DNA from: Opitutia bacterium
GTDB lineage: Bacteria; Verrucomicrobiota; Verrucomicrobiia; Opitutales; Seribacteraceae
Length of the DNA stretch: 62,815 nucleotides
Assembly (NCBI GenBank): GCA_002716045.1
Contig: PAZC01000026.1
Location: 8,406 to 71,220, forward strand
Direction: 5' to 3'
Part shown: piece after piece, positions 1 through 62,815 of the stretch
How positions within the stretch are numbered: position 1 is the stretch's first letter
Layout: each line of letters starts with the position of its first letter
The notes under the pieces: generated by a model
Seen by the model: only the letters and a program-made list of their open reading frames with translations
What the model was told of the DNA's origin: nothing
The model's database searches: none
Made by a program: the position numbers and the translations under genes

Positions 1-146
1 AATCGCGGGCCACCCAGGGCCGCCACTTTCAAGTCAGGCTTCTTGGCCTTCAGGTCTTTCAGCAAACGGGCCGCGTGCTCGTCACCGGACGCCTCGCCGG
101 CTATGACAAGCAAATCGATGGAATCACTGGCTGGATGCTCGAGCAT
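1..146 (-). CDS. lpxB: Lipid-A-disaccharide synthase, N-terminal part (cut by window edge)
   Basis: Reading the minus strand from an ATG at 146 gives about 48 residues that run off the window. They contain the pattern AGEASGDEHAARLLKDLK followed by ALGGPR, which is the typical N-terminus of LpxB, the GT-B fold enzyme that joins UDP-2,3-diacylglucosamine and lipid X to lipid A disaccharide at the inner membrane. It starts 10 bases after the stop of the Gfo/Idh/MocA gene, so it is probably the next gene of the same operon. Only the first part is visible, so completeness cannot be judged. The assignment rests on the motif and on the envelope-gene context. Confidence 0.85.
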   Translation of the reverse strand, partial: MLEHPASDSIDLLVIAGEASGDEHAARLLKDLKAKKPDLKVAALGGPR

Positions 147-156
147 GGCATGGGCC

Positions 157-1098
157 TCACCGTTTCCAACCCTCGTGGATCAGACTGGTTATCTCAAGAG
201 CCACCTCAAGAGCCGACTTACCGAAATCAAGATCCGTCTTGGGCGTGTCGGCCAACCGCACACAGCGGGCAAAGGACGCAAGCTCGAGAGCAAGTGGTTC
301 GCCTTTTTCAACCGGCACCTCGCCTCGCTCGAGCCCGGTGGCTGACTTGGTGATGAGGTGGCCCTTCTGGTTCATGAAGTCGAGGGAAAGGTAACCGCTG
401 TCCTGAAACACCCGTATCTCGCGGGCCTTTTTTTCACTTACCCGACTGGCGTTGAGATTGGCAACGCAACCATTGGCAAAGGTGAGACGAGCATTGGCGA
501 TATCCTCGGTTGGGGAAAGCACTCGCACACCGATGGCATCGAGGTGCTCGATCGGCGAATGGGCCAAGGCCATGGCGATCCCGACGTCATGTATCATCAG
601 GTCGAGCACCACGCCGACCTCGGTGCCGCGCGGCTGATAGGGAGCCAAGCGCTCGCCCGTCAGGTAGCGGGGAGCGGAAACCGCCTCCTCCAGAAAAGTC
701 ATTACCGGATTATAGTGCTCGATGTGCCCTACCTGTACGATGCGGCCATACTCCCGAGCCTTGGCCACGATAGTTTCCGCTTCTTCAAGCGATGCGCACA
801 AAGGCTTCTCCACCAGCAAATGGCAACCTGACTCGAGAAGCGGCAAGGCCAACTCGGCGTGCAAGTCGGTCGGCGCCACCACGCTGACCGCCTCACAGGC
901 AGCGCCCAATTCGGCCAAGTTCTCGAAGCGGCGGCACCCATAGGCCTCGCAGGCAGCGTTGGCTGCCTCGTCGTTTGGTTCCAGCACGCCAATGAGTTCA
1001 CAATCCTCGAGGTCATGGTAAATTCGGGCGTGGTGCTGTCCGAGATAGCCGACTCCCGCGACCCCACATGCCAATTGACTTTCGGTGTTTGCGGTCAT
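157..1098 (-). CDS. Gfo/Idh/MocA family NAD(P)-dependent oxidoreductase
   Basis: 313 residues. The N-terminus has a Rossmann nucleotide-binding pattern (GVAGVGYLGQHHARIY, residues about 12-27) and the family signature EKPLCASLEEAE, with the catalytic-type lysine in EKP near residue 97. The rest fits the GFO_IDH_MocA alpha/beta domain. Its place between lolD and lpxB is informative: family members next to lpx genes include GnnA, which oxidises the 3-hydroxyl of UDP-GlcNAc so that an aminotransferase (GnnB) can make the 3-amino sugar for amide-linked lipid A. No aminotransferase is visible here, so that role is only a suggestion. It lies 8 bases downstream of lolD and 10 bases upstream of lpxB. 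Confidence 0.88.
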   Translation of the reverse strand: MTANTESQLACGVAGVGYLGQHHARIYHDLEDCELIGVLEPNDEAANAACEAYGCRRFENLAELGAACEAVSVVAPTDLHAELALPLLESGCHLLVEKPLCASLEEAETIVAKAREYGRIVQVGHIEHYNPVMTFLEEAVSAPRYLTGERLAPYQPRGTEVGVVLDLMIHDVGIAMALAHSPIEHLDAIGVRVLSPTEDIANARLTFANGCVANLNASRVSEKKAREIRVFQDSGYLSLDFMNQKGHLITKSATGLERGEVPVEKGEPLALELASFARCVRLADTPKTDLDFGKSALEVALEITSLIHEGWKR

Positions 1099-1106
1099 GG
1101 GAAAAA

Positions 1107-1814
1107 TCAGGCGGGACCGAGAGAACCCTTGGTCAGGCAGAGGGCCTCGTCGGTGGCTTGAGCGAAGGCAAGGTTATGAGTGACGAGCACGAGGCTAGCC
1201 TCTTCCTCTCGGCAAGCCTCAAGTAAAAGATCCATCACGGAGCCAGCGGTTTTTTCGTCGAGGTTGCCAGTGGGCTCGTCAGCGAGGATGACTCGCGGGC
1301 GGTTGAGCAAAGCCCGGGCAATGGCGAGGCGTTGACGTTCCCCGCCCGACATCTTGGTCGGCAACTGGAGGTCACGTCCCTCCATGCCCACTCGGGCAAG
1401 CAGGTCGCGGGCACGGTCTAACGTTTCGGCATCGACAGTTCCCGCTATACGAGCGGCCACCATGACGTTCTCGATGGCATTGAGCTCGGGTATCAGGTAG
1501 TAGGCTTGGTAGACCACACCCAGAAAGGAGGCTCGCATGGAGGCTTCTCGGGCAGTCGGCATAGTTCGCGGGTCAAGGCTCTCACGATGCCAACTCATAC
1601 TGCCGGAATCGGCAGTTTCGAGACGAGCCAAAAGGTTGAGCAAAGTGGTCTTGCCGCAGCCGGATTCCCCTCGCACGCTGACGCTGCAGCCACTATCCAA
1701 GGAAAAGCCGACGTCATCGAGTACCCGGATGCTGCCTCCTTCGTAAGAAAAGGACTTGCAAAGACCTTCGGCCTGCAGGACCGCTGTGGATTCTTCACTC
1801 ACTGCGCAAGGCAT
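1107..1814 (-). CDS. lolD: Lipoprotein-releasing ABC transporter ATP-binding protein LolD
   Basis: 235 residues, the usual LolD size. Walker A GESGCGKTT (about residues 49-57), the ABC signature SGGERQRLAIARALL, Walker B VILADEPTGNLD and a switch histidine in VTHN are all present. The GNLD after Walker B is typical of the LolD/MacB branch of ABC ATPases. It powers extraction of outer-membrane lipoproteins from the inner membrane. The ATG at 1814 lies inside the last codons of the LolC/E gene (overlap of 20 bases), so the permease and ATPase are translationally coupled. An alternative assignment is MacB-type or FtsE-like, but the partner and the lnt neighbourhood favour LolD. Confidence 0.93.
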   Translation of the reverse strand: MPCAVSEESTAVLQAEGLCKSFSYEGGSIRVLDDVGFSLDSGCSVSVRGESGCGKTTLLNLLARLETADSGSMSWHRESLDPRTMPTAREASMRASFLGVVYQAYYLIPELNAIENVMVAARIAGTVDAETLDRARDLLARVGMEGRDLQLPTKMSGGERQRLAIARALLNRPRVILADEPTGNLDEKTAGSVMDLLLEACREEEASLVLVTHNLAFAQATDEALCLTKGSLGPA

Positions 1815-3387
1815 CGGCGGGTTTGAGGGAAGCGGCTTTCCAGGCAGGCAACAAGCCGGCCAAGGTGGAGACGACGAGGCCGAAGCATCCGGCCACCAGA
1901 AAAGTCTGGAGAATTTCAGGGGACTCCCATGGCTGATAGACCTTGAGAGTGAGAAAGTGGTAGTATTGCTCGACGTTTACCTGGTCCGCGAAGAGAGGCA
2001 CGATGACTTCCATCATGGAACGGCGAAAATGGATCATAAGGGAAGCAAGCGACCAACCGGCCAAGGTACCGCAACCGCCGATCACAAGACCTTGAAGACA
2101 AAATACAGCACCCACTTGGGCGCGCGTCCCGCCCATCGCGACAAGCAAACCGATTTCACGAGTCCTTCGTATGACCGAGGTCATCAGGGCGATTGCTATG
2201 GCGAAGGCAGCGACCAACCCGATCGGCACCATGATAAGGATCATGAGATATTCCTCGAACTTGAGTAAATCGAAGAACCAGGCATTTTCATCGAACCAAG
2301 TAACCGACCGATAGCCTTCGCCCAACTGGGCGTCCAACCGGGCCGCCACAGCCTCCACCTCGGCATCGGAATCAACGATGCCCGGTTTGAGTCGAAGGTT
2401 GAATCCATGAACCAAGCCCTCCTGTCCGTTGAGTTCCTGCAGCAAGCGCAGGCTACAGATACTGGAATCCTCACCGAATTGTCGCCAAGGCGCCTCGAAG
2501 AAACCTGCCACGCGCAATTCCCGAGGAGGAGTCAACTCGTCCCTTCTGGCGCGATCCAGCATGACCGGGGCGTAGACCTCCACGGTGGAGGCCTCCATGA
2601 TCTCGAAACGGAAAACGTCGCCCTTGGCGAAAGGCTCTTGTCCGGCAGCCAACTCCAAGGAGATCATGCCACCAGCCAAGTCGAAAGGGCCTTCGCCCAA
2701 ACGAAAGGGCTTGTCCTCAGGTCCCTGCAGTTCGGCCTTCGCTCGAAAAGTTTCTGGGCTATCGAAAGTAAGTGTCCACAGGTCAGCCACGGAAAGAGCT
2801 GATACGCGAGTCACCTTGGGTTGCCCGTCGCCGGCATTGGAAAGGGATGAGTTTTTATCAAAAAGAATGAGGGGTGGATGGGCCCCGATGCGATCTCCCA
2901 TGGCCGCGCTGAGTAGCACAGTCTCGTCATCCAAATCATTCAAGGTCGGATCAGGGGAGGCATAGTACGCGTACCGTTGCACGGCGGAGGCCTCCCGTAT
3001 GAACTTGTCCAGCGGCAGGGCATCGAGGACCTTTTCGGGATCCACGCCGGTGACGGAGGGAACGCGACCCTGACCATAGAAATCGAGAAAGACAAATCCC
3101 TGCATGAACGGAGTGGCAGCCTGCACTGCGGGATCCGCCTCGATCGCAGCCAAGTCCTTTGGCCAACTTTCCCGACCCTCCATGGCCAAGACGCGGATCT
3201 CGCCGTAGGTGTCCAAAACGTCATCACGAAACTGGGATTGAAACCCTTTCATGAAGGCAACCACCACGATCATGACGTTCACCCCGAGGGCCACCCCCAC
3301 GATTGCAAGGACTGAAAAGAAAGATACCCAGCGCCCGGTGGGGAACAGTTGCTTGAAAGCGAGGTAGAAATGCCAAGGCATCTTCAT
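1795..3387 (-). CDS. Lipoprotein-releasing ABC transporter permease, LolC/LolE family
   Basis: 530 residues from the ATG at 3387, which begins the LolC/E-like start MKMPWHFYLAFKQLFPTGR; upstream in-frame codons overlap the preceding gene and are not needed. One membrane segment follows near residues 20-45 (VLAIVGVALGVNVMIVVVAF), then a long periplasmic region, then three more segments with the FtsX-type stretch LMTSVIRRTREIGLLVAMGG. The periplasmic part is about 100 residues longer than in the usual ~400-residue LolC/E. Only one permease gene is seen, so it may act as a homodimer (LolF-like). It is coupled to lolD. Confidence 0.9.
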   Translation of the reverse strand: MKMPWHFYLAFKQLFPTGRWVSFFSVLAIVGVALGVNVMIVVVAFMKGFQSQFRDDVLDTYGEIRVLAMEGRESWPKDLAAIEADPAVQAATPFMQGFVFLDFYGQGRVPSVTGVDPEKVLDALPLDKFIREASAVQRYAYYASPDPTLNDLDDETVLLSAAMGDRIGAHPPLILFDKNSSLSNAGDGQPKVTRVSALSVADLWTLTFDSPETFRAKAELQGPEDKPFRLGEGPFDLAGGMISLELAAGQEPFAKGDVFRFEIMEASTVEVYAPVMLDRARRDELTPPRELRVAGFFEAPWRQFGEDSSICSLRLLQELNGQEGLVHGFNLRLKPGIVDSDAEVEAVAARLDAQLGEGYRSVTWFDENAWFFDLLKFEEYLMILIMVPIGLVAAFAIAIALMTSVIRRTREIGLLVAMGGTRAQVGAVFCLQGLVIGGCGTLAGWSLASLMIHFRRSMMEVIVPLFADQVNVEQYYHFLTLKVYQPWESPEILQTFLVAGCFGLVVSTLAGLLPAWKAASLKPADALRSE

Positions 3388-3394
3388 GAAGTAA

Positions 3395-3652
3395 CTAGCT
3401 GGCGTTGGCGTCCTCGTCAGCGGGCAACCAACGCTCACGCATCTCGTCCAAATCAAACTCGGGCAAGGGGAAACGTTCCTGGAAATTTGTTACGTAAACG
3501 AAATACAAGAGCAACAGGACGCCCGACAACACCGCGATGGTCAAGACTCGCTTGACGATACCCACCATCAAAAAGAGGGCCAACACACCGGCCACCCAAA
3601 GCAGAAGCGGGTGAGCCTGCAGTTGTTCCCAGAGCTCCGAAACCGCTTCCAT
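3395..3652 (-). CDS. Small hypothetical membrane protein
   Basis: 85 residues with two closely spaced hydrophobic segments (about residues 17-34 and 37-54) and an acidic C-terminal tail (PEFDLDEMRERWLPADEDA). It sits between the coiled-coil lipoprotein gene and the LolC/E gene, with only 7 bases to the latter, so it is very likely part of the same transcript. No family is recognised. The coding call rests on position, length without stops, and a sensible membrane-protein profile. Confidence 0.65.
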   Translation of the reverse strand: MEAVSELWEQLQAHPLLLWVAGVLALFLMVGIVKRVLTIAVLSGVLLLLYFVYVTNFQERFPLPEFDLDEMRERWLPADEDANAS

Positions 3653-3679
3653 CCAAGGCGATTTTGGCCCCGCAGAGGG

Positions 3680-4213
3680 TCAGGGGCCTTCCAGGGAGGC
3701 CACTTTCTTGGCCTGAGCATCCACCTCTGCCCGACGCTGTTCGGCGCGGCGCTTGAGGATGGTTGCCTTGGATTCGCTGCGCAAGGCATCGGACTCGTGC
3801 TTGGTTGCCCGAGAAGCCAATTTGCCAATTGCTGCAATGTTTTCCTCCTTGTCGCCAAGCCCGGTTTTGTCGATGGCCTCGAACTTACTCTTCCTGAACA
3901 AGGCGGTTCGTTCATCCAGGCGACTCGCCGCGGCGACGCTTTCCTCCTTGGCGAGATCGGCTTCGACCTTGGTCAACTCAACCCGCATCTCGGCCAGCTT
4001 GTTGCGTTCACGAGCCAACCGCAGGGCCTCGGCCGCTGCAATGGATTCGGCTCGGTTGCGTTCCGGCACCTGATTGAAGGCAATTGGATCCGGCGTGGTG
4101 GAGGTGCGCATGCCGGTTTTACGGACAATGCCCTTAACTTGATCCGTGGCCTGGCACCCACAATATAAAGCGGCCGCACTTAAGGCGGCCACGAAGCGTA
4201 ACCTTTTTCCCAT
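3680..4213 (-). CDS. Putative lipoprotein with long alpha-helical/coiled-coil region
   Basis: 177 residues from the ATG at 4213 (MGKRLRFVAALSAAALYCGC). The N-terminus is a signal peptide with a cysteine after a short hydrophobic run, consistent with a lipoprotein although the lipobox (ALYCGC) is not ideal. The mature part is almost wholly helical and rich in Ala, Arg, Glu and Lys (for example RNRAESIAAAEALRLARERN), as in periplasmic coiled-coil proteins. It follows ydbL in the ydbH-ynbE-ydbL run, so a role in the same envelope process is possible. A longer upstream start at 4285 would overlap ydbL and lose the signal peptide. Confidence 0.7.
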   Translation of the reverse strand: MGKRLRFVAALSAAALYCGCQATDQVKGIVRKTGMRTSTTPDPIAFNQVPERNRAESIAAAEALRLARERNKLAEMRVELTKVEADLAKEESVAAASRLDERTALFRKSKFEAIDKTGLGDKEENIAAIGKLASRATKHESDALRSESKATILKRRAEQRRAEVDAQAKKVASLEGP

Positions 4214-4238
4214 CAACTGTCTTCCTCCCAATTTCTTG

Positions 4239-4619
4239 CTACTTTTGTCTCCACTTGCTCTTGGCGTCACGGAACCAATGTCCACTCTTGCCTCGAGCTA
4301 AAAATCCCTTGGCCATTGCCTTGGCCACGTCGGCTGGAGCACCGCCCGTCTGCTTTGCCTTGAGGGCGAAGAAAGCCTTCCGGTCCGCGTTTTCGGCGGC
4401 GACTAGCTTGGCTCCATCTTCGGACAGCGCCCCGCGTGCGTGCAGCAAGCCATCAGCTCCCTCGCCGACGTTACCGGCATCCTTGGCCGCCAGCACCTTG
4501 GGCAGGCGGGCCTTCATACCAGCCTTGATCGTAGCCTCGTCAGCAAACGCGGCACCCGCTCCAAGAAAGAGGCTTGCGAAAAGAAAATAGCCCAATGGGC
4601 GCAAAATTCGAGTGTTCAT
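4239..4619 (-). CDS. ydbL: YdbL family protein (DUF1318)
   Basis: 126 residues with a cleavable signal peptide (FASLFLGAGAAFADEA). The pattern of a short lysine-rich protein with GxxxR and K-rich C-terminus, directly downstream of ynbE- and ydbH-like genes, matches the DUF1318/YdbL family. In Escherichia coli ydbH-ynbE-ydbL form one operon; YdbH and YnbE form an intermembrane bridge for phospholipids, and YdbL is thought to help control that complex. Gene order here is the same, which is strong contextual support. The sequence match itself is made by eye. Confidence 0.8.
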   Translation of the reverse strand: MNTRILRPLGYFLFASLFLGAGAAFADEATIKAGMKARLPKVLAAKDAGNVGEGADGLLHARGALSEDGAKLVAAENADRKAFFALKAKQTGGAPADVAKAMAKGFLARGKSGHWFRDAKSKWRQK

Positions 4620-4632
4620 AGCGTGTCCTTAC

Positions 4633-4821
4633 TTACTTTTTTGGGGTCTCCGTGGCGGCAGGTTCATCGTCGCCATACAAATCACCGAGGAAATCGTCCA
4701 CTTCCTTCTCGATCTTGATCGTTATGTTGTGATCCAAGACGATATGGTGTTCCGTCTTGATCGTGGTGCACCCTGCCCAAAGGAGCCAGGGAAACAAGGC
4801 GATAGCAAATAGTCTTCGCAT
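4633..4821 (-). CDS. ynbE: YnbE family outer-membrane lipoprotein
   Basis: 62 residues. Signal peptide with lipobox-like LLWAGC, then the hallmark short beta-strand segment HNITIKIEKEVDDFLGDLYG that resembles the YnbE core. In E. coli, YnbE is a small outer-membrane lipoprotein that stacks onto the C-terminal beta-groove of YdbH and completes the lipid-transport bridge. It lies 105 bases downstream of ydbH and 13 bases upstream of ydbL. The position and size make this assignment good even though the protein is very short. Confidence 0.78.
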   Translation of the reverse strand: MRRLFAIALFPWLLWAGCTTIKTEHHIVLDHNITIKIEKEVDDFLGDLYGDDEPAATETPKK

Positions 4822-4926
4822 AACAACACACTAAAGCCAAACTGTCCTGCGGCGCAAATGATTTCTGCTCTTTTGGGAAACATTCCAAGCCTTGGACCGA
4901 GATTCAAGATGCATGCCAGGAGGCAC

Positions 4927-7170
4927 TCACTCGAAGGACAGGCCGCCAAACTCGAGTTGTCGAAGCAAGGCCACGAGGTCTCCCTTGAGCTTGGGACGAT
5001 AAGTTACGTTGATCACTTTCTCGTCCACCATGCTGGAGCCGAGCACCTCCCCCTTGATCACGCGCCCCTCCAGCAAATCCTCCAAGAACTCAAAACGTAA
5101 TTTCTTTACCTTGAGGTCGCGCAAGGCAAGCTCGACCAAGCGTGAGCGCTTGTAGTTCGAAGACTCCGGATCCATGCCTTCGGTCAAAAGACCATCCGCG
5201 GGATAGCTCAGGCGCCCTTCCGGAACAGGAGCCAACTCGAGATGACCGCCATCCTGGTAGTTCCAGTCGCCATCACTGTCACTGAGCGGTATGCGACCGG
5301 ACAGCAAGCCCTCCAATTCACCTTCGAAGCCAGACATAATTTCTCCCAGTCGTTCACCAACCACTTCTTCGAGGGCAAGAGTGAAGGAAAGTGTGATTTC
5401 GTCGGCGAAGAGATTGAAGCGAGTGGGTTCGATGCGCAAGGTACCACCAAGGAAATCGCCTTCGCAACGGGATAGGGCGAAGGTACCGTTCTCGTCGAGG
5501 GTGAATCCGATTTTGCCAGGCCCCCAATGCAAGTCACCGTAGGTTGCCTTGGCAAAGGTGAGCTCCTGCTGGTCTAGAATTTTCAACGGATCAATGGAGT
5601 CGCAACGCACCTCGCCGGAAACCCCAGTAATGGTAACCTCCTCGCTGGGCAACTCGATCGTGGTGTCGGCCAGCCAAAGGGTCGCTCCGCCTTCATCGTT
5701 CAGCACAACCTCGCCGCGCCCGGGACGAACCTCCATCCGTACACCGCTTGATTCAAATCCCAAGGAATCGACCAGAATGGTGCCGTTTTCGTCGATGCGA
5801 AAGGTCAGAGCGAAGTCCTTCAAGGCGGGCTCCTCCGCTAACATCACGCTCGAAATCCGCAACTCTTGCGGAGCAGTCAAGGCAGGATTTGACAGGGAGA
5901 GCAGCTCACCATCGAAGCGCAATCCGTCCAAGCTCACTTGGGCCGCCGGAAGCAGGGCGTAGCAGGGCGGCAAACTCACTTTCACGGGATTCTCCTCGCC
6001 CTGAAAGGCAAGCTTGAACATACCATCGTATAGTACGATCTCGTCTCCCCCATAGCCTAGCTCATCAAAGGAAAAAGTAGATTCGTCGGCCAAAGCCCAA
6101 GACTCGCCACGAACCAAACTGACGGTGCCACCGAGACCGGAAAAACGCACTTGGTCATCGGGAAGGGCGAGTTGGCCCTCGGCATTTTGCAGGTCGAGAA
6201 TGACCTTGTCTCCGACTAGGTTAAGCGCCGCCACGAGATCCTCCAGTTGCAAGAAATTTCCGACCATGAAACTGCCTCCCAGCTTCGCCTTCCATAAACC
6301 GGAATAACCCTCGGTTACGACCACTGAGAAACGTTGGGATGACGCAGGCCAACGGGTGCCATTCACTTCTTGCGGAGGAAGGATAATGGCTAAGTTCTCT
6401 CCCGATGCCTGAATCACTTTCTTGAGTAATTCATTCCCCTTCACCCGGACACCTGCCTGTACTTCAAGCTGGCCACCCACAACGTCCAATCCGGATGGCC
6501 AATCATCCTCGAGATACAACTTGGCCACGCGGACGGGCTCCAGTATTTCGGGTATGTGTACAAAGGCAGTCAAACCGACCCCCAAACCATAGCGATTCAC
6601 ACCTAGGCCGAGATTTCCGAGCGAGCTGTTGCACTCCAGCGACAAGTGAGGGCGAACCGAGCTGTCCAGCCAACCCGTCAGCGAATGTTCCGAGCGAATT
6701 CCGCCGCTGGTCACGCCGAGACGAGTCTTTTCCAGTCGGGTATGAGTCAAGAAGGTCAGGTTCGCCCAGCCATTCAGTTGCTGCTCCAAGGTAAGCGTTT
6801 TCTCGGATTCATCTTCCGCTGCCAACAAGAGATCGAGGTCTACTTCGACTTGGGCGCCACTTGCCACCACCGTGTTGACCCGTGTCTTGGAGAGGGAATC
6901 GAAATCGTAGTCCGTCCAGATCTCACCAACCTGCACGGAAAGGCCTTCCCCCTCGAGACTGAAATCGCTGACGGCGGAACGGTTCACTCCCAGACGAACT
7001 TCCAAGTTCGCCTCGTAGCCACTTTCCTCCATCGACTCGATGAACCAGTTCTCGATCAGGGACGGCGCGCTCAACCATAGAATGGAAAGGACCACGCAGA
7101 AAAACAAGCCGACAAAGGCACCGTACTTGAAAACAAGTCTCCAAATTCTCCTGCTGGACCCCATCACCAT
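4927..7170 (-). CDS. ydbH: YdbH-like AsmA-family intermembrane lipid transport protein
   Basis: 747 residues. A single N-terminal membrane anchor (about residues 11-32, KYGAFVGLFFCVVLSILWLS) is followed by a long, beta-rich periplasmic region built of alternating hydrophobic strands, as in the AsmA-like proteins TamB, YhdP and YdbH. The size is close to E. coli YdbH (879 residues). It is followed by ynbE and ydbL homologues, which identifies it as YdbH rather than another AsmA protein. The expected role is a hydrophobic-groove bridge moving phospholipids from the inner to the outer membrane. It starts 73 bases after the end of lnt, in the same direction. Confidence 0.85.
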   Translation of the reverse strand: MVMGSSRRIWRLVFKYGAFVGLFFCVVLSILWLSAPSLIENWFIESMEESGYEANLEVRLGVNRSAVSDFSLEGEGLSVQVGEIWTDYDFDSLSKTRVNTVVASGAQVEVDLDLLLAAEDESEKTLTLEQQLNGWANLTFLTHTRLEKTRLGVTSGGIRSEHSLTGWLDSSVRPHLSLECNSSLGNLGLGVNRYGLGVGLTAFVHIPEILEPVRVAKLYLEDDWPSGLDVVGGQLEVQAGVRVKGNELLKKVIQASGENLAIILPPQEVNGTRWPASSQRFSVVVTEGYSGLWKAKLGGSFMVGNFLQLEDLVAALNLVGDKVILDLQNAEGQLALPDDQVRFSGLGGTVSLVRGESWALADESTFSFDELGYGGDEIVLYDGMFKLAFQGEENPVKVSLPPCYALLPAAQVSLDGLRFDGELLSLSNPALTAPQELRISSVMLAEEPALKDFALTFRIDENGTILVDSLGFESSGVRMEVRPGRGEVVLNDEGGATLWLADTTIELPSEEVTITGVSGEVRCDSIDPLKILDQQELTFAKATYGDLHWGPGKIGFTLDENGTFALSRCEGDFLGGTLRIEPTRFNLFADEITLSFTLALEEVVGERLGEIMSGFEGELEGLLSGRIPLSDSDGDWNYQDGGHLELAPVPEGRLSYPADGLLTEGMDPESSNYKRSRLVELALRDLKVKKLRFEFLEDLLEGRVIKGEVLGSSMVDEKVINVTYRPKLKGDLVALLRQLEFGGLSFE

Positions 7171-7243
7171 GAAAGCATGAGCTTGCGCCTAACAAGGAGA
7201 CTGAAAAGGCAAAACTTTCTCAGCCAAGCAGAGAAAAAGAACT

Positions 7244-8857
7244 TCAGCTTTTGGCGGGCGGCGTTTTACGCAGAAAGAGAACCGCGGGAAACAGTGCGGC
7301 GAGGCAGAGGTAAACGAACCAGTCGCCGTGGCGGGCATAGAAGGTGAGTTTGTCCGCCCAGGCTGAATCGCGGGTAGTTCCCCAACTATCCTTGAAGAAA
7401 ACGTGAAGGGGCAAGGGATTGCGACTGTTCCCGGGGTCAAGTTCGTCCTCGACCGGCGGCACGTTGCCATACTCGTCGATCCATCCGGACCAGCCATGGT
7501 TGCCGCAACGCAACACTGGGCGGCGCAACTCGACCGCACGCAAAACGGAATGGGCGGCGTGTTGCTCGGCGCAACCCTCCTCTCCAAACCATGCATTATT
7601 GGTGGAGACAAAAAGAAAGTCAGCCCCCGCCTGCACAGTCGAGCGGGAAAGTTGGGGGAAGATGTCCTCGTAGCAAATGAGTGGCCCGACCAACATGTTG
7701 CGATCGCCTGCGCGCACTGGCAGCACGGCGGGACGGTCACCTGCCGCGAATCGCCCGATGGGACCAACCAGTTTCTCGAGTCCGGGAATCCAGGAAAAAC
7801 CGAAAGGAACGTATTCGCCAAAAGGCACGAGGACGCGCTTGGAATAAATTGCTGGAGCCAAACCTTCGTCATGGCGAATGAGGCAGACCGAATTGTAGGA
7901 AGCGCCCTCCCGTTTGGTGACGACCCCAAAAAGAAAGTCGCGCCTAGTTTCAGAGGCAAGTGCCTCTATCCACTCGCGATCACGAGCCAAGCCGCGCGGA
8001 GGCGATGCTTCAGGCCAGAGGACAAGGTCTGGCTCACGCAAGATCTGGGTCAGGGCGCGCAGGGTCTCGGTATGCTCCGCAGCTCGGCCTGGCTTCCACT
8101 TGTCCTTCAGGTAAGGCTGTACGAAACCCGCTCGTATCATGGGTTCGCGAGTGGCTGCCTCGGGACGGGTAACGAGGAACACCGAGAACAAGCCGACGAA
8201 AATACCGAATGCGACGTAGAAGTCGGGGCAAAGGCTCAACAATACACCGCGTTGCATCCCTTTGCGCCGGACGATCAAGTGATGAAGGTAGGAACCGATT
8301 GCAAGATTGAAGAATACGAGAAAAAAGGAGATTGCCCAAGCTCCTGTCCATGGCGCGATCTGCAGGATGGCAGGCCTTTGCCATTGGCTTGCAGCAAGAG
8401 GCAACCAAGGAAAACCAAGGGTGAACTGGCAACGGAGCCACTCGATGACTGTCCAGGCTGCAGCCAACAGAAACATGCCGGCAAGTCGTCGGCCAAGGGA
8501 ATTGCCAGCGATAGAGCGCGGTATGGTCCAACGGGCCAGCAACCACCACCCAAGCAAATATAAAGTGGGCAGGAGCACCCCGGCGCAGAGGGCAGGCAAA
8601 GCCACGTTCCGAAGCCAAAAGAAAATGGCCATATGCATGAGGTATCCCGTGAGGAGAAACACGGCGATCACGCTGCGATAGCTCGGTTTGCGATAAAACC
8701 AGGCAACGGCAGGCAAGAGGAAGAAATAGGCCGCCTCAGGCGATTGGTTGGGCGGAAACGAAACCCAAAGCAGCAGGCATGTTGTCCCGGCTGCGAGCAA
8801 GGCAATCGCGACTTCAACCCAGTTGGGACATCCTATCCAGCGAATGAGCGATTTCAT
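7244..8857 (-). CDS. lnt: Apolipoprotein N-acyltransferase
   Basis: 537 residues from the ATG at 8857, which is the first start giving a normal membrane N-terminus (MKSLIRWIGCPNWVEVAIAL). The first ~220 residues contain six or more membrane segments; the C-terminal half is a nitrilase-type domain. The catalytic triad residues can be placed: Glu in LVLWPEASPP, Lys in IYSKRVLVPFGEYVPFG, and Cys in GPLICYEDIFPQ. It N-acylates the lipoprotein N-terminal cysteine in the inner membrane before Lol sorting. Its start overlaps the stop of the dihydrouridine synthase gene by 4 bases, indicating coupling. Confidence 0.95.
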   Translation of the reverse strand: MKSLIRWIGCPNWVEVAIALLAAGTTCLLLWVSFPPNQSPEAAYFFLLPAVAWFYRKPSYRSVIAVFLLTGYLMHMAIFFWLRNVALPALCAGVLLPTLYLLGWWLLARWTIPRSIAGNSLGRRLAGMFLLAAAWTVIEWLRCQFTLGFPWLPLAASQWQRPAILQIAPWTGAWAISFFLVFFNLAIGSYLHHLIVRRKGMQRGVLLSLCPDFYVAFGIFVGLFSVFLVTRPEAATREPMIRAGFVQPYLKDKWKPGRAAEHTETLRALTQILREPDLVLWPEASPPRGLARDREWIEALASETRRDFLFGVVTKREGASYNSVCLIRHDEGLAPAIYSKRVLVPFGEYVPFGFSWIPGLEKLVGPIGRFAAGDRPAVLPVRAGDRNMLVGPLICYEDIFPQLSRSTVQAGADFLFVSTNNAWFGEEGCAEQHAAHSVLRAVELRRPVLRCGNHGWSGWIDEYGNVPPVEDELDPGNSRNPLPLHVFFKDSWGTTRDSAWADKLTFYARHGDWFVYLCLAALFPAVLFLRKTPPAKS

Positions 8858-9954
8858 GAGCAGGTTGCGTCGGGAACCGGTTGGGCGGGGCCCTCGCGAT
8901 TGGGGCGGGCCACGAGACCTGGAAAAGGTTCGTCGGGAAACGGCAGCTCTCCCCTGCCCTTTTCGAGCAAGTGATGGGAGCAAATGCCAAATAGTTCGGA
9001 TCGGGTCTTGGCTCTACGAACCTTATGGAGGAAGCGTCCCTCCTCGTCGACTCCGAGACCCACGAAATTAAGAAATTTCTTCATGCGCGCCACCTGCTTG
9101 CCCTCGGGCACCTCGGGCTGGTTAAAGGCATCGTAGAGTTGCTCGAGATAGCGGTGGACGTCGGCCAAGGTCGGGCGGTGGGGCGACAGCCCGGCCTGCA
9201 GTTCCCGAAGTTGGCGGAAGATCCATGGATTGCGTATGGCGGCCCGGCCTATCATGACACCATGGGCTCCGGTTTGCTCAAGCACCTCGAGGGCCCGCGA
9301 GGCCGACGACAAATCCCCATTGACAAGCACGGGACACGACAGGCTCTCCACTGCCCGTTTGCCATAGTCGTGTCGAGCGGAACCTCGATATCCGTCACGC
9401 ACGAGCCGAGTATGCAAACTAAGAAGGTCGACCTCATGTTTCGCTATCAGGCCAAGTAATTCGTCGAAGCGTGAATCATCCTCGAAGCCAACTCGCATCT
9501 TGACCGAGAAAAACCCGGGAACTGCATCACGGAGCACGCCAATCACCCGATCCGCGTCGGCCAAGTCACGCAAAAGCCCGCCGCCGACGTTCTTCTTGTA
9601 TACCTTGGGCGCCGGGCAACCCATGTTGAGATCGATTCCTGCAACTGGATGCGAGAGGAGATCGCGAACGGTGCGGCGCAGGTCGTCCGGGCGTTCGCCA
9701 ATCAATTGAGCGAACACCGGGCGACCACTCTCGTTCTCAGTGATCGAACGAAGAATATGCGGCTCGAGGCGGGAGTGCTCGTGGACACGAAAATATTCGG
9801 TGAAAAAATAATCGGGCGGGCCGCAGGATGCCACTACCTCCATGTAGGGCAAACTGGTGACATCCTGCATCGGAGCAAGGGCAGAAGGTCTTTGCCCGGG
9901 CACGAGGGCATCCGGGGCGGAAGCTCGGACGGCAAGGCCAACGGAAGAGGCCAC
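8854..9954 (-). CDS. tRNA-dihydrouridine synthase
   Basis: 366 residues. The FMN-binding start ALAPMQDVTSLPYM (residues about 25-38), the GIDLNMGCPAPKV motif containing the catalytic cysteine region, and the loop GVMIGRAAIRNPWIF near the FMN phosphate site identify a Dus enzyme, most like the DusB/DusC group. It reduces uridines in the tRNA D-loop using NADPH. The start is a GTG at 9954; a later Met would delete the conserved ALAPM segment, so the GTG is preferred. It lies 11 bases after the DUF151 gene and overlaps lnt by 4 bases. Confidence 0.93.
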   Translation of the reverse strand: MASSVGLAVRASAPDALVPGQRPSALAPMQDVTSLPYMEVVASCGPPDYFFTEYFRVHEHSRLEPHILRSITENESGRPVFAQLIGERPDDLRRTVRDLLSHPVAGIDLNMGCPAPKVYKKNVGGGLLRDLADADRVIGVLRDAVPGFFSVKMRVGFEDDSRFDELLGLIAKHEVDLLSLHTRLVRDGYRGSARHDYGKRAVESLSCPVLVNGDLSSASRALEVLEQTGAHGVMIGRAAIRNPWIFRQLRELQAGLSPHRPTLADVHRYLEQLYDAFNQPEVPEGKQVARMKKFLNFVGLGVDEEGRFLHKVRRAKTRSELFGICSHHLLEKGRGELPFPDEPFPGLVARPNREGPAQPVPDATCS

Positions 9955-9965
9955 GGGTGCGTTCC

Positions 9966-10409
9966 TCAGCCTTGTTGCTTGAGGATCTTGTCGAGGATCT
10001 CGGTCATGTCCTCGACAGCGTCCAACACCTTGCGGGAAGCGAAAATAGGCTTCTTCATCTGCAAGGCGAGCACCATGGAATCACTGGGGCGGGCGTCTAA
10101 TTCAACCATCTTGGTGCCCAGCTCGTTGTCCATCTTGAGAAAGATGCGAGCAAAGAAAGTGCCCTCGTCAACGTCGTTGATCACGACCCGCTCTATGTTG
10201 GCCTCGAGCCCCTTCAATATAATACCTATGAGATCGTGGGTAAGCGGTCTCTCTTTCTTGACTTGATTAATCGTCATGTGGATGGCGTTGCCGATGGCGG
10301 GATCCACGTAGATAACAAAAGTTTTCTCATCGCAGCCGAGAAATATGGCACACCCGTTGGAAGTGGGCATCACTCCCCGCACCTTGACCTCTACAAAGTC
10401 ATTTTCCAT
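9966..10409 (-). CDS. Bifunctional nuclease domain (DUF151/BFN) protein
   Basis: 147 residues from the ATG at 10409 (MENDFVEVKVRGVMPTSNG). The segments GCAIFLGCDEKTFVIYVD, RPLTHDLIGIILKGLEA and LDARPSDSMVLALQMKKPIF are the typical conserved blocks of the DUF151/bifunctional nuclease family. The biochemical role in bacteria is poorly defined; plant and some bacterial members have nuclease activity. It is the first gene of the long minus-strand envelope run and is divergent from aroK, so the promoter for the run probably lies in 10410-10502. Confidence 0.85.
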   Translation of the reverse strand: MENDFVEVKVRGVMPTSNGCAIFLGCDEKTFVIYVDPAIGNAIHMTINQVKKERPLTHDLIGIILKGLEANIERVVINDVDEGTFFARIFLKMDNELGTKMVELDARPSDSMVLALQMKKPIFASRKVLDAVEDMTEILDKILKQQG

Positions 10410-10502
10410 GGCGGCAAAATAGCCATGGGCGAGGGCTTGCGGCAAGTTTTATTCTAGTTTTTCGATGACTATGCGCTCAGTTTGCGCTTCGCTGAGAGCA
10501 CG

Positions 10503-11051
10503 ATGACGGACTGCGATCACAATGCCACTGGCCCCAACCTATACCTAGTAGGCTTCATGGCATCCGGAAAATCCACTGCAGGCCGCAACGCCGCGAGGAG
10601 ATTGGGGTATGTCTTCATTGACTCCGACCAAGCCATCGAGGAAGCCGCCGGCAAGACGATCAAGGAAATCTTCGAGAAAGAAGGGGAAGATGCCTTTCGC
10701 TCGAAGGAACGTGAGTTCATGGAGTCGGGTCATCCATCCACAGGCTGCGTGGTGGCTTGTGGTGGCGGCATGGTGGTGCCATCCGGAATGGCTGAGCTCG
10801 TTGCTTCCAAGGGAATAGCCATTTGCCTGAGTTCCACTGCCGAGACCATCCTCTCGCGCACCAAGGGAAAAACCAATCGCCCGCTGCTTAACGTGGCTGA
10901 TCCCGAGAAGCGCATACGCGAGCTATTGGCAGAGAGAGAGCCGAGATACCAGGCGGTGGGAAACGTCGTGTCCACGGACGAGCGCACAATGACGGAAGTT
11001 ACCGGGCACGTTCTGCGAGTCTACCGCGACGCCTGCGGCAAGCGCGGTTAG
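10503..11051 (+). CDS. aroK: Shikimate kinase
   Basis: 182 residues from the ATG at 10503, preceded by a GAGAG stretch; an in-frame ATG-like start at 10482 is possible but adds non-conserved residues. The P-loop GFMASGKST, the shikimate-binding DSDQAIE with downstream FRSKEREF, the CGGGMV motif and the lid arginine in KTNRPLL are all present. It phosphorylates shikimate at the 3-hydroxyl in the chorismate pathway. The 3' end overlaps the convergent thioesterase gene by 4 bases. Confidence 0.94.
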   Translation: MTDCDHNATGPNLYLVGFMASGKSTAGRNAARRLGYVFIDSDQAIEEAAGKTIKEIFEKEGEDAFRSKEREFMESGHPSTGCVVACGGGMVVPSGMAELVASKGIAICLSSTAETILSRTKGKTNRPLLNVADPEKRIRELLAEREPRYQAVGNVVSTDERTMTEVTGHVLRVYRDACGKRG

Positions 11052-11458
11052 TCCTGTTTGCCGAAGCGTTGCCGGATCAACGTCATGAAGCGGGGCGGAG
11101 GGCGACTGATCTCCCCCTCTTGGGTGATGAAGCCATGGGCGGTGTTGCCTGTGCAAATCAACTCTTCTCCGCGCATCACCTCGTAAGCCAACTCGATGCG
11201 AGCCAAGGGAGGATCCTTCATCACGGTCTTCACCACGAGGCGATCATCAAAGAAGGCGGAACGAAGAAACTTAGCCCGGCAATCCAATACGGGAAGCAAA
11301 AAGCCTTCTGCCTCCAGGTCGCGGTAGGACGCTCCCAATTCGTCGAGCATGTTCACTCGGGCGACCTCGAACCAAGTGAAATAGTTGGCATGATAGGCGA
11401 TGCCCATCTTGTCGGTCTCTGCGTAGCGGACCCGAATTTTGGTTTCCGAAACAATCAT
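11048..11458 (-). CDS. YbgC/FadM-type acyl-CoA thioesterase
   Basis: 136 residues, a single hot-dog domain. The N-terminal pattern RYAETDKMGIAYHANYFTWF carries the catalytic Asp and the conserved YHANY of 4-hydroxybenzoyl-CoA thioesterase/YbgC enzymes. These hydrolyse short- or medium-chain acyl-CoA or acyl-ACP in the cytoplasm. It ends head-on against aroK and starts only 27 bases from the divergent gene at 11486, so the two share a very short promoter region. Confidence 0.9.
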   Translation of the reverse strand: MIVSETKIRVRYAETDKMGIAYHANYFTWFEVARVNMLDELGASYRDLEAEGFLLPVLDCRAKFLRSAFFDDRLVVKTVMKDPPLARIELAYEVMRGEELICTGNTAHGFITQEGEISRPPPRFMTLIRQRFGKQD

Positions 11459-11485
11459 CGTCTTGCCATCCTTTCATCCGTTTAG

Positions 11486-12097
11486 ATGCTTGGGTGCGTG
11501 ATTCTCAACAAAAAAGAGCGTGGAGTGACCATTACGGTGGGTTTGACCATTGGCATAATATTGTCCTTTGGCTTGGTCAGTCGGTGGAAGGAAGATCGCG
11601 ATGCGTACCAGAAAAAACTTCCCGGCAACTACGACTCCAATCAGACCGCCTATGGAAAAACTCTCTCCGAACCACCACCGGAAAGCATCCAAGAAGAATA
11701 TCCGGGCGGACGCGTGCTATACCACGTAAATGAGGCAAATGCCTCAGTCACCCTGCCCGGGAAAGCTTCGCCGAAAAACATTTGGATACTGACCACAAAT
11801 AATGGCAGCTACAAATTCGTCCGGGTCGAGCAAGCGGCCGCCGACGGGAATGCCACCGATACCTTGTCCTTGTACCGGGGAGCGGAAATCTTTGTCTGGA
11901 CAAGCCCCGGCACATCGGAAGATGAACTGCGAGACGCGCTACCGGAAGACCGCTATAACTTGCTCGGCAAAAATGAGCTGCGCGGTTGCTATCTGGTGCA
12001 ATTTCGCGAAGTTTCGCCGGAGGGCCTGCCCGAAGCGTTGGGCGAATTGTTGGCAAAACCCATGATCGACAAGGTAGAGCCTTGCCTGATCGAATGA
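11486..12097 (+). CDS. Membrane-anchored protein resembling a subtilase N-terminal prodomain, without protease
   Basis: 203 residues. An N-terminal membrane segment (about residues 15-31, ITVGLTIGIILSFGLVS) is followed by a soluble extracytoplasmic region. Its C-terminal half (LYRGAEIFVWTSPGT ... YLVQFREVSPEGLPEALGEL ... DKVEPCLI) reads like the S8-family N-terminal prodomain found ahead of subtilisin-like proteases, but no protease domain follows. I cannot name a family with certainty. The ATG at 11486 is the first start; GTG codons at 11498 and 11525 are alternatives. It is 51 bases upstream of the HU-like gene and on the same strand as the reverse transcriptase, so it may be part of that transcript. 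Confidence 0.6.
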   Translation: MLGCVILNKKERGVTITVGLTIGIILSFGLVSRWKEDRDAYQKKLPGNYDSNQTAYGKTLSEPPPESIQEEYPGGRVLYHVNEANASVTLPGKASPKNIWILTTNNGSYKFVRVEQAAADGNATDTLSLYRGAEIFVWTSPGTSEDELRDALPEDRYNLLGKNELRGCYLVQFREVSPEGLPEALGELLAKPMIDKVEPCLIE

Positions 12098-12148
12098 ATA
12101 AGCGCAAGGTCTTGCCAAGCCGTCAGTAAATCCAGAAAAGATTTTTGC

Positions 12149-13636
12149 ATGTCAAAAGACCTCACCGAGACACTGGCCAAGTTGTCAGACCGCAATCTCC
12201 CAAAGGAGGAAGCCGATGCCTTGCTGGCAACCCTCGAAGGCAAGGACCTTCTTCTCGAGGTAGAATTCCAGCGACACAACACGACTCTTTCGATCAGTGC
12301 CCCTGAGGAATTTCGCAGAGGACAAACTCTCAATGGCAAAGCAGGTCAGCGCGAAGTACAGGTCCTGCTGCCGGAGTCAGACGAGGTTGCGGTCCGGGCA
12401 TTGACTTACGGTACGGAGCTTTCGTTGGTGGTTCGCTATCTCGAGTTCGATGATTTTTATCGAAGGGCCACTTTCACCGGCACCCTGCAAAGCAACACGG
12501 AGGAAAGCGAAGCGGAGCCTGCGCCTGACAAACCAAAGCCAGAACCCGAACCCGAGGCGACTCTCGAACCGGAAGCGGAGCCCGAACCCGAGCCGGTTGC
12601 GGAAAAAGAAAAGCCATTGGAGGCGGAGGAAGATCCGGCGGAACCTGTACCGGAAACCATCGAGCAGGAGGACGCTTCTGACAGCATCGCTCCACCGCTG
12701 GAGGAGCCCGCGAAAACACAGACAGGCGAACTGGCGGTTTTCTCAAACCCTGATTTGCCGGAGGACGCAGGCTCCACCTTGGTCGGAAAATCCTCGGTCA
12801 GCAGCGCCGACTTGATAGCCGCAATTGCCCAAGAAACCGAGTCCAGTGCCAAAGAGGCGGCCCTCGCAGTCGATGGGTTTTGGGATTATCTCGCTGACGT
12901 CAAGGGACACTACAAGCAGGCCAGTGGTGGAATACATTACTTGGTGATCCCTCATTTCGGCACTTTTCGCTTAAGATTCAAAGAAGCTTATAATTGGAAT
13001 AGCGAAGCCTTCGAGATGGAGCCCATCTTCGAGTTTAAGCCCGGACCTAATGAAACTGGTTCTCGTGGCAGGCCAAGTTCAAGTTGGGTGGATCAATGGT
13101 CCGGCAAACCCGGGCGGCTATCCATTCGTCGAGGCATTTCAATTTACGTGGCCTACAAATCGGGTCTGCCCCTCAAGAAGGCGGACATGTTGCTCAACCA
13201 CTTGCTGGATGCAGTGAAGAACCTTTTTCGTAACAAAGTCACCATAAACTGGGCCCGCAGAGGCACCATGCGCCTCAATACAACCCGCAGAGGCAAAGAA
13301 ATTTATTCCTTTTTCCCGAGTCCGGGATTCAAGGAGAGACTGGAGATTCCACCGGAGCCAAGGCACCATATCCCGAAACCGGAGCCCGAACAGTCATGGA
13401 GCCAAGAAAAGGGCAAAGGTTCGGGGCGATACAAGTCAAGCAAGCCACCTATGCCCGACGGGCAAAAAGCAGCCATGAAAGTAAGTGGGTGCGGCTGCTT
13501 AACGCTTCCCTTCCTTGCGGCCCTACTATCGTCATGGAGGGTTCACGGATCCGAGCATTTGTTTCAACTTGGCTTCTTGCTGGGAATTACATTCGTCGTG
13601 CTCTTGTTCAAGCGGATTTTGTCCCACCGCGGATGA
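12149..13636 (+). CDS. Protein with beta-rich N-domain, Glu/Pro linker, HU/IHF-like domains and C-terminal membrane segments
   Basis: 495 residues. Residues about 20-112 are a beta-rich domain (LLLEVEFQRHNTTLSIS); 118-190 are a Glu/Pro-rich spacer with repeated EPEP; 217-278 look like an HU/IHF fold (ADLIAAIAQETESSAKEAAL ... IPHFGTFRLRF); 326-390 look like a second, more divergent copy (GISIYVAYKSGLPLKKADML ... TINWARRGTMRL). Two hydrophobic stretches end the protein (about 447-462 and 470-488). The stop is only 13 bases before the retron reverse transcriptase ATG, so the pair is almost surely co-transcribed. I infer a DNA- or msDNA-binding membrane protein and possible retron effector; the HU-like call is by eye and unproven. 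Confidence 0.7.
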   Translation: MSKDLTETLAKLSDRNLPKEEADALLATLEGKDLLLEVEFQRHNTTLSISAPEEFRRGQTLNGKAGQREVQVLLPESDEVAVRALTYGTELSLVVRYLEFDDFYRRATFTGTLQSNTEESEAEPAPDKPKPEPEPEATLEPEAEPEPEPVAEKEKPLEAEEDPAEPVPETIEQEDASDSIAPPLEEPAKTQTGELAVFSNPDLPEDAGSTLVGKSSVSSADLIAAIAQETESSAKEAALAVDGFWDYLADVKGHYKQASGGIHYLVIPHFGTFRLRFKEAYNWNSEAFEMEPIFEFKPGPNETGSRGRPSSSWVDQWSGKPGRLSIRRGISIYVAYKSGLPLKKADMLLNHLLDAVKNLFRNKVTINWARRGTMRLNTTRRGKEIYSFFPSPGFKERLEIPPEPRHHIPKPEPEQSWSQEKGKGSGRYKSSKPPMPDGQKAAMKVSGCGCLTLPFLAALLSSWRVHGSEHLFQLGFLLGITFVVLLFKRILSHRG

Positions 13637-13649
13637 CCCCAATCTCATT

Positions 13650-14513
13650 ATGATAGCAAGCCAACTGCCCCGAAACCTCGCAGATCTAGCCGCAATCCTT
13701 GGGCTTTCGGAAAGCGAACTGGTCAAGCTGGCTGAAGTGGCGGAGCACGCCTACAATAGATATCCATTGCGCACGCGCAAGAGGCGGCCCCGTTGGATAG
13801 AAGCGCCCAAGCCTTTTCTGAAAGCTGTCCAACGTCGATTGCTCGAGACTTTGCTTTATCAAGCCCACCCCCATGAGAAAGCCCATGGCTTCTTTCCGGG
13901 ACGCTCCATCCTGAGTAACGCCACCGTCCACACTGGCAAGGCGTGGGTACTCTCCTGCGACTTGAAGGATTTCTTTCCCTCCACCAAACAGCTCATGGTG
14001 GATTACGTCCTGCGTCGCTTCCATGGTTTTGAGCAAACAGCGCGAGCCGTAATACTCGGGCTCGTTTGTCGTGGCGGGGCCTTGCCTCAAGGAGCCCCCA
14101 CGAGCCCGCACTTGGCCAACTTGGCGTTTTTAGATGGCGACGAACAGTTAAGCGACTTGGCCAATGCTCATGGACTGGCCTATACGCGCTATGCGGATGA
14201 CATGACCTTTTCGGGCGATTCGCTGCCCGACGACTTGGAGGACCAAATTGCAGCAATCGTTGTGCCCATAGGATACCGCCTCGCCCAAGCGAAAACCAAG
14301 CGCATGGGACGCCATCAATGCCAAAAAGTCACCGGACTGGTCGTGAATGACGGGGTCAAGTTGCCCCGCGCCCAGCGCCGCCGCCTACGGGCAATACGCC
14401 AGGACCTCGATACCCGGGGAATGGATTTCGCGCTTGCTCGCAGCAGTTATCGTTCAGCCGCCGAACTGGCGGGGCACCTGGCCTTCGAGCGGATGGTCGC
14501 AGTGGCCCGATAA
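13650..14513 (+). CDS. Retron-type reverse transcriptase
   Basis: 287 residues from the ATG at 13650; the longer reading frame upstream runs through the previous gene and lacks a signal. All retron landmarks can be placed: GRSILSNATVH with the NAxxH motif (residues 90-94), SCDLKDFFPS with a catalytic Asp (104), QGAPTSPHLANL (147-158), the catalytic YADD followed by MTFSG (181-189), and the VTG motif in KVTGLVVNDGVKLPR (227-229). There is no maturase or endonuclease domain, which excludes a group II intron protein. Length is a little short for the family (about 300-320). No structured RNA is visible upstream, where only 13 bases separate it from the HU-like gene; a structured element follows its stop instead. 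Confidence 0.93.
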   Translation: MIASQLPRNLADLAAILGLSESELVKLAEVAEHAYNRYPLRTRKRRPRWIEAPKPFLKAVQRRLLETLLYQAHPHEKAHGFFPGRSILSNATVHTGKAWVLSCDLKDFFPSTKQLMVDYVLRRFHGFEQTARAVILGLVCRGGALPQGAPTSPHLANLAFLDGDEQLSDLANAHGLAYTRYADDMTFSGDSLPDDLEDQIAAIVVPIGYRLAQAKTKRMGRHQCQKVTGLVVNDGVKLPRAQRRRLRAIRQDLDTRGMDFALARSSYRSAAELAGHLAFERMVAVAR

Positions 14514-14522
14514 AAGTGTCGC

Positions 14523-14722
14523 GGGGCTTCCGAAACTACGTCCGAAGAAACCTGGGAAAAGGCAACCGCTGGTTGCCGGCGGGTGCTTCCGTTCCTGCGG
14601 AAGCACCCTTCCAAGGTTTCGGAGGAGACAATCGACTAACCGCGGCGGAACACCGCAGCGTATGTCCGAAACCATAGGTGGATTCGACAGTTTGACTGTT
14701 AGCTAGGTCCGATGGAAGCCCC
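14523..14722 (+). ncRNA. Candidate retron-like structured RNA (msr-msd-like) downstream of the reverse transcriptase
   Basis: The 200-base segment begins 10 bases after the reverse transcriptase stop. Its ends are a perfect 9-bp inverted repeat, GGGGCTTCC at 14523-14531 and GGAAGCCCC at 14714-14722, like the a1/a2 arms that close retron RNAs; G14532 just after the first arm is a possible branching guanosine. Inside are a branched domain (14541-14623), a hairpin at 14641-14660 with an AACA loop, and a small hairpin at 14686-14700. Known retrons normally carry this RNA upstream of the polymerase gene, so a downstream position is unusual. No open frame is needed to explain the stretch. It is followed by a T-rich run (14731-14740) that may end transcription. 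Confidence 0.72.
14541..14623 (+). other. Branched stem domain within the candidate ncRNA
   Basis: Pairing read by eye: TCCG (14541-14544) with CGGA (14620-14623), a 3-base bulge, AAACCT (14548-14553) with AGGTTT (14614-14619), a single G/A mismatch, then GGAA (14555-14558) with TTCC (14609-14612). This stem encloses two perfect hairpins: GGCAACC/GGTTGCC with a 3-base loop (14561-14577) and an 11-bp stem GGGTGCTTCCG/CGGAAGCACCC with a 6-base loop (14581-14608). Such dense perfect pairing is not expected by chance in 83 bases. Confidence 0.75.
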
Positions 14723-14822
14723 ACGACAAAAGTATTTTTTCACCAAACCGCCGAAGGTGTCAAGTGCCGGGAAATGCAATTTAGTTGTTGCCGTTCAACA
14801 AGGGTCAGGCAATTCACGAGAA

Positions 14823-16289
14823 ATGAACGTACTAACAAAACTCATTTTGCTTCCCATTCTTTTGCTGGCAGTTGCCGCTTCAATCGCCACGGCCAAGGCA
14901 CCCAGTTTCGTGCTCTTCCTGGTGGATGACCTCGGCTACATGGATGTCGGGGCCTACAACCCGAACTGCTTCTACGACACACCCAACGTGGATGCCCTCG
15001 CCAAGTCCGGCATGAAATTCACCGACGGCTACGCCGCCAACCCAGTCTGCTCCCCCACCCGATTCGGCATACAGACTGGTCGCTATCCCTCCCGCAAGGA
15101 CGCCACCAATTTCTTCAGCGGCAGACGAGGCGGTCTCTTCAACTCAGCCCCTCTCCATGGGAGGATGGATCTCGAGGAAGTGACCATCGCGGAAGCCCTC
15201 AAGAAAAAGGGCTATGCCACCTTCTTCGCAGGCAAGTGGCACCTCGGTCCGACCGAGGAATTTTGGCCCACCAAGCAAGGCTACGACGTCAACCAAGGGG
15301 GGTTCTCGAAAGGCGGGCCCTACGGCGGGAAAAAATACTTCTCCCCTTACGGCAATCCCCGGATGACGGATGGCCCGGACGGCGAGCATTTGCCCGACCG
15401 ACTCGCCAGCGAGACCTGCAAGTTCATCGAGAAAAACAAGGGGCAGCCCTTCTTCGCCATGCTCTCCTTCTACTCCGTGCACACCCCGCTCATCGGCCGT
15501 CCGGACCTAGTTGAGAAATACAAGAAGCGAGCCCAGAAAATTACCGGGCCCGAGTTCGGCGACGAGGAATTGGTATGGCCGAAGAACAAGGGGAAACGCA
15601 AGGTGCGCATCCTGCAAAAGCACGCCGTCTACGGAGCCATGGTGGAAGCCATGGATTTGGCCGTGGGCAAGGTATTGGACAAGCTCGAGGCACTCGGACT
15701 GGACGACGAGGTGGTAGTGGCCTTCACCTCCGACAACGGCGGTCTCTCCACCTCCGAAGGCTCTCCCACTTCCAACCTGCCTCTTCGCGGCGGCAAGGGC
15801 TGGCTCTATGAGGGGGGCATCAGGGAAAACTTCCTCGTCCGTTGGCCGGGCGTGACCAAGCCCGGTTCCACCTGCGCCCATCCGGTCATGAGCACCGACT
15901 TCTTTCCCACCTTCGTGAAAGCTGCAGGAGCCAAGCCCAGGGGAATTGGTCCGATCGACGGCGTGGACATCATGCACCTGCTCAAGGGAGGCGACGAACT
16001 GAAACGAGACGCCCTCTACTGGCACTATCCCCATTACAGCAACCAAGGAGGTTTCCCCGGTGGAGCCATACGTATGGGAGACTTGAAACTAGTCGAGCGC
16101 TTCGAGGACGGCAAAGTCCATCTCTACGATCTCTCCAAGGACATAGGCGAGCGCAACGACATAGCGGCCAAGCATCCGGAGAAAATAGATGCCATGCGTA
16201 AAAAACTACATGCCTGGTACAAGGAAGTGGACGCCAAGTTTCTTCAAGCCAAGGGCAACGGCCCCAAGCCCTGGCGACCGGGCAAGTAA
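14823..16289 (+). CDS. Secreted sulfatase, Cys-type (formylglycine-dependent)
   Basis: 488 residues from the ATG at 14823, which gives a clean signal peptide (LILLPILLLAVAASIATAKA). VLFLVDDLGYMD carries metal-binding Asp residues; the active-site motif CSPTR starts at Cys76, the residue converted to formylglycine; GKWHLGP and FTSDNGG give further metal and sulfate ligands. It belongs to the S1 arylsulfatase family acting outside the cytoplasm, probably on sulfated polysaccharide. No formylglycine-generating enzyme is seen in the window. A start at 14712 would overlap the RNA element and lose the signal peptide. Confidence 0.94.
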   Translation: MNVLTKLILLPILLLAVAASIATAKAPSFVLFLVDDLGYMDVGAYNPNCFYDTPNVDALAKSGMKFTDGYAANPVCSPTRFGIQTGRYPSRKDATNFFSGRRGGLFNSAPLHGRMDLEEVTIAEALKKKGYATFFAGKWHLGPTEEFWPTKQGYDVNQGGFSKGGPYGGKKYFSPYGNPRMTDGPDGEHLPDRLASETCKFIEKNKGQPFFAMLSFYSVHTPLIGRPDLVEKYKKRAQKITGPEFGDEELVWPKNKGKRKVRILQKHAVYGAMVEAMDLAVGKVLDKLEALGLDDEVVVAFTSDNGGLSTSEGSPTSNLPLRGGKGWLYEGGIRENFLVRWPGVTKPGSTCAHPVMSTDFFPTFVKAAGAKPRGIGPIDGVDIMHLLKGGDELKRDALYWHYPHYSNQGGFPGGAIRMGDLKLVERFEDGKVHLYDLSKDIGERNDIAAKHPEKIDAMRKKLHAWYKEVDAKFLQAKGNGPKPWRPGK

Positions 16290-16293
16290 TCGA

Positions 16294-17181
16294 CTAGCGC
16301 TTCAGCCAGCCCATCGCCTTCATCCAGGCCCCGGCCCGATCGGGCCAAGTGACGACCGGATGCTCGGACGGGCGTAATCCGTAACCATGACCGCCTTTCG
16401 GGTAGGCATGCAATTCGTTGCCCTTCACCCCGGCGCGCCTGAGGGCGAGATACATTTGAACGCTTCCCTCGACAGGTATGCGATCATCCCCGGCATGGGC
16501 GAAGAAGCAGGGCGCCGTGTCCTTGGCCACATGGATTTCGGGTTGCAGTTTCGACTTCGTCTCATTGTCGACCAAGTAGGCGGGATAGATGAGTATCCCG
16601 AAGTCGGGACGGCAGGAAAAATCATCGACGTCATCAACCAGTCCATAAGTTCGAGTTTCATGATTGGTCAGGGTGGAAGCGGCAAGATGACCACCCGCGG
16701 AAAATCCGAGTATGCCGATGCGCTTGGGGTCGATGCACCATGCCTTGGCCTTGGAGCGGGCAAGACCCATGGCTCGTTGCGCATCCTGCAGCGGAGCCGC
16801 ATGCTTGTCACGGTTCTTGCGCCGAGGCACGCGATACTTGAGCAAGATGCCGGTCACTCCGATTGAGTTCAGCCACTCGCAAACCTCGGTGCCTTCCAAG
16901 TCGTAGGCCAATATATTGTAGCCCCCTCCCGGGCAAACCAACACGGCTGCGCCGGTCGCCTTGCCCTTGGGAGCGGGAAACAGGGCGATGGTCGGCTCGC
17001 TTACGTTCCCCAAGCGAATGATCTTCTTGGATCCGGGACGGTTAGGCTTGGCCCCCTCCTCACCAACTTCGCCCTTCACCTCACCGGGAGCATCTATCGG
17101 CCAAAGGGCAATGGTTTCGGTGGGCTCGATGGCACCGAGGCTGGCGACGAAACAGAGGAGAGAAGAAAGGGTGTACTTCAT
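16294..17181 (-). CDS. Secreted alpha/beta hydrolase (acetyl esterase-like)
   Basis: 295 residues with a signal peptide ([18 protein letters not shown]). Oxyanion-hole segment CPGGGY (about residues 83-88), nucleophile elbow GFSAGG, a catalytic Asp in HAGDDRIPVEGS and His in PKGGHGYG define a complete triad of the BD-FAE/acetyl-xylan esterase type. It probably removes acetyl or similar esters from carbohydrates. It overlaps the start of the upstream PQQ-like gene's stop by 4 bases (17178-17181), so the two are coupled, and it ends 4 bases from the convergent sulfatase. Confidence 0.88.
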   Translation of the reverse strand: MKYTLSSLLCFVASLGAIEPTETIALWPIDAPGEVKGEVGEEGAKPNRPGSKKIIRLGNVSEPTIALFPAPKGKATGAAVLVCPGGGYNILAYDLEGTEVCEWLNSIGVTGILLKYRVPRRKNRDKHAAPLQDAQRAMGLARSKAKAWCIDPKRIGILGFSAGGHLAASTLTNHETRTYGLVDDVDDFSCRPDFGILIYPAYLVDNETKSKLQPEIHVAKDTAPCFFAHAGDDRIPVEGSVQMYLALRRAGVKGNELHAYPKGGHGYGLRPSEHPVVTWPDRAGAWMKAMGWLKR

Positions 17182-18536
17182 TTGACGGGGTTGGCTATGG
17201 CTATAAGTTGAGTGCGTGCCCGAAAGAAAATCGCGCCTTCGGAAATTGCAGGCGTAGAAAGGCAGATTTCCCCAAGTGGGTTCTTCGAAAGAATCTTCAA
17301 CTCAGGTGTCCCGGCTTTCACCACCACGACATCACCCACTTCACTGACGTAATAGATCTTGCCGGCGGAAGCCACCGGTGATCCGGTGAATCCGCCGAAG
17401 CCAGAACCAAGGCGAGCTTGGTAGACTAGCTTGCCAGTCTTGGCCTCGAAACACGCCAGTACCCCATTATCCCGGCAATTGTAAAAGTAATCGCCGTAAA
17501 GCATGGGAGTCTGCATGTAAGCACCTCCTTTTCTGACACTCCAGGGAACCTGCTTGCTCGAGGTCGCAACGCCCGGAAGCGAAACGTCTCCCTTGGAATC
17601 AAGCTTGATCGCATAAATCGGGGCCATGCGCCCGTGCGCATTAGTTATAAAAACCAAGCCATGACCAGTTACCGGAGTGGGCACGGGGATGTCCCCTCCT
17701 CCGCGAAAGCGCCAGATCTCGGCACCGGTGCGAAAATCGTATCCCCCGATATGCCGATAACCGTTGACCAAGACTTGGGTCTGGTCACCTTCGCCATGCA
17801 CGGCGGGACTGCTCCACGCCGGTAAATCATTGCGCGCCGTTTTCCAAAGCACCTTGCCAGTTTCCAAGTCAAGCGCAGCCAGAAAAGAATTCTTCAGGAC
17901 ATCACACTGAATCAGCACCACGCCCTCGTGAATAATGGGTGAACTGGCGAAACCCCACTGGGCGCGAGGCACTCGAAAAAAAGCCGCATCCAAGATGCCG
18001 AAATCTTTTTTCCAAAGCAACTTGCCCTCGAAGTCATGACAATAGAGCCCCTCCGAACCAAAGAAGGTGACCACACGCTTCCCATCCGTTGCAGGCGTGC
18101 AGTTGGCGTGTGACGACTTGGTGTGGCGCTTGTCCTTCGGCACTCCCTTGTGACAAACCTTTTCCCACAGAATCTTTCCGGTTTTTTTATCGATGCAATA
18201 TAGTTTCCAAACATGCACACCATCTTTTTCCACCGGTGCAATCTCATGGTAGATGCCAATTTTGAGACTGTCCTTCTGCTTGTCGCTGATAGCAGTGGTC
18301 ACGAATATGCGGTCTCCCCAAATGGTTGGACATGAATGGCCCAGTCCGGGAATTGGCGTCTTCCATTTCAGGTTCTTCCCAGCGGGGACGTCCCAACTCG
18401 TCGGGGTCTCGAAACCTTCGGCGACACCAGAGGCTCCCGGACCTCGAAACTGCGGCCAATGAACGGTCTTTTCCGTCTCCTTGACGGTGACGAAACCAAG
18501 GACAGTGAGGAAGAAAATGGAAGAGAAGAACTTCAT
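17178..18536 (-). CDS. PQQ-like beta-propeller repeat protein
   Basis: 452 residues with an N-terminal signal segment ([16 protein letters not shown]). Repeated blades carry the pattern of DxxTGKxLW ([40 protein letters not shown]), typical of PQQ-type (pyrrolo-quinoline quinone-like) eight-bladed propellers. The start [13 protein letters not shown] is the common first-blade motif of these secreted proteins in planctomycetes and verrucomicrobia. No dehydrogenase active-site signature is evident, so it may be a binding or structural protein. It is coupled to the downstream esterase gene. Confidence 0.88.
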
Positions 18537-18642
18537 GGGATAAAGGGGAAACAGTAAAAAGAAGAAGTATTTGCCTTGAAGCAGGCTGGGGTCAACAGCT
18601 AGATGCTAGGAAGAGATTACTTTAAACCCCGCAAAAGAAGTT

Positions 18643-19767
18643 ATGAAAAAAGCACTGCTCCTTTTACTCTTGGCGCCACTCGCCACCTCACTGATAGCCA
18701 AATCCGCGGAGAATGCCATAGCTGCATTGGTCGCGGTGGGTCCGAAAGGCGAAGGTAATGCCGCCGCCTCCAAGGCATGGCCGCAAGTGGCTGCTTTGGA
18801 AGCCAACAAAATACCCACTTTGCTAGCTGCCATGAACAAGGCGAACGGGCTCGGACAAAACTGGCTAAGGGCAGCCGTGGAGGTCATCGTGGAACGCTCG
18901 CTGGAAAACGGCGACAAGCTGCCGGGCAACGAATTGAAGAGCTTTATGGATGACCTTTCCAATCAACCGGTCACGCGCAGACTGGCCTACGAGCTGATTG
19001 AAAAAACAGCTCCCCAACGCGCCGCCAAGCTGATACCGGGATTCATCGACGATCCCGCACCCGAACTGCGCCGCGACGCAGTGAGCCAAGTATTGGAAAA
19101 AGCCGCCACCGAGAAATCCGCCGATCTCTACGAAAAAGCGCTGCGGGCGGCCCGCGACGTGGACCAGATCGAGGCCTCCGCAAAAGCATTGGAGGAGGCC
19201 GGACGAAAAGTCGACTTGCCCAAGGTGATGGGCTTCCTCATGCGTTGGAAAGTGATCGGCCCCTTCGACAACACCGACCGCAAGGGCTTTGCAGTGGCCT
19301 ATCCGCCCGAGAAGGAAATTGACTTCGAAGCCTCTTACCCAGGCAAGAAAGGAAAAGTGAAATGGAGCGACTTCTCCACTAGCGACCAATTCGGCATGGT
19401 GGACGTAAACCTAGAGTTCGGTGAATTGAAACAGGTCGTTGCCTACGCCCACACCATCTATGAATCCAAGGAAGCCCGCAAAACGCAATTTCGCCTCGGT
19501 TGCAAAAACGCCTGGAAAGTATGGCTGAACGGCGAACTGCTTTTTGCACGCGACGAATACCATCGCGGCATGCGCGTCGACCAATACCTCATCGACGCGA
19601 ACATCAAGAAAGGAAAGAACGCCATCTTGGTCAAATTGTGCCAAAACGAACAAGAGCAAAGCTGGACCAAGCAATGGCAGTTTCAACTACGCGTGACCGA
19701 TGCCTCGGGCACGGCAGTCCTCGCAGCCAATCGCCTGCCAACCCCCAAGGCGAAGGCTAACAAATAA
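18643..19767 (+). CDS. Secreted protein of unknown function with helical repeats and a C-terminal beta-sandwich
   Basis: 374 residues with a signal peptide (LLLLLAPLATSLIAKS). Residues about 25-200 are helical and repeat-like (HEAT-type character, for example DDPAPELRRDAVSQVLEKAA). From about 205 the sequence becomes beta-rich with WKVIGPFDNTDRKGF and later AWKVWLNGELLFARDEYHRG, which resembles carbohydrate-binding jelly-roll domains attached to glycoside hydrolases. No catalytic motif is recognised. It is 20 bases upstream of the next PQQ-like gene and probably co-transcribed with it. Confidence 0.75.
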   Translation: MKKALLLLLLAPLATSLIAKSAENAIAALVAVGPKGEGNAAASKAWPQVAALEANKIPTLLAAMNKANGLGQNWLRAAVEVIVERSLENGDKLPGNELKSFMDDLSNQPVTRRLAYELIEKTAPQRAAKLIPGFIDDPAPELRRDAVSQVLEKAATEKSADLYEKALRAARDVDQIEASAKALEEAGRKVDLPKVMGFLMRWKVIGPFDNTDRKGFAVAYPPEKEIDFEASYPGKKGKVKWSDFSTSDQFGMVDVNLEFGELKQVVAYAHTIYESKEARKTQFRLGCKNAWKVWLNGELLFARDEYHRGMRVDQYLIDANIKKGKNAILVKLCQNEQEQSWTKQWQFQLRVTDASGTAVLAANRLPTPKAKANK

Positions 19768-19787
19768 ACCTTTTCTCGATAAGCGCC

Positions 19788-20987
19788 ATGAAAACGAAAT
19801 TCACCCTTCTCCTCCTCTGTCTTGGACAATTGCCCGCCGATGCCGACTGGACGGCTTTTCGCGGCTCGTCAGGCAACGGCTTCGCCGATGCTCCCAAACT
19901 GACCACACAGATCGATGACAAGAAGAACTTGGCCTGGAAGAAGGCCCTGCCCGGTCGCGGGTTGTCCAGCCCCGTGGTGGTAGGCGATCGCATTTTTCTG
20001 ACCGCTTCCAGCGGTCCCCAGCAAAAACGCCTGCATGTCATCGCCATCAACGCCAAGGACGGATCCACTTCCTGGGAGCGCCAATTCGTGGCCACCGGAC
20101 GAACGGTGTGCCACACCAAGACCTGCATCGCCGCCCCCACCACCGTCTCCGATGGCAAGGTGATATGCGCCCAGTTCTCCTCCAATGACCTCTTTTGCCT
20201 CGATCTGGACGGCAACCTGAAGTGGCTTCGCGGACTGACCAGCGACTATCCCAACGCAGCCAACAGCCTTGGCATGTCCTCCTCGCTGGTGATTGCCAAT
20301 GGAGCAGTCGTGACACAGGTCGAAAATGACGCCGACTCCTTCACCGCGGGAATCGACCTCGCAACGGGCAAGACCCTGTGGCGCAAAGCCCGCCCCAAAG
20401 GAGCCAACTGGACATCGCCAAGTGTCTACAAGGGAGCCAAGGGCAAAGACCTCATCGCTCTCCAGTCAAAGGCCGGCCTGCTGATCGTCGAGCCCCGAAC
20501 CGGGAAAGAACTTTGGAATTACGCCGACGGCGCATCCACCATACCTTCAACCACTGTAATGGGCAGAGACCTCTTCGTGCCATCCAAGGGGTTGACTGCC
20601 TTGCGCTCTCGTGAGGACGATGGCGGACACACTCAATTGTGGCGCCAGAACAAGTTGGGGCCGGGCACCGCCAGCCCAGTGGTCTCGGGCGGCAAAATCT
20701 ACGTCGTGAACAATGCCAACGTATTCACTTGCGCCAACCCGGCCAACGGCGAACTCCTGTGGCGACTTCGCCTCAAGGGCCCGTTCAGCGGCTCTCCGGT
20801 CGCCACCAAAACCCATGCCTATCTGTTCAGCGAAAAAGGCTTGGGACAAGTCGTTGATCTAACCGGCAAGGAGGGGAAAGTAGTTTCCACCATAGAGTTG
20901 GACGAAACCATTTTGGGAACCCCTGCCATATCAGGCAATGCCCTCTACGTTCGCTCCGACGGACATCTCTGGAAATTTGGCGGGTAA
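19788..20987 (+). CDS. PQQ-like beta-propeller repeat protein
   Basis: 399 residues with a short signal peptide (FTLLLLCLGQLPADA). The first blade motif DWTAFRGSSGNG and repeated DLATGKTLWRKA, EPRTGKELWNYA, NPANGELLWRL identify a PQQ-like propeller related to the genes at 17178 and 30182 but clearly divergent from them. It is probably periplasmic or secreted. The partner upstream (18643) has a putative carbohydrate-binding domain, and a convergent cytochrome c gene follows, 11 bases away. Confidence 0.88.
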   Translation: MKTKFTLLLLCLGQLPADADWTAFRGSSGNGFADAPKLTTQIDDKKNLAWKKALPGRGLSSPVVVGDRIFLTASSGPQQKRLHVIAINAKDGSTSWERQFVATGRTVCHTKTCIAAPTTVSDGKVICAQFSSNDLFCLDLDGNLKWLRGLTSDYPNAANSLGMSSSLVIANGAVVTQVENDADSFTAGIDLATGKTLWRKARPKGANWTSPSVYKGAKGKDLIALQSKAGLLIVEPRTGKELWNYADGASTIPSTTVMGRDLFVPSKGLTALRSREDDGGHTQLWRQNKLGPGTASPVVSGGKIYVVNNANVFTCANPANGELLWRLRLKGPFSGSPVATKTHAYLFSEKGLGQVVDLTGKEGKVVSTIELDETILGTPAISGNALYVRSDGHLWKFGG

Positions 20988-20998
20988 GCGCGAAGGCC

Positions 20999-21955
20999 CT
21001 AGAAACGGACTTTCACTTGCGGAAGTTCCTTGCTCAAGGAATTGATCCCGCGGGCTGAGGCTTTGCTGTTCCAAAGATAGAGTTCGCGCAGGGACTTGCT
21101 CTTGGCCAACTTGCGCAAACCTGCATCACCCACCTGCGTCCCCACGAGATTGAGATAAGCCAGGTTGAGCAGAGAAACCAGTTTCTCCAAGTGGGCGTCT
21201 CCCACTTTAGTGTCTCGAAGATCAAGGCGCGTGAGACGGGGAAAGGTGGCGAGGAAGGAAAGCGACTGGCTGGAAACTTGGGTGCGGCTTAAGTCAAGCT
21301 TGGCAAGGTGCTGACGAAGCGGAGCAAGTTTCTTGAGCTCGCCATCGCCGCTGGAAACAGATTCGGCGAGATAACGCACCTCGAGCAATGGACTACCTAC
21401 ACCAATGGGCCGAACCAAGGCCCTTGTGGCCTCGCGAAGGCTCTCCAAAGTTTTTTTCGGGAGCGGTTTCAACCCCTTGGCCAAGTCGTCGTAAAACTGA
21501 AGGTGAGGAGGTTGGTAGATCTCTTTATTCTTCTCGGCAAATTTCTCGATACCGTCGGTCGCCCCTTCCCAAGCGCCGAAGTCAATGCCTTGGGCAATCC
21601 ATTTGCGAATAATTTCCAGTTGCGGCTTGGTCAGGGGGTCGCCTTTCGGAGGCATAACGTCATCGTCGTCGGCAGGCAACGTGATGCGCTGATAAAACGA
21701 ACTGCGACTGGGATGATTGGGAACAATTACCCGCCCATCATCACCGCCATGCAAGATATGGGCGGCTCCATCCAGGCGCAAACCGGCCTTGGGTTCCTTC
21801 TTGCGACCGTTTTCTTCATATGGAGCCTTGTGGCACTCCACGCAGCGATCCTGCAAAATCGGCCAAACCTGTTTCTCGAAATCTATCTGCCCATAGCTGG
21901 CTCCAAGTAGTGCATGAAGAAAGAAAGCCAAGGCTACTGTGCGTTTCGTAATCAT
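20999..21955 (-). CDS. Planctomycete-type cytochrome c domain with leucine-rich repeats
   Basis: 318 residues. Signal peptide (ALAFFLHALLGASYGQ), then a PSCyt1-type domain with the haem-binding CVECH (residues 38-42) and the downstream axial methionine region DDVMPPKGDPLTKPQLEIIRKWI. From about residue 205 it has four leucine-rich repeats (KLDLSRTQVSSQSL, RLDLRDTKVGDAHL, YLNLVGTQVGDAGL, ELYLWNSKASARG). The combination is typical of Planctomycetes-Verrucomicrobia; its electron-transfer partner is unknown. It is convergent with the PQQ-like gene and divergent from the DUF6807 gene. Confidence 0.9.
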   Translation of the reverse strand: MITKRTVALAFFLHALLGASYGQIDFEKQVWPILQDRCVECHKAPYEENGRKKEPKAGLRLDGAAHILHGGDDGRVIVPNHPSRSSFYQRITLPADDDDVMPPKGDPLTKPQLEIIRKWIAQGIDFGAWEGATDGIEKFAEKNKEIYQPPHLQFYDDLAKGLKPLPKKTLESLREATRALVRPIGVGSPLLEVRYLAESVSSGDGELKKLAPLRQHLAKLDLSRTQVSSQSLSFLATFPRLTRLDLRDTKVGDAHLEKLVSLLNLAYLNLVGTQVGDAGLRKLAKSKSLRELYLWNSKASARGINSLSKELPQVKVRF

Positions 21956-22115
21956 TACCTCAAAAATAGGCTGATACGATCAAAAGACCAGTTTCATTTG
22001 CATGAAGTCCGAGGAAAGTAAATGAAAGGCGAAGCTCAGATTGCGCTTGGAAAATTCGGTGGCCGCTCTTTTGCTCGATGCATTCATAACTCATTCAACC
22101 TCGAAACTTAATCCC

Positions 22116-23063
22116 ATGACCAAACGGATTCTCTTCTTACTTGCTCCTGCCCTAATAATTTTCGGCCTCCCTGTCTTTGCGGAAAAGGGATTTCAATGGA
22201 AAGACGATTCAGGCAAACACGTCGACTTGCTAAAGGACGGCAAAAAAATTGCCCGCTACGTCTACGAGCGAATGGACCCCAAGGATCGCGAACGCACCTA
22301 CAAGCCCTTCCATCACGTATACCAATCCAACGGCAAGGATTTCCTGACCAAGGGACCCGGCGGCCGCTACACCCACCATCGAGGTATATATTTTGGGTTT
22401 TCAAAATGCTCTGCCCAAGACAAAAGCGGGAAGAAAGTAAGCGTGGACACCTGGCACTGCAAGCGGGGCTACCAAACGCATGAAAAATTCGTGACCCAAG
22501 AAGGTGGTGAAAAAGCGATCCAGAAGGTCGAGATCGCCTGGCGAGTCGACGATGGTACAATATTCGCAACCGAACACCGGCAATTGATTTTCTCCCACCG
22601 CGGTGACGGCTCGCTCCAAGTCGACTTCAAATCCAAGCTGAGCACGACTCAAGACAAGGTCGGACTGGATGGGGATCCCCAACATGCTGGGTTTCAGTTC
22701 CGGGCCTCAAACGAGGTGGCCGCGTCCACTGCCAAGCAAACCTATTACGTTCGCCCAAACGACGGCAAGGACGCCGAAGGCTCCACCAAGAACTGGCCCG
22801 GCAACAAGGACATGAAGGACCTTCTCTGGAAGGGGCAAAGCGTGGTGGTCGGAGGAAATCGATACTTCACGGTATACCTTGATCATCCATCCAATCCGAA
22901 ACCTGCCTTCTACAGCGAAAGGGACTACGGGCGATTCGGTTCTTACTTCAAGGCGCAGATCACAGCGGAAAAACCGCTCGCCGTGAAATACCGAATCATT
23001 ATCAAGCAAGGGGAACGGAATAAGGAGGAGTGCGTCGCCCTCAGCAAGGAATTCCTCAAATAG
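22116..23063 (+). CDS. DUF6807 (PmoA-like) family secreted protein
   Basis: 315 residues from the ATG at 22116, which gives a normal signal peptide (ILFLLAPALIIFGLPVFA). The conserved blocks PFHHVYQSNGK, YTHHRGIYFGFSK, VDTWHCKRGYQ and YFTVYLDHPSNP with YGRFGSYF match the PmoA-like/DUF6807 family common in verrucomicrobial and planctomycete secretomes. The function is not established; the name refers to a superficial link with methane oxygenase subunits and should not be taken as activity. The earlier start at 22041 only adds upstream leader sequence. Confidence 0.85.
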   Translation: MTKRILFLLAPALIIFGLPVFAEKGFQWKDDSGKHVDLLKDGKKIARYVYERMDPKDRERTYKPFHHVYQSNGKDFLTKGPGGRYTHHRGIYFGFSKCSAQDKSGKKVSVDTWHCKRGYQTHEKFVTQEGGEKAIQKVEIAWRVDDGTIFATEHRQLIFSHRGDGSLQVDFKSKLSTTQDKVGLDGDPQHAGFQFRASNEVAASTAKQTYYVRPNDGKDAEGSTKNWPGNKDMKDLLWKGQSVVVGGNRYFTVYLDHPSNPKPAFYSERDYGRFGSYFKAQITAEKPLAVKYRIIIKQGERNKEECVALSKEFLK

Positions 23064-23150
23064 CTCGATAAAGAAGCCCTCGTTTTTTATCGCACTCCTG
23101 GCCATTTAGTGCATTATGTATTTTTTCTTTAGGAGGGATTGGTAAATATT

Positions 23151-24314
23151 ATGTTTCCTAACATACCGTTTAGACGCGTGGACTGGATCAGCAGTTCGTT
23201 CCTGATTGGAACGTTATTGCTCACAATCACGGCCGTACCGTGGTACCTTCTCACTTTTGAGTGGGATTGGTTCATGTTCGGAATGTTCGTCGTACTTTAC
23301 ATGTGCGTCGGACTAAGCATTACGGTGGGCTATCATCGCTTGTTCTCCCATCGTGCATTCAAGGCAAAGAAACCAATACGCATCTTCACTTTGATCTTCG
23401 GGGCAGCCGCTTTCGAAAATTCCGTCTTGGAATGGTGCTCCGATCACCGCAATCACCACAAGCACGTCGACACCGACGACGACCCCTACGATATATCGAA
23501 AGGCTTTTTCTGGGCCCATATCGGCTGGATACTCTTCAAGCTGAAGACACCGCCCCCTCTGGACAACGTAAATGACTTGAAGAAAGATCCTTGGATCGTG
23601 TGGCAGCATAAGTGGGTGCATCTCATTGCCTTCACAATCGGGTTCGGTCTCCCCACTTTACTGGGCTATATATATGCGGACCTAACTGGAGCAATGTCTG
23701 CTTCCCAAGGCCTGCTTGGAGGCTTTCTCATAGGTGGAGTCGCTCGCGTGACTTGCGTTCAACACTCCACTTTCTTCATCAATTCGCTTTGTCACATGGT
23801 GGGCAAGCAAACCTATTCCAGCGAATGTTCCGCCCGTGATCACTGGACGATGGCGATCTTTACCTTTGGTGAAGGTTATCACAATTATCATCATCACTTC
23901 CAATGGGACTACCGCAATGGAGTGAAGCCTTGGCATATCGATCCCTCCAAGTGGCTCATTTGGGTACTGTCCAAAATTGGCATGACAAGTGATCTTAAGC
24001 GAGTCTCCAACGAAAAGATTTTGCTCGCCGAGGTACGCGAGGCCCAGCGCAGGTACGCTGAAAAAATGCCTGGCTTCGAAGCTTCGGGACTGGAAGGCGA
24101 ACAAACTTGGGACAGGGCCCTGATCAGCCTCAAGGAATTCGAGCAGAGAATCTTGGAAATTTACGAGGAATTGAGGGAAGCGGTTCAGGAAAAGTTGGCC
24201 CTTTCCAAATCCACCTTGCGCTCACTAAGACCGGAACTGCGCAAAGCCATCGAGTACTTGGACTACCTCAGCAACCTACAAGGAACCCTCGTCCGGCAGG
24301 TCGCGGCAGGCTAA
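23151..24314 (+). CDS. Acyl-CoA/acyl-lipid delta-9 desaturase
   Basis: 387 residues from the ATG at 23151. Three histidine boxes of membrane di-iron desaturases are present: HRLFSH (near 60), HRNHHKH (near 97) and YHNYHHH (near 240). Four membrane segments flank them. A good Shine-Dalgarno AGGAGG lies at 23131-23136, 14 bases upstream; a TTG at 23139 is too close to it. The C-terminal ~110 residues form a helical extension (for example EEIYEELREAVQEKLALSKS-like region) beyond the catalytic part, which is longer than in many bacterial desaturases. It introduces a double bond into saturated acyl chains. Confidence 0.93.
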   Translation: MFPNIPFRRVDWISSSFLIGTLLLTITAVPWYLLTFEWDWFMFGMFVVLYMCVGLSITVGYHRLFSHRAFKAKKPIRIFTLIFGAAAFENSVLEWCSDHRNHHKHVDTDDDPYDISKGFFWAHIGWILFKLKTPPPLDNVNDLKKDPWIVWQHKWVHLIAFTIGFGLPTLLGYIYADLTGAMSASQGLLGGFLIGGVARVTCVQHSTFFINSLCHMVGKQTYSSECSARDHWTMAIFTFGEGYHNYHHHFQWDYRNGVKPWHIDPSKWLIWVLSKIGMTSDLKRVSNEKILLAEVREAQRRYAEKMPGFEASGLEGEQTWDRALISLKEFEQRILEIYEELREAVQEKLALSKSTLRSLRPELRKAIEYLDYLSNLQGTLVRQVAAG

Positions 24315-24329
24315 GCTTCCACTATACGG

Positions 24330-24761
24330 ATGGCCAAGCCCCAAAAAGCCTTGGTCGCCACCATGCGAGTCATGGGAGGCTCTATGATGCTCGCAATAAT
24401 TGCTGCATTCATGCCAGACGCTTGGTTGGAGGCAGCGGTCGAAAAAGTGGATTCAAGCGTTCCCTTGGGACCGATGGTAGAGTACATGGCGAGGGGGTGG
24501 TCTGCCTTTTATTTCATGCTGGGCGGACTCATTTGGTTGTTCTCGACCGACCTGCCTCGCTATCTGCCTGCCACTCGTTGGACGTCTTGGTGTTACACCT
24601 GGATCAACGGAGCCTTCCTGTTGGTGATCGGTTGGCTCTATGCAAACGGTGGGAGCTGGGATTGGTTCTTCTGGGTAATCCTGTTCGACGTCGCGGTCGC
24701 TTTCCTTTTCGGGTTAGCGATCCTGCTAATGTCCCGAAAAGTTACCGAGGCTTCCGCCTGA
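24330..24761 (+). CDS. Hypothetical multi-spanning membrane protein
   Basis: 143 residues with about four hydrophobic segments (near residues 14-28, 56-72, 88-104 and 110-132). No family is recognised. It starts 15 bases after the desaturase stop on the same strand, so it is likely co-transcribed and may be a membrane partner, but nothing in its sequence shows a function. It ends close to the convergent ThuA-like gene. Confidence 0.7.
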   Translation: MAKPQKALVATMRVMGGSMMLAIIAAFMPDAWLEAAVEKVDSSVPLGPMVEYMARGWSAFYFMLGGLIWLFSTDLPRYLPATRWTSWCYTWINGAFLLVIGWLYANGGSWDWFFWVILFDVAVAFLFGLAILLMSRKVTEASA

Positions 24762-24797
24762 TAGAATCCAACCCGAAGGGCCGCAGCTTGTCAGGCG

Positions 24798-25850
24798 CTA
24801 CTTCTTGCGAGGCCGAAAGTCCCACTTTGGCGTACCCTTGGGATCCGGAGCCGCAGGGGTCTTGCCCAAGCCATAGTCCTCGGCCTGCATGTCTTGACCG
24901 GGCCAAAAGGCCTTGTCGCGAATGAATCCGTAGAAAGAAGGATAGAAAGGGTCCACGTAATCGACGTCTGCCTTCTTGGGGACATCCAATCCAGTCAAGT
25001 GATATACCGCATTCACGAGCAAACGGCGAAGGTCTTCGCTCACCAAGTCCACTGAAGCGCCCATGGTAGTGCAGAAGGTGGTGCCTTTCTTGCCCGCTGG
25101 AGATTCATAGGGATGAAGCCAAGCCAAGGGTTGCATGGGATCGTTCTGCTTGCCCTCCACGTTGGGTGACTTCGGGTCGAGCGTCGTGGTCACGGCCCCG
25201 CGAAGAAGAATGGTGTCCCGCTCCGGCGTGACTCGTCGAATGCCGTATACGTCGGATGGGCCGAATACGTCTTTAACGCCATGAAGAATCGGATGCGATG
25301 CATTGGCTTTCTCAATCACGCCGCGTGCTCCTTGCCGCTTGTGCCCGCCATGGTGACTGACCCAGCCTTCTCCCATCACCAGTGGGCCAAATGCACCGTA
25401 GGAAATCTTGCCCCCGAAAGAACCACCTCCGGTGAAGGCGTGGGTGGCCGTGCGTATGCCGATGACCGGCTTGCCCGCGTCGAGAAACTTCGTGACGTGC
25501 TTGGCATCCTCCGCGCTGGGGCGACGGAAACGAGTACCTGTGAGCATGAGGTCGGCAGAGTCGAGATGCTCCCAACCGCGCACGCCTGCTTGGTTGTTGG
25601 GATCAATGTGCTTTCCCTCGTTGTCCCAGGCAAAAAGCACTTTGCAATGGAAGCCATGTTTCTGGGAAAGGATCTTGGCCAGCATGGGCATGCTCTCCTC
25701 GGTGCGATATTCCTCGTCGCCCGCAATAAGCACGATGGTCTTGCCTTTACCGGGGCCCTTGCCTCCCTTGAGTTCGAGAATTTCCTTGCCCGCAAAGGAA
25801 GTGAGAAAGGCCAAGAAATAGGAAAGAAATAGGAAAACTGTTTTTTTCAT
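24798..25850 (-). CDS. Secreted ThuA-like domain protein
   Basis: 350 residues from the ATG at 25850 (MKKTVFLFLSYFLAFLTSFA signal peptide). The glutamine-amidotransferase-like fold of ThuA is seen in TIVLIAGDEEYRTEESMPML, ADLMLTGTRFRRPS and AGKPVIGIRTATHAF, with GEGWVSHHGGHK later. ThuA domains are linked to trehalose or other sugar metabolism and are abundant in planctomycetes/verrucomicrobia; the precise reaction is unknown. An upstream start at 25910 is possible but would not encode a signal peptide at its N-terminus. Confidence 0.87.
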   Translation of the reverse strand: MKKTVFLFLSYFLAFLTSFAGKEILELKGGKGPGKGKTIVLIAGDEEYRTEESMPMLAKILSQKHGFHCKVLFAWDNEGKHIDPNNQAGVRGWEHLDSADLMLTGTRFRRPSAEDAKHVTKFLDAGKPVIGIRTATHAFTGGGSFGGKISYGAFGPLVMGEGWVSHHGGHKRQGARGVIEKANASHPILHGVKDVFGPSDVYGIRRVTPERDTILLRGAVTTTLDPKSPNVEGKQNDPMQPLAWLHPYESPAGKKGTTFCTTMGASVDLVSEDLRRLLVNAVYHLTGLDVPKKADVDYVDPFYPSFYGFIRDKAFWPGQDMQAEDYGLGKTPAAPDPKGTPKWDFRPRKK

Positions 25851-26000
25851 GAGGGATTTGAATTGGGAAACAGGTAATTTTGTAAGACAGTCCAAGAATA
25901 CGCCTCTCATAATCTAAAACGTCAAGCGATCTTCAAGCTTGATCAAACAAAGACTTTCGGAAGGCTTGCCCTTTCCCAGAGCTTCCCTATCCACTCCACC

Positions 26001-27386
26001 ATGAAAAGTATTCTCCTTTCCTTGACTATCCTCATCCTCCTCAACTGTGTGAATTCCTTCGCCGCCGAGGAAAGACCTCCCAATTTCATCATTATTTTCT
26101 GCGACGACTTGGGCTATGCCGACCTCGGATGTTTCGGGGCCGAGAAAATCAAGACGCCCCAGCTAGACCGCATGGCCGCAGAAGGAATGCGCCTGACGAG
26201 TTTCTACTCAACTAGCGGCGTATGCTCCCCCTCGCGTTCCAGCTTGCTCACCGGATGCTATCCACGGCGAGTCAACATGCATGTGAACCAGAAGAACCTG
26301 TGCGTGCTGTTTCCAGCAGACCGAAAAGGTCTCAACCCCAGCGAAACCACCATCGCGGAAACCTTGAAAGGCAAAGGATATGCCACTCTTTGCGTGGGGA
26401 AATGGCATGTCGGAGACCATCCGAACTTCCTGCCCCACAAGCAAGGATTCGACTCCTATTTCGGCATTCCTTACTCCAATGACATGAACCGCAAAGAGGT
26501 GCCGCTCCCCTTGGTGCGCAACGAAAAGGTGATCGAGGCTCCAGTCGACCAAACCACGATCACCTCCCGATACACCAAGGAGGTCGTCCAGTTCATCCAC
26601 GCGAGCAAAGACAAGCCTTTCTTCGTCTACCTGCCGCACACATTCCCCCACGTTCCCCTCTTCGCCAGCCCGCGCTTCAAAGGCAAGTCCGCGCATGGCC
26701 GCTACGGCGACACCATAGAGGAAATCGACTGGTCGACGGGGGAAATACTCAAGGCCCTCAAGGAAGCCAAGGTAGACGAACGAACGCTGGTACTCTTCAC
26801 CTCGGACAACGGATCCCGGCAAAAAGGCAGCAACCTACCCTTGCGGGGGCGCAAGGGGCAAACTTGGGAAGGCGGCCAGCGAGTGCCGTGCGTGGCGCGG
26901 TGGCCGGGCAAGATACCCGCGGACTCCGCGAGCGGTGAGATCATCTCCACCTTGGACCTGTTGCCAACGTTGGCCAAGCTGGCTGGAGCGGATTTGCCCG
27001 ACAACCCGATAGATGGAAAAGACTGCAGCTCAATTCTTCTAGGTAAAAAAGGGGCCAAGGGGCGCACATCCTTTTACTTCTACCAAATGGACCAATTGCA
27101 ATGCGTGCGCGCAGGGAAATGGAAACTCCACCTCGCTCTCGAGAGCAAGAAGCGCAACTGGGGCAAGCCGGAAGGGGAAGTATCGGCCCAATTGTTCGAC
27201 TTGGACGCGGACATAGGAGAAAGCAAAGATGTCTCCGGGCAAAATCCGACCGTGGTGAAACGACTCCTCGCCCTCGCCGAAGAGGCGCGTGAGGAACTGG
27301 GAGACGGCAAGCGTCAAGGCAAAGGCCAACGCAAAGCGGGTTGGGTCAAGGAGCCGTCCCCGCGCCTTATGCAGTCACCGAAATGA
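26001..27386 (+). CDS. Secreted sulfatase, Cys-type
   Basis: 461 residues with a signal peptide (LLSLTILILLNCVNSFAA). Motifs: IIFCDDLGYADLG (metal-binding Asp pair), CSPSR starting at Cys75 (formylglycine site), GKWHVGDHPNF, and FTSDNGS. It is closest in style to N-acetylgalactosamine-6-sulfatase/arylsulfatase A-type members, but the substrate cannot be read from sequence. Its stop overlaps the start of the DMT-type transporter by the ATGA arrangement, suggesting a coupled sulfatase-transporter pair. Divergent from the ThuA-like gene by 150 bases of shared promoter region. Confidence 0.94.
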   Translation: MKSILLSLTILILLNCVNSFAAEERPPNFIIIFCDDLGYADLGCFGAEKIKTPQLDRMAAEGMRLTSFYSTSGVCSPSRSSLLTGCYPRRVNMHVNQKNLCVLFPADRKGLNPSETTIAETLKGKGYATLCVGKWHVGDHPNFLPHKQGFDSYFGIPYSNDMNRKEVPLPLVRNEKVIEAPVDQTTITSRYTKEVVQFIHASKDKPFFVYLPHTFPHVPLFASPRFKGKSAHGRYGDTIEEIDWSTGEILKALKEAKVDERTLVLFTSDNGSRQKGSNLPLRGRKGQTWEGGQRVPCVARWPGKIPADSASGEIISTLDLLPTLAKLAGADLPDNPIDGKDCSSILLGKKGAKGRTSFYFYQMDQLQCVRAGKWKLHLALESKKRNWGKPEGEVSAQLFDLDADIGESKDVSGQNPTVVKRLLALAEEAREELGDGKRQGKGQRKAGWVKEPSPRLMQSPK

Positions 27387-28285
27387 CAGCAGGTCTCGAT
27401 CCCTCGTGGACGCCTCTGCTCCTGGCCCTCGCGGCAGGATTATCTTATGGACTGGCCGCAATCTTTTGCAAGCGAGCCCTGGAAACCGGAGCCGGCACCT
27501 TCCGTTCCCTTGCCTACTCCAACTGGTTCATCACGATCTGCTTCATCCCCTTTCCCCTCTTGGCGGAAAAAGGATTCACTCAAAGCGAGATCGAGCTAGG
27601 CTTCATCTTGGGCGTCCTGTTTTGCGCCTCGCAAGTCAGTTGTTTCCTGGCGCTCAGGAGAGGCGACGCCTCGGTAGCCACCCCCATCTTGGGGACCAAA
27701 ACATTATTCGTGGCGGTCTTCGGGTACTTCATCTATGCCAAGTCGCTACCTGAAAAAACTTGGCTAGCCGCTATTCTTGCAGTGGTCGCGGTAGTTCTCT
27801 TGGGCTGGCCGGCAAAAGGATCCAAGCCTTCCTTTGCGAGCATGGGTCTAGCTCTTCTCACTGCAGCAGGATTCGGTTTAACCGATGCCCTCGTGCCGGA
27901 GTTCGCGAAAAAGGGAGAGGTCGACCCCTTGAACCTGATCTTCATGATGGTATTCGCAGTCGGTCTATTCTCCTTTCTCTTCATTCCCTTGACCAGGGGC
28001 AAGTTTCTCGGCTGGCGGAAAGAAGCCGACAAATGGCTCATTCTCGGAACCATACCTTTGGCCGCGCAAGCCATCCTGATGTCATTGGCAATTGGCTTTT
28101 ACGACGTTCCAACCGAGGCCAACGTATTCTACATGTCGAGAGGACTCTGGAGCGTTCTGTTCGCCGCATGGATCGGACGCATGATCGGAGCAAGCGAGGG
28201 ATCCGCTCCCAAGGCCGTCCTCGTGCGACGACTAATTGGGGCAGCCCTTCTCTTGGCGGGCATCTACTTGGCCCCTACCGGATAG
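27383..28285 (+). CDS. EamA/DMT-superfamily permease
   Basis: 300 residues from the ATG at 27383, overlapping the sulfatase stop by 4 bases. About ten hydrophobic segments in two similar halves (for example ALAAGLSYGLAAIFCKRALE and LALLTAAGFGLTDALVPEFA) are typical of the EamA drug/metabolite transporter superfamily. Substrate is unknown; coupling to a sulfatase suggests uptake or export of a product of polysaccharide breakdown, but this is inference. The next gene is convergent, 7 bases away. Confidence 0.87.
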   Translation: MTAGLDPSWTPLLLALAAGLSYGLAAIFCKRALETGAGTFRSLAYSNWFITICFIPFPLLAEKGFTQSEIELGFILGVLFCASQVSCFLALRRGDASVATPILGTKTLFVAVFGYFIYAKSLPEKTWLAAILAVVAVVLLGWPAKGSKPSFASMGLALLTAAGFGLTDALVPEFAKKGEVDPLNLIFMMVFAVGLFSFLFIPLTRGKFLGWRKEADKWLILGTIPLAAQAILMSLAIGFYDVPTEANVFYMSRGLWSVLFAAWIGRMIGASEGSAPKAVLVRRLIGAALLLAGIYLAPTG

Positions 28286-28292
28286 TTGAAGC

Positions 28293-29222
28293 TCAGTGCA
28301 TTTCCACCGAGCAACTACCGAGCCCCCCCCGGTAGTAGTTGAAGCGAACGTTTGGATGATCGGCCAATAGTGACATCGGCACGGCGGAATCGGCGATGCC
28401 CTTGGAAATCATCAAGGCAGTCAGTCGTTGGCCCAGTGGATTATCATGGGTCCCGGCCTGCCAAATGGAGACGCGCTCCGCCTGCCAGGTCTCCTCGGGC
28501 CCCACCGTGATGGCCTGTTGCGGCACCATCGTGACGTTGCCACCTCCGGAAGTACGGGCATTTTGCGAAAGGGTGATGGGATGCAGTTCCACTATCCGCG
28601 TGGCCAGCTTGCGATACTCGGCTGGGCTCGGCGGCTCGTCCGCGTAGTAGCCCTCTCGACGAAAGGGGTCGTTGAAAGCCCAGTGCTTCACGTCGCCCTG
28701 CCCTCCCTGCATGACGACACAGCGCACACCGTTCCAACTCTCGCGGAACGGAGCCACGTCAGCCTTGGGAAAATGCAGGTTTTCCTCGGGCGGACGCAGA
28801 TCCTCGCGGATACGGTCGAAGCATAGTTCGCGGTCCGCCTTCTCGAAGGAGAGCGGGTGCTCCATGCTTACTTCCTTTTCGTTCTCGTACCATTCGTCCA
28901 TTCCCCAGAAATGAGCATTCTTGAGTGAAATCTCCAATTCGTTCACCAAGCGGGCAACCAGCGGCAACTGTTCGGTGGGACCGATTGGTCCGCATATTCC
29001 GGCCGGATTATCAGCCGTGGCCTGCCTCCATGACTCGACGTATTCCAAGGCCTCGGCCAAATAAAAGTCTTCCAAGGTGTCGTGGAAGCGAACCTCGAAC
29101 CCGGGGCGGGCTAACTCCTGCAAATCCTTTTCACTCAACTTGGCAGCGTCATTGATAAGGTCATCCTCAAGCGTTGTGTAGTCCCACCACTCGGGTGCTA
29201 TGCGGCTCAGTTTACGTGGCAT
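28293..29222 (-). CDS. NagB-like glucosamine-6-phosphate deaminase/isomerase family protein
   Basis: 309 residues. The region [11 protein letters not shown] together with [14 protein letters not shown] and [14 protein letters not shown] fits the NagB/RpiA/PgL sugar-phosphate isomerase fold, where the glycine-rich loop and acidic residues act in ring opening and isomerisation. Strong divergence from E. coli NagB makes the exact reaction uncertain. It is 3 bases after the PIG-L deacetylase gene, forming a deacetylase-deaminase pair that would handle an N-acetylated sugar. Confidence 0.75.
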
Positions 29223-29225
29223 GGC

Positions 29226-30029
29226 TCAATCTCCTTTTTCCAAGTTGCGTTCGTATTTCTCGTTCACAAAGCAATCTTTCCGCAAGGCGTCGGCGAGTGG
29301 GTCGACGTCTTCCGTGCTGAACCCGGGATGGTGGTGGCGGCGCCAACCCTCGGCTCTTTCATAGCGACCAGACAAGCGTCCCACTTCACGGTCCAGTTCC
29401 TCCATTCGGGCGAGATATGAATCCAAGCCTTGGCTGGCGTCCAACCAGGAGCGTTGGCTCTCGTGGGCGGACAAGGCAGCTAGTTTTTCATCAGCCACTT
29501 CGGCTACGTCGACGTACAAGCCCGCAGTGACACGCTTGCGCAAGGGATCTCGCAATCCGTAGGGCATGGCATGGTAGAGGACCACCTCCTTAAAGGGAGG
29601 TTCCGTCGGTGGATCAGTTTCGAAATTAGGCATGGAGTGCGTGAAAGCCGCGGTCACCGCGAGGCGGCAAACGTTGACGTGGTCCTCCATGTAGTCATGC
29701 GGAGCATGGGTCAGCACAACATCGGGCGCGACACCGCGTAAGATGGCGGCCAATTTACGCAAATGGCTCGTATCGTAAAGAATCTCCAGATCCTTGGAAA
29801 AGCCTTCATGCCACTTCGCGCCCAATAGCTTGGCCGCTTCCTTGGCCTCTTCGCCTCGGACCTTTGCCGTTTCCTCGGAGCCCATCTTCTGGCTCCCGCA
29901 ATTACCCGACGACACGTTCAGATAATGTGTTTCCCAACCAGCCTGCTTCAAGAGCAGCAAGGTACCACCCATGAGGAACTCGACGTCGTCCGGATGGGCT
30001 GCGACCGCTATGGCTACCTTTGCGCTCAT
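29226..30029 (-). CDS. PIG-L/LmbE family N-acetylglucosaminyl deacetylase
   Basis: 267 residues. The zinc-binding AHPDDVEF motif (residues about 11-18) and the later THAPHDYMEDH segment provide the metal ligands of PIG-L/LmbE deacetylases, which remove the N-acetyl group from GlcNAc-containing sugars or conjugates. Immediately followed by a NagB-like gene, which would fit sequential deacetylation and deamination. No signal peptide is present, so it probably acts in the cytoplasm. The pair is divergent from the PQQ-like gene at 30182. Confidence 0.92.
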   Translation of the reverse strand: MSAKVAIAVAAHPDDVEFLMGGTLLLLKQAGWETHYLNVSSGNCGSQKMGSEETAKVRGEEAKEAAKLLGAKWHEGFSKDLEILYDTSHLRKLAAILRGVAPDVVLTHAPHDYMEDHVNVCRLAVTAAFTHSMPNFETDPPTEPPFKEVVLYHAMPYGLRDPLRKRVTAGLYVDVAEVADEKLAALSAHESQRSWLDASQGLDSYLARMEELDREVGRLSGRYERAEGWRRHHHPGFSTEDVDPLADALRKDCFVNEKYERNLEKGD

Positions 30030-30181
30030 GTGATGGGTTTCGGATGCAGCGTTCGTTGAAAGAAGTGAAGGACTTCATCATAACCGAAAAAGCAAAACAA
30101 GGGTCAACGTCGGATTATCCTTCTTATATACATGCATGGAATAGGCTGGCAAAAATCCTCTAGCCAGACAAATTTCCAGTG

Positions 30182-31399
30182 ATGAAGAACTGCCTGTCAC
30201 TCATATCTTTCGCCGTTGTCCTCCTTGCATCCGCCAAGGCAGACGATTGGCCTGCTTGGCGCGGGGAACTGGGCGATGGCACGATCAATGACAAAAAGGC
30301 GCCAGTCGCCTGGACACTACCCGACGACCTTGTCTGGAAAACACCGATCCCGGGCAAAGGACACGCCTCTCCCATCATAGTAGGCAACCGCATCTACCAA
30401 GTCACCGCAATCGAGGAAAAAGCCGAGCGCCTACTGCTTTGCATCGATCGGGCGAACGGCAAGGAACTATGGCGCAAGGTAATTTTGAAATCGCCTTTGG
30501 AACGGGTGCACCGGCTCAACAGCCGAGCCTCCAGCACGCCCACATCGGACGGCGAGAGCATCTACCTGAGTTTTCTCGACCAGAACAAGATGTTCGTGGC
30601 TGCCTATGACCTCGATGGAAAGAAATTGTGGGAAGTCCGCCCGGGCTTGTTCTCCAGCATACACGGCTACTGCTCGTCCCCCGTGTTGTGGAAAGACAAG
30701 GTCATTGTGAACGGCGATCATGACGGTCCAGGCTATCTCGTGGCCCTCGACAAGAAGACCGGCAAGACGCTCTGGAAAAAAGACCGTCCCAACAACACGC
30801 GCAGTTATTGCACACCGCTCATCCGCACCATCGGAGGAAGAAACCAACTGATCTTGGCGGGCAGCAAATGCGTGGCCAGCTACGATCCCGACACAGGCAA
30901 GCAGCACTGGATCAGCGACGGGCCAACCGAGCAATACGTCGCCTCATTGGTATACAACGGTGACCTTCTCTTCATGACCTGCGGATTCCCCAAGCGCTTC
31001 ATGCAAGGCATCCGTCCCGATGGTTCCGGAAACGTAACCAAGACCCACGTCGCATGGGAAATAACCAAAGGCTGCTCCTACGTACCAAGCCCCGTTGCCA
31101 TCGGTCCCTACTTCATCGTAGTGGCCGACAACGGTGTTGCCAGTTGCCTGGTCGCCAAGACTGGAGAGCGCCTCTGGATGGAGCGCCTCAAGGGCGGCCA
31201 CAGCGCCTCACTCCTGGTCGGCAACGGCCTGGTTTACTTTCTCTCCGACCGCGGCGTCATGACGGTGGTCAAACCCGGCCCAAAGTTCAAGATCGTGGCC
31301 GAGAACGAAGTTGGAGAAGATACTTTCGCCACCCCCGCATTCAGCGACGGCCGCCTCTACTTGCGGGGCGTGAATCACCTTTTCTGCATAGACGGTTGA
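30182..31399 (+). CDS. PQQ-like beta-propeller repeat protein
   Basis: 405 residues from the ATG at 30182; a GTG three bases upstream is also possible. Signal peptide (LISFAVVLLASAKA), first-blade motif DWPAWRGELGDG, then VWKTPIPGKGHASPIIVGNR and repeated ALDKKTGKTLWKKD, SYDPDTGKQHWISD, VAKTGERLWMERL blades. It is the third PQQ-like propeller in the window. It is 25 bases upstream of the DUF1080 gene, so the two probably form an operon and work on the same extracytoplasmic substrate. Confidence 0.9.
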   Translation: MKNCLSLISFAVVLLASAKADDWPAWRGELGDGTINDKKAPVAWTLPDDLVWKTPIPGKGHASPIIVGNRIYQVTAIEEKAERLLLCIDRANGKELWRKVILKSPLERVHRLNSRASSTPTSDGESIYLSFLDQNKMFVAAYDLDGKKLWEVRPGLFSSIHGYCSSPVLWKDKVIVNGDHDGPGYLVALDKKTGKTLWKKDRPNNTRSYCTPLIRTIGGRNQLILAGSKCVASYDPDTGKQHWISDGPTEQYVASLVYNGDLLFMTCGFPKRFMQGIRPDGSGNVTKTHVAWEITKGCSYVPSPVAIGPYFIVVADNGVASCLVAKTGERLWMERLKGGHSASLLVGNGLVYFLSDRGVMTVVKPGPKFKIVAENEVGEDTFATPAFSDGRLYLRGVNHLFCIDG

Positions 31400-31424
31400 A
31401 CAACCTATCCACCCTCAAAAAGAC

Positions 31425-32420
31425 ATGAAGAAACTATCCTTCGTCATTCTCGCCTTCGTCCTCACAGGACCGGGCTCCCTTCACTCCGCCAAGAAGGGCA
31501 ACGCCATAACCGATCCCGCCGCCGCGGCCAAGGATCCGGACTTCGCCATTCAGGGCGAGTACGCCGCATCCGCCGCCATTGGCAAGGGCAGCGGCAGCCA
31601 TGGCCTACAGGTCGTGGCTCTGGGCGACGGTAAATTTCAGGCTGCTTTGTACAAAGGCGGCCTCCCCGGCAGCGGAGCCGAGAACAACGACTTCGTCCTA
31701 CTCAAGGGCGAAACCAAGGACGGCAAGACCATCTTGAAGGCCGCCAGCGGTGAAACCGTGGTCATCAAGGGCGACACCGCGACCGGAACCAAAGGCGACA
31801 AGGAACTTTTCGCCTACGACCGGGTGGAGCGCAAGAGCCCGACCCTCGGCAAAAAGGCACCCAAGGGAGCCAAGGTGCTCTTCGCAGGCAAGAGCACCGA
31901 CCGGTTCTCCGATGGCAAGAAACTGGACGGCGAATTGCTCAAGGAAGGCGTCGTCTCGATGGACTCCTTCGGCGACTTCACGCTCCACCTCGAGTTCCGC
32001 ACCCCCTACAAGCCAAAGACCAAGCCAGGCAGCCAGGATCGAGGCAACAGCGGGGTCTACGTCTTCAACAACTACGAGACTCAGATCCTCGACTCCTTCG
32101 GGATCAAGGGAGAGTTCAATTTCTGCGGCGCCCTCTACCGCAAGAAGCCTCCCGCAGTGAACATGTGCCTACCTCCTCTCACCTGGCAAACCTACGACAT
32201 CAAGTTCACCGCCCCACGCTTCAAGGACGGCAAAAAAATCAAGAACGCGCGCATCACCACGCGCCACAACGGCGTCCTCATCCACAACGACTTCGAACTG
32301 GACAAGGGCACCGGAGCCGGCGGCGGCCGACCCGAAAAGGAAAAAGGCCAAATCCATCTGCAAGGCCACGGCAACCCCGTACGCTTTCAGAATATCTGGC
32401 TGGTCGAAAAGTCAAACTAG
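31425..32420 (+). CDS. Secreted DUF1080 (3-keto-disaccharide hydrolase-type) protein
   Basis: 331 residues. Signal peptide (LSFVILAFVLTGPGSLHSA). Residues from about 150 match the DUF1080 concanavalin-like fold: FAGKSTDRFSDGKKLDG, DSFGDFTLHLEFRTPY, DRGNSGVYVFNNYETQILDS, WQTYDIKFTAPRF and GQIHLQGHGNPVRFQNIW. The N-terminal ~140 residues are an additional Gly/Lys-rich region. DUF1080 members include hydrolases of 3-keto-glucosides, but activity cannot be read here. Its last 9 bases overlap the convergent GYF_2 gene. Confidence 0.9.
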   Translation: MKKLSFVILAFVLTGPGSLHSAKKGNAITDPAAAAKDPDFAIQGEYAASAAIGKGSGSHGLQVVALGDGKFQAALYKGGLPGSGAENNDFVLLKGETKDGKTILKAASGETVVIKGDTATGTKGDKELFAYDRVERKSPTLGKKAPKGAKVLFAGKSTDRFSDGKKLDGELLKEGVVSMDSFGDFTLHLEFRTPYKPKTKPGSQDRGNSGVYVFNNYETQILDSFGIKGEFNFCGALYRKKPPAVNMCLPPLTWQTYDIKFTAPRFKDGKKIKNARITTRHNGVLIHNDFELDKGTGAGGGRPEKEKGQIHLQGHGNPVRFQNIWLVEKSN

Positions 32421-33269
32421 AGCCCTGCAAACGTCATCAAAGGGTGGTTGGGGAGATGGGGGGGCGAACCCTGGAACTTCCGCAACAGTCACCCAGTTTT
32501 GTCCGTCATGACAGGCCAAGTCTTCCGTTGTGAAATTCCCCTGTTGGACATACTTCCGCAACAGTTCAATGGGGTACGGACCGTACAGCTTACCGTCCTT
32601 ATGGATATACATCCTCGTCCCTTGACCATTGGTCGGCGACACGGGAGGGGGGAGCATCCACGATTGTTTGCGCTTTTTGATGATTCCAAGAAACTTGCCC
32701 ACCTGAAACCAATGAATGATCCAGCAAACAAAGCCGACCGCAATTACACCGTAGGCGAGCTCAAGGGAAAATAAGGAGAAAATCAAACTGACACTAAAGC
32801 AGATGGGGTAAGCCAGACCCACAGTGTATCCGCCGGAGCACTCCCGTGAAATGCCCAATGCGGCATATTCTTTCTTAACGGAATTGGCCAACTTGATCAC
32901 AGTCAAAAAAATCCAGTATAAGTTGAAAATCGGGATAAGGTTCAACCATACCAAGTGGGGGGAATTCATCTCGCAGTTCTCCGGCGAGCATGCATCGAAG
33001 GTTCGCTTGAGCGTGCCTAGATACAGCTTGTACAAAACAATCAATACGAAAAACAACAGCCCAGAATACAGTAAGGCCATAAAGCCCAAAGCCAAGAAGG
33101 ACAGGCCAGAATCCAAAAACCCATCCCCGAGACCGCCAAAATCGAAACCAAGATCAATCGCAAAGCGCATTATCCAAATAAATACATTAGATTGATTTAA
33201 ATCAAGTAAACACCAGAAGTCAGGATGAGGTGGAGTAGTGGGCGTGAAGTACTCACTGCTTGAGGTCAT
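32412..33269 (-). CDS. Membrane protein with C-terminal GYF_2 (DUF4339) domain
   Basis: 285 residues from the ATG at 33269; an internal ATG at 33170 would give 252 residues and is equally credible, since neither has a clear ribosome site. About four hydrophobic segments lie between residues 55 and 195. The C-terminal ~55 residues (MYIHKDGKLYGPYPIELLRK ... DGQNWVTVAEVPGF) match the GYF_2 domain, typical of membrane proteins in Planctomycetes-Verrucomicrobia-Chlamydiae, thought to bind proline-rich peptides. Function unknown. Confidence 0.8.
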   Translation of the reverse strand: MTSSSEYFTPTTPPHPDFWCLLDLNQSNVFIWIMRFAIDLGFDFGGLGDGFLDSGLSFLALGFMALLYSGLLFFVLIVLYKLYLGTLKRTFDACSPENCEMNSPHLVWLNLIPIFNLYWIFLTVIKLANSVKKEYAALGISRECSGGYTVGLAYPICFSVSLIFSLFSLELAYGVIAVGFVCWIIHWFQVGKFLGIIKKRKQSWMLPPPVSPTNGQGTRMYIHKDGKLYGPYPIELLRKYVQQGNFTTEDLACHDGQNWVTVAEVPGFAPPSPQPPFDDVCRALV

Positions 33270-33394
33270 GGCGACAGGCCAAATAGAGCTGCAGCTCAGC
33301 CGAAAGCCCCTCTACTGAAAAGACAAAGGTGAGCAGCGAAAACATGAAAGGTTTATTTGCTTCATGATCACAAATTGAAAAAACCACACTTGAG

Positions 33395-34240
33395 TTAACC
33401 TGCGGCGAGGCATTGCCGCAAACGTTCCTCAAGTATCTCGAGAACCAGCGGATGATCGCCCAAGGGGTCGGTGAGGAAGGTCTGGAGACCGGGGCGGACC
33501 TGCTCCGCATGCCGGCAAATATTAGCGACGTCGCCATCGGGACCGGCATGCCTGCCAGGGGAAAGAAAGAGTTGGGCCACCACTACTTGGTGTGATGGGC
33601 AAGCTTCTTGGTCTTGCAGGAGATTCTCCAGCAGCGGCTCGTTGAAATCATATTCTGGCTTGGGCCGACGCTCCATCGAACAAGTCTTCACTTGAATCAC
33701 TTCACTCGCCATCAAGTCTCGAAGTTGTTGACCGACGTTCTCACGCACGGCATGCACTTCGGGAACCGGAGTACCATGATCAACCAAGGCAATAAGAGGC
33801 TGCTCGAGACATTCCCTTTCAATAACCTCGTTGATTCTTTCGCTCAGGGCGCGAGCCAATCTAGTGTCTTCCGCTTGGTGGAGACAGGGAGCCACTCTGA
33901 CCCGCATATCGGGCCATTTGAGACGAAGTTCTTCCAGTTGGTCTGACAGCCATTGAGTAATGCCAAGGCTCGGCCCGAGGAAAAAAGGCAGCACGATGAA
34001 ATCTCTTTCGCCACGTTCCAGGCATTTGCCCAACTCGGTCAACAAAACCGTTCCCGGGTCGCCGCCGCTCACACGGTCGGAATGAAGAAGGCCCACCGGG
34101 AGCACAACGCGGGCAGCATTTTGACCGAGAGCGGCCGCAGTGAGTCTCAATGCTCGAATTGCCAATGGAGACAAGGAACCGTTGTCACAGAGAAAGATAA
34201 TGGGGCTTTCTTCTTCGCGTTTAACTAAGTTCCTTTGCAT
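33395..34240 (-). CDS. CbiX/sirohydrochlorin chelatase-like protein
   Basis: 281 residues from the ATG at 34240. Two CbiX-like halves are visible: IIFLCDNGSLSPLAIRAL ... FIVLPFFLGPSLGI in the N-terminal part and LIALVDHGTPVPEVHAVREN ... VVVAQLFLSPGRHAGPDGDV in the C-terminal part, the latter holding the conserved DHGTP and GRH metal-binding histidines. In the first half the usual HG(T/S) is replaced by DNGS, so only one of the two sites looks complete. The natural reaction is metal insertion into sirohydrochlorin (cobalt, iron or nickel). No other cobalamin gene is nearby. Confidence 0.78.
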   Translation of the reverse strand: MQRNLVKREEESPIIFLCDNGSLSPLAIRALRLTAAALGQNAARVVLPVGLLHSDRVSGGDPGTVLLTELGKCLERGERDFIVLPFFLGPSLGITQWLSDQLEELRLKWPDMRVRVAPCLHQAEDTRLARALSERINEVIERECLEQPLIALVDHGTPVPEVHAVRENVGQQLRDLMASEVIQVKTCSMERRPKPEYDFNEPLLENLLQDQEACPSHQVVVAQLFLSPGRHAGPDGDVANICRHAEQVRPGLQTFLTDPLGDHPLVLEILEERLRQCLAAG

Positions 34241-34331
34241 CGAATGAAAAAAAGAACTTGCGGTCACATCGTCGAGGGTTTACTTGAACGTTATCTAGTG
34301 GAAGCTAGTCTATCAAAGTAGAGGGAGGTTT

Positions 34332-34925
34332 ATGATGATGAAAAAAATTATGACGTTTGCTGCATCTTGCAGCGTATTATGGGCAGTCGGATCCGGTTGC
34401 TCCAAAAAACCGGATCCCACTCCGGAAGAAACCGCCTTGTTGCGAAGCGGAGGGAAAAATCCTGGCTTCGTGGATGACGGAGCAACGGGAGGAGCCGGAG
34501 GAGAAATCATCGGTCAACCAATGCCTTTGGACGGACTGGAAGAGCGAGAGGGTCTTGATTTCAGCAAATTCGATGAAGATGATTTCCTGAGAAATCGCTT
34601 CACCCCAGTTTACTTTGGGTTCGACCAGTATTCGGTGGATGCAGCGGAACGCGACAAGATCAGTGACGTGGCTGACTGGATGAAAAAAGAAACAAACGCT
34701 CACCTTTTGATCGAAGGTCATTGCGACTACAAGGGCACTCCCGAGTATAACAAATCCCTCGGGGACCGAAGAGCCGCTAGCGTGATGCAATATTTAATAG
34801 ATTTGGCAGTGGATCCCGATCGCATACAAATCCTGTCGGTCGGCGATGAAGGCAAGATCGAGGGAAGCGATGAGCAGATGCAAATGGACCGCAGGGCTCA
34901 TTTCGTAGTGATCAAAGGGTCCTAA
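34332..34925 (+). CDS. Pal/OmpA-family peptidoglycan-associated lipoprotein
   Basis: 197 residues. Signal peptide ending in VGSGC gives a lipoprotein; the C-terminal OmpA-like domain has YFGFDQYSVDAAERDKI, LLIEGHCDYKGTPEYNKSLG and DRRAASVMQYLIDLAVDPDRI, matching Pal. It anchors the outer membrane to peptidoglycan. Three successive ATG codons (34332, 34335, 34338) follow a GGGAGG site at 34323-34328; the third has the best spacing. No tol genes are adjacent in the window. A strong hairpin terminator follows. Confidence 0.9.
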   Translation: MMMKKIMTFAASCSVLWAVGSGCSKKPDPTPEETALLRSGGKNPGFVDDGATGGAGGEIIGQPMPLDGLEEREGLDFSKFDEDDFLRNRFTPVYFGFDQYSVDAAERDKISDVADWMKKETNAHLLIEGHCDYKGTPEYNKSLGDRRAASVMQYLIDLAVDPDRIQILSVGDEGKIEGSDEQMQMDRRAHFVVIKGS

Positions 34926-34953
34926 GGGCACCTAGCCTTTTCTTTGCTTTGAC

Positions 34954-34984
34954 AAAGCCCGCCCCATTGCGTGGGGCGGGCTTT
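34954..34984 (+). terminator. Strong stem-loop terminator after the Pal gene
   Basis: Perfect 12-bp stem AAAGCCCGCCCC/GGGGCGGGCTTT with a 7-base loop (34966-34972), located 28 bases after the Pal stop and containing A/T ends on both strands, so it could work in either direction. Confidence 0.85.
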
Positions 34985-35102
34985 ATTGTGCCTGAAGGGT
35001 GGAATTTGCGGGAGGAAAGAAGACCGATGGAGCTTTTTCAAGAAGTCACAGAAAAAACCTGCCTTGGCTTGCATCATCGAAAAGTTCAGGTTGAATGAGG
35101 AA

Positions 35103-36755
35103 ATGAAACTTTACCCACTAATTCTACTCTTTGCATTTGGCATGTCCTTTCTCGCAGGCTCCGCGTGCCCTCCAGTTGGAGAAGCCGTCGAGCCGGAAGC
35201 GACACCTGTTCAACCAACTCCATCGGATGACGATAAGGAGGTTGAAGAGAATCAGGATAGCGACACGAAAACTAGCGAAGGAGATTCTTCCTTACCTCAT
35301 TTTCTTGTAATCGGAGGCGGATACTCAGCCAGCGGCAACCAAGTGTCCCTCGAAAAAAACGTCCTCTATTTTCGTCGTGTACTAGGAGAACTCGATCTCA
35401 TCGAGGCTCCCCGTCACTTGCTTTTTGCCGATGGCAGGGACAGAGGCCGTGACCTGCAGTTCATGGATCCCGCTTTCGACATTCCCGAAGTAAACCGGGC
35501 ATTCGCCGAATTGCTTGGCAGTACCAAAGGCATAGCCAACCAGTATCGCTCCAATGGATTGGCCCCCAACGGACCCTCCTCCATTGCTGAAATTGACAAA
35601 TGGTTGAAAAACACGGGATCCAAATTGAAAGGCGATGACCGCTTGATGATGTATTTCACGGGACATGGAGGCAAGGGGGACAAGAAAACCCCGCAAAACA
35701 CCAATGTCTATCTTTGGAACAACCAAAAGTTGAAAATGAGCGACTTCACCAAGAAACTGGACCAGCTCCCGGTCGAAACACCAGTCATTCTCGTCATGGT
35801 GCAATGCTACAGTGGGGGATTCGCCAACGTCATATTCAAGGACGGAGACCCGAAAAAAGGCCTCGCCGAGCATCCTCGGGCAGGCTTCTTCGCTACTGTC
35901 CACAACCGCGTGGCCGCCGGGTGCACCCCAGACATCAGGGAAGAAAACTACCAGGAGTACAGCACCAACTTCTGGGAGGCCCTTTGCGGCAAAACACGGT
36001 TAGGAGCCACTATTGAAAAGCCGGACTTCGATGGAGACGGCAAAACCTCCTATGCCGAAGCTCATGCTCACGTCATCTTGTCCTCAGACACTATTGACAT
36101 ACCAATCAAGACATCCGATGCCTTTCTTCGTCGTTACTCGCAAACCCAACCCCCCAAGGAAAAAAAGGAGGGCGGCGAACAAAGCAAGGAATGGTTGTTG
36201 GCGGAGGATGATTATGCGAAAATCATCGAGCTTGCCGCTCCTCCCGAGCACGCCGTGCTACAGGGTTTGTCAGTCAAACTGGAACTGGAGGATGCCAACA
36301 GGCTGAAAGAAGCTAGGGACTTGATGAACGAACTGGAGAGTCAAAGAAAGAAATTGGCCGAGCAAAAGAAGAAGCCAGAAGCGGAGCGCAACGCGATCAA
36401 GAAAAAATTGGCCTCGGAGATTCGCAAGAGGTGGCCGGAAGTAGGCAATCCCTATCATCCGAATGCAAGGGCGCTCTTCCAGCCCGATCAATCCAAGCAA
36501 GTAATGGCTGTCCTCAAAAAGGGCGGTGAATGGAGCAAGTACCTAAAGGCAAAAGCCGCTATCTCGAGCTTGGAAAAAAAGCGATTTGAACTCGACCGAC
36601 GCAAAGTGAAGTGCATGCGCTTCATCCAAGTCTTGGAAAACGTTGCGCTGGAAGCAAACCTGCCGATCATGGCCGAGGAAAAAATCATCAAACGCCACAA
36701 GGAACTACGCGAACTGGAAAATGGCATACTTCCCTCCAACGAGCGGGGAACTTGA
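35103..36755 (+). CDS. Secreted caspase/legumain-like (clan CD) peptidase-type protein with C-terminal coiled coil
   Basis: 550 residues from the ATG at 35103 with signal peptide and Cys22 as possible lipidation site (FLAGSAC). After a disordered Glu/Asp-rich stretch (30-62), residues about 65-300 have the clan CD layout: beta-strand HFLVIGGGYSASG, catalytic His188 in YFTGHGGKGD, and catalytic Cys235 in VMVQCYSGGFAN, as in C13/C14 peptidases. From about 370 to the end the sequence is highly charged coiled coil (for example ESQRKKLAEQKKKPEAE). Substrate and partners are unknown. The gene stands alone, after a strong terminator. Confidence 0.75.
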   Translation: MKLYPLILLFAFGMSFLAGSACPPVGEAVEPEATPVQPTPSDDDKEVEENQDSDTKTSEGDSSLPHFLVIGGGYSASGNQVSLEKNVLYFRRVLGELDLIEAPRHLLFADGRDRGRDLQFMDPAFDIPEVNRAFAELLGSTKGIANQYRSNGLAPNGPSSIAEIDKWLKNTGSKLKGDDRLMMYFTGHGGKGDKKTPQNTNVYLWNNQKLKMSDFTKKLDQLPVETPVILVMVQCYSGGFANVIFKDGDPKKGLAEHPRAGFFATVHNRVAAGCTPDIREENYQEYSTNFWEALCGKTRLGATIEKPDFDGDGKTSYAEAHAHVILSSDTIDIPIKTSDAFLRRYSQTQPPKEKKEGGEQSKEWLLAEDDYAKIIELAAPPEHAVLQGLSVKLELEDANRLKEARDLMNELESQRKKLAEQKKKPEAERNAIKKKLASEIRKRWPEVGNPYHPNARALFQPDQSKQVMAVLKKGGEWSKYLKAKAAISSLEKKRFELDRRKVKCMRFIQVLENVALEANLPIMAEEKIIKRHKELRELENGILPSNERGT

Positions 36756-36778
36756 ATTTCGCGGCGAGCAGGAATTGC

Positions 36779-37375
36779 TCAGAAGCCAGCTTTGCGCAAC
36801 TCGCCTTGCAATTGCTGCTGGAAGGCCATGAGGTTTTCCTCACTCGGTTGATAACCTTCCTTGGGAGTGATGGCCAAGCGCCCGAACTGGTCCAACTGCC
36901 ATTGCATGGTGACACCGTCAGGAAAAGTAACCGCTCCACTGGCCAACGCGCCTGGGCGCATGACCTTGTCCACCTCTACCGAAACACCTGTGCTCTCAGC
37001 CTGATCGCCAGGCATTCCTTCGTCCTCATTGCCTGGAGCATCGACAGCAGGCTCTTGCCCGTCGGCCGCCGAAGGCTCACTCTCCGGTTCCGGTTCCGGC
37101 TCCGGTTCCGGCTCCGGGTCTTGCAAGGCAAGTTCGAGATCGTCGACGAGAAATCGAGTTTCCATGTAGGTAAGGGTGAGGCCATGTTCGGAAGCAAGCC
37201 TCTTCTGGACGTCGGAAAGGCCAAGGCCCTCGTTAATCCAACGAGCCACTTCACGCTTGCCCTCATCGTTCAAGCATCCGTCGGCAACAAGCGGAGATTC
37301 GGAGGAGCCCGAAGGCTCATCGGTTGGAGAAATCGAACTTTCTTGGGGAGAGTCGGAGTAATCAGAGGCGATCAT
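36779..37375 (-). CDS. Hypothetical protein with Glu/Pro repeat linker, next to dnaA
   Basis: 198 residues from the ATG at 37375. An N-terminal helical region (EGKREVARWINEGLGLSDVQ) resembles a small helix-turn-helix-like fold; then comes a low-complexity EPEPEPEP linker (about residues 88-97); the C-terminal part (GAVTFPDGVTMQWQLDQFGR and MAFQQQLQGELRKAGF) looks like a separate small domain. No known family is recognised with confidence. It follows dnaA on the same strand by 50 bases and may be expressed with it. Confidence 0.6.
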   Translation of the reverse strand: MIASDYSDSPQESSISPTDEPSGSSESPLVADGCLNDEGKREVARWINEGLGLSDVQKRLASEHGLTLTYMETRFLVDDLELALQDPEPEPEPEPEPESEPSAADGQEPAVDAPGNEDEGMPGDQAESTGVSVEVDKVMRPGALASGAVTFPDGVTMQWQLDQFGRLAITPKEGYQPSEENLMAFQQQLQGELRKAGF

Positions 37376-37425
37376 GATGTTTGGGGCATGGCTTGGGACA
37401 AGGAGGCACAAAGCCCTACTAGCCG

Positions 37426-38853
37426 TCACTCCACGCCGTGCGAGAGTTGCTCGGTGAGATAATCCACACTTCGTTTCACCGAAGCATCCTGATCCATCAT
37501 GTTCTCGACGGTTTTGCAAGCGTGGATAACGGTTCCATGATCCCTGCCGCCAAAGGAATCCCCTATCTCCTGAAGAGAATGATCGGTGAGGACGCGGCTC
37601 AAATACATCGCGACTTGGCGCGGAAACGCTATGTTATTGGGTCTCCGGCGGCTAACCATGTCGGCCATTCGCAAGTGGTAATATTCAGTGACTTTCTTCT
37701 GAATCTTCTCAATCGAAATGCGACTGAGGGCTTCCTCCTGCAAAATATCATGAAGAAGCCGGCCCACTGTCTCGATATCAACAGGTTTCTTGACGAGGGT
37801 TGCATAGCTGGCCACGCGGGTCAGGGCACCCTCCATTCGACGTACGTTGCGAGCCACGCTCTTGGCTAAAAACTCAAGGATTTCCACCGAAAGATCCACT
37901 TTCATGGCGGCGGCCTTTTTTGAAAGAATGGCTACGCGAGTCTCCAAGTCAGGAGGCTGGATATCGGAAACCATGCCCCATTGAAAACGAGAAAGAAGAC
38001 GGCTCTCCAACTTGTTGATCTCACCTGCGGGACGATCACTGGTGAGGACAATTTGGCGTTGCGACTCGAAGAGTTCGTTGAAGGTATGGAAGAATTCTTC
38101 CTGAATGCGTTCCTTGCCAGCTAGAAATTGAACGTCATCGATTAGCAATAGGTCGACTTCCCTGTAATGCCGACGAAACTGGGTTAGGGTATTTTCCTGA
38201 ATTGCCCGGATGAATTCGTTGGTGAACTTCTCGCAGGAAACGTAACGAATCTTGAGATCGGGAAAGCCTTCCAAAGTATGATGCGCGACCGCATGCATGA
38301 GGTGCGTTTTACCCAAACCGGTTTCACCGTATAGAAAAAGCGGATTATAAGCTTGGGCAGGCGCGTTGGCAACCGCCACGCAAGCTGCCTGAGCCAATTG
38401 GTTGCCCGGACCAACGACAAAACTCTCAAAGGTATTACGTGGGTTGATCGGTTGACGGGCGCCCAGTCGAGAACTCAAGCGGTTCTCGTTTTTTGCACCA
38501 TCCGTCCGGGGTAATCTCGACCCACTCGAAGCTGGTCGCTCGACCCGAGACTTTCCGGACTGCTCGTCCACGCTCTCGGGAGAAACCAAATTAACCTCCA
38601 TGTCACGTCCCGCTACTTGTGACATCTCCTTCCTTACCAACTCCATGAAGTTGTCCTGTATCCAAATCGCGGAAAATTCATTGGGAGCAAGCAATTCAAC
38701 AAAATCAGCCTCCACCTTGGTCGGCTCAATCTTGGAAAACCACATCTCATAAGTATCACCAGGCAAGGAATCTCGCAATGTAGTACGCACGGCGTCCCAT
38801 AACTCCGTCGCGGAATCAGTCGAGGTCAAGTTCGTGGAGTGCTTTTTATTCAC
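37426..38853 (-). CDS. dnaA: Chromosomal replication initiator protein DnaA
   Basis: 475 residues with all four DnaA domains: N-terminal helicase-interacting region, a variable linker (95-135), AAA+ core with Walker A GETGLGKT (176-183) and Walker B LLIDDVQFL, and the C-terminal DNA-binding domain with RDHGTVIHACKTV recognising DnaA boxes. The start is a GTG at 38853 (GTG AAT AAA). A DnaA-box sequence TTATTCACA (38846-38854) covers that start codon, so autoregulation by DnaA is plausible. It initiates replication at oriC. Confidence 0.97.
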   Translation of the reverse strand: MNKKHSTNLTSTDSATELWDAVRTTLRDSLPGDTYEMWFSKIEPTKVEADFVELLAPNEFSAIWIQDNFMELVRKEMSQVAGRDMEVNLVSPESVDEQSGKSRVERPASSGSRLPRTDGAKNENRLSSRLGARQPINPRNTFESFVVGPGNQLAQAACVAVANAPAQAYNPLFLYGETGLGKTHLMHAVAHHTLEGFPDLKIRYVSCEKFTNEFIRAIQENTLTQFRRHYREVDLLLIDDVQFLAGKERIQEEFFHTFNELFESQRQIVLTSDRPAGEINKLESRLLSRFQWGMVSDIQPPDLETRVAILSKKAAAMKVDLSVEILEFLAKSVARNVRRMEGALTRVASYATLVKKPVDIETVGRLLHDILQEEALSRISIEKIQKKVTEYYHLRMADMVSRRRPNNIAFPRQVAMYLSRVLTDHSLQEIGDSFGGRDHGTVIHACKTVENMMDQDASVKRSVDYLTEQLSHGVE

Positions 38854-39242
38854 AGCTTTTCTAAAGTGCGTCCTAAATCAATCTAAAGTACAAACCTCGG
38901 CATGAAACCATCGTTTTTCTCATGTTTGGAGCAAAAGGAACACAGATCACTTAAAGTTAGCTCATTTTCCCCATTATCTACTGAAATACAGCGACTTAGG
39001 TAAATTACCATCGGTTTGTGGGTCATGGGGTGGATGAAAAGGGATTAGAAGGAGGACTTTGTTATTCTTGGCAGAAGGACCAACAGTAACCAAGAAAAAA
39101 AGAATGCTTACAAGGGTAACTTTCTCACAAGTTATTCACAGCGGGCAGTCGATAAGTGGGCAGAGATTTTTTTCCTCCCTAACACAAATGGTTTACAAAA
39201 CTTTGACATGGGTGGCAGAGGGCAAAAAAAAGTCCGATTTTT
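38846..39242. other. Possible oriC / regulatory region between dnaA and hprK
   Basis: The ~390-base gap between dnaA and hprK is AT-rich and free of convincing genes. It has a DnaA-box-like TTATTCACA at 39132-39140 and a second at 38846-38854 over the dnaA start. Runs of A and T at 39224-39250 may end hprK-direction or start melting. An ORF-like stretch at 39059-39280 has no protein features. Only two good boxes are seen, fewer than in many origins, so this is a candidate only. Confidence 0.35.
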
Positions 39243-40208
39243 TTATTCTTTATTCATTTCGGCTAGAAGTTTGTCACTAAATTCCTTGGCCGGATCATGC
39301 CCAATCAACTTAAGTGCCTGAACCATTACGGCCACCTCCACCAAACGAGCCATGTCACGGCCCGGTCGAATCGGAATTTCCATGTGCGGGACACCGGCTC
39401 CGAGGATTTCGAAATGTTTTTCATCCAGGCCGGTGCGCTCTACTTCCATGCCCGGCTCCCATTCGATGAAGGTAACCACCACCTCGATCCGTTTCTCTAT
39501 GCGGACGGCTTGCACACCGAAAAGTTCCACCACGTTAACGATCCCAATTCCCCGGCACTCCATGTAACCTCTATTCAGATCGGGACTGGTTCCGACCGGC
39601 GTGGTATGATCGCTGAGGAGCTTGACCCGGACGACGTCGTCTGCAACCAAGCTGTGACCGCGGTGGAGCAAGGCAATGGCAGTCTCGCTTTTACCAGAGC
39701 CACTTTCACCCCGAATGAGGACCCCGATTCCTCGAACATCCATCAGTGTTCCATGCAAGGAAGTGCGCGGGGCAAAGCGTTCCTCAAGCAAGACGGTGGC
39801 GGCAGTGCTGAATTCCTTGGAAGTTAGAGGGGTGCGGAAAAGCGGCACTCCAAATTTCTCCATTACCTGGAGCATTACTTTGGTTGGAGCAAAATTCCGG
39901 CTAATTACAATGCAAGGAATCTTTCGCTCCAACATGGAGGTAAGGGTTGTTTTTTGTCGGTGATCAGATAGTTCCCTCAGGAAAGACATTTCACCCGCGC
40001 CAAAGAGTTGAATGCGTTTGTTGGCAAAATACTTGAAATGCCCGGTCAATGTAAGGGCGGGGCGGTTGATGCTTTTTTCACGCACCTTGGAGCGAGCCAA
40101 TGTCTCGGGTTTGGAAACCAATCTCAATTTCAATGGACCCTTGAAAGACTCGTAAAAATCACGAACGGCTATGCTCTCGATGATTTTCATGGATTGGCGG
40201 CTCGGCAT
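39243..40208 (-). CDS. hprK: HPr kinase/phosphorylase
   Basis: 321 residues from the ATG at 40208. [20 protein letters not shown] followed by [20 protein letters not shown] gives the conserved His (152), P-loop GESGSGKS (167-174) and the ADD signature, which are characteristic of HprK. The C-terminal [21 protein letters not shown] completes the family pattern. It phosphorylates HPr or an Npr-type paralogue on serine for metabolic control. Placement right after lptB mirrors the LPS-transport/PTS-Ntr gene neighbourhood (lptA-lptB-rpoN-hpf-ptsN-hprK) of Proteobacteria, with the intervening genes missing. An ATG at 40190 is an alternative. Confidence 0.94.
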
Positions 40209-40242
40209 GGCAAATACAATTTGGCGGTTCGTTTTCAGGCAG

Positions 40243-40974
40243 TCAAACGGAGAAATCTTCTCCCAAATAAAGTTTTTTGCTTCTCTCGTCGTTGAGGAGA
40301 GTTTCGGAGTCTCCTGAAAGAAGGACCTTTCCATCATGAAGAAGATAGGCGCGATCCACGATGCTCAGAGTTTCCCTTACGTTGTGGTCGGTGATCAGCA
40401 CACCGATGCCCTTGTCTCGAAGTCCTCGAACAATTTTTTGCACCTCGCTCACGCTAATTGGATCAATTCCCCCGAAAGGTTCGTCCATGAGAAGAAACTT
40501 CGGTTGAGTGACAAGTGCTCGACTGATTTCGAGGCGCCGACATTCGCCGCCGCTCAAGGTAAATGCCTTGGATCGCGAAAGTTTCTCCAAACCCAGTTCA
40601 TGAAGATGAAACTGCACGCGCTCTTCTCGTTCACGGGAGGATAGAGGCAAAGTTTCGGCGATTGCCCTGAGATTATCTTCCACCGAAAGTTTGCGGAACA
40701 CGGACGTTTCCTGTGGCAAGTAGCCTATACCCCTGCGGGCGCGCATGTACATGGGCAACGGAGTGATGTCATCGTCATCGAGACGTATCAGGCCCGAAGT
40801 CGGCTTGAGCAAACCAACGACAGCATGGAAGGTAGTTGTCTTTCCCGCTCCATTAGGTCCGAGGAGACCGACCACTTCGCCCGTGGAAACCTCGACGTTG
40901 ACTTTGCGAACCACTTCACGGTCACCGAAACGCTTGACCAGATCGAGGGTTCGAATACGGGAAGATGAACTCAC
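40243..40974 (-). CDS. lptB: LPS export ABC transporter ATP-binding protein LptB
   Basis: 243 residues with Walker [12 protein letters not shown]-loop [16 protein letters not shown] signature [15 protein letters not shown], Walker [14 protein letters not shown] and H-loop ITDHNV. The LPQE and DEPFGGIDP wording is the LptB subtype rather than LivF/G. It drives LPS extraction from the inner membrane together with LptFG. The start is GTG (40974), overlapping the stop of the upstream gene by 4 bases, so translation is coupled. LptFG are not in the window. Confidence 0.96.
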
Positions 40975-41978
40975 GGCCGAGGAGAAGGTTCTTCGATTGG
41001 CGAATCGCTTCCGGGAGTCTCCTTCTTGCGTTTCTCGATATCTTTGCCAAACACGCCTAGATCACCGATGGGTGGCAAGGTAACTTCTGCCCGGGTCTCG
41101 CCTGGCTTGGAGTGGACCTCGGCGCGGCGCTGGCCACGATGAAGAATGATCTTATGCCCCTCCGCCTTGCCTTGGTCATCAAAGACCACGGGGGCTTCCT
41201 CCAACGCAATGGTACCTGCAGCAACGTCAATAGTTGCCTTGCCAGCCACTGCGGAGCGTTGCCTTTGCTCTATGCGCACACGACCCGTGGCGAAGATATT
41301 GGCAATGGATCCGAACGCCCCAGCCTCTCCTTCTTCTTCGGGAGAGCGGGAGGAGATCACTTCCAGTCGGTCACAGGTCACGCTGAGGTTGTGCCCTACA
41401 ATCTGGACGTTACCGACGAAAAGAAACCTGTGGTCCTTGTCGGTGGTAAGCAATTCGAGCTTGTCGCTGAAGATGCGGGTCTGGCCCTTCTCCTTTGGCA
41501 GCGGCCTCAACGGAACGTCTTTATTTTCCGAGTCACAGCCACTGGCGAGGAAGTCGGTCAAGGTGGCCTTGAAGTTGGCTTTGACGTCATCATGGATTAG
41601 GACCTGACGATCCTTGCCCTTCCAACTCCAACCTTTGCCGGTTATCTCATAATCGGGCCCAACGAGGTGAATGGGTTGGTCACTGGCGGCCTCGCTTTTC
41701 TTGAGAAAAAAACGGGAGGATGAACTGCGAAGGCGCAGATCCGTGGTCCCAGGGCGGTCAACCGCAAAAGTCCGCAGGTCCATCTCGAGAACAGTGGCCT
41801 CGTCATTCGGGAGGTGCCGCAGTTCCTTTCCCCTCAGCATCGAAAGAGGTCGTCCTTCTTGGTCAAATTGAGGAATGGCAAAGTCACGGATGGCGGTGGT
41901 TAACTCCGGTTGAGCCTCAAGAACAGAGACCACAAAAAGGTGGAGGAACATGTGGAGAAATATAAAGTCGGATTTCAT
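40971..41978 (-). CDS. LptC-like plus LptA/OstA-like composite LPS transport protein
   Basis: 335 residues from the ATG at 41978 with an N-terminal membrane anchor (FIFLHMFLHLFVVSVLEA). Residues about 25-165 read like LptC (AIRDFAIPQFDQEGRPLSML with GKELRHLPNDEATVL). From about 185 the sequence matches the LptA/OstA fold (RIFSDKLELLTTDKDHRFLF, GNVQIVGHNLSVTCDRLEV, FATGRVRIEQRQRSAVAGKA, LEEAPVVFDDQGKAEGHKI). It ends in a disordered Lys/Glu/Pro tail. I infer a single protein covering both the inner-membrane LptC and bridging LptA roles. Coupled to lptB. Confidence 0.75.
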   Translation of the reverse strand: MKSDFIFLHMFLHLFVVSVLEAQPELTTAIRDFAIPQFDQEGRPLSMLRGKELRHLPNDEATVLEMDLRTFAVDRPGTTDLRLRSSSSRFFLKKSEAASDQPIHLVGPDYEITGKGWSWKGKDRQVLIHDDVKANFKATLTDFLASGCDSENKDVPLRPLPKEKGQTRIFSDKLELLTTDKDHRFLFVGNVQIVGHNLSVTCDRLEVISSRSPEEEGEAGAFGSIANIFATGRVRIEQRQRSAVAGKATIDVAAGTIALEEAPVVFDDQGKAEGHKIILHRGQRRAEVHSKPGETRAEVTLPPIGDLGVFGKDIEKRKKETPGSDSPIEEPSPRP

Positions 41979-41991
41979 TTCGGACAAAGGC

Positions 41992-42816
41992 TCAGGCTCC
42001 CTTCGGTTGGACCGAGGGAGAAGAGCCCCGTTTCCTCAAGTAGAGTAAAATGCGGGCAAGTTGCAAGACGAACAAAGGAGAGAACCATATAAGGGTCTCT
42101 ACAACTTGCTCGTCACCGCTGCCCAATCCCCCTTTGCCCGCCCATGCTTTGTGATAGAAAAGAATGGGGATAAGCAGATAGACGAGGCGATGAAGTTTTT
42201 TCCAGCGGCGACCTCCCATTTTGCGCACCATCCAATCATTGCTGGTAACGGCCATGACCAGCAATACGAAGAAGGCCGCTAATCCAGCCTGCACGTAAAG
42301 TATGTTATCCCATTCATTCAAAAGTCGTTGCAAACCATCGTCGAAATACAAAGTGAAATGCAAGCAGGCATAGAAAAAACACGCCAATCCCAACAAGCGG
42401 CGATGGCGATTCAATGCGCTGATCAAGAGTACGCGGGGAAACAGTCTTCTCAGCGGCGTGAGGCAAAGAACTATTATAAAGCAAGCCATGGCGTATTCTC
42501 CCGTGTCATCCGTGAGAATCTCGTTTAAATTGGCGCCCTCGGCCAAGTTCCCGGAGACAACTACCTTGCCATCGGAATCATCGGGAACCCTTTCCGGGGT
42601 AGCATCGAGAAATTCCTCGTCGGTAACGGTGAAGGAAAAGGATTCCTCTTCTTCGGCAGCATTGGGTTCCTCCGATACCAGTGGAGGTTGTTCAGGCAAA
42701 GCGCCATTGGTCTCCAACTCCTCCAGATAAGTCCAGATCAAGCTAGCAAAAGGCAGGACCACCAGTGGAAAGGCAAACCACTTGGAGGAAAGAAGTTGAG
42801 CGATTCGGCGGTTCAT
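41992..42816 (-). CDS. msrQ: MsrQ-type haem-binding membrane subunit of methionine sulfoxide reductase
   Basis: 274 residues with six hydrophobic segments and conserved histidines in LNRHRRLLGLACFFYACLHF and KLHRLVYLLIPILFYH, as in MsrQ/YedZ (haem b and flavin). It supplies electrons from the quinone pool to MsrP in the periplasm. Between the first membrane segment and the next (residues about 33-105) there is an unusual acidic insertion (EEPNAAEEEESFSFTVTDEE). It is 12 bases downstream of msrP on the same strand. Confidence 0.9.
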   Translation of the reverse strand: MNRRIAQLLSSKWFAFPLVVLPFASLIWTYLEELETNGALPEQPPLVSEEPNAAEEEESFSFTVTDEEFLDATPERVPDDSDGKVVVSGNLAEGANLNEILTDDTGEYAMACFIIVLCLTPLRRLFPRVLLISALNRHRRLLGLACFFYACLHFTLYFDDGLQRLLNEWDNILYVQAGLAAFFVLLVMAVTSNDWMVRKMGGRRWKKLHRLVYLLIPILFYHKAWAGKGGLGSGDEQVVETLIWFSPLFVLQLARILLYLRKRGSSPSVQPKGA

Positions 42817-42828
42817 GACCGCATCAGG

Positions 42829-43794
42829 CTAAAAGTTTTTCTTGAGGTCCATTCCCTCGTAGAGATGGCCCACTTCCTTTTGGTATCCGTTGAACTTCAG
42901 AGTGGGGATACGATCCGCAAATGCGCCGGCGCCTATGACGCGCTCACGCGCCTGCGACCAACGTGGGTGCGCCACCTCGGGATTAACGTTGGCATAGAAG
43001 CCATATTCTCGAGGAGCCGCAGCATTCCAAAGTGTGCTTGGCTGCTTGTCTGTGAAATCAATCCTTACAATCGACTTGATGCACTTGAAACCATATTTCC
43101 AAGGGACCACCAAGCGCAGAGGAGCTCCATTTTGGTTGGGCAAGGCGCGACCATAGATGCCAGTAGCCAAGAAACTAAGTTCGTTGTTGGCCTCGTCCAT
43201 GCGAAGGCCTTCGGTATAAGGCCAATCATAATAGGGGTATTTCTGGAAGCCGGGCCCTGCCTTCTTGTCCAGGAAAGTGGTAAATTTAAGATACTTTGCC
43301 TTAGAGGTAGGCTTGGCCTTCTTGATCAGTTTGTTCAGTGGGAAACCATCCCAAGGTATCACCATGGACCATGCCTCCACGCAACGGAAACGGTAGACTC
43401 GCTGCTCAGGCGCCATCTCCTTGGCCAACTCGTTGACGTCGAGTTTGAGAGGTTTCTCTACATGGCCACCTATCTCGATGGTCCAGGGCTCTGTCTTCCA
43501 GCCACGGTTGGCGAGAATCCTGGGCTCGAACTTGTCAGTGGAAAACTCGTAGAAATTATTGTAGCCCGTGACATACTTGAACTCCGTAGGTTTGGTGCCC
43601 TTCGGAGGCAAATACTTCTTGTTGAGCTTGGTCGGAAATCCCTCCGTGGCACCCTCCGCCAACGAGGAGAAAACAAGGGGAGAGGCGGTAGCCAAACCCA
43701 GCGCTTTAATCATACGGCGGCGGGAAAGATAAGCATCCTCGGAGGTAACCTCCGATTCCCGCAACTCCCAATCCTTGGCAATCTTGATCTGCAT
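42829..43794 (-). CDS. msrP: Protein-methionine-sulfoxide reductase catalytic subunit MsrP
   Basis: 321 residues. The N-terminus has a Tat-type signal (YLSRRRMIKALGLATASPLV), and the molybdenum-cofactor domain carries the ligand Cys in YRFRCVEAWSMVIPWDGFPL, with NGAPLRLVVPWKYGFKCIKS downstream, all matching MsrP/YedY. It repairs periplasmic proteins by reducing methionine sulfoxide. It needs molybdopterin and is secreted folded by Tat. Next to msrQ as in the usual two-gene operon. Confidence 0.96.
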   Translation of the reverse strand: MQIKIAKDWELRESEVTSEDAYLSRRRMIKALGLATASPLVFSSLAEGATEGFPTKLNKKYLPPKGTKPTEFKYVTGYNNFYEFSTDKFEPRILANRGWKTEPWTIEIGGHVEKPLKLDVNELAKEMAPEQRVYRFRCVEAWSMVIPWDGFPLNKLIKKAKPTSKAKYLKFTTFLDKKAGPGFQKYPYYDWPYTEGLRMDEANNELSFLATGIYGRALPNQNGAPLRLVVPWKYGFKCIKSIVRIDFTDKQPSTLWNAAAPREYGFYANVNPEVAHPRWSQARERVIGAGAFADRIPTLKFNGYQKEVGHLYEGMDLKKNF

Positions 43795-43891
43795 AAAAAG
43801 TCTATAATAAGCTTAATTTCCTCTAACTCGCAAAAGACGTCACTTGATTAAGATGAGCCCTTGACCGAAAAAAAGCAACCTCGAGAAGCAA

Positions 43892-45070
43892 TTAACCGGC
43901 GGTAGCTTGGGCCTGTTCCTGTTGCAACTTGTTAAGACGATCTATGATACTGGCTTCGTTGGCATAGGTCTGGGCGGACTCGCGCGTTATGTACCCATGC
44001 TGGTAAAGGTGGAGCAAATGTTGCTCCATCGTCATCATGCCTTCCTTGACCTGAGTTTCCATGGTGGAGTAGACCTGCTGCCAGTTGCCGGTGCGAATCA
44101 GATTGCCCATGGCGGGAACGTTCTTGAGCACTTCCATGGTGAGAATTCTGCCCTGACCATCGGTGCGTGGCACCAACTTTTGGCTCAACACCCAGGAAAG
44201 ACTGAATGAGAGCTGGAGACAGAGGTTTTTGGTTTGCTCGGGGGGAAACATGTCCACGATGCGACTAAGGGCGCCCTTGGCATCTCTAGTGTGCAGAGTG
44301 GAAAAGACCAGGTGACCGGTTTCGGCGGCGCTCAGAGCCAGAGAAGCCGTTTCCACGTCGCGGATTTCACCCACGAAAATAATATCCGGATTCTCTCGCA
44401 GGGCACTGCGCAAACCGCCCGAAAAGGTCGCCACGTCCTGGCCTACCTGTCGCTGTGAAACCATCGACTCCTGGCTTTGGTAAATAAATTCCACCGGATC
44501 CTCGAGGGTAATTATGCGGGTTTTGCGAAACCGGTTGATGTAATTGACAAAGGCCGCGATGGTGGTCGACTTGCCGCTGCCCGTCACCCCCGTGACGAGG
44601 ACCAGTCCACGCTTCAAGCCGACGATCTCTCGCCACATGTGCTCGCTGGGCAAGCCAAGGTTTTCAATATCCGGGATATTGGAGGAGAGCATCCGCATGA
44701 CAAAGGCCAATCCATCACGGTCGTGAAAGACATTGAGGCGAAAATTAACGTTTTGTTCCCGCCACTCGAAACCCGTGTCGATGTCCTCGAAATCGTCGGC
44801 AAAGGCCCTATCCTGATGTTTTGGTGAGAGGATGGCGCGGAGGAATGTCTCCATGACCTGCGGCTCTACGCCCGAACCATCGGTAACGGGCTGAAGATCG
44901 TCATCGATGCGGAAACTGACCGGGCGACCTATCTTTACATGCATGTCTGAGATGCGCGAAAGCCCACCCTTGAGAAAATTGGGATCCACGAAATAAGCAA
45001 GCAGGTCGCTAAAACTGAGGAGAGATTGCCCTGCTTGGTAAACAGTGGCGTGCAAATGATCTTCGGTCAT
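43892..45070 (-). CDS. PilT/PilU-type twitching motility ATPase
   Basis: 392 residues. GspE/PilT AAA-type domain with Walker A GVTGSGKSTT, the Asp box RIITLEDPVEFIYQ, Walker B DIIFVGEIRDVETASLA and His box TGHLVFSTLHTRDA. The N-terminal PAS-like region (residues 30-120) is as in PilT/PilU. It retracts type IV pili; the C-terminal end looks closer to PilU than PilT, but this is not firm. No other pilus genes are adjacent. Confidence 0.88.
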   Translation of the reverse strand: MTEDHLHATVYQAGQSLLSFSDLLAYFVDPNFLKGGLSRISDMHVKIGRPVSFRIDDDLQPVTDGSGVEPQVMETFLRAILSPKHQDRAFADDFEDIDTGFEWREQNVNFRLNVFHDRDGLAFVMRMLSSNIPDIENLGLPSEHMWREIVGLKRGLVLVTGVTGSGKSTTIAAFVNYINRFRKTRIITLEDPVEFIYQSQESMVSQRQVGQDVATFSGGLRSALRENPDIIFVGEIRDVETASLALSAAETGHLVFSTLHTRDAKGALSRIVDMFPPEQTKNLCLQLSFSLSWVLSQKLVPRTDGQGRILTMEVLKNVPAMGNLIRTGNWQQVYSTMETQVKEGMMTMEQHLLHLYQHGYITRESAQTYANEASIIDRLNKLQQEQAQATAG

Positions 45071-45242
45071 AGTTCGTTCAATGGCGGCTGTTCGGGCCTA
45101 CAGTAAATTATATGATGAATATGGTGTTAGCATTTCGCGCAAAAAGGTCGGGGCAAGACTTTTCGGAAAAGGATCGGGGTGCAAAAAACATGTGGTCTTT
45201 TTCAAATTCGTTGTTTTTTTGGAATTAAATCTAATTTGATCA

Positions 45243-46259
45243 ATGTACGTTCGTTTTTGGGGAACAAGGGGATCCATCCCCGCACCCTTGGACGCTGAAG
45301 CTGTCCGAGAGAAAATTGTGCATGCCCTCATGGAAGCCCGCGGCAAGCATCTGCGCTCAGAGGCCCAGATCAAGGAATTCGTAAATGAAAAGCTAACGTT
45401 CCACCAGTCGGGAACTTATGGAGGAAACACACCCTGCGTGGAATTGGAGGGCAATGCAAACGAGTCCGTACTCTGTGATGGTGGTTCTGGCATGCGTGAA
45501 TTCGGATCCAAGTTCTTTGGCCGACCCGAGGCAAAGCAAGCCCATGTTTTTCATGTGTTCATGTCGCACTTTCACTACGACCACTTGCAGGGCATCCCGT
45601 TTTTTGGCCCTGGGTACGTGCCCATGAACAAAATAGTCTTCCACGGTTGCCATGACGACTTGGAGAATGCCTTGCGCAATCAAATGCAGTCGCCCTACTT
45701 TCCGGTGACGTTCGATGAGATGAAAGCTGATATCTCTTTCGAAATTCACAAGCCGGGAGATATTTTGGAAGTGGCTGGATACAAGGTGCTCACTGTCGAG
45801 CAAGATCATCCCGGGCGCTCCTATGGATACCGCTTCGAGCGAGATGGCAAATCCGTTGTCTATTCAACTGACGCTGAACATCGCGCGCATCACCATCGGA
45901 AGAAATATCCATTCATTGATTTCATTCGAAATGCCGATTTGCTCATATTTGACGCTCCCTATTCTTTTAATCAGGCTGGGGGTGCAAAGGAGGACTGGGG
46001 GCATTCCAGCAACATAACGGGAGTGGACTTCGCATCTCGAGCTCAAGTCAAACACATCACGATCTTTCATCACGACCCAGCTGCATCAGACAAGCAACTG
46101 GCAGGCTTTCTGCGGGAGACAAAGAATTTTCTGCATCGACGAAAAAACACCAGCATGCCAAGGAAAAAAGATAAGGACGACAAGGAGGTTGTCGAGCTGG
46201 ACGAGAGTTTCCCCGAGGAAATCTCACTTTCCTACGATGGTCTCATCATAGAGTTATAA
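45243..46259 (+). CDS. MBL-fold metallo-hydrolase
   Basis: 338 residues. The metallo-beta-lactamase fold is clear: MYVRFWGTRGSIPAPL, GGNTPCVELEG, and the metal-binding HFHYDH (HxHxDH) in MSHFHYDHLQGIPFF, followed later by STDAEH and HHDPAASD. Members of this group act on phosphodiester or other hydrolytic substrates; the exact one is unknown. The C-terminal ~45 residues are a charged extension. It is followed 22 bases later by a 3'-5' exonuclease. Confidence 0.87.
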   Translation: MYVRFWGTRGSIPAPLDAEAVREKIVHALMEARGKHLRSEAQIKEFVNEKLTFHQSGTYGGNTPCVELEGNANESVLCDGGSGMREFGSKFFGRPEAKQAHVFHVFMSHFHYDHLQGIPFFGPGYVPMNKIVFHGCHDDLENALRNQMQSPYFPVTFDEMKADISFEIHKPGDILEVAGYKVLTVEQDHPGRSYGYRFERDGKSVVYSTDAEHRAHHHRKKYPFIDFIRNADLLIFDAPYSFNQAGGAKEDWGHSSNITGVDFASRAQVKHITIFHHDPAASDKQLAGFLRETKNFLHRRKNTSMPRKKDKDDKEVVELDESFPEEISLSYDGLIIEL

Positions 46260-46281
46260 ACTTCGTGTGGTTTTCAATCAG

Positions 46282-46917
46282 ATGAGTGACAGGCCCGAAA
46301 GGGATCCGGACACGGGCCTTCCCTCCCGCATAAGCAAAGACGAAATAAACCAGTTCCCGCTGGTACGTTTCAGCGGCAAAATCCATGTGGTGCGAAATCA
46401 AGGAGAGCTCGGTAAAGCTGCCCAAATTCTAGAGGGCACCGATGTGGTAGGCTTCGACATTGAATCGAAACCAACCTTTAGGAAGGGAGAAAATCACCCT
46501 GTGGCGCTTCTGCAACTGGCCACCTCTAATCACGCCTTCCTTATTCAACTAAGCCCGATCGACGATCTCGGTCCGATACGTGACTTCATGGAAAATGAAA
46601 AGGTAGTCAAAACAGGCGTCGCCCTCAGGGATGACATCAAGAAGCTCTCTGAAAAACATCCCTTTGAACCCAAAAGCTTCATTGAGTTAGACGCCATGGC
46701 GTCAAAACTGAGCATCGTGACCACAGGATTGCGCAGTTTGTCCGCCATCTTTCTTGACCGCCGAATATCCAAAGGAGCCCAGTTATCGAATTGGGAAAGG
46801 CGAAACCTCACGCCATCACAGCTTAATTACGCCGCCACCGATGCATGGATAAGCCGCGAAATCTACTTGGCCATGAAGCCTTATCTCAAGAAACTGGAAG
46901 AAAAAGAAAGCGAATGA
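46282..46917 (+). CDS. 3'-5' exonuclease (DEDDy/RNase D-like)
   Basis: 211 residues from the ATG at 46282 (MSDRPERDPDTGLPSR); a GTG at 46267 is an alternative. ExoI motif DVVGFDIESKPTF with DxE, ExoII KTGVALRDDIKKL, and ExoIII YAATDAWISREIYL with the tyrosine-containing YxxxD pattern define a DEDDy exonuclease of the RNase D/WRN type. It stops inside the start of the DsbD-domain gene (ATGA overlap), so they are coupled. The precise RNA or DNA substrate is unknown. Confidence 0.9.
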   Translation: MSDRPERDPDTGLPSRISKDEINQFPLVRFSGKIHVVRNQGELGKAAQILEGTDVVGFDIESKPTFRKGENHPVALLQLATSNHAFLIQLSPIDDLGPIRDFMENEKVVKTGVALRDDIKKLSEKHPFEPKSFIELDAMASKLSIVTTGLRSLSAIFLDRRISKGAQLSNWERRNLTPSQLNYAATDAWISREIYLAMKPYLKKLEEKESE

Positions 46918-47759
46918 AACGCGCCCTGCCATCTCTTTTAATTGGTTTCGCAATCCCCTTCCTCATGGAAGCAGGCGCAGCGGAAGAAAAATTCGAGGGC
47001 AAAGGATTGCGTGCCACTATGCGCAGCGAAGCGTCAACCATCGCGCCAGGGCAAACCTTCATCGTTGCCCTTACCCTTTCGCACCATCCCGGATACCATT
47101 CCTACTGGAAAAATCCGGGCACTGTAGGCATGCCCACCGGAATAATATGGGAGCTTCCGCAAGGATTTGAGGCGGGGGAATTGATCTGGCAAATCCCGGA
47201 GCGTTCCAAAATGTTCAAGTATGACGTCTACGGATACGAAACCAATGCCACTCTCCTGACCGAGATAAAGGCACCCCGAAACCTTACCCAAGACAGCATA
47301 GTCCTGAAGGCGAAAGCCAGCTGGATGGCCTGCAACGACTCATCTTGCAATCCGGGCTACCACACTTTCGAGCTCAAGCTTCCAGTGTCCGAGAAAACGG
47401 CTTGGGCTCGAGGCACAAGGGAACTGGTGAAAGCAGCCCGGGCCCGGCTTCCCAAGCCCATCCCGGCACTGCAGGCAACTGCCAGTGCCAAGGGAAACAA
47501 AATCCGTTTGCAAATCGAAGGGAAGCCGATCCAAGCCTTGCAGGAGAAAGAAGGACTCTATTTCTTTTCCATGCTTAACCATTACAAGATAGACCCCGAA
47601 CAGAAAATCCGCCTGAAGAAAGGCATCCTGACAGTGACCTTGTCGAAGACCGACTATGCTCCGGATAAAATCGATCGCGTGAAGGGAATCCTCCGTTTTC
47701 CAGTGGAAATCTCGGGCAAGGATAGTTCCTTTGCTTTAATCGAGACCAAACTGGACTAA
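46914..47759 (+). CDS. Secreted DsbD N-terminal (thiol:disulfide) domain protein
   Basis: 281 residues from the ATG at 46914. Signal peptide (ALPSLLIGFAIPFLMEAGAA), then the DsbD alpha-type domain: TFIVALTLSHHPGYHSYWKN, PQGFEAGELIWQIPERSKMF, and SWMACNDSSCNPG with two cysteines that form the redox pair. The transmembrane and thioredoxin parts of full DsbD are absent, so it is a stand-alone domain, a common arrangement in this phylum. It would accept or relay reducing power in the periplasm. Coupled to the exonuclease gene. Confidence 0.85.
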   Translation: MKRALPSLLIGFAIPFLMEAGAAEEKFEGKGLRATMRSEASTIAPGQTFIVALTLSHHPGYHSYWKNPGTVGMPTGIIWELPQGFEAGELIWQIPERSKMFKYDVYGYETNATLLTEIKAPRNLTQDSIVLKAKASWMACNDSSCNPGYHTFELKLPVSEKTAWARGTRELVKAARARLPKPIPALQATASAKGNKIRLQIEGKPIQALQEKEGLYFFSMLNHYKIDPEQKIRLKKGILTVTLSKTDYAPDKIDRVKGILRFPVEISGKDSSFALIETKLD

Positions 47760-47780
47760 AAAAGTCCACTGGCCGAAACC

Positions 47781-48524
47781 TCATCCCCGACCGGAATCAC
47801 GGGCAACCTTCGGCCGATCGTACCAAAAGCTGCAAAAGGAACGGGAGCGCACGAGAAAGGGGCATAAGACAAAGAGGCAGAAAGTTGCGGCCAAGCGAAA
47901 GGGGGAATACCACTGAAGCTTTCGCGCCGAGGTCGAAACAGGGGGATTAGGAAACACCTGAAACCCGAGACCCTGTCGGAGACACCATCTTTTGTATTGT
48001 CGAGAAAACAGGATTTCTTCACCCGCGTAGACTTTGTTGGAAAATCCCCCCACCTCCTCAAATCCTTCGCGAAGGCAAAATATAAAGCTGCCAGCGGCTA
48101 ATTTGAAGAATCGGGATATCCAGTTCCATAAACGCAACATGAGAGGATGAGCCCCCTTGCCATCAGGCCCGAAACGAATGCAAGCGCCACCGCCTCCAAT
48201 CTTGCCTCCAGCCAAGGAGTTCAGCGCTTTCTTGAGTAGATCCACTGGAATTCGAGTGTCGGCGTCCACGAAAACAAACCACTCTCCTCGAGCCACTTTG
48301 GCACCTGCGTTGCGGGCAGTAGAAATCCGATTAACAGGCTCAAACACAACGCGAGCGCCGGCCTTGCTCGCAACTTCGGCGGTCGCGTCGCTGGAGTTGT
48401 TGTCCACCACGATTATTTCGCCTTCCAGTGAAATATCATTCATCGCTTCACGAAGAGCGGCGATGGTCGATGGCAACAAAAGCTCCTCGTCGAAGGCAGG
48501 TATGACGATGGAATAATCAGGCAT
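47781..48524 (-). CDS. Family 2 glycosyltransferase
   Basis: 247 residues from the ATG at 48524 (MPDYSIVIPAFDEELLLPST). The GT-A signatures IVVDNNSSDATAEVA, NRISTARNAGAKVARGEW and the DxD-like FVDADTRIP are present, and AGEEILFSRQYKRW carries the catalytic-type acidic residue of GT2 enzymes. A C-terminal hydrophobic stretch (FRLAATFCLFVLCPFL) suggests membrane association. It may act in cell-surface glycan or lipid glycosylation. Confidence 0.9.
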   Translation of the reverse strand: MPDYSIVIPAFDEELLLPSTIAALREAMNDISLEGEIIVVDNNSSDATAEVASKAGARVVFEPVNRISTARNAGAKVARGEWFVFVDADTRIPVDLLKKALNSLAGGKIGGGGACIRFGPDGKGAHPLMLRLWNWISRFFKLAAGSFIFCLREGFEEVGGFSNKVYAGEEILFSRQYKRWCLRQGLGFQVFPNPPVSTSARKLQWYSPFRLAATFCLFVLCPFLVRSRSFCSFWYDRPKVARDSGRG

Positions 48525-48590
48525 GCGAACCAACGAAACCAAATCGGAGGAAGATGCAAGTTTGCCCAGCCTGGGCGAGAAAAACGAAGC

Positions 48591-49136
48591 TTAAAACTTG
48601 GCGAATCTCTTAGCTCGCCGCTGAGACCCAAAAGCCAAGCCAGTCACCCAACCTTGGGCCCGGCTACTCGGGCGATTGCCATAAAAATCACAATCCCCTT
48701 CCGGGGCAACCAATTGCGATCCCAAAACATCCGCTGCAACGTCAGTTAGGGCAGGAGGCGATTCACCTCGCTGAACGAGAGCGCGACGAAGTGTGATGAT
48801 GCGCTCAACGTCATCCGGCGCAGCCAAGCCACCCACTTGAGAACGGAAGGCTTGCTCATCCTCCGAACTGGCGGGAGCAGTTGAACCTGCGGGAGCCACC
48901 ACCTCAGGGGCTGGCGCTGGAGTTGGCTCGGCGGGACTCTCGGACTCAGGGCCATCGTCCGCCATTATGTCGGCCAATGCGGGGTCCCCAACGTCTACGT
49001 CGTCGCCTTCGGCGACTGCTTCGTCGGGAATGGAGGAAGTTGGCTCCACGTCTGCAACCGTCTCCACTTCCTGGCCATCGGTGTCATCGATCAATTCAGC
49101 CAGGGAATCTCCTTCGAGGTCTTCGCTATCACTCAT
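48591..49136 (-). CDS. Hypothetical acidic protein
   Basis: 181 residues. The first ~95 residues are Asp/Glu/Pro/Ala-rich and probably disordered (for example DVGDPALADIMADDGPESES), and the rest forms a short helical domain (DDVERIITLRRALVQRG) ending in a basic tail (GSQRRAKRFAKF). No family is recognised. It lies between the glycosyltransferase gene and a coiled-coil gene pair, same strand. Composition is unlike an accidental reading frame. Confidence 0.6.
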   Translation of the reverse strand: MSDSEDLEGDSLAELIDDTDGQEVETVADVEPTSSIPDEAVAEGDDVDVGDPALADIMADDGPESESPAEPTPAPAPEVVAPAGSTAPASSEDEQAFRSQVGGLAAPDDVERIITLRRALVQRGESPPALTDVAADVLGSQLVAPEGDCDFYGNRPSSRAQGWVTGLAFGSQRRAKRFAKF

Positions 49137-49203
49137 GAAAAAGAGCCTTTAAGTTAGAGAGGATGAAGGCAAGGCTGTTTTAAATACGGTTACCCTAAGG
49201 CAA

Positions 49204-50109
49204 TCAAGGACGACTGGCGGTCTCTTCCTCCGATTTTTCCCGGGCAATGTTGCCGGATCGCTCCATCTCGATCTCCTCACCAGCGCGCATCGGGATGTTT
49301 TGATCTCCGTACTCGGGCAGGATGACGGCAAAGGAATAATCGGACTGCACGATCTTCAACTTGAAGCGCCAAGATCTCTTGGTCTGGGCTGACGAGTCGG
49401 GTCGGCGAACCAGAAATTCCATGTCCCGCTTTACGCCCTCCCCTATTCCCAACGGCAAAAATACTCCGGTCATGGATGGCCTCACGTTCATGATCTTGGT
49501 TCGCACTTTGTTGCCGTAATAAACCCAGGGTGGCTCATCGATTCGCTCACGTAACTCGGCAGAACGTTCCTCATAGAGGCGGCGGAGGGTTTCTCGCTCT
49601 TGCTGCAAAGCATCCAATTGGCTTTGCAACTCACCGGTGGAGGCGCGAACGTCGGCAAGTTCCTTCTCCACCATGGCATGCTCTGCTTTGATTTCGCCTT
49701 CCTCTTGCTTGAGCGGAGCAAGGGCTGCCTCGGCTTGGCCTTTGACCGATGTCAAATCAAGCACCTGCTGTGGCAAGGCGGCGTTTTCTTCAACGATCAA
49801 GGCCAAATTGGCCTCCTCGTCGGCAATTGCCTTGGCCAAGGCATCCGCCTGCGTCTTCAATGTGTTCATCTCCTCGGTAACAGCTTTATCTTCTTCCTCG
49901 AGCTGGTTCGTCTCCTGGATCAAGGTGGCTTTCGTCGCATTCGAATCGGCCTCCACCGCCCTGGTCTTGTCCTTGGCGGCCTTTAGCTTGGCCTCGATAT
50001 CATCGAGCTCTGCCTTGCGCAAAGTGACCTCCCCTTGCTGAAGGACCCACAGAGCAGTAACCCCCACAGCCAAACACCAGGCGATGATTCTAAAAACCTG
50101 TGATTTCAA
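49204..50109 (-). CDS. Membrane-anchored coiled-coil protein (paralogue of the upstream gene)
   Basis: 301 residues. It appears to start with TTG at 50109 (TTG AAA TCA), just inside the end of the upstream gene, with an N-terminal membrane segment (RIIAWCLAVGVTALWVL). A long coiled coil (about 25-175) follows, then a beta-rich C-terminal domain (WVYYGNKVRTKIMNVRPSMT with GVFLPLGIGEGVKRDMEFLV). The C-terminal domain closely resembles that of the gene at 50090, so the two are tandem duplicates. No function is established. Confidence 0.72.
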   Translation of the reverse strand: MKSQVFRIIAWCLAVGVTALWVLQQGEVTLRKAELDDIEAKLKAAKDKTRAVEADSNATKATLIQETNQLEEEDKAVTEEMNTLKTQADALAKAIADEEANLALIVEENAALPQQVLDLTSVKGQAEAALAPLKQEEGEIKAEHAMVEKELADVRASTGELQSQLDALQQERETLRRLYEERSAELRERIDEPPWVYYGNKVRTKIMNVRPSMTGVFLPLGIGEGVKRDMEFLVRRPDSSAQTKRSWRFKLKIVQSDYSFAVILPEYGDQNIPMRAGEEIEMERSGNIAREKSEEETASRP

Positions 50110-50935
50110 TGTCGTCTCGCTCCCGGAGCTTGGTTGGATTGCCGATTAAAGGCACGATGTTGGCCACACTATGGGCAAGGCCGGTTTCCTTGATCACGAG
50201 TTGCCCGACTCGCTTGCCTTTCTTTGAAACAATAAATTTCATATCCTCACGCATGCCGTGGGTAATGCCCAAGGGGAGAACGAGCATGCCCGTTTCCATG
50301 CTGAGACGTTCTATCCGAGTGTTCACCGATTTGCCAATGGTGATCCAAGATGGGTCTCTGGCATCCTGTTGGAGTTCCTTCAGTATACTGGCGAAATGCA
50401 CTTTGAGGTGGGCAGTCTCCTGCTTGTAGTCACGTAGCTCACTTTGGATTTCAACGGCCAAGTCATTTTGCTCACGAATTTCGTTCCGCATTTGCTCGAC
50501 TGCCGCTAGCGCAGTCGGGTTTGCTGCCTGCAAACCACCGGCAGCTTCCTGTACACCAGCAATTTCAGTCTGCAGGCCAGTCACTTCACCTTTCTTTTTC
50601 TCAGCTTCAGCGCGAGCTTCCTCCTGCTGTTTTTTGAGACCCTCCAACTTTGCCTCGCTGACTGGCAATTCGTCCTTCAGGCGGGTTACCTCCCGACGGT
50701 GATCGGACAAATCGTCGGCGAGCCCCGATTTCGTGGCCGAAAGAGCGGCCTTGTCCGCGGCGCTTTTCTCCTCCGTCTTGGCCAAGGTCGTGATGGCAGC
50801 ATCCAATTCGCTCTGCTTGGCCGAGGTGTCTTTCCTGAGTTGGTCCACCGCGGTGATCAAGAGATAAGCCAAAACCGCCACCGCCAAACCAATGACAATG
50901 GTCAACAAATTGATGATTTTGGAGACTTTCTCCAT
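50090..50935 (-). CDS. Membrane-anchored coiled-coil protein (tandem paralogue)
   Basis: 281 residues from the ATG at 50935: an N-terminal membrane segment (IINLLTIVIGLAVAVLAYLL), a coiled coil from about 30 to 175 and a C-terminal domain with WITIGKSVNTRIERLSMETG and LVLPLGITHGMREDMKFIVS. The layout and C-terminal motif match the next gene. Its stop lies within the start of that gene, so translation is coupled. Possibly a cell-envelope or cytoskeletal organiser; this is inference. Confidence 0.75.
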   Translation of the reverse strand: MEKVSKIINLLTIVIGLAVAVLAYLLITAVDQLRKDTSAKQSELDAAITTLAKTEEKSAADKAALSATKSGLADDLSDHRREVTRLKDELPVSEAKLEGLKKQQEEARAEAEKKKGEVTGLQTEIAGVQEAAGGLQAANPTALAAVEQMRNEIREQNDLAVEIQSELRDYKQETAHLKVHFASILKELQQDARDPSWITIGKSVNTRIERLSMETGMLVLPLGITHGMREDMKFIVSKKGKRVGQLVIKETGLAHSVANIVPLIGNPTKLRERDDIEITGF

Positions 50936-50942
50936 GAAGGGG

Positions 50943-51197
50943 TCAGCGAGGAGGTTGCTTCAAGAGGTTTTCGTTGATGATCTGGTTGCGCCACCAAACC
51001 TTGTAATCGACCTTGCCCCGTTCGTCACGACCTATCGATTTGCCCACCCGACGGTGGTCGTAATAGGGATGAAGACGCCGATTGCCTTCATCATAGCGAT
51101 AGCGGGCCTCCCACCCCTGGTGTACCACAGGGCGCTCGGAGGTTCCGCAGGAAGCCAAGAAAAAGAGTATTAAAATGGACGCGAGGACGCGTTTCAT
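50943..51197 (-). CDS. Small hypothetical lipoprotein
   Basis: 84 residues. A signal peptide with lipobox FLASC (LASILILFFLASCGTSE) and a basic/aromatic-rich mature part (RYRYDEGNRRLHPYYDHRR) that resembles no known family. It lies 7 bases upstream of the coiled-coil pair on the same strand, consistent with an operon of envelope genes. The lipobox makes it a likely real protein. Confidence 0.7.
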   Translation of the reverse strand: MKRVLASILILFFLASCGTSERPVVHQGWEARYRYDEGNRRLHPYYDHRRVGKSIGRDERGKVDYKVWWRNQIINENLLKQPPR

Positions 51198-51439
51198 AAT
51201 CTATTAGGTACGACCCATTGCATCGGAAAGCAAGCGCAAGAAACCACAGGGTGACGGAGATCTAGTACTGACACTTCGAAAAATCGCCTGAAGAATTTCA
51301 GGTTAAATGAGGCTTGAGGATGGTTTCGATGCACTCGTTGAAGGGGGTAAGCGGAACAGGCGCAAGAGCATTTAGTTTCGAGCAATCGAGAGGGCGGGCA
51401 ATCACCGTGACCGTCGCCGGCAATCATTACTTTACTCAT
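51194..51439 (-). CDS. Doubtful small reading frame
   Basis: 81 residues from an ATG at 51439 that overlaps the stop of the DNA glycosylase gene by 4 bases (ATGA), with GGGGAAG just upstream as a possible ribosome site. The protein is unusually rich in Cys and His (ETKCSCACS) and has no recognised domain. The overlap argues for a gene but the composition argues against it. The remaining intergenic stretch otherwise shows no clear element. Confidence 0.2.
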   Translation of the reverse strand: MSKVMIAGDGHGDCPPSRLLETKCSCACSAYPLQRVHRNHPQASFNLKFFRRFFEVSVLDLRHPVVSCACFPMQWVVPNRL

Positions 51440-51975
51440 GCTAACTTCCCCTTTTCCCAAACAAAACGATAAGGTTTGTCGACCCATTCCTTGCCAGCGT
51501 AACCGATCCCGATGCGAGGCGTCCGTCGAACCTCGGTTACCGGCGCCTCACAACCATCGTCCTCGATCCATAGACCGCAATCAGGTGAAATGATTTCCCT
51601 GTCCTGTACGCGATCGACGGACAAAGCCTTGGTCAGGCGTCCCGGACCAATCACCTCGACGCAGCCTCGCAACAGGACGGCAGCTGGAAAATCGACAGGA
51701 CCGGTCACCACGTTGAGCATCCAGTGCATCCCATAGCAAAGATAAACGTACCAGCGTCCCGCAGGCCCAAACATCACCTCGTTGCGAGCTGTCTTTCCCC
51801 GATGGGCGTGGCATGCCTTGTCCTTGGGACCGTCATAAGCTTCCACCTCCGAGATCCGCAGGCGCTTAGTCTCCCCATCCAATTTCCGGCAGAGACATTT
51901 CCCCAAAAGGTCGCGGGTCACCTCCAAGGTGGGCCGATTAAAATAGTCTTGCTTCAGAGGCTCCCCGCAACTCAT
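51436..51975 (-). CDS. 3-methyladenine DNA glycosylase (AAG/Mpg family)
   Basis: 179 residues from the ATG at 51975 (MSCGEPLKQDYFNRPTLEVT). The family blocks DLLGKCLCRKLDGE, EVEAYDGPKDKACHA, NEVMFGPAGRWYVYLCYGMH and VLLRGCVEVIGPGRLTKAL are present, including the catalytic Glu of the EVEAY motif and the intercalating Tyr region. It excises alkylated purines. It follows the dtd gene with 10 bases between, same strand. The upstream start at 52047 would overlap dtd and is rejected. Confidence 0.94.
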   Translation of the reverse strand: MSCGEPLKQDYFNRPTLEVTRDLLGKCLCRKLDGETKRLRISEVEAYDGPKDKACHAHRGKTARNEVMFGPAGRWYVYLCYGMHWMLNVVTGPVDFPAAVLLRGCVEVIGPGRLTKALSVDRVQDREIISPDCGLWIEDDGCEAPVTEVRRTPRIGIGYAGKEWVDKPYRFVWEKGKLA

Positions 51976-51985
51976 GGGAACAAAA

Positions 51986-52441
51986 TCAGAAACGCTTGTC
52001 CTTGCTGTCGATGACAATCGTGACGGGGCCATCGTTGACTGCCTCAATTTTCATGTCGGCGCCGAAGCGGCCCGCTTGCGGCTGTCGCCCCAATTCTCCG
52101 CCCAACTTGTCTAGAAACAATTCGTAGGTGTTCTCCGCCACGGTGGGATCGGCAGCTCGATTGAAAGAAGGCCGCGTCCCCTTGCGGAGGTTACCGAAAA
52201 GGGTAAATTGACTGATCACGAGGATACCACCCTCAATCTCTCGCACGGAAAGATTCATGCGCCCATCCTGATCCTCGAAAACTCGCAAGCCGGTTACTTT
52301 ACACACCATCCACTCGAGATCCTTGTCATCATCATCCCGGTCAACTCCAAGAAAAACAAGCAAGCCCGCGTCGATCGTGCCAGTGACTTCGCCTTCGACC
52401 CGAACGGTCGCTTGGCTCACGCGTTGGGCAACTACTCTCAC
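51986..52441 (-). CDS. dtd: D-aminoacyl-tRNA deacylase
   Basis: 151 residues with GTG start at 52441 (GTG AGA GTA). The conserved ILVISQFTLFGNLRKGTRPS motif with the invariant SQ pair, and NDGPVT near the end, are diagnostic of DTD. It hydrolyses D-amino acids from tRNAs, recycling them. The gene is followed by the DNA glycosylase and preceded by cysK, all on the minus strand but not clearly one operon. Confidence 0.95.
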   Translation of the reverse strand: MRVVAQRVSQATVRVEGEVTGTIDAGLLVFLGVDRDDDDKDLEWMVCKVTGLRVFEDQDGRMNLSVREIEGGILVISQFTLFGNLRKGTRPSFNRAADPTVAENTYELFLDKLGGELGRQPQAGRFGADMKIEAVNDGPVTIVIDSKDKRF

Positions 52442-52513
52442 CAGGCAAAAAACGAGAAGGCTTTGCCCGTCAGTCAGTAGAGGCTCGGGATTAGAAAGAC
52501 AGGGCGGCCTAAA

Positions 52514-53479
52514 TCAGCCGTCCTCTGCGGTAAGGTCAAAAACCTCCGAGTGAGCTTGGGCGGCCAAGGGAGTGGTGAGGTAGCGTTCGCCGCAACTGGC
52601 GCCAACCGCCACAATGCGTTTGCCCGCCATGTCAGGACGCTTGGCCACCTCGATGGCTGCCGTCACGGTGGCTCCGGTGGAAATCCCTGCCAATATGCCT
52701 TCCTTTGCAGTCAGGCGCTGGGCCATCGCGAAAGCATCGTCATTGGATACTTGCTCGATGGAATCAACGATGTCCACGTTGAGGTTGCTTGGAATAAAGC
52801 CAGCGCCGATGCCTTGAATCTTGTGCGGCCCAGGATCACCTCCGGAAATAACGGGACTATCAACCGGCTCAACTGCAATCGCTTGCATGTCGGGCTTGCG
52901 GCTCTTGATCACCTCGGACACCCCGGTGATGGTTCCCCCGGTGCCAACTCCTGCGACAAAGGCATCTATGTTGCCCTCGGTGTCAGCCCAAATTTCCTCC
53001 GCCGTGGTGCGGCGATGAACGTCGGGGTTGGCCGGGTTGTCAAACTGTTGCGGCATAAAGCCTTTGTCGCCATGTTCCTCCAGCAATTCGCCGGCCTTGG
53101 CGATCGCACCCTTCATTCCCTTGGGTCCAGGGGTAAGAACAATCTCAGCGCCCAAGAGACGAAGCAACACACGGCGTTCCTTGGACATGGTCTCGGGCAT
53201 GGTAAGCAAGCAGCGGTACCCCTTGGCGGCGCATACGAAGGCCAAGGCAATGCCGGTGTTTCCGGAGGTCGGTTCCACCACGATGCTTTCGGGCGTCAGC
53301 TTACCGTCTCGCTCGGCGGCCTCGATCATGGAGACTCCTATGCGATCCTTCACGCTGGCCAGCGGGTTGAAGAACTCGCATTTGAGATAGATTTCCGCAT
53401 CCACCTCGGCGGCTACGTTGTTGAGTTTGATCAACGGTGTGCGCCCAATGGTGCGGGTAACGTCTGCATTCAATGGCAT
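52514..53479 (-). CDS. cysK: Cysteine synthase (O-acetylserine sulfhydrylase)
   Basis: 321 residues. The PLP lysine is in [14 protein letters not shown] (Lys44), the phosphate-binding loop [16 protein letters not shown] and the substrate loop [13 protein letters not shown] are all present, as is the C-terminal [15 protein letters not shown] region. It makes cysteine from O-acetylserine and sulfide, using pyridoxal phosphate. No cysE neighbour is seen, but the enzyme itself is unambiguous. Confidence 0.96.
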
Positions 53480-53537
53480 GGCAAGAATCCTTTACTTAAG
53501 AATGAGGCTGGGGAAATTTTTGCGGGTAACGGGGATG

Positions 53538-53816
53538 TCAACGACGGCGACGCGGACCAAAGCTGCGGATGGGGGCTTGACGCCCGGTATCTGCGTTGCG
53601 CAAACGGTAAACGATGCGCCCTTTCTCCAAATCGTAAGGACTCATCTCCATCTTCACTATGTCACCCACGGTGATCTTGATGAAATGTTTGCGCAACTTG
53701 CCCGAAATATGAGCCAACACTCGATGGCCATTCTCAAGCTCGACACGAAACATGGTGCTGGGCAAGACCGCAACGATCTTGCCTTCCACCTCGACTACAT
53801 CCCCTTCGGTTGACAT
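53538..53816 (-). CDS. infA: Translation initiation factor IF-1
   Basis: 92 residues from the ATG at 53816 ([20 protein letters not shown]). It is an S1/OB-fold protein with [20 protein letters not shown] and [20 protein letters not shown], clearly IF-1. The usual IF-1 has about 72 residues; here it has a C-terminal Arg-rich extension ([20 protein letters not shown]). It promotes fidelity of initiation together with IF-2 and IF-3. A GTG 15 bases upstream is an alternative start. Confidence 0.95.
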
Positions 53817-53929
53817 AAATTTAAAGCGCACATCACGTTCAAATCCCAGAGGAAGTCAAGCCCCGCCAAAGTTTTTACTTTTTCCTTTTGCCCTTGCCCG
53901 ATGGCGCGAAATGCTTTGGGAACCGCCCC

Positions 53930-54469
53930 ATGTCGCAAAATTTAAGCAGTCGCCCGTCTTGCCCGTTCGAGAAAATTTATCCATCGCAACTGGAAAAAGA
54001 CAAACTGTTCTACATGAAGCTGGCCTACAACCAAGCTATCGAGGCTTGGGACCGAGGCGAGGTCCCCGTGGGCGCCATCATAGTGAAGAACGAGGAAGTC
54101 ATCGCTTCCGCCTACAACCAGACCGAGGCCAACGCCGATCCCACCGCCCACGCCGAGATGATCGCAATCACTCAGGCCTGCCGCTCAATCGGAGACTGGC
54201 GGTTGACCGACGCCCGCCTGTTCGTCACCAAGGAGCCTTGTCCAATGTGCGCCGGAGCAATCTTGTCCTCGCGGCTGACTTACGTTGCATACGGTGCCCC
54301 CGATCCTGCGATGGGAGGCTTGGGCGGAGCCGTTGACGTCAATGCCATGCCTAGAGCCAATCACCGAACGGAAGTGGATTCCGGTTTGCTGGGCGAGGAA
54401 TGCCTTGCCCTAATACAAAGCTTCTTCAAGGCCGCGCGTGAACAAAAAGCTTCAAGCAAATCCACTTGA
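53930..54469 (+). CDS. tadA: tRNA-specific adenosine deaminase TadA
   Basis: 179 residues from the ATG at 53930. The zinc-binding and catalytic residues are in DPTAHAEMIAIT (HAE) and TKEPCPMCAGAILSS (PCxxC), typical of TadA. It deaminates A34 of tRNA to inosine. A later ATG at 54014 (MKLAYNQAIEAWDRGE) would give a more usual length of about 150 residues and is a real alternative, because the first 28 residues are not conserved. Confidence 0.94.
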   Translation: MSQNLSSRPSCPFEKIYPSQLEKDKLFYMKLAYNQAIEAWDRGEVPVGAIIVKNEEVIASAYNQTEANADPTAHAEMIAITQACRSIGDWRLTDARLFVTKEPCPMCAGAILSSRLTYVAYGAPDPAMGGLGGAVDVNAMPRANHRTEVDSGLLGEECLALIQSFFKAAREQKASSKST

Positions 54470-54492
54470 TCTTGACCCGCGGGCCCCTCCTA

Positions 54493-54508
54493 CTTTGTTT
54501 TAACAAAG
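54493..54508 (+). promoter_or_regulatory. Palindromic operator-like sequence upstream of sod
   Basis: CTTTGTTTTAACAAAG is almost a perfect 16-base palindrome located 42-57 bases before the sod ATG, where an operator would be expected. It could bind a repressor such as a Fur/PerR-type protein, but no consensus match can be claimed. Confidence 0.3.
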
Positions 54509-54549
54509 ACGATTTGACATAACTCCAAACCCTCAAACCAACAAAACCC

Positions 54550-55170
54550 ATGGCCCATTCCTTGCCTGAACTTCCCTATGCCTTAGATTCCCTCGAGCCT
54601 CATTTCGACGCACGTACCATGGAAATCCACCACGGCAAACATCATGCTACTTACGTCAATACCTTGAATGCCACCATAGAGGGCAAAGCCGATTTGGAGG
54701 CACTCTCCGTGGAAGAGCTAATATCCGATCTTTCCGCCATACCGGAGGAAATTCGAGGGCCCGTCCGAAACCATGGCGGTGGCCACGCCAACCATAGTTT
54801 CTTCTGGAACGTCTTGTCCGGCAGCGGCGGTGGCGAACCAAGTGGTGAACTCGGCTCCGCAATTGATGCTACATTCGGCTCTCTCGACTCCTTCAAGGAA
54901 GCCTTCGCAAAGGCAGGGGCAACCCGTTTCGGCAGCGGCTGGGCTTGGCTCGTGAGGCAAGCCGACGGGAGTTTGGCAGTCACTTCCACCCCCAACCAAG
55001 ACTCGCCCCTGATGAACGGCGTGGCTGACTTGACAGGCACACCCGTGATCGGCCTAGACGTATGGGAGCACGCCTACTACTTGAACTACCAGAATCGGCG
55101 CCCAGACTATATCGCAGCATTTTGGAACGTAGTGAATTGGGACCAGGCCGCTGCGAATTTCGCAGGCTGA
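54550..55170 (+). CDS. sod: Fe/Mn superoxide dismutase
   Basis: 206 residues. Metal ligands are in [14 protein letters not shown] (His), NHSFFWN (His) and [12 protein letters not shown] (Asp and His), the classical four of Fe/Mn-SOD. The N-terminal hairpin and C-terminal alpha/beta domains are complete, with no signal peptide, so it is cytoplasmic. Which metal is preferred cannot be settled by eye. A possible palindromic operator is at 54493-54508; a terminator is 30 bases after the stop. Confidence 0.97.
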
Positions 55171-55199
55171 ACGATTCCAACCAAGCTTTGTTTGACTTT

Positions 55200-55230
55200 G
55201 GCAGGTCGCCGGCAACGGCGGCCTGCTTTT
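55200..55230 (+). terminator. Rho-independent-like terminator between sod and pyruvate carboxylase
   Basis: GCAGGTCGCCG (55201-55211) pairs with CGGCGGCCTGC (55216-55226), one G-T wobble, with a GCAA loop, and is followed by TTTT. It lies between two convergent genes and can serve both. Confidence 0.8.
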
Positions 55231-55239
55231 GGTTAAGGC

Positions 55240-58200
55240 TCAGCGCAAGCGGGCGATCAAGTCCTTGGACTCGACCGAGTCTCCCACCTGGACCAAGACC
55301 GCGTCGACCACGCCATCTGCCTGAGCGTAGAGGGTGGTCTGCATCTTCATGGCCTCAAGGACAGCTACCTTGTCACCCTTCTTGATCGACTTGCCCACAC
55401 TGGTGGCTATGCTGCTTACCATGGCAGGGATAGGTGCTCCCACATGCATTTCATTTGCGGGGTCCGCTTTATCCCGGGCCTTGGCATGTCCTTTCATGGA
55501 AGCATCCATGACATGTGTTTCGCGGGCCTTGCCATTGAGTTCGAAAGTAAGGGGCCTGACCCCTTTCTCGTCAGGATCACCAACGTGAAGCAACTTGATG
55601 AAGAGGGTTTTTCCCTCCTCGATATCAAGAGCAATTTCCTCGCCGGGCTCCAGACCGTGAAAAAAGGGCGTGGTCGGAAGCACGGAAAGGTCGCCGTATC
55701 GCTTTCGCTTGGCGACAAACTCCTCATGCACCTTCGGGTACATCAAGTGGGAAAACAATTGGTCGTCACTGCACTTCCCGCCCAATTTCCTAGCGAGGCT
55801 TTTCTTTTCCTTGGCCAGATCCACCTTGGGAGCAGATGCCCCGGGGCGCCCACGCTTAGGCTTGATTCCACCGAGAATGACTTTCTGTACCTTCTTCGGC
55901 CACCCGCCTACGGGCTGGCCGAGGTTGCCCGAGAGCAAGTCGATGGCTGACTCGGGAAAACCAGTTTCGGGAGGAAGGTTCACGAGGTCCTCCGGCTTGA
56001 CGCCCTTGGTGATCAGGAAAATTGCCAGATCACCAACGCACTTGCTGCTTGGCGTCACCTTCACGATGTCTCCCAGCAGACGGTTCACCTCCTCGTAGGT
56101 GCTCACGACGTCAGGCCATCTCTTGCCCAAACCAAGCGCGGTGGCTTGCTCGCGCAAGTTGGTGTACTGTCCGCCAGGCATTTGGTGACGGTAGACCTCG
56201 GCGCTACCGAAAGCAGGTGAAGTATCAAAGGGGGCATAATACTGTCTCACCGCCTCCCAGTAAATGGAAAGCGCGTTCAGCGCCTCGACGTCCAGTTTCG
56301 TCGAACGAGGAGCATTGTTCAAGGAATGAACCACGGAGTTGAGGTTGGGCTGACTGGTGCATCCGGACATCGAGGCGATGGCCAAGTCCACTACGTCCAC
56401 CCCCGCCTCCGATGCCTTCAGCACGGAGGCCGATGCAATACCGCTGGAATCATGGGTATGAAAGTGGATCGGCATGCCCACCTCGTTCCGCAATGCCTTG
56501 ACCAGCTTGGCGGCGGCAACTGGATGACAGAGCCCGGCCATGTCCTTAATGGCAAGCAGGTGGGCGCCCATCTTCTCCAGTTCCTTCGCCATCTCGACAT
56601 AATGGGACAAGACGTACTTCTCCTCTTTCGGATCGGTGAAATCGCCAGTGAAGCATACCGTTGCCTCGCAAAGGGAGTTCGTTCGCTCCGTGACCGCTTC
56701 CATCGCCACCTTTAGGTTAGGCAGATAATTGAGAGAGTCGAAGATACGGAAAACATCCATTCCGGCATCCGATGCGTGGACCACGAATTCCCTCACCACA
56801 TTATCAGGATAATTCGCGTAGCCCACTGCGTTGGACCCACGCAGCAACATCTGAAAGAGAACGTTTGGTATTTTTTGTCGCAAGGTGCGCAAACGCTCGT
56901 AAGGGCACTCGCCGAGAAAGCGCATGGTAGTGTCGAAGGTCGCCCCTCCCCACATCTCCAAGCTAAAGAGGCCCGATGCTCTGCGGGCTATGAAATCAGC
57001 AACCTTCAACATATCGTAGGTTCGCATGCGGGCGGCAAAAAGCGACTGGTGGGCATCACGCAAGGTAGTGTCCGTGACGAGCAAACGTTTCTGCTTGCGA
57101 GTCCACTCGGAAAACTTGACCGGCCCCATTTCGAGAAGGAGGTCACGCGTGCCCGGGGGCGGTTCCGACTTGGAGTCGTGGGGCGGGGTGATGAGGGGCA
57201 ATGGATTGGCCACGCGGTCGCGTCCCTTGACCTGTGGGTTGCCGTTGACAACCACCTCGCCAAGATATTTCAGGAGCTTGGTGGCCCGGTCGCGCCTTTG
57301 CTTGAAACGAAAGAGCGCGGGCGTGACGTCAATCATCGAGGTAGTCGCCTTGCCTTGGATGAACTTCTCGTGCGTTATGACGTTTTCCAGAAACGGTATG
57401 TTGGTCTTTACCCCGCGGATACGCATTTCACGCAGGGAACGGTGCATGCGCTGCAAGGCCTGCGGAAGATCGGGACCCGATGCCGTGATCTTGACCAACA
57501 GGGAATCGTAAAAAGGTGTAATGATGGCTCCCGTGTCACCCATGGCGCCATCGAGGCGGACACCGAAGCCAGCCGCCGAACGGTAATTCAAGATCTTGCC
57601 GTAATCCGGAGTGAATCCCTTTTCCGGGTCCTCAGTGGTGACACGGCACTGGACCGAGCAACCGTTGCGCGGAATATTTTCCTGGGGGGGAATTCCGATC
57701 TCGGGACCATGCAACTTGTGGCCCTTTGCCACCAGTACCTGGGCCCTTACGATATCAATCCCAGTGATCTGCTCGGTGACGGTATGCTCTACCTGAATGC
57801 GGGGATTCATCTCGATGAAGAACCATTCCCCGCTTTCCACGTCCAAAAGAAACTCGACCGTACCAGCATTGTAATAGCCGATGCTCTTGGCCAAGCTCAC
57901 CGCGGAAGAACAGAGCTCGTCCACCGTATCCTTGGCCAAACCAATCGAGGGAGCCACCTCCACCACTTTCTGGTAGCGACGCTGGACGGAACAATCTCGC
58001 TCGTGGAGATGCACCACGTTGCCATGCTTGTCTCCGAGGATTTGTACCTCGATGTGCTTGGCCTTGCCGACAAAGCGCTCAAGGAAGACAGCGGGATTGC
58101 CGAAAGCCCTTTCCGCCTCGCCCTGAGCCTCTTCGAGCAAGGCCTTCAAATCCTTTTCCTTGCGGACTACCCGCATGCCGCGCCCACCTCCGCCGAAAGC

Positions 58201-58677
58201 CGCCTTGATGATTAGCGGAAAACCGATCTTCTTAGCCCACTTGAGGGCATCCGCCGGCTTTGAGACGGGATCGGGAGTGGCTGGCAAAGTAGGGACGCCG
58301 GCTGCCTCGGCTGCCTTCCGGGCCGCCACCTTGTCACCCATTTGATCGAGCAAGTCGGGGCTTGGCCCAACGAAGGTCAGGCCGGCTTTCTTGCAGGCTC
58401 GGGCAAAATCGGGATTCTCCGACAAAAATCCGTAACCGGGATGTATCATGTCCACCGCCTTTTCCTTGGCCAAGGCAACGATGCCATCCACGTCGAGATA
58501 GGCAGCCACCGGACCCATGCCCTGCCCCACTACGTAGGCCTCGTCCGCCTTGAAGCGATGCACACCGAAACGATCCTCCTCTGCATAAATGGCCACCGTG
58601 CGCATGTTCAACTCAGTGGCGCTTCGGAAAATGCGCACAGCTATTTCACTTCGATTGGCTGCAAGAATTTTGTTCAT
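55240..58677 (-). CDS. pyc: Pyruvate carboxylase, single-chain
   Basis: 1145 residues from the ATG at 58677. Biotin carboxylase domain (residues about 1-455) with GGGGRGMRVV and EMNPRIQVEHTVTEQITGID; carboxyltransferase domain (about 535-825) with DTTLRDAHQSLFAARMRT and the metal-binding HFHTHDSSG; and a C-terminal biotinyl domain with the biotin lysine in VLEAMKMQT. All three domains are intact on one chain. It makes oxaloacetate from pyruvate with ATP and bicarbonate. The start at 58719 would precede the conserved ANRSEIAVRIFR and is less likely. Confidence 0.98.
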   Translation of the reverse strand: MNKILAANRSEIAVRIFRSATELNMRTVAIYAEEDRFGVHRFKADEAYVVGQGMGPVAAYLDVDGIVALAKEKAVDMIHPGYGFLSENPDFARACKKAGLTFVGPSPDLLDQMGDKVAARKAAEAAGVPTLPATPDPVSKPADALKWAKKIGFPLIIKAAFGGGGRGMRVVRKEKDLKALLEEAQGEAERAFGNPAVFLERFVGKAKHIEVQILGDKHGNVVHLHERDCSVQRRYQKVVEVAPSIGLAKDTVDELCSSAVSLAKSIGYYNAGTVEFLLDVESGEWFFIEMNPRIQVEHTVTEQITGIDIVRAQVLVAKGHKLHGPEIGIPPQENIPRNGCSVQCRVTTEDPEKGFTPDYGKILNYRSAAGFGVRLDGAMGDTGAIITPFYDSLLVKITASGPDLPQALQRMHRSLREMRIRGVKTNIPFLENVITHEKFIQGKATTSMIDVTPALFRFKQRRDRATKLLKYLGEVVVNGNPQVKGRDRVANPLPLITPPHDSKSEPPPGTRDLLLEMGPVKFSEWTRKQKRLLVTDTTLRDAHQSLFAARMRTYDMLKVADFIARRASGLFSLEMWGGATFDTTMRFLGECPYERLRTLRQKIPNVLFQMLLRGSNAVGYANYPDNVVREFVVHASDAGMDVFRIFDSLNYLPNLKVAMEAVTERTNSLCEATVCFTGDFTDPKEEKYVLSHYVEMAKELEKMGAHLLAIKDMAGLCHPVAAAKLVKALRNEVGMPIHFHTHDSSGIASASVLKASEAGVDVVDLAIASMSGCTSQPNLNSVVHSLNNAPRSTKLDVEALNALSIYWEAVRQYYAPFDTSPAFGSAEVYRHQMPGGQYTNLREQATALGLGKRWPDVVSTYEEVNRLLGDIVKVTPSSKCVGDLAIFLITKGVKPEDLVNLPPETGFPESAIDLLSGNLGQPVGGWPKKVQKVILGGIKPKRGRPGASAPKVDLAKEKKSLARKLGGKCSDDQLFSHLMYPKVHEEFVAKRKRYGDLSVLPTTPFFHGLEPGEEIALDIEEGKTLFIKLLHVGDPDEKGVRPLTFELNGKARETHVMDASMKGHAKARDKADPANEMHVGAPIPAMVSSIATSVGKSIKKGDKVAVLEAMKMQTTLYAQADGVVDAVLVQVGDSVESKDLIARLR

Positions 58678-58798
58678 GACGGCAATGCACTGGCAATGTC
58701 CGAGAGAATTTTCAGACAAGTAGTGTACGGATGCCCGTTTGAGGCCATGAACTCAACGCAAAACTTCAAAATTCGCCCGAAAAACAATAACAAAGCAC

Positions 58799-60364
58799 TT
58801 ATTGTTGGCGGGGAATAATCATTTTTCGCAGCAAAGCTGAATCAGTGAAGCCAAAGCGTCCCAGTAACAGAAAATAGAGGCCGGCCGAAACCGGAATGAT
58901 GACAAAAACGGCCAAGGCGGAAGATAGCTTCGGAGTCATTTCCTCGGAGGATGAAATCCATTCCCAACCACCCCAGGCAGCGAGTCCCATGAGCACGCAT
59001 GCCCCCAGGGTCGAGCCCAAACCCAAATGCAAGTCAAGGGGCCCTTTGCCTTCCTCGGCGGCAAATTTTCGGAGCAAGTAGGTGGACTGAAACACACTCG
59101 CCAATACGTTTGCCGAGGCCAAGCCCAACATGGCCCATTCTCCCAAGTAGAGCACACTGGCCACGCTGATCACAACGTTAACGACCAAGCTCACAACGGC
59201 GCCTCGCACAGGAGTGCGCATGTCCTTGCGGGCATGGAAGCCACGGGTGACAAAGGCCGCGGTTGCGAAAAAGGGCATGCCCACGGCCACTATTGCCAGC
59301 ACGGGGGCTGTTCGGCCAACGTCATCGGCGCCGAAGCTTCCCCAGTCAAAGAGAAAACCGATTATGGGATCGCGCAACAGGATGAGACCAACTGCGGCCG
59401 GGAGAGTGACTGCCAAGGTGAGCCTCAAGCCTTGCTCGAAAGCGGCAAGGTATCCGGCATCGTCTTTCCGGGATCGCATTTTCGCCAGCAAGGGAAAAAC
59501 CACCGTGGTCACCGCAATCGCAAAAACTCCAAGGGGTAACTCGATCAGGCGGGCTGCCAGAAACAAAATGGAGACAGCGCCTTCCTCCTCCAAAGAATAA
59601 GCCAAGGTGCGAGAGACCAGTATGTTGATCTGGAGCACCGCCGCTCCCAGCACGCCGGGCACAAACAAGGCCCAGACCTTGCCAAGCTCATCGGAGCCGG
59701 TCCAGTCCATGCGCGGACGCCAACCCTCCGCCCGGATCAGGTTAACGGACGGCACAAGCAACTGAAGTCCACCGCCGACCAACACTCCGCCGCAGAGGGC
59801 GAAAGCGAGGAAATCGAAGTTCACTCCGCTCCCCGTGGAACCGAACAAAAGCAAGGTGCCGATCATTGCGACGTTGAGCAGGATCGGAGCGCTGGCTCCG
59901 GTCCCGAAACGTTTACGAACGTTCAAGGTAGCCACAATCATCGCGGTCAGGCAAATCAGGATGAGGTAGGGCAACGTTATGGCGACCAACTCCATCCCTC
60001 GAGCCCATTTGCCATCGGCAATCCAGTTAGTTCCAGCCTGCCAAGCCAACAGGCAACAAACCGCAACTATCGGAATCAGCCAGCCAAGCAACCGCGTCAA
60101 GACCTTGTTCAACAAGGCGAATCCGGAATCCTTGCCCCCGTTCTCGAAAGTGTCCGACAGCACAGGCACCAAGGCCGAAGTGAGGGCCCCCTCGCCCAAC
60201 ATGCGCCTAAAGAGGTTCGGCAAAGTGAAGGCAAAGATGAAAGCCGCGCCCGCCGCCGAGGTGCCGAAGCAGGAAAAAAACAAGACGTCTCGAATTAAGC
60301 CCAGGACACGAGAGCCCAAGGTCAAGGCGCTGACCAACGAAACGCTCCGCAGGTTGGTCAGCAT
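58799..60364 (-). CDS. murJ: Lipid II flippase MurJ (MVF family)
   Basis: 521 residues with about 13-14 membrane segments. The N-terminus TLGSRVLGLIRDVLFFSCFG and the following LPNLFRRMLGEGALTSALVP match MurJ. The second half carries FHARKDMRTPVRGAVVSL and LASANVLASVFQSTYLLRK, also typical. It moves lipid II across the inner membrane for peptidoglycan synthesis. It is followed downstream in the same strand by nothing until the pyruvate carboxylase gene 121 bases away. Confidence 0.96.
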   Translation of the reverse strand: MLTNLRSVSLVSALTLGSRVLGLIRDVLFFSCFGTSAAGAAFIFAFTLPNLFRRMLGEGALTSALVPVLSDTFENGGKDSGFALLNKVLTRLLGWLIPIVAVCCLLAWQAGTNWIADGKWARGMELVAITLPYLILICLTAMIVATLNVRKRFGTGASAPILLNVAMIGTLLLFGSTGSGVNFDFLAFALCGGVLVGGGLQLLVPSVNLIRAEGWRPRMDWTGSDELGKVWALFVPGVLGAAVLQINILVSRTLAYSLEEEGAVSILFLAARLIELPLGVFAIAVTTVVFPLLAKMRSRKDDAGYLAAFEQGLRLTLAVTLPAAVGLILLRDPIIGFLFDWGSFGADDVGRTAPVLAIVAVGMPFFATAAFVTRGFHARKDMRTPVRGAVVSLVVNVVISVASVLYLGEWAMLGLASANVLASVFQSTYLLRKFAAEEGKGPLDLHLGLGSTLGACVLMGLAAWGGWEWISSSEEMTPKLSSALAVFVIIPVSAGLYFLLLGRFGFTDSALLRKMIIPRQQ

Positions 60365-60370
60365 GGCGCT

Positions 60371-60685
60371 TCAGGAACTGGCCTTCTTGGTTGCGCTCTT
60401 GCCGGAATCGGAGGCGGGCTTCTTTTTATCGGATCCCTTGGACTTGTTCTCGGACTTGCTATCGGATTTGCCATCGGACTTCTTTTCCTTCTTGCGGCCC
60501 GCTTGCTTGTAGTCGGTTTCGTAAAACCCACTTCCCTTGAAAATCAGGCCTGCGCCCATGCCGATCTTTCGCTTCACTTGACGCTTCCGACACTTCGGGC
60601 AAACCTTCACCGGTTCGTCTTTCATGGACTGAAATCTCTCAAACTCGTGCCCGCAAGGAGGGCAGACGTACTCATAAGTTGGCAT
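60371..60685 (-). CDS. FmdB-family zinc ribbon protein with Lys/Ser-rich tail
   Basis: 104 residues. The N-terminus MPTYEYVCPPCGHEFERFQS followed by VKVCPKCRKRQVKRKIGMGA is the FmdB zinc-ribbon with two CxxC pairs. From about residue 65 it turns into a long Lys/Ser/Asp-rich tail (SDGKSDSKSENKSKGSDKKK), which is not part of the domain. Possible regulatory or nucleic-acid-associated function. It ends 6 bases before murJ on the same strand. Confidence 0.87.
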   Translation of the reverse strand: MPTYEYVCPPCGHEFERFQSMKDEPVKVCPKCRKRQVKRKIGMGAGLIFKGSGFYETDYKQAGRKKEKKSDGKSDSKSENKSKGSDKKKPASDSGKSATKKASS

Positions 60686-60697
60686 GGCGTGGAGGGT

Positions 60698-61312
60698 TCA
60701 GAAACTAGGCATTTGGTGAGGGTCGATGGAAAGAAAAAGCGCCGTGGAATATGAAATCATTACCCATGCCCCCAGAAAGAAGGCGAATCCATAAACTGGC
60801 CAAGCCAAGGCCATCAATCCCCAAAAAGCCAAGCTGGGGATAATGAGAGTGCGGGCGCCGGCCACTGCCAGGCGAAGCAATTCACGGAGATTCCAAGCAT
60901 CTGCGAACATGCCTTCCCTGACGTACAAGTGCAAACTCGCTAGAAACAATGCGGGCGCCACGAAGCCCATCAGCCCAAGGGGAACGTAGGACAGGTATCC
61001 GAGCAAACCGAAGGTCAAGGTGTCGAGCACGCGAGACAGCACCCACCCGAAAAAAAGCGGCAAGGCAAAGGTACCCAGAAAAATTGCCGCGAAATACAAA
61101 CCGCGCACAATCAGATCGCGCCAACCCAAGTCGTTCCATTCGGGCAAGTCCAAGTCACGCGTGGCTCGGAGACGAAACGCGTATTCCATCAAATATCCGA
61201 AGGCGAGCAGGTTAACCACGGGTACAAAACAGAGCGCACCCCCCAACAAGGCCTTCGAAGTCCATCCCGGCTGCCCGAACAGCCGCCGGATGACGGCATC
61301 GAAACTTGGCAT
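60698..61312 (-). CDS. DUF4013-like multi-spanning membrane protein
   Basis: 204 residues with about five membrane segments, for example GGALCFVPVVNLLAFGYLME and LGYLSYVPLGLMGFVAPALF. The LL(A/P)FGYLMEYAFRLRATRD start resembles the DUF4013 family of membrane proteins, common in Verrucomicrobiota and Planctomycetota. No function is known. It is upstream of the FmdB gene by 12 bases and probably in the same transcript. Confidence 0.75.
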   Translation of the reverse strand: MPSFDAVIRRLFGQPGWTSKALLGGALCFVPVVNLLAFGYLMEYAFRLRATRDLDLPEWNDLGWRDLIVRGLYFAAIFLGTFALPLFFGWVLSRVLDTLTFGLLGYLSYVPLGLMGFVAPALFLASLHLYVREGMFADAWNLRELLRLAVAGARTLIIPSLAFWGLMALAWPVYGFAFFLGAWVMISYSTALFLSIDPHQMPSF

Positions 61313-61504
61313 ACCTTGGATTCAACCATTTTTCCTCCCCCGACGGCAACAACGAAGTGAGGTATCCAACGCGACCGCGAGAATGGTCAATTTGTCTTTT
61401 CGAGGTTGCGCCAACCTCTCTTTCATCCTTGATTCCCCTAAAGGTAAAATCCCCGCCTGCCTGCTCCGCCTGAGCCTGAAACAACCCATATTCTCCTGTA
61501 ACGG

Positions 61505-62419
61505 ATGTCCACATCGACAACATCGGTCCCATCGAGCTTCGAAGAAGTCGTCCAACGCCGGCGGCAACGCATCGACGATGCCCTCGACCAAGCCCTACCC
61601 TCCGCCGATTCGCCGCCAACACATCTGCACCAAGCCATGCGTCACAGTGTCGAAGCGGGCGGCAAAAGATTGCGTCCCCTGTTGACCTTGGCCGCCCACA
61701 AATTGTTTCCATCCGAGCGCAATCCCATGCCCGCCGCCATTGCGGTGGAGTGCCTTCATACCTACAGCTTGGTACATGATGATTTGCCCGCCATGGATGA
61801 CTCCGATCTCAGGCGGGGACAACCCACCTGCCACAAAGTATACGGCGAAGCCACCGCCATCCTCGTCGGCGACGCCTTGCTCACCTTGGCCTTCCAGATA
61901 CTGGCAGATTCCTATGCATCCGATCCAGTTGCCTCCGTGGCGCTCGCCCGAAGCCTTTCCCAGGCAGCCGGCAGCCAACAATTGATCGGGGGACAAATGG
62001 ATGACTTGTTGGCGGAAAATGATCCCGAACCGGCAGCCGAGTTGCTAAGCTCCATCCATGCCCGCAAAACAGCTGCCCTCCTTGCAGCCTCCCTTGAAAT
62101 GGGCGCTCTTGTCGGGGCCCGCGGGGAAGATCGTGACTTCATTGATCGAATACACGCCATGGGCATTTCTCTGGGGCACGCGTTCCAGGCAGTCGACGAT
62201 ATACTGGATGCCACTGCAGAGAGTGCCGAACTTGGCAAGTCAGCCGACCAGGACGCGAGCCGGGGAAAATGCACGCTTGTCACCTTCCACGGTCTCGACC
62301 AAGCCCGCAAGATAGCCAGCCAGCGCAGCGAGGAAGCCCTCGCAGCCTGCCGGTCAATCGGCGGCGACAATGCGTTCCTCGTACAGTTACTCGAGTGGCT
62401 CGCCTCCCGGGGACACTAA
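61505..62419 (+). CDS. ispA: Polyprenyl (farnesyl/geranylgeranyl) diphosphate synthase
   Basis: 304 residues. First Asp-rich motif in HDDLPAMDDSDLRRG, the GGKRLRP substrate motif, the second Asp-rich motif in AVDDILD and the LIGGQMDDL helix are all typical of the trans-prenyltransferase IspA family. It extends dimethylallyl and isopentenyl diphosphates. The chain length is not readable with certainty. A likely membrane protein of exosortase type begins at or just before its end. Confidence 0.95.
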   Translation: MSTSTTSVPSSFEEVVQRRRQRIDDALDQALPSADSPPTHLHQAMRHSVEAGGKRLRPLLTLAAHKLFPSERNPMPAAIAVECLHTYSLVHDDLPAMDDSDLRRGQPTCHKVYGEATAILVGDALLTLAFQILADSYASDPVASVALARSLSQAAGSQQLIGGQMDDLLAENDPEPAAELLSSIHARKTAALLAASLEMGALVGARGEDRDFIDRIHAMGISLGHAFQAVDDILDATAESAELGKSADQDASRGKCTLVTFHGLDQARKIASQRSEEALAACRSIGGDNAFLVQLLEWLASRGH

Positions 62420-62815
62420 GGAAGCGACCAGACGCAAGCGCCCTTTCCTCCGCTCATTCTTGAAACCTCAATTTCTGCTTCTAGCGCCGCTGATCGGTTG
62501 GCTTACCTTGTTCGCCCAAGTACGCCACTACTGGGGCGAAGGCTCTTACTACGCCTACGGTTGGTCCATTCCTTTTCTTGCCTTCATCCTCGGGTTACGG
62601 CGACTGCGCAGTGGAACCACCGAAACAACTGCTACCGGCCCCGAAAGCAGCAGGCCGCTGTTACTGCTTGGATGCTTCATGACCTTGATGATTCCGCTGC
62701 GCCTGGTAGCCGAGCCAGATCCTTATTGGCGCCTTCCGCTTTGGATACAGGCCATCCTACTGATCGTGATCACCTTGCTCACGCTCCGCTTACTGCTCGG
62801 CCAATACGCATGGCG
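62370..62815 (+). CDS. Multi-spanning membrane protein, possible exosortase, cut at window end
   Basis: An open frame that runs off the window, in a different frame from ispA. An ATG at 62370 would overlap ispA by 50 bases; a TTG at 62460 starts the recognisable part (LKPQFLLLAPLIGWLTLFAQ). It has several hydrophobic segments, with VRHYWGEGSYYAYGWSIPFL and a later PDPYWRLPLWIQAILLIVIT. The WGEGSYYAYGWSIPF pattern recalls the first periplasmic loop of exosortases (EpsH/XrtA), which cut C-terminal sorting signals such as PEP-CTERM. The catalytic Cys, Arg and His would lie beyond the window, so the name is tentative. Confidence 0.5.
   Translation, partial: MRSSYSYSSGSPPGDTKEATRRKRPFLRSFLKPQFLLLAPLIGWLTLFAQVRHYWGEGSYYAYGWSIPFLAFILGLRRLRSGTTETTATGPESSRPLLLLGCFMTLMIPLRLVAEPDPYWRLPLWIQAILLIVITLLTLRLLLGQYAW

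What the first reader, a model, noticed from the sequence alone, without database searches (positions are those of the whole stretch)
14514..14740. Retron-like RNA placed downstream of its reverse transcriptase
Directly after the retron-type reverse transcriptase stop there is a 200-base stretch that looks like a retron msr-msd RNA: a perfect 9-bp terminal inverted repeat (14523-14531 with 14714-14722), a branched domain with two perfect inner hairpins (one of 11 bp), a 7-bp hairpin with an AACA loop (14641-14660) and a T-rich end. Characterised retrons carry the RNA upstream of the polymerase gene, but here only 13 bases lie upstream, so the RNA must be downstream or absent. This order may define a distinct retron lineage.
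Basis: partly seen in the sequence, partly recalled or inferred. Interest (0 to 1): 0.9.

Follow-up and report, generated by a model that had tools for sequence, protein, structure and literature searches.

The report
Backward-encoded retron RNA downstream of RT
A bacterial retron (a reverse-transcriptase phage-defence element) carries its template RNA gene after the enzyme gene and on the opposite DNA strand, instead of before it on the same strand as in the retrons characterised so far, and this layout is kept in all ten related genomes examined.

Summary
Read on the MINUS strand (14728 to 14517) it has the textbook order. A long a1/a2 stem ends immediately before the G of a conserved CTAGC. 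Next come a 9-bp, 3-nt-loop msr hairpin and a variable two-hairpin msd, with an Eco1-like GACGTAG next to a2. The RT is retron type X (PADLOC RT_X, E 5e-129), preceded by a tandem-HU 'IHF-VHL_X' gene. All 9 other type X loci found (Verrucomicrobiota, two clades) carry the same element in the same place and orientation. Their stems covary, all fold better as minus-strand RNA, and TTGAC sits at -35/-36 in 10/10. Covariance models find it only at type X loci. The element is single-copy. So this is a known retron type with an unusual layout: the ncRNA gene is convergent, tail-to-tail, with the RT. I found no description of this layout in the papers held, but the paper defining type X was not readable, so earlier description is not excluded. 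No msDNA has been shown.

The parts
12149..13636 (+). IHF-VHL_X gene (495 aa): acidic linker, two HU-like halves, C-terminal hydrophobic (probable membrane) stretch; probable effector/msDNA-binding partner
   Evidence: PADLOC IHF-VHL_X E 8e-110; Pfam Bac_DNA_binding in relatives E 1e-9 to 3e-13; AlphaFold model of relative L015, HU matches in PDB weak by E-value
13650..14513 (+). Retron type X reverse transcriptase (287 aa), YADD, VTGLVVN
   Evidence: PADLOC RT_X E 5e-129, next family 7e-67; Pfam RVT_1; closest solved RT is retron Ec86 E 1e-30
14734..14763 (-). Minus-strand sigma70-like promoter: -35 TTGACA (14763-14758), 18-nt spacer, extended -10 TGn AAAAAT (14739-14734)
   Evidence: only promoter-like site in 14400-14900; TTGAC at the same distance from a1 in 10/10 loci
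14517..14728 (-). Predicted msr-msd ncRNA, 5' end near 14728, 3' end near 14517
   Evidence: conserved in 10/10 type X loci; covariance model hit in window E 9e-29, a training sequence
14704..14728 (-). a1 strand of terminal stem (14728-14714, extended by 14710-14704), ending immediately 5' of the priming G
   Evidence: helix 1 of A3, 23 pairs, 97% paired
14702..14706 (-). CTAGC with predicted 2'-5' priming guanosine at 14703
   Evidence: present in all 10; TAGC motif per PMC6868368
14639..14659 (-). msr hairpin, 9 bp with 3-nt loop (enclosed by stem 14699-14694/14633-14628)
   Evidence: helix 5 of A3, 100% of cells paired, 2 pairs changed on both sides
14540..14623 (-). msd template region; predicted RT-DNA would be plus-strand sequence starting GTCCGAAG at about 14540 and ending near 14623-14630 (end points inferred)
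   Evidence: covarying msd stem 14620-14609/14558-14547 (helix 7); priming junction GGAC-G-TAG as in Eco1 GAC-G-TAAGG
14581..14611 (-). msd hairpin 1 (sequence variable, pairing kept)
   Evidence: helix 8 of A3
14561..14577 (-). msd hairpin 2 (GGCAACC-AGC-GGTTGCC)
   Evidence: helix 9 of A3
14517..14536 (-). a2 strand of terminal stem; its end lies 3 bases from the RT stop codon

Best explanation
The stretch is the msr-msd RNA gene of a type X retron, encoded downstream of the RT on the opposite strand, so that the ncRNA and the IHF-RT operon are transcribed towards each other. Shown by sequence: conserved position, structure, covariation, promoter placement, and strict association with type X RT and IHF genes. 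Inferred: transcription starts at about 14728; the RT binds the msr hairpin and primes from the 2'-OH of G14703 in CTAGC; it copies the msd from about 14540 upward into an ~85-90-nt RT-DNA with two hairpins; the tandem-HU protein (membrane-anchored here) binds this branched DNA and is held inactive until phage infection disturbs the complex, as in other retron defence systems.
For: All ten type X loci (window, L011-L019) carry the element directly after the RT. Covariation: 21 of 77 pairs (Opitutia clade) and 16 of 69 (Verrucomicrobiales clade) changed on both sides, 0/500 shuffles as high, sliding abolishes it. Minus strand: TTGAC 35-36 nt before a1 in 10/10, the only promoter-like site in the region, lower energy on minus in 10/10, 85 G.U against 12 A-C cells (structure from the minus fold), invariant U.G in the msr hairpin in 10/10. 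TAGC at the stem end and a 9-bp/3-nt msr hairpin fit the retron definition. The priming junction GAC-G-TA matches Eco1. Two covariance models hit only type X loci strongly among 86 sources; in 134 relative genomes R1 hits only five, the ones with close RT homologues. No room upstream: 13 nt or overlap between IHF and RT. RT_X and IHF-VHL_X profiles.
Against: No transcript, msDNA or defence assay. The 5'-region models cross-hit the other clade only weakly (E 0.16-0.34), although at the right place and strand. The -10 box is poor in L012 and L013. No terminator was found for the ncRNA. No Rfam family matches. Effector role and mechanism are by analogy only.
Confidence: 0.88

Rival explanations
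1. Retron RNA read on the plus strand: the 3' part of the IHF-RT mRNA folds as msr-msd.
For: Plus strand also folds well (z -6.9); it would be co-transcribed with the RT; sister-type loci L138-L140 do carry a same-strand downstream element.
Against: No conserved promoter on plus; canonical a1-TAGC-msr-msd-a2 order exists only on minus; msr hairpin broken on plus by A-C mismatches; 10/10 fold better on minus.
Confidence: 0.06
2. A structured DNA/RNA element not used by the RT: bidirectional terminator, REP/MITE-like repeat or mRNA stabiliser next to the RT gene.
For: Inverted terminal repeats and intergenic position.
Against: Single copy in the genome; found only next to type X RTs; no terminator site; conserved msr hairpin, TAGC and promoter spacing.
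Confidence: 0.03
3. The retron RNA lies elsewhere (upstream of the IHF gene, within it, or in trans) and this element is regulatory.
For: In most other retron loci the structured region lies upstream.
Against: Type X loci show no strong upstream structure (L012 up+ -3.2 is the lowest); 51 nt upstream of IHF in the window and ~70 nt in L014; 13 nt or overlap between IHF and RT.
Confidence: 0.03

Closest known systems
Retron type X (PADLOC RT_X + IHF-VHL_X; types after Mestre et al. 2020, not readable here)
   Same: RT and partner gene both match the type X models, same gene order
   Different: The msr-msd is placed downstream and antisense; I could not check what has been described for type X ncRNA
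Retron-Eco1 (Ec86)
   Same: RT homologue (E 1e-30); a1 ending before TAGC; priming junction GAC-G-TA; a1/a2 stem, msr hairpins, msd
   Different: Eco1 ncRNA lies upstream of and on the same strand as the RT, msd is one long hairpin; here it is downstream, opposite strand, msd has two hairpins
Retron-Sen1 (Se72)
   Same: Unusual cassette layout (msd reported as transcribed in both directions, PMC6868368)
   Different: No report of a convergent downstream ncRNA gene in the text read
Downstream elements of L138-L140 (family f40, same phylum)
   Same: RT best matches RT_X; structured msr-msd-like RNA downstream of the RT with its own promoter
   Different: Same strand as the RT, no IHF gene seen, different sequence, RTs not sister to type X

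Membership tests
Retron | Retron-clade RT | tested here: met
   PADLOC RT_X E 5e-129; solved retron RTs are the closest chains
Retron | Adjacent structured RNA with complementary a1/a2 ends, msr 5' of msd | tested here: met
   on the minus strand
Retron | Priming G in TAGC-like motif at the inner end of a1 | tested here: met
   CTAGC in 10/10; stem ends at the A before G in A3; definition in PMC6868368
Retron | msr hairpin of 7-10 bp with 3-10 nt loop | tested here: met
   9 bp, 3-nt loop, Opitutia clade 100% paired; one mismatch in some Verrucomicrobiales
Retron | msd as a single long hairpin | tested here: not met
   msd folds into two hairpins on a common stem in the type X loci; a usual, not a strictly defining, feature
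Retron | ncRNA upstream of RT on the same strand (usual layout) | tested here: not met
   downstream and opposite strand in 10/10; usual layout, not strictly defining
Retron | msDNA with 2'-5' RNA-DNA linkage | not testable with these tools
   needs msDNA extraction
Retron type X | RT_X together with IHF-VHL_X gene | tested here: met
   (window and the relatives tested)
Retron type X | type X ncRNA as originally described | not testable with these tools
   defining paper not held
Rfam retron/msr families | match at gathering score | tested here: not met
   none

The most novel reading that the evidence does not exclude
Type X retrons form a lineage whose ncRNA gene has been inverted to face the RT operon, so that read-through RT mRNA is antisense to the ncRNA and the two transcripts regulate each other; the branched msDNA is the ligand of a tandem-HU effector with exchangeable output domains (membrane segment, VHL-like beta domain or none).
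Probability: 0.3. Interest if true: 0.75.

Novelty: new variant of a known kind. Interest (0 to 1): 0.58.

Why it matters
Retron RNAs are commonly sought upstream of the RT (PMC6868368). A lineage with the RNA gene downstream and antisense would be missed or called RNA-less. Knowing its place and strand makes type X directly testable for RT-DNA production and defence, and gives a covariance model to find more. Convergent transcription of template and polymerase also raises a regulatory question not posed by standard retrons.

Tried and rejected
Plus-strand reading (no promoter, broken msr hairpin). Mobile or dispersed repeat (single copy). Terminator (none). Rfam at gathering and permissive thresholds. 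Viral-contig scan: no type X relative, best 38% identity; plasmid scan gave two records in the 60-80% band that were not among the rows shown and were not followed. IHF-VHL_X over 388 Verrucomicrobiota genomes: own genome only. Apparent downstream structure in L030 and L050 judged to be unrelated repeats. L006, sister RT of type X: no clear element on either side (z -1.4 and -1.0). First fold-scan script timed out. Searches for papers on downstream or opposite-strand retron RNA found nothing relevant.

Full report
OBSERVATION. Thirteen bases separate the upstream gene from the RT.

WHAT THE GENES ARE. The RT (13650-14513) matches PADLOC RT_X at 5e-129, the next family being 7e-67; the preceding gene matches IHF-VHL_X at 8e-110. 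These are the two genes of PADLOC's retron type X. Nine further loci were fetched (L011-L019), all Verrucomicrobiota, all with an IHF-like gene directly before the RT. RTs checked in four of them score best with RT_X, and partner proteins checked in six with IHF-VHL_X. In a tree of 86 retron RTs the ten form one group (100/92).

THE ELEMENT IS CONSERVED. All ten have the element directly after the RT; in L018 it overlaps the RT stop, and in L011 the RT frame stays open through it. In a fold scan of a subset of loci the type X ones have their strongest structure downstream of the RT, while most other retron loci with a clear signal have it upstream (simplified block shuffles, so approximate). 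L030, L050, L139 and L140 are exceptions with a strong downstream signal; the first two look like unrelated repeats, the last two are listed among the things noticed in passing. Within the Opitutia clade (5 sequences) 92.6% of cells pair and 21 pairs change on both sides; within the Verrucomicrobiales clade (5) 95.8% and 16 pairs; no shuffle of 500 reached these, and sliding the partner by 1-3 columns abolishes most of the signal. The structures were derived from these same alignments, which inflates the slide control for cells paired but less so the both-side changes; the sequences are also related, so the shuffle counts are not probabilities.

THE STRAND. Read on minus, the order is a1, CTAGC, msr hairpin, msd, a2, the canonical order described in PMC6868368: the a1 strand ends immediately before a G that sits in TAGC, and the msr hairpin has 9 bp with a 3-nt loop. 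TTGAC begins 35-36 nt before the element start in 10/10 loci; a GATAAT-like -10 follows in the five Verrucomicrobiales loci (AATAAT in L014) and AAAAAT with TGn in the window, while L012 and L013 have a poor -10. The scanner's only promoter-like site in 14400-14900 is this one. Each of the ten sequences has lower energy on minus. G.U cells outnumber A-C cells 85 to 12 in the minus-derived structure; with structures predicted separately on each strand, minus has 43 G.U and 5 A-C and plus 12 G.U and 10 A-C in the Opitutia clade, whereas in the other clade the contrast is weaker (42/7 against 25/7; consensus energies -61.0 and -60.6). The promoter, the TAGC position and the msr hairpin therefore carry the strand argument there.

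SPECIFICITY. Covariance models from each clade hit only that clade's loci strongly among 86 sources, and weakly (E 0.16-0.34) the other clade's element at the right place and strand. In 134 related genomes model R1 hits five, the same five that hold RT homologues of 60% identity or more; these are the genomes of the training sequences, so this shows the absence of other copies rather than independent discovery. The element is single-copy in its own genome.

COMPARISON WITH ECO1. The Eco1 ncRNA (170 nt, recalled and then found at 99-100% in 48 E. coli genomes) lies upstream of its RT on the same strand. Its junction TCTGAC-G-TAAGG next to TTAGC corresponds to TTCGGAC-G-TAG next to CTAGC in the window. 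By analogy reverse transcription would start at the template C at 14540 and give RT-DNA beginning GTCCGAAG.

THE PARTNER PROTEIN. The conserved core is about 180-200 residues; in L015 and L012 Pfam's bacterial DNA-binding (HU) profile matches two stretches. An AlphaFold model of the L015 protein (pLDDT 81) has two helix-beta halves; HU chains are among the best PDB matches (TM by target 0.8), though no E-value is below 0.001. Output parts vary: hydrophobic C-terminus in the window and L019, VHL beta domain in L011 and L013, nothing in L015-L018. HU proteins prefer bent and branched DNA (general knowledge), so binding to a two-hairpin msDNA is a plausible but untested idea.

MECHANISM, SHOWN AND INFERRED. 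Shown: conserved structure, promoter-like sequence, strand bias, linkage. Inferred: transcription, priming, RT-DNA, binding by the HU-like protein, defence.

NOVELTY. The RT lineage is known. The downstream, antisense placement is not described in the papers I could search, but Mestre et al. 2020 and the 2024 retron census were not held; the finding may already be noted there. I therefore call it a new variant of a known kind, with that reservation.

Noticed in passing
L138, L139, L140 (downstream of RT): Retron RTs of one family in the same phylum (RT_X E 1e-74 to 1e-79, no IHF gene seen) carry an msr-msd-like structure downstream on the SAME strand, with promoters such as TTGACT-16-TATAAT; possibly a second, independent downstream layout.
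   Followed up: partly
L011:1637-2701: The RT reading frame has no stop before the element and runs on through it (354 aa), i.e. coding strand antisense to the ncRNA; may be real or a MAG error.
   Followed up: no
L014-L018: Type X retron sits in conserved company: T2SSE ATPase gene, a small metallopeptidase-like gene (Pfam M90/ATLF-like, below cut-off), IHF, RT, ncRNA, then an alpha/beta hydrolase gene.
   Followed up: partly
window 12149-13636 and relatives: IHF-VHL_X proteins keep a tandem HU-like core but swap the rest: zinc-ribbon-like N-terminus, membrane segment, VHL beta domain or none.
   Followed up: partly
L006:1171-2598: Sister RT of type X in the same bacterial family has N- and C-terminal extensions; no convincing RNA element on either side.
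   Followed up: partly
window 14826-16289: Sulfatase gene starts about 60 nt from the ncRNA's -35 box, so its promoter would be back to back with the ncRNA promoter.
   Followed up: no
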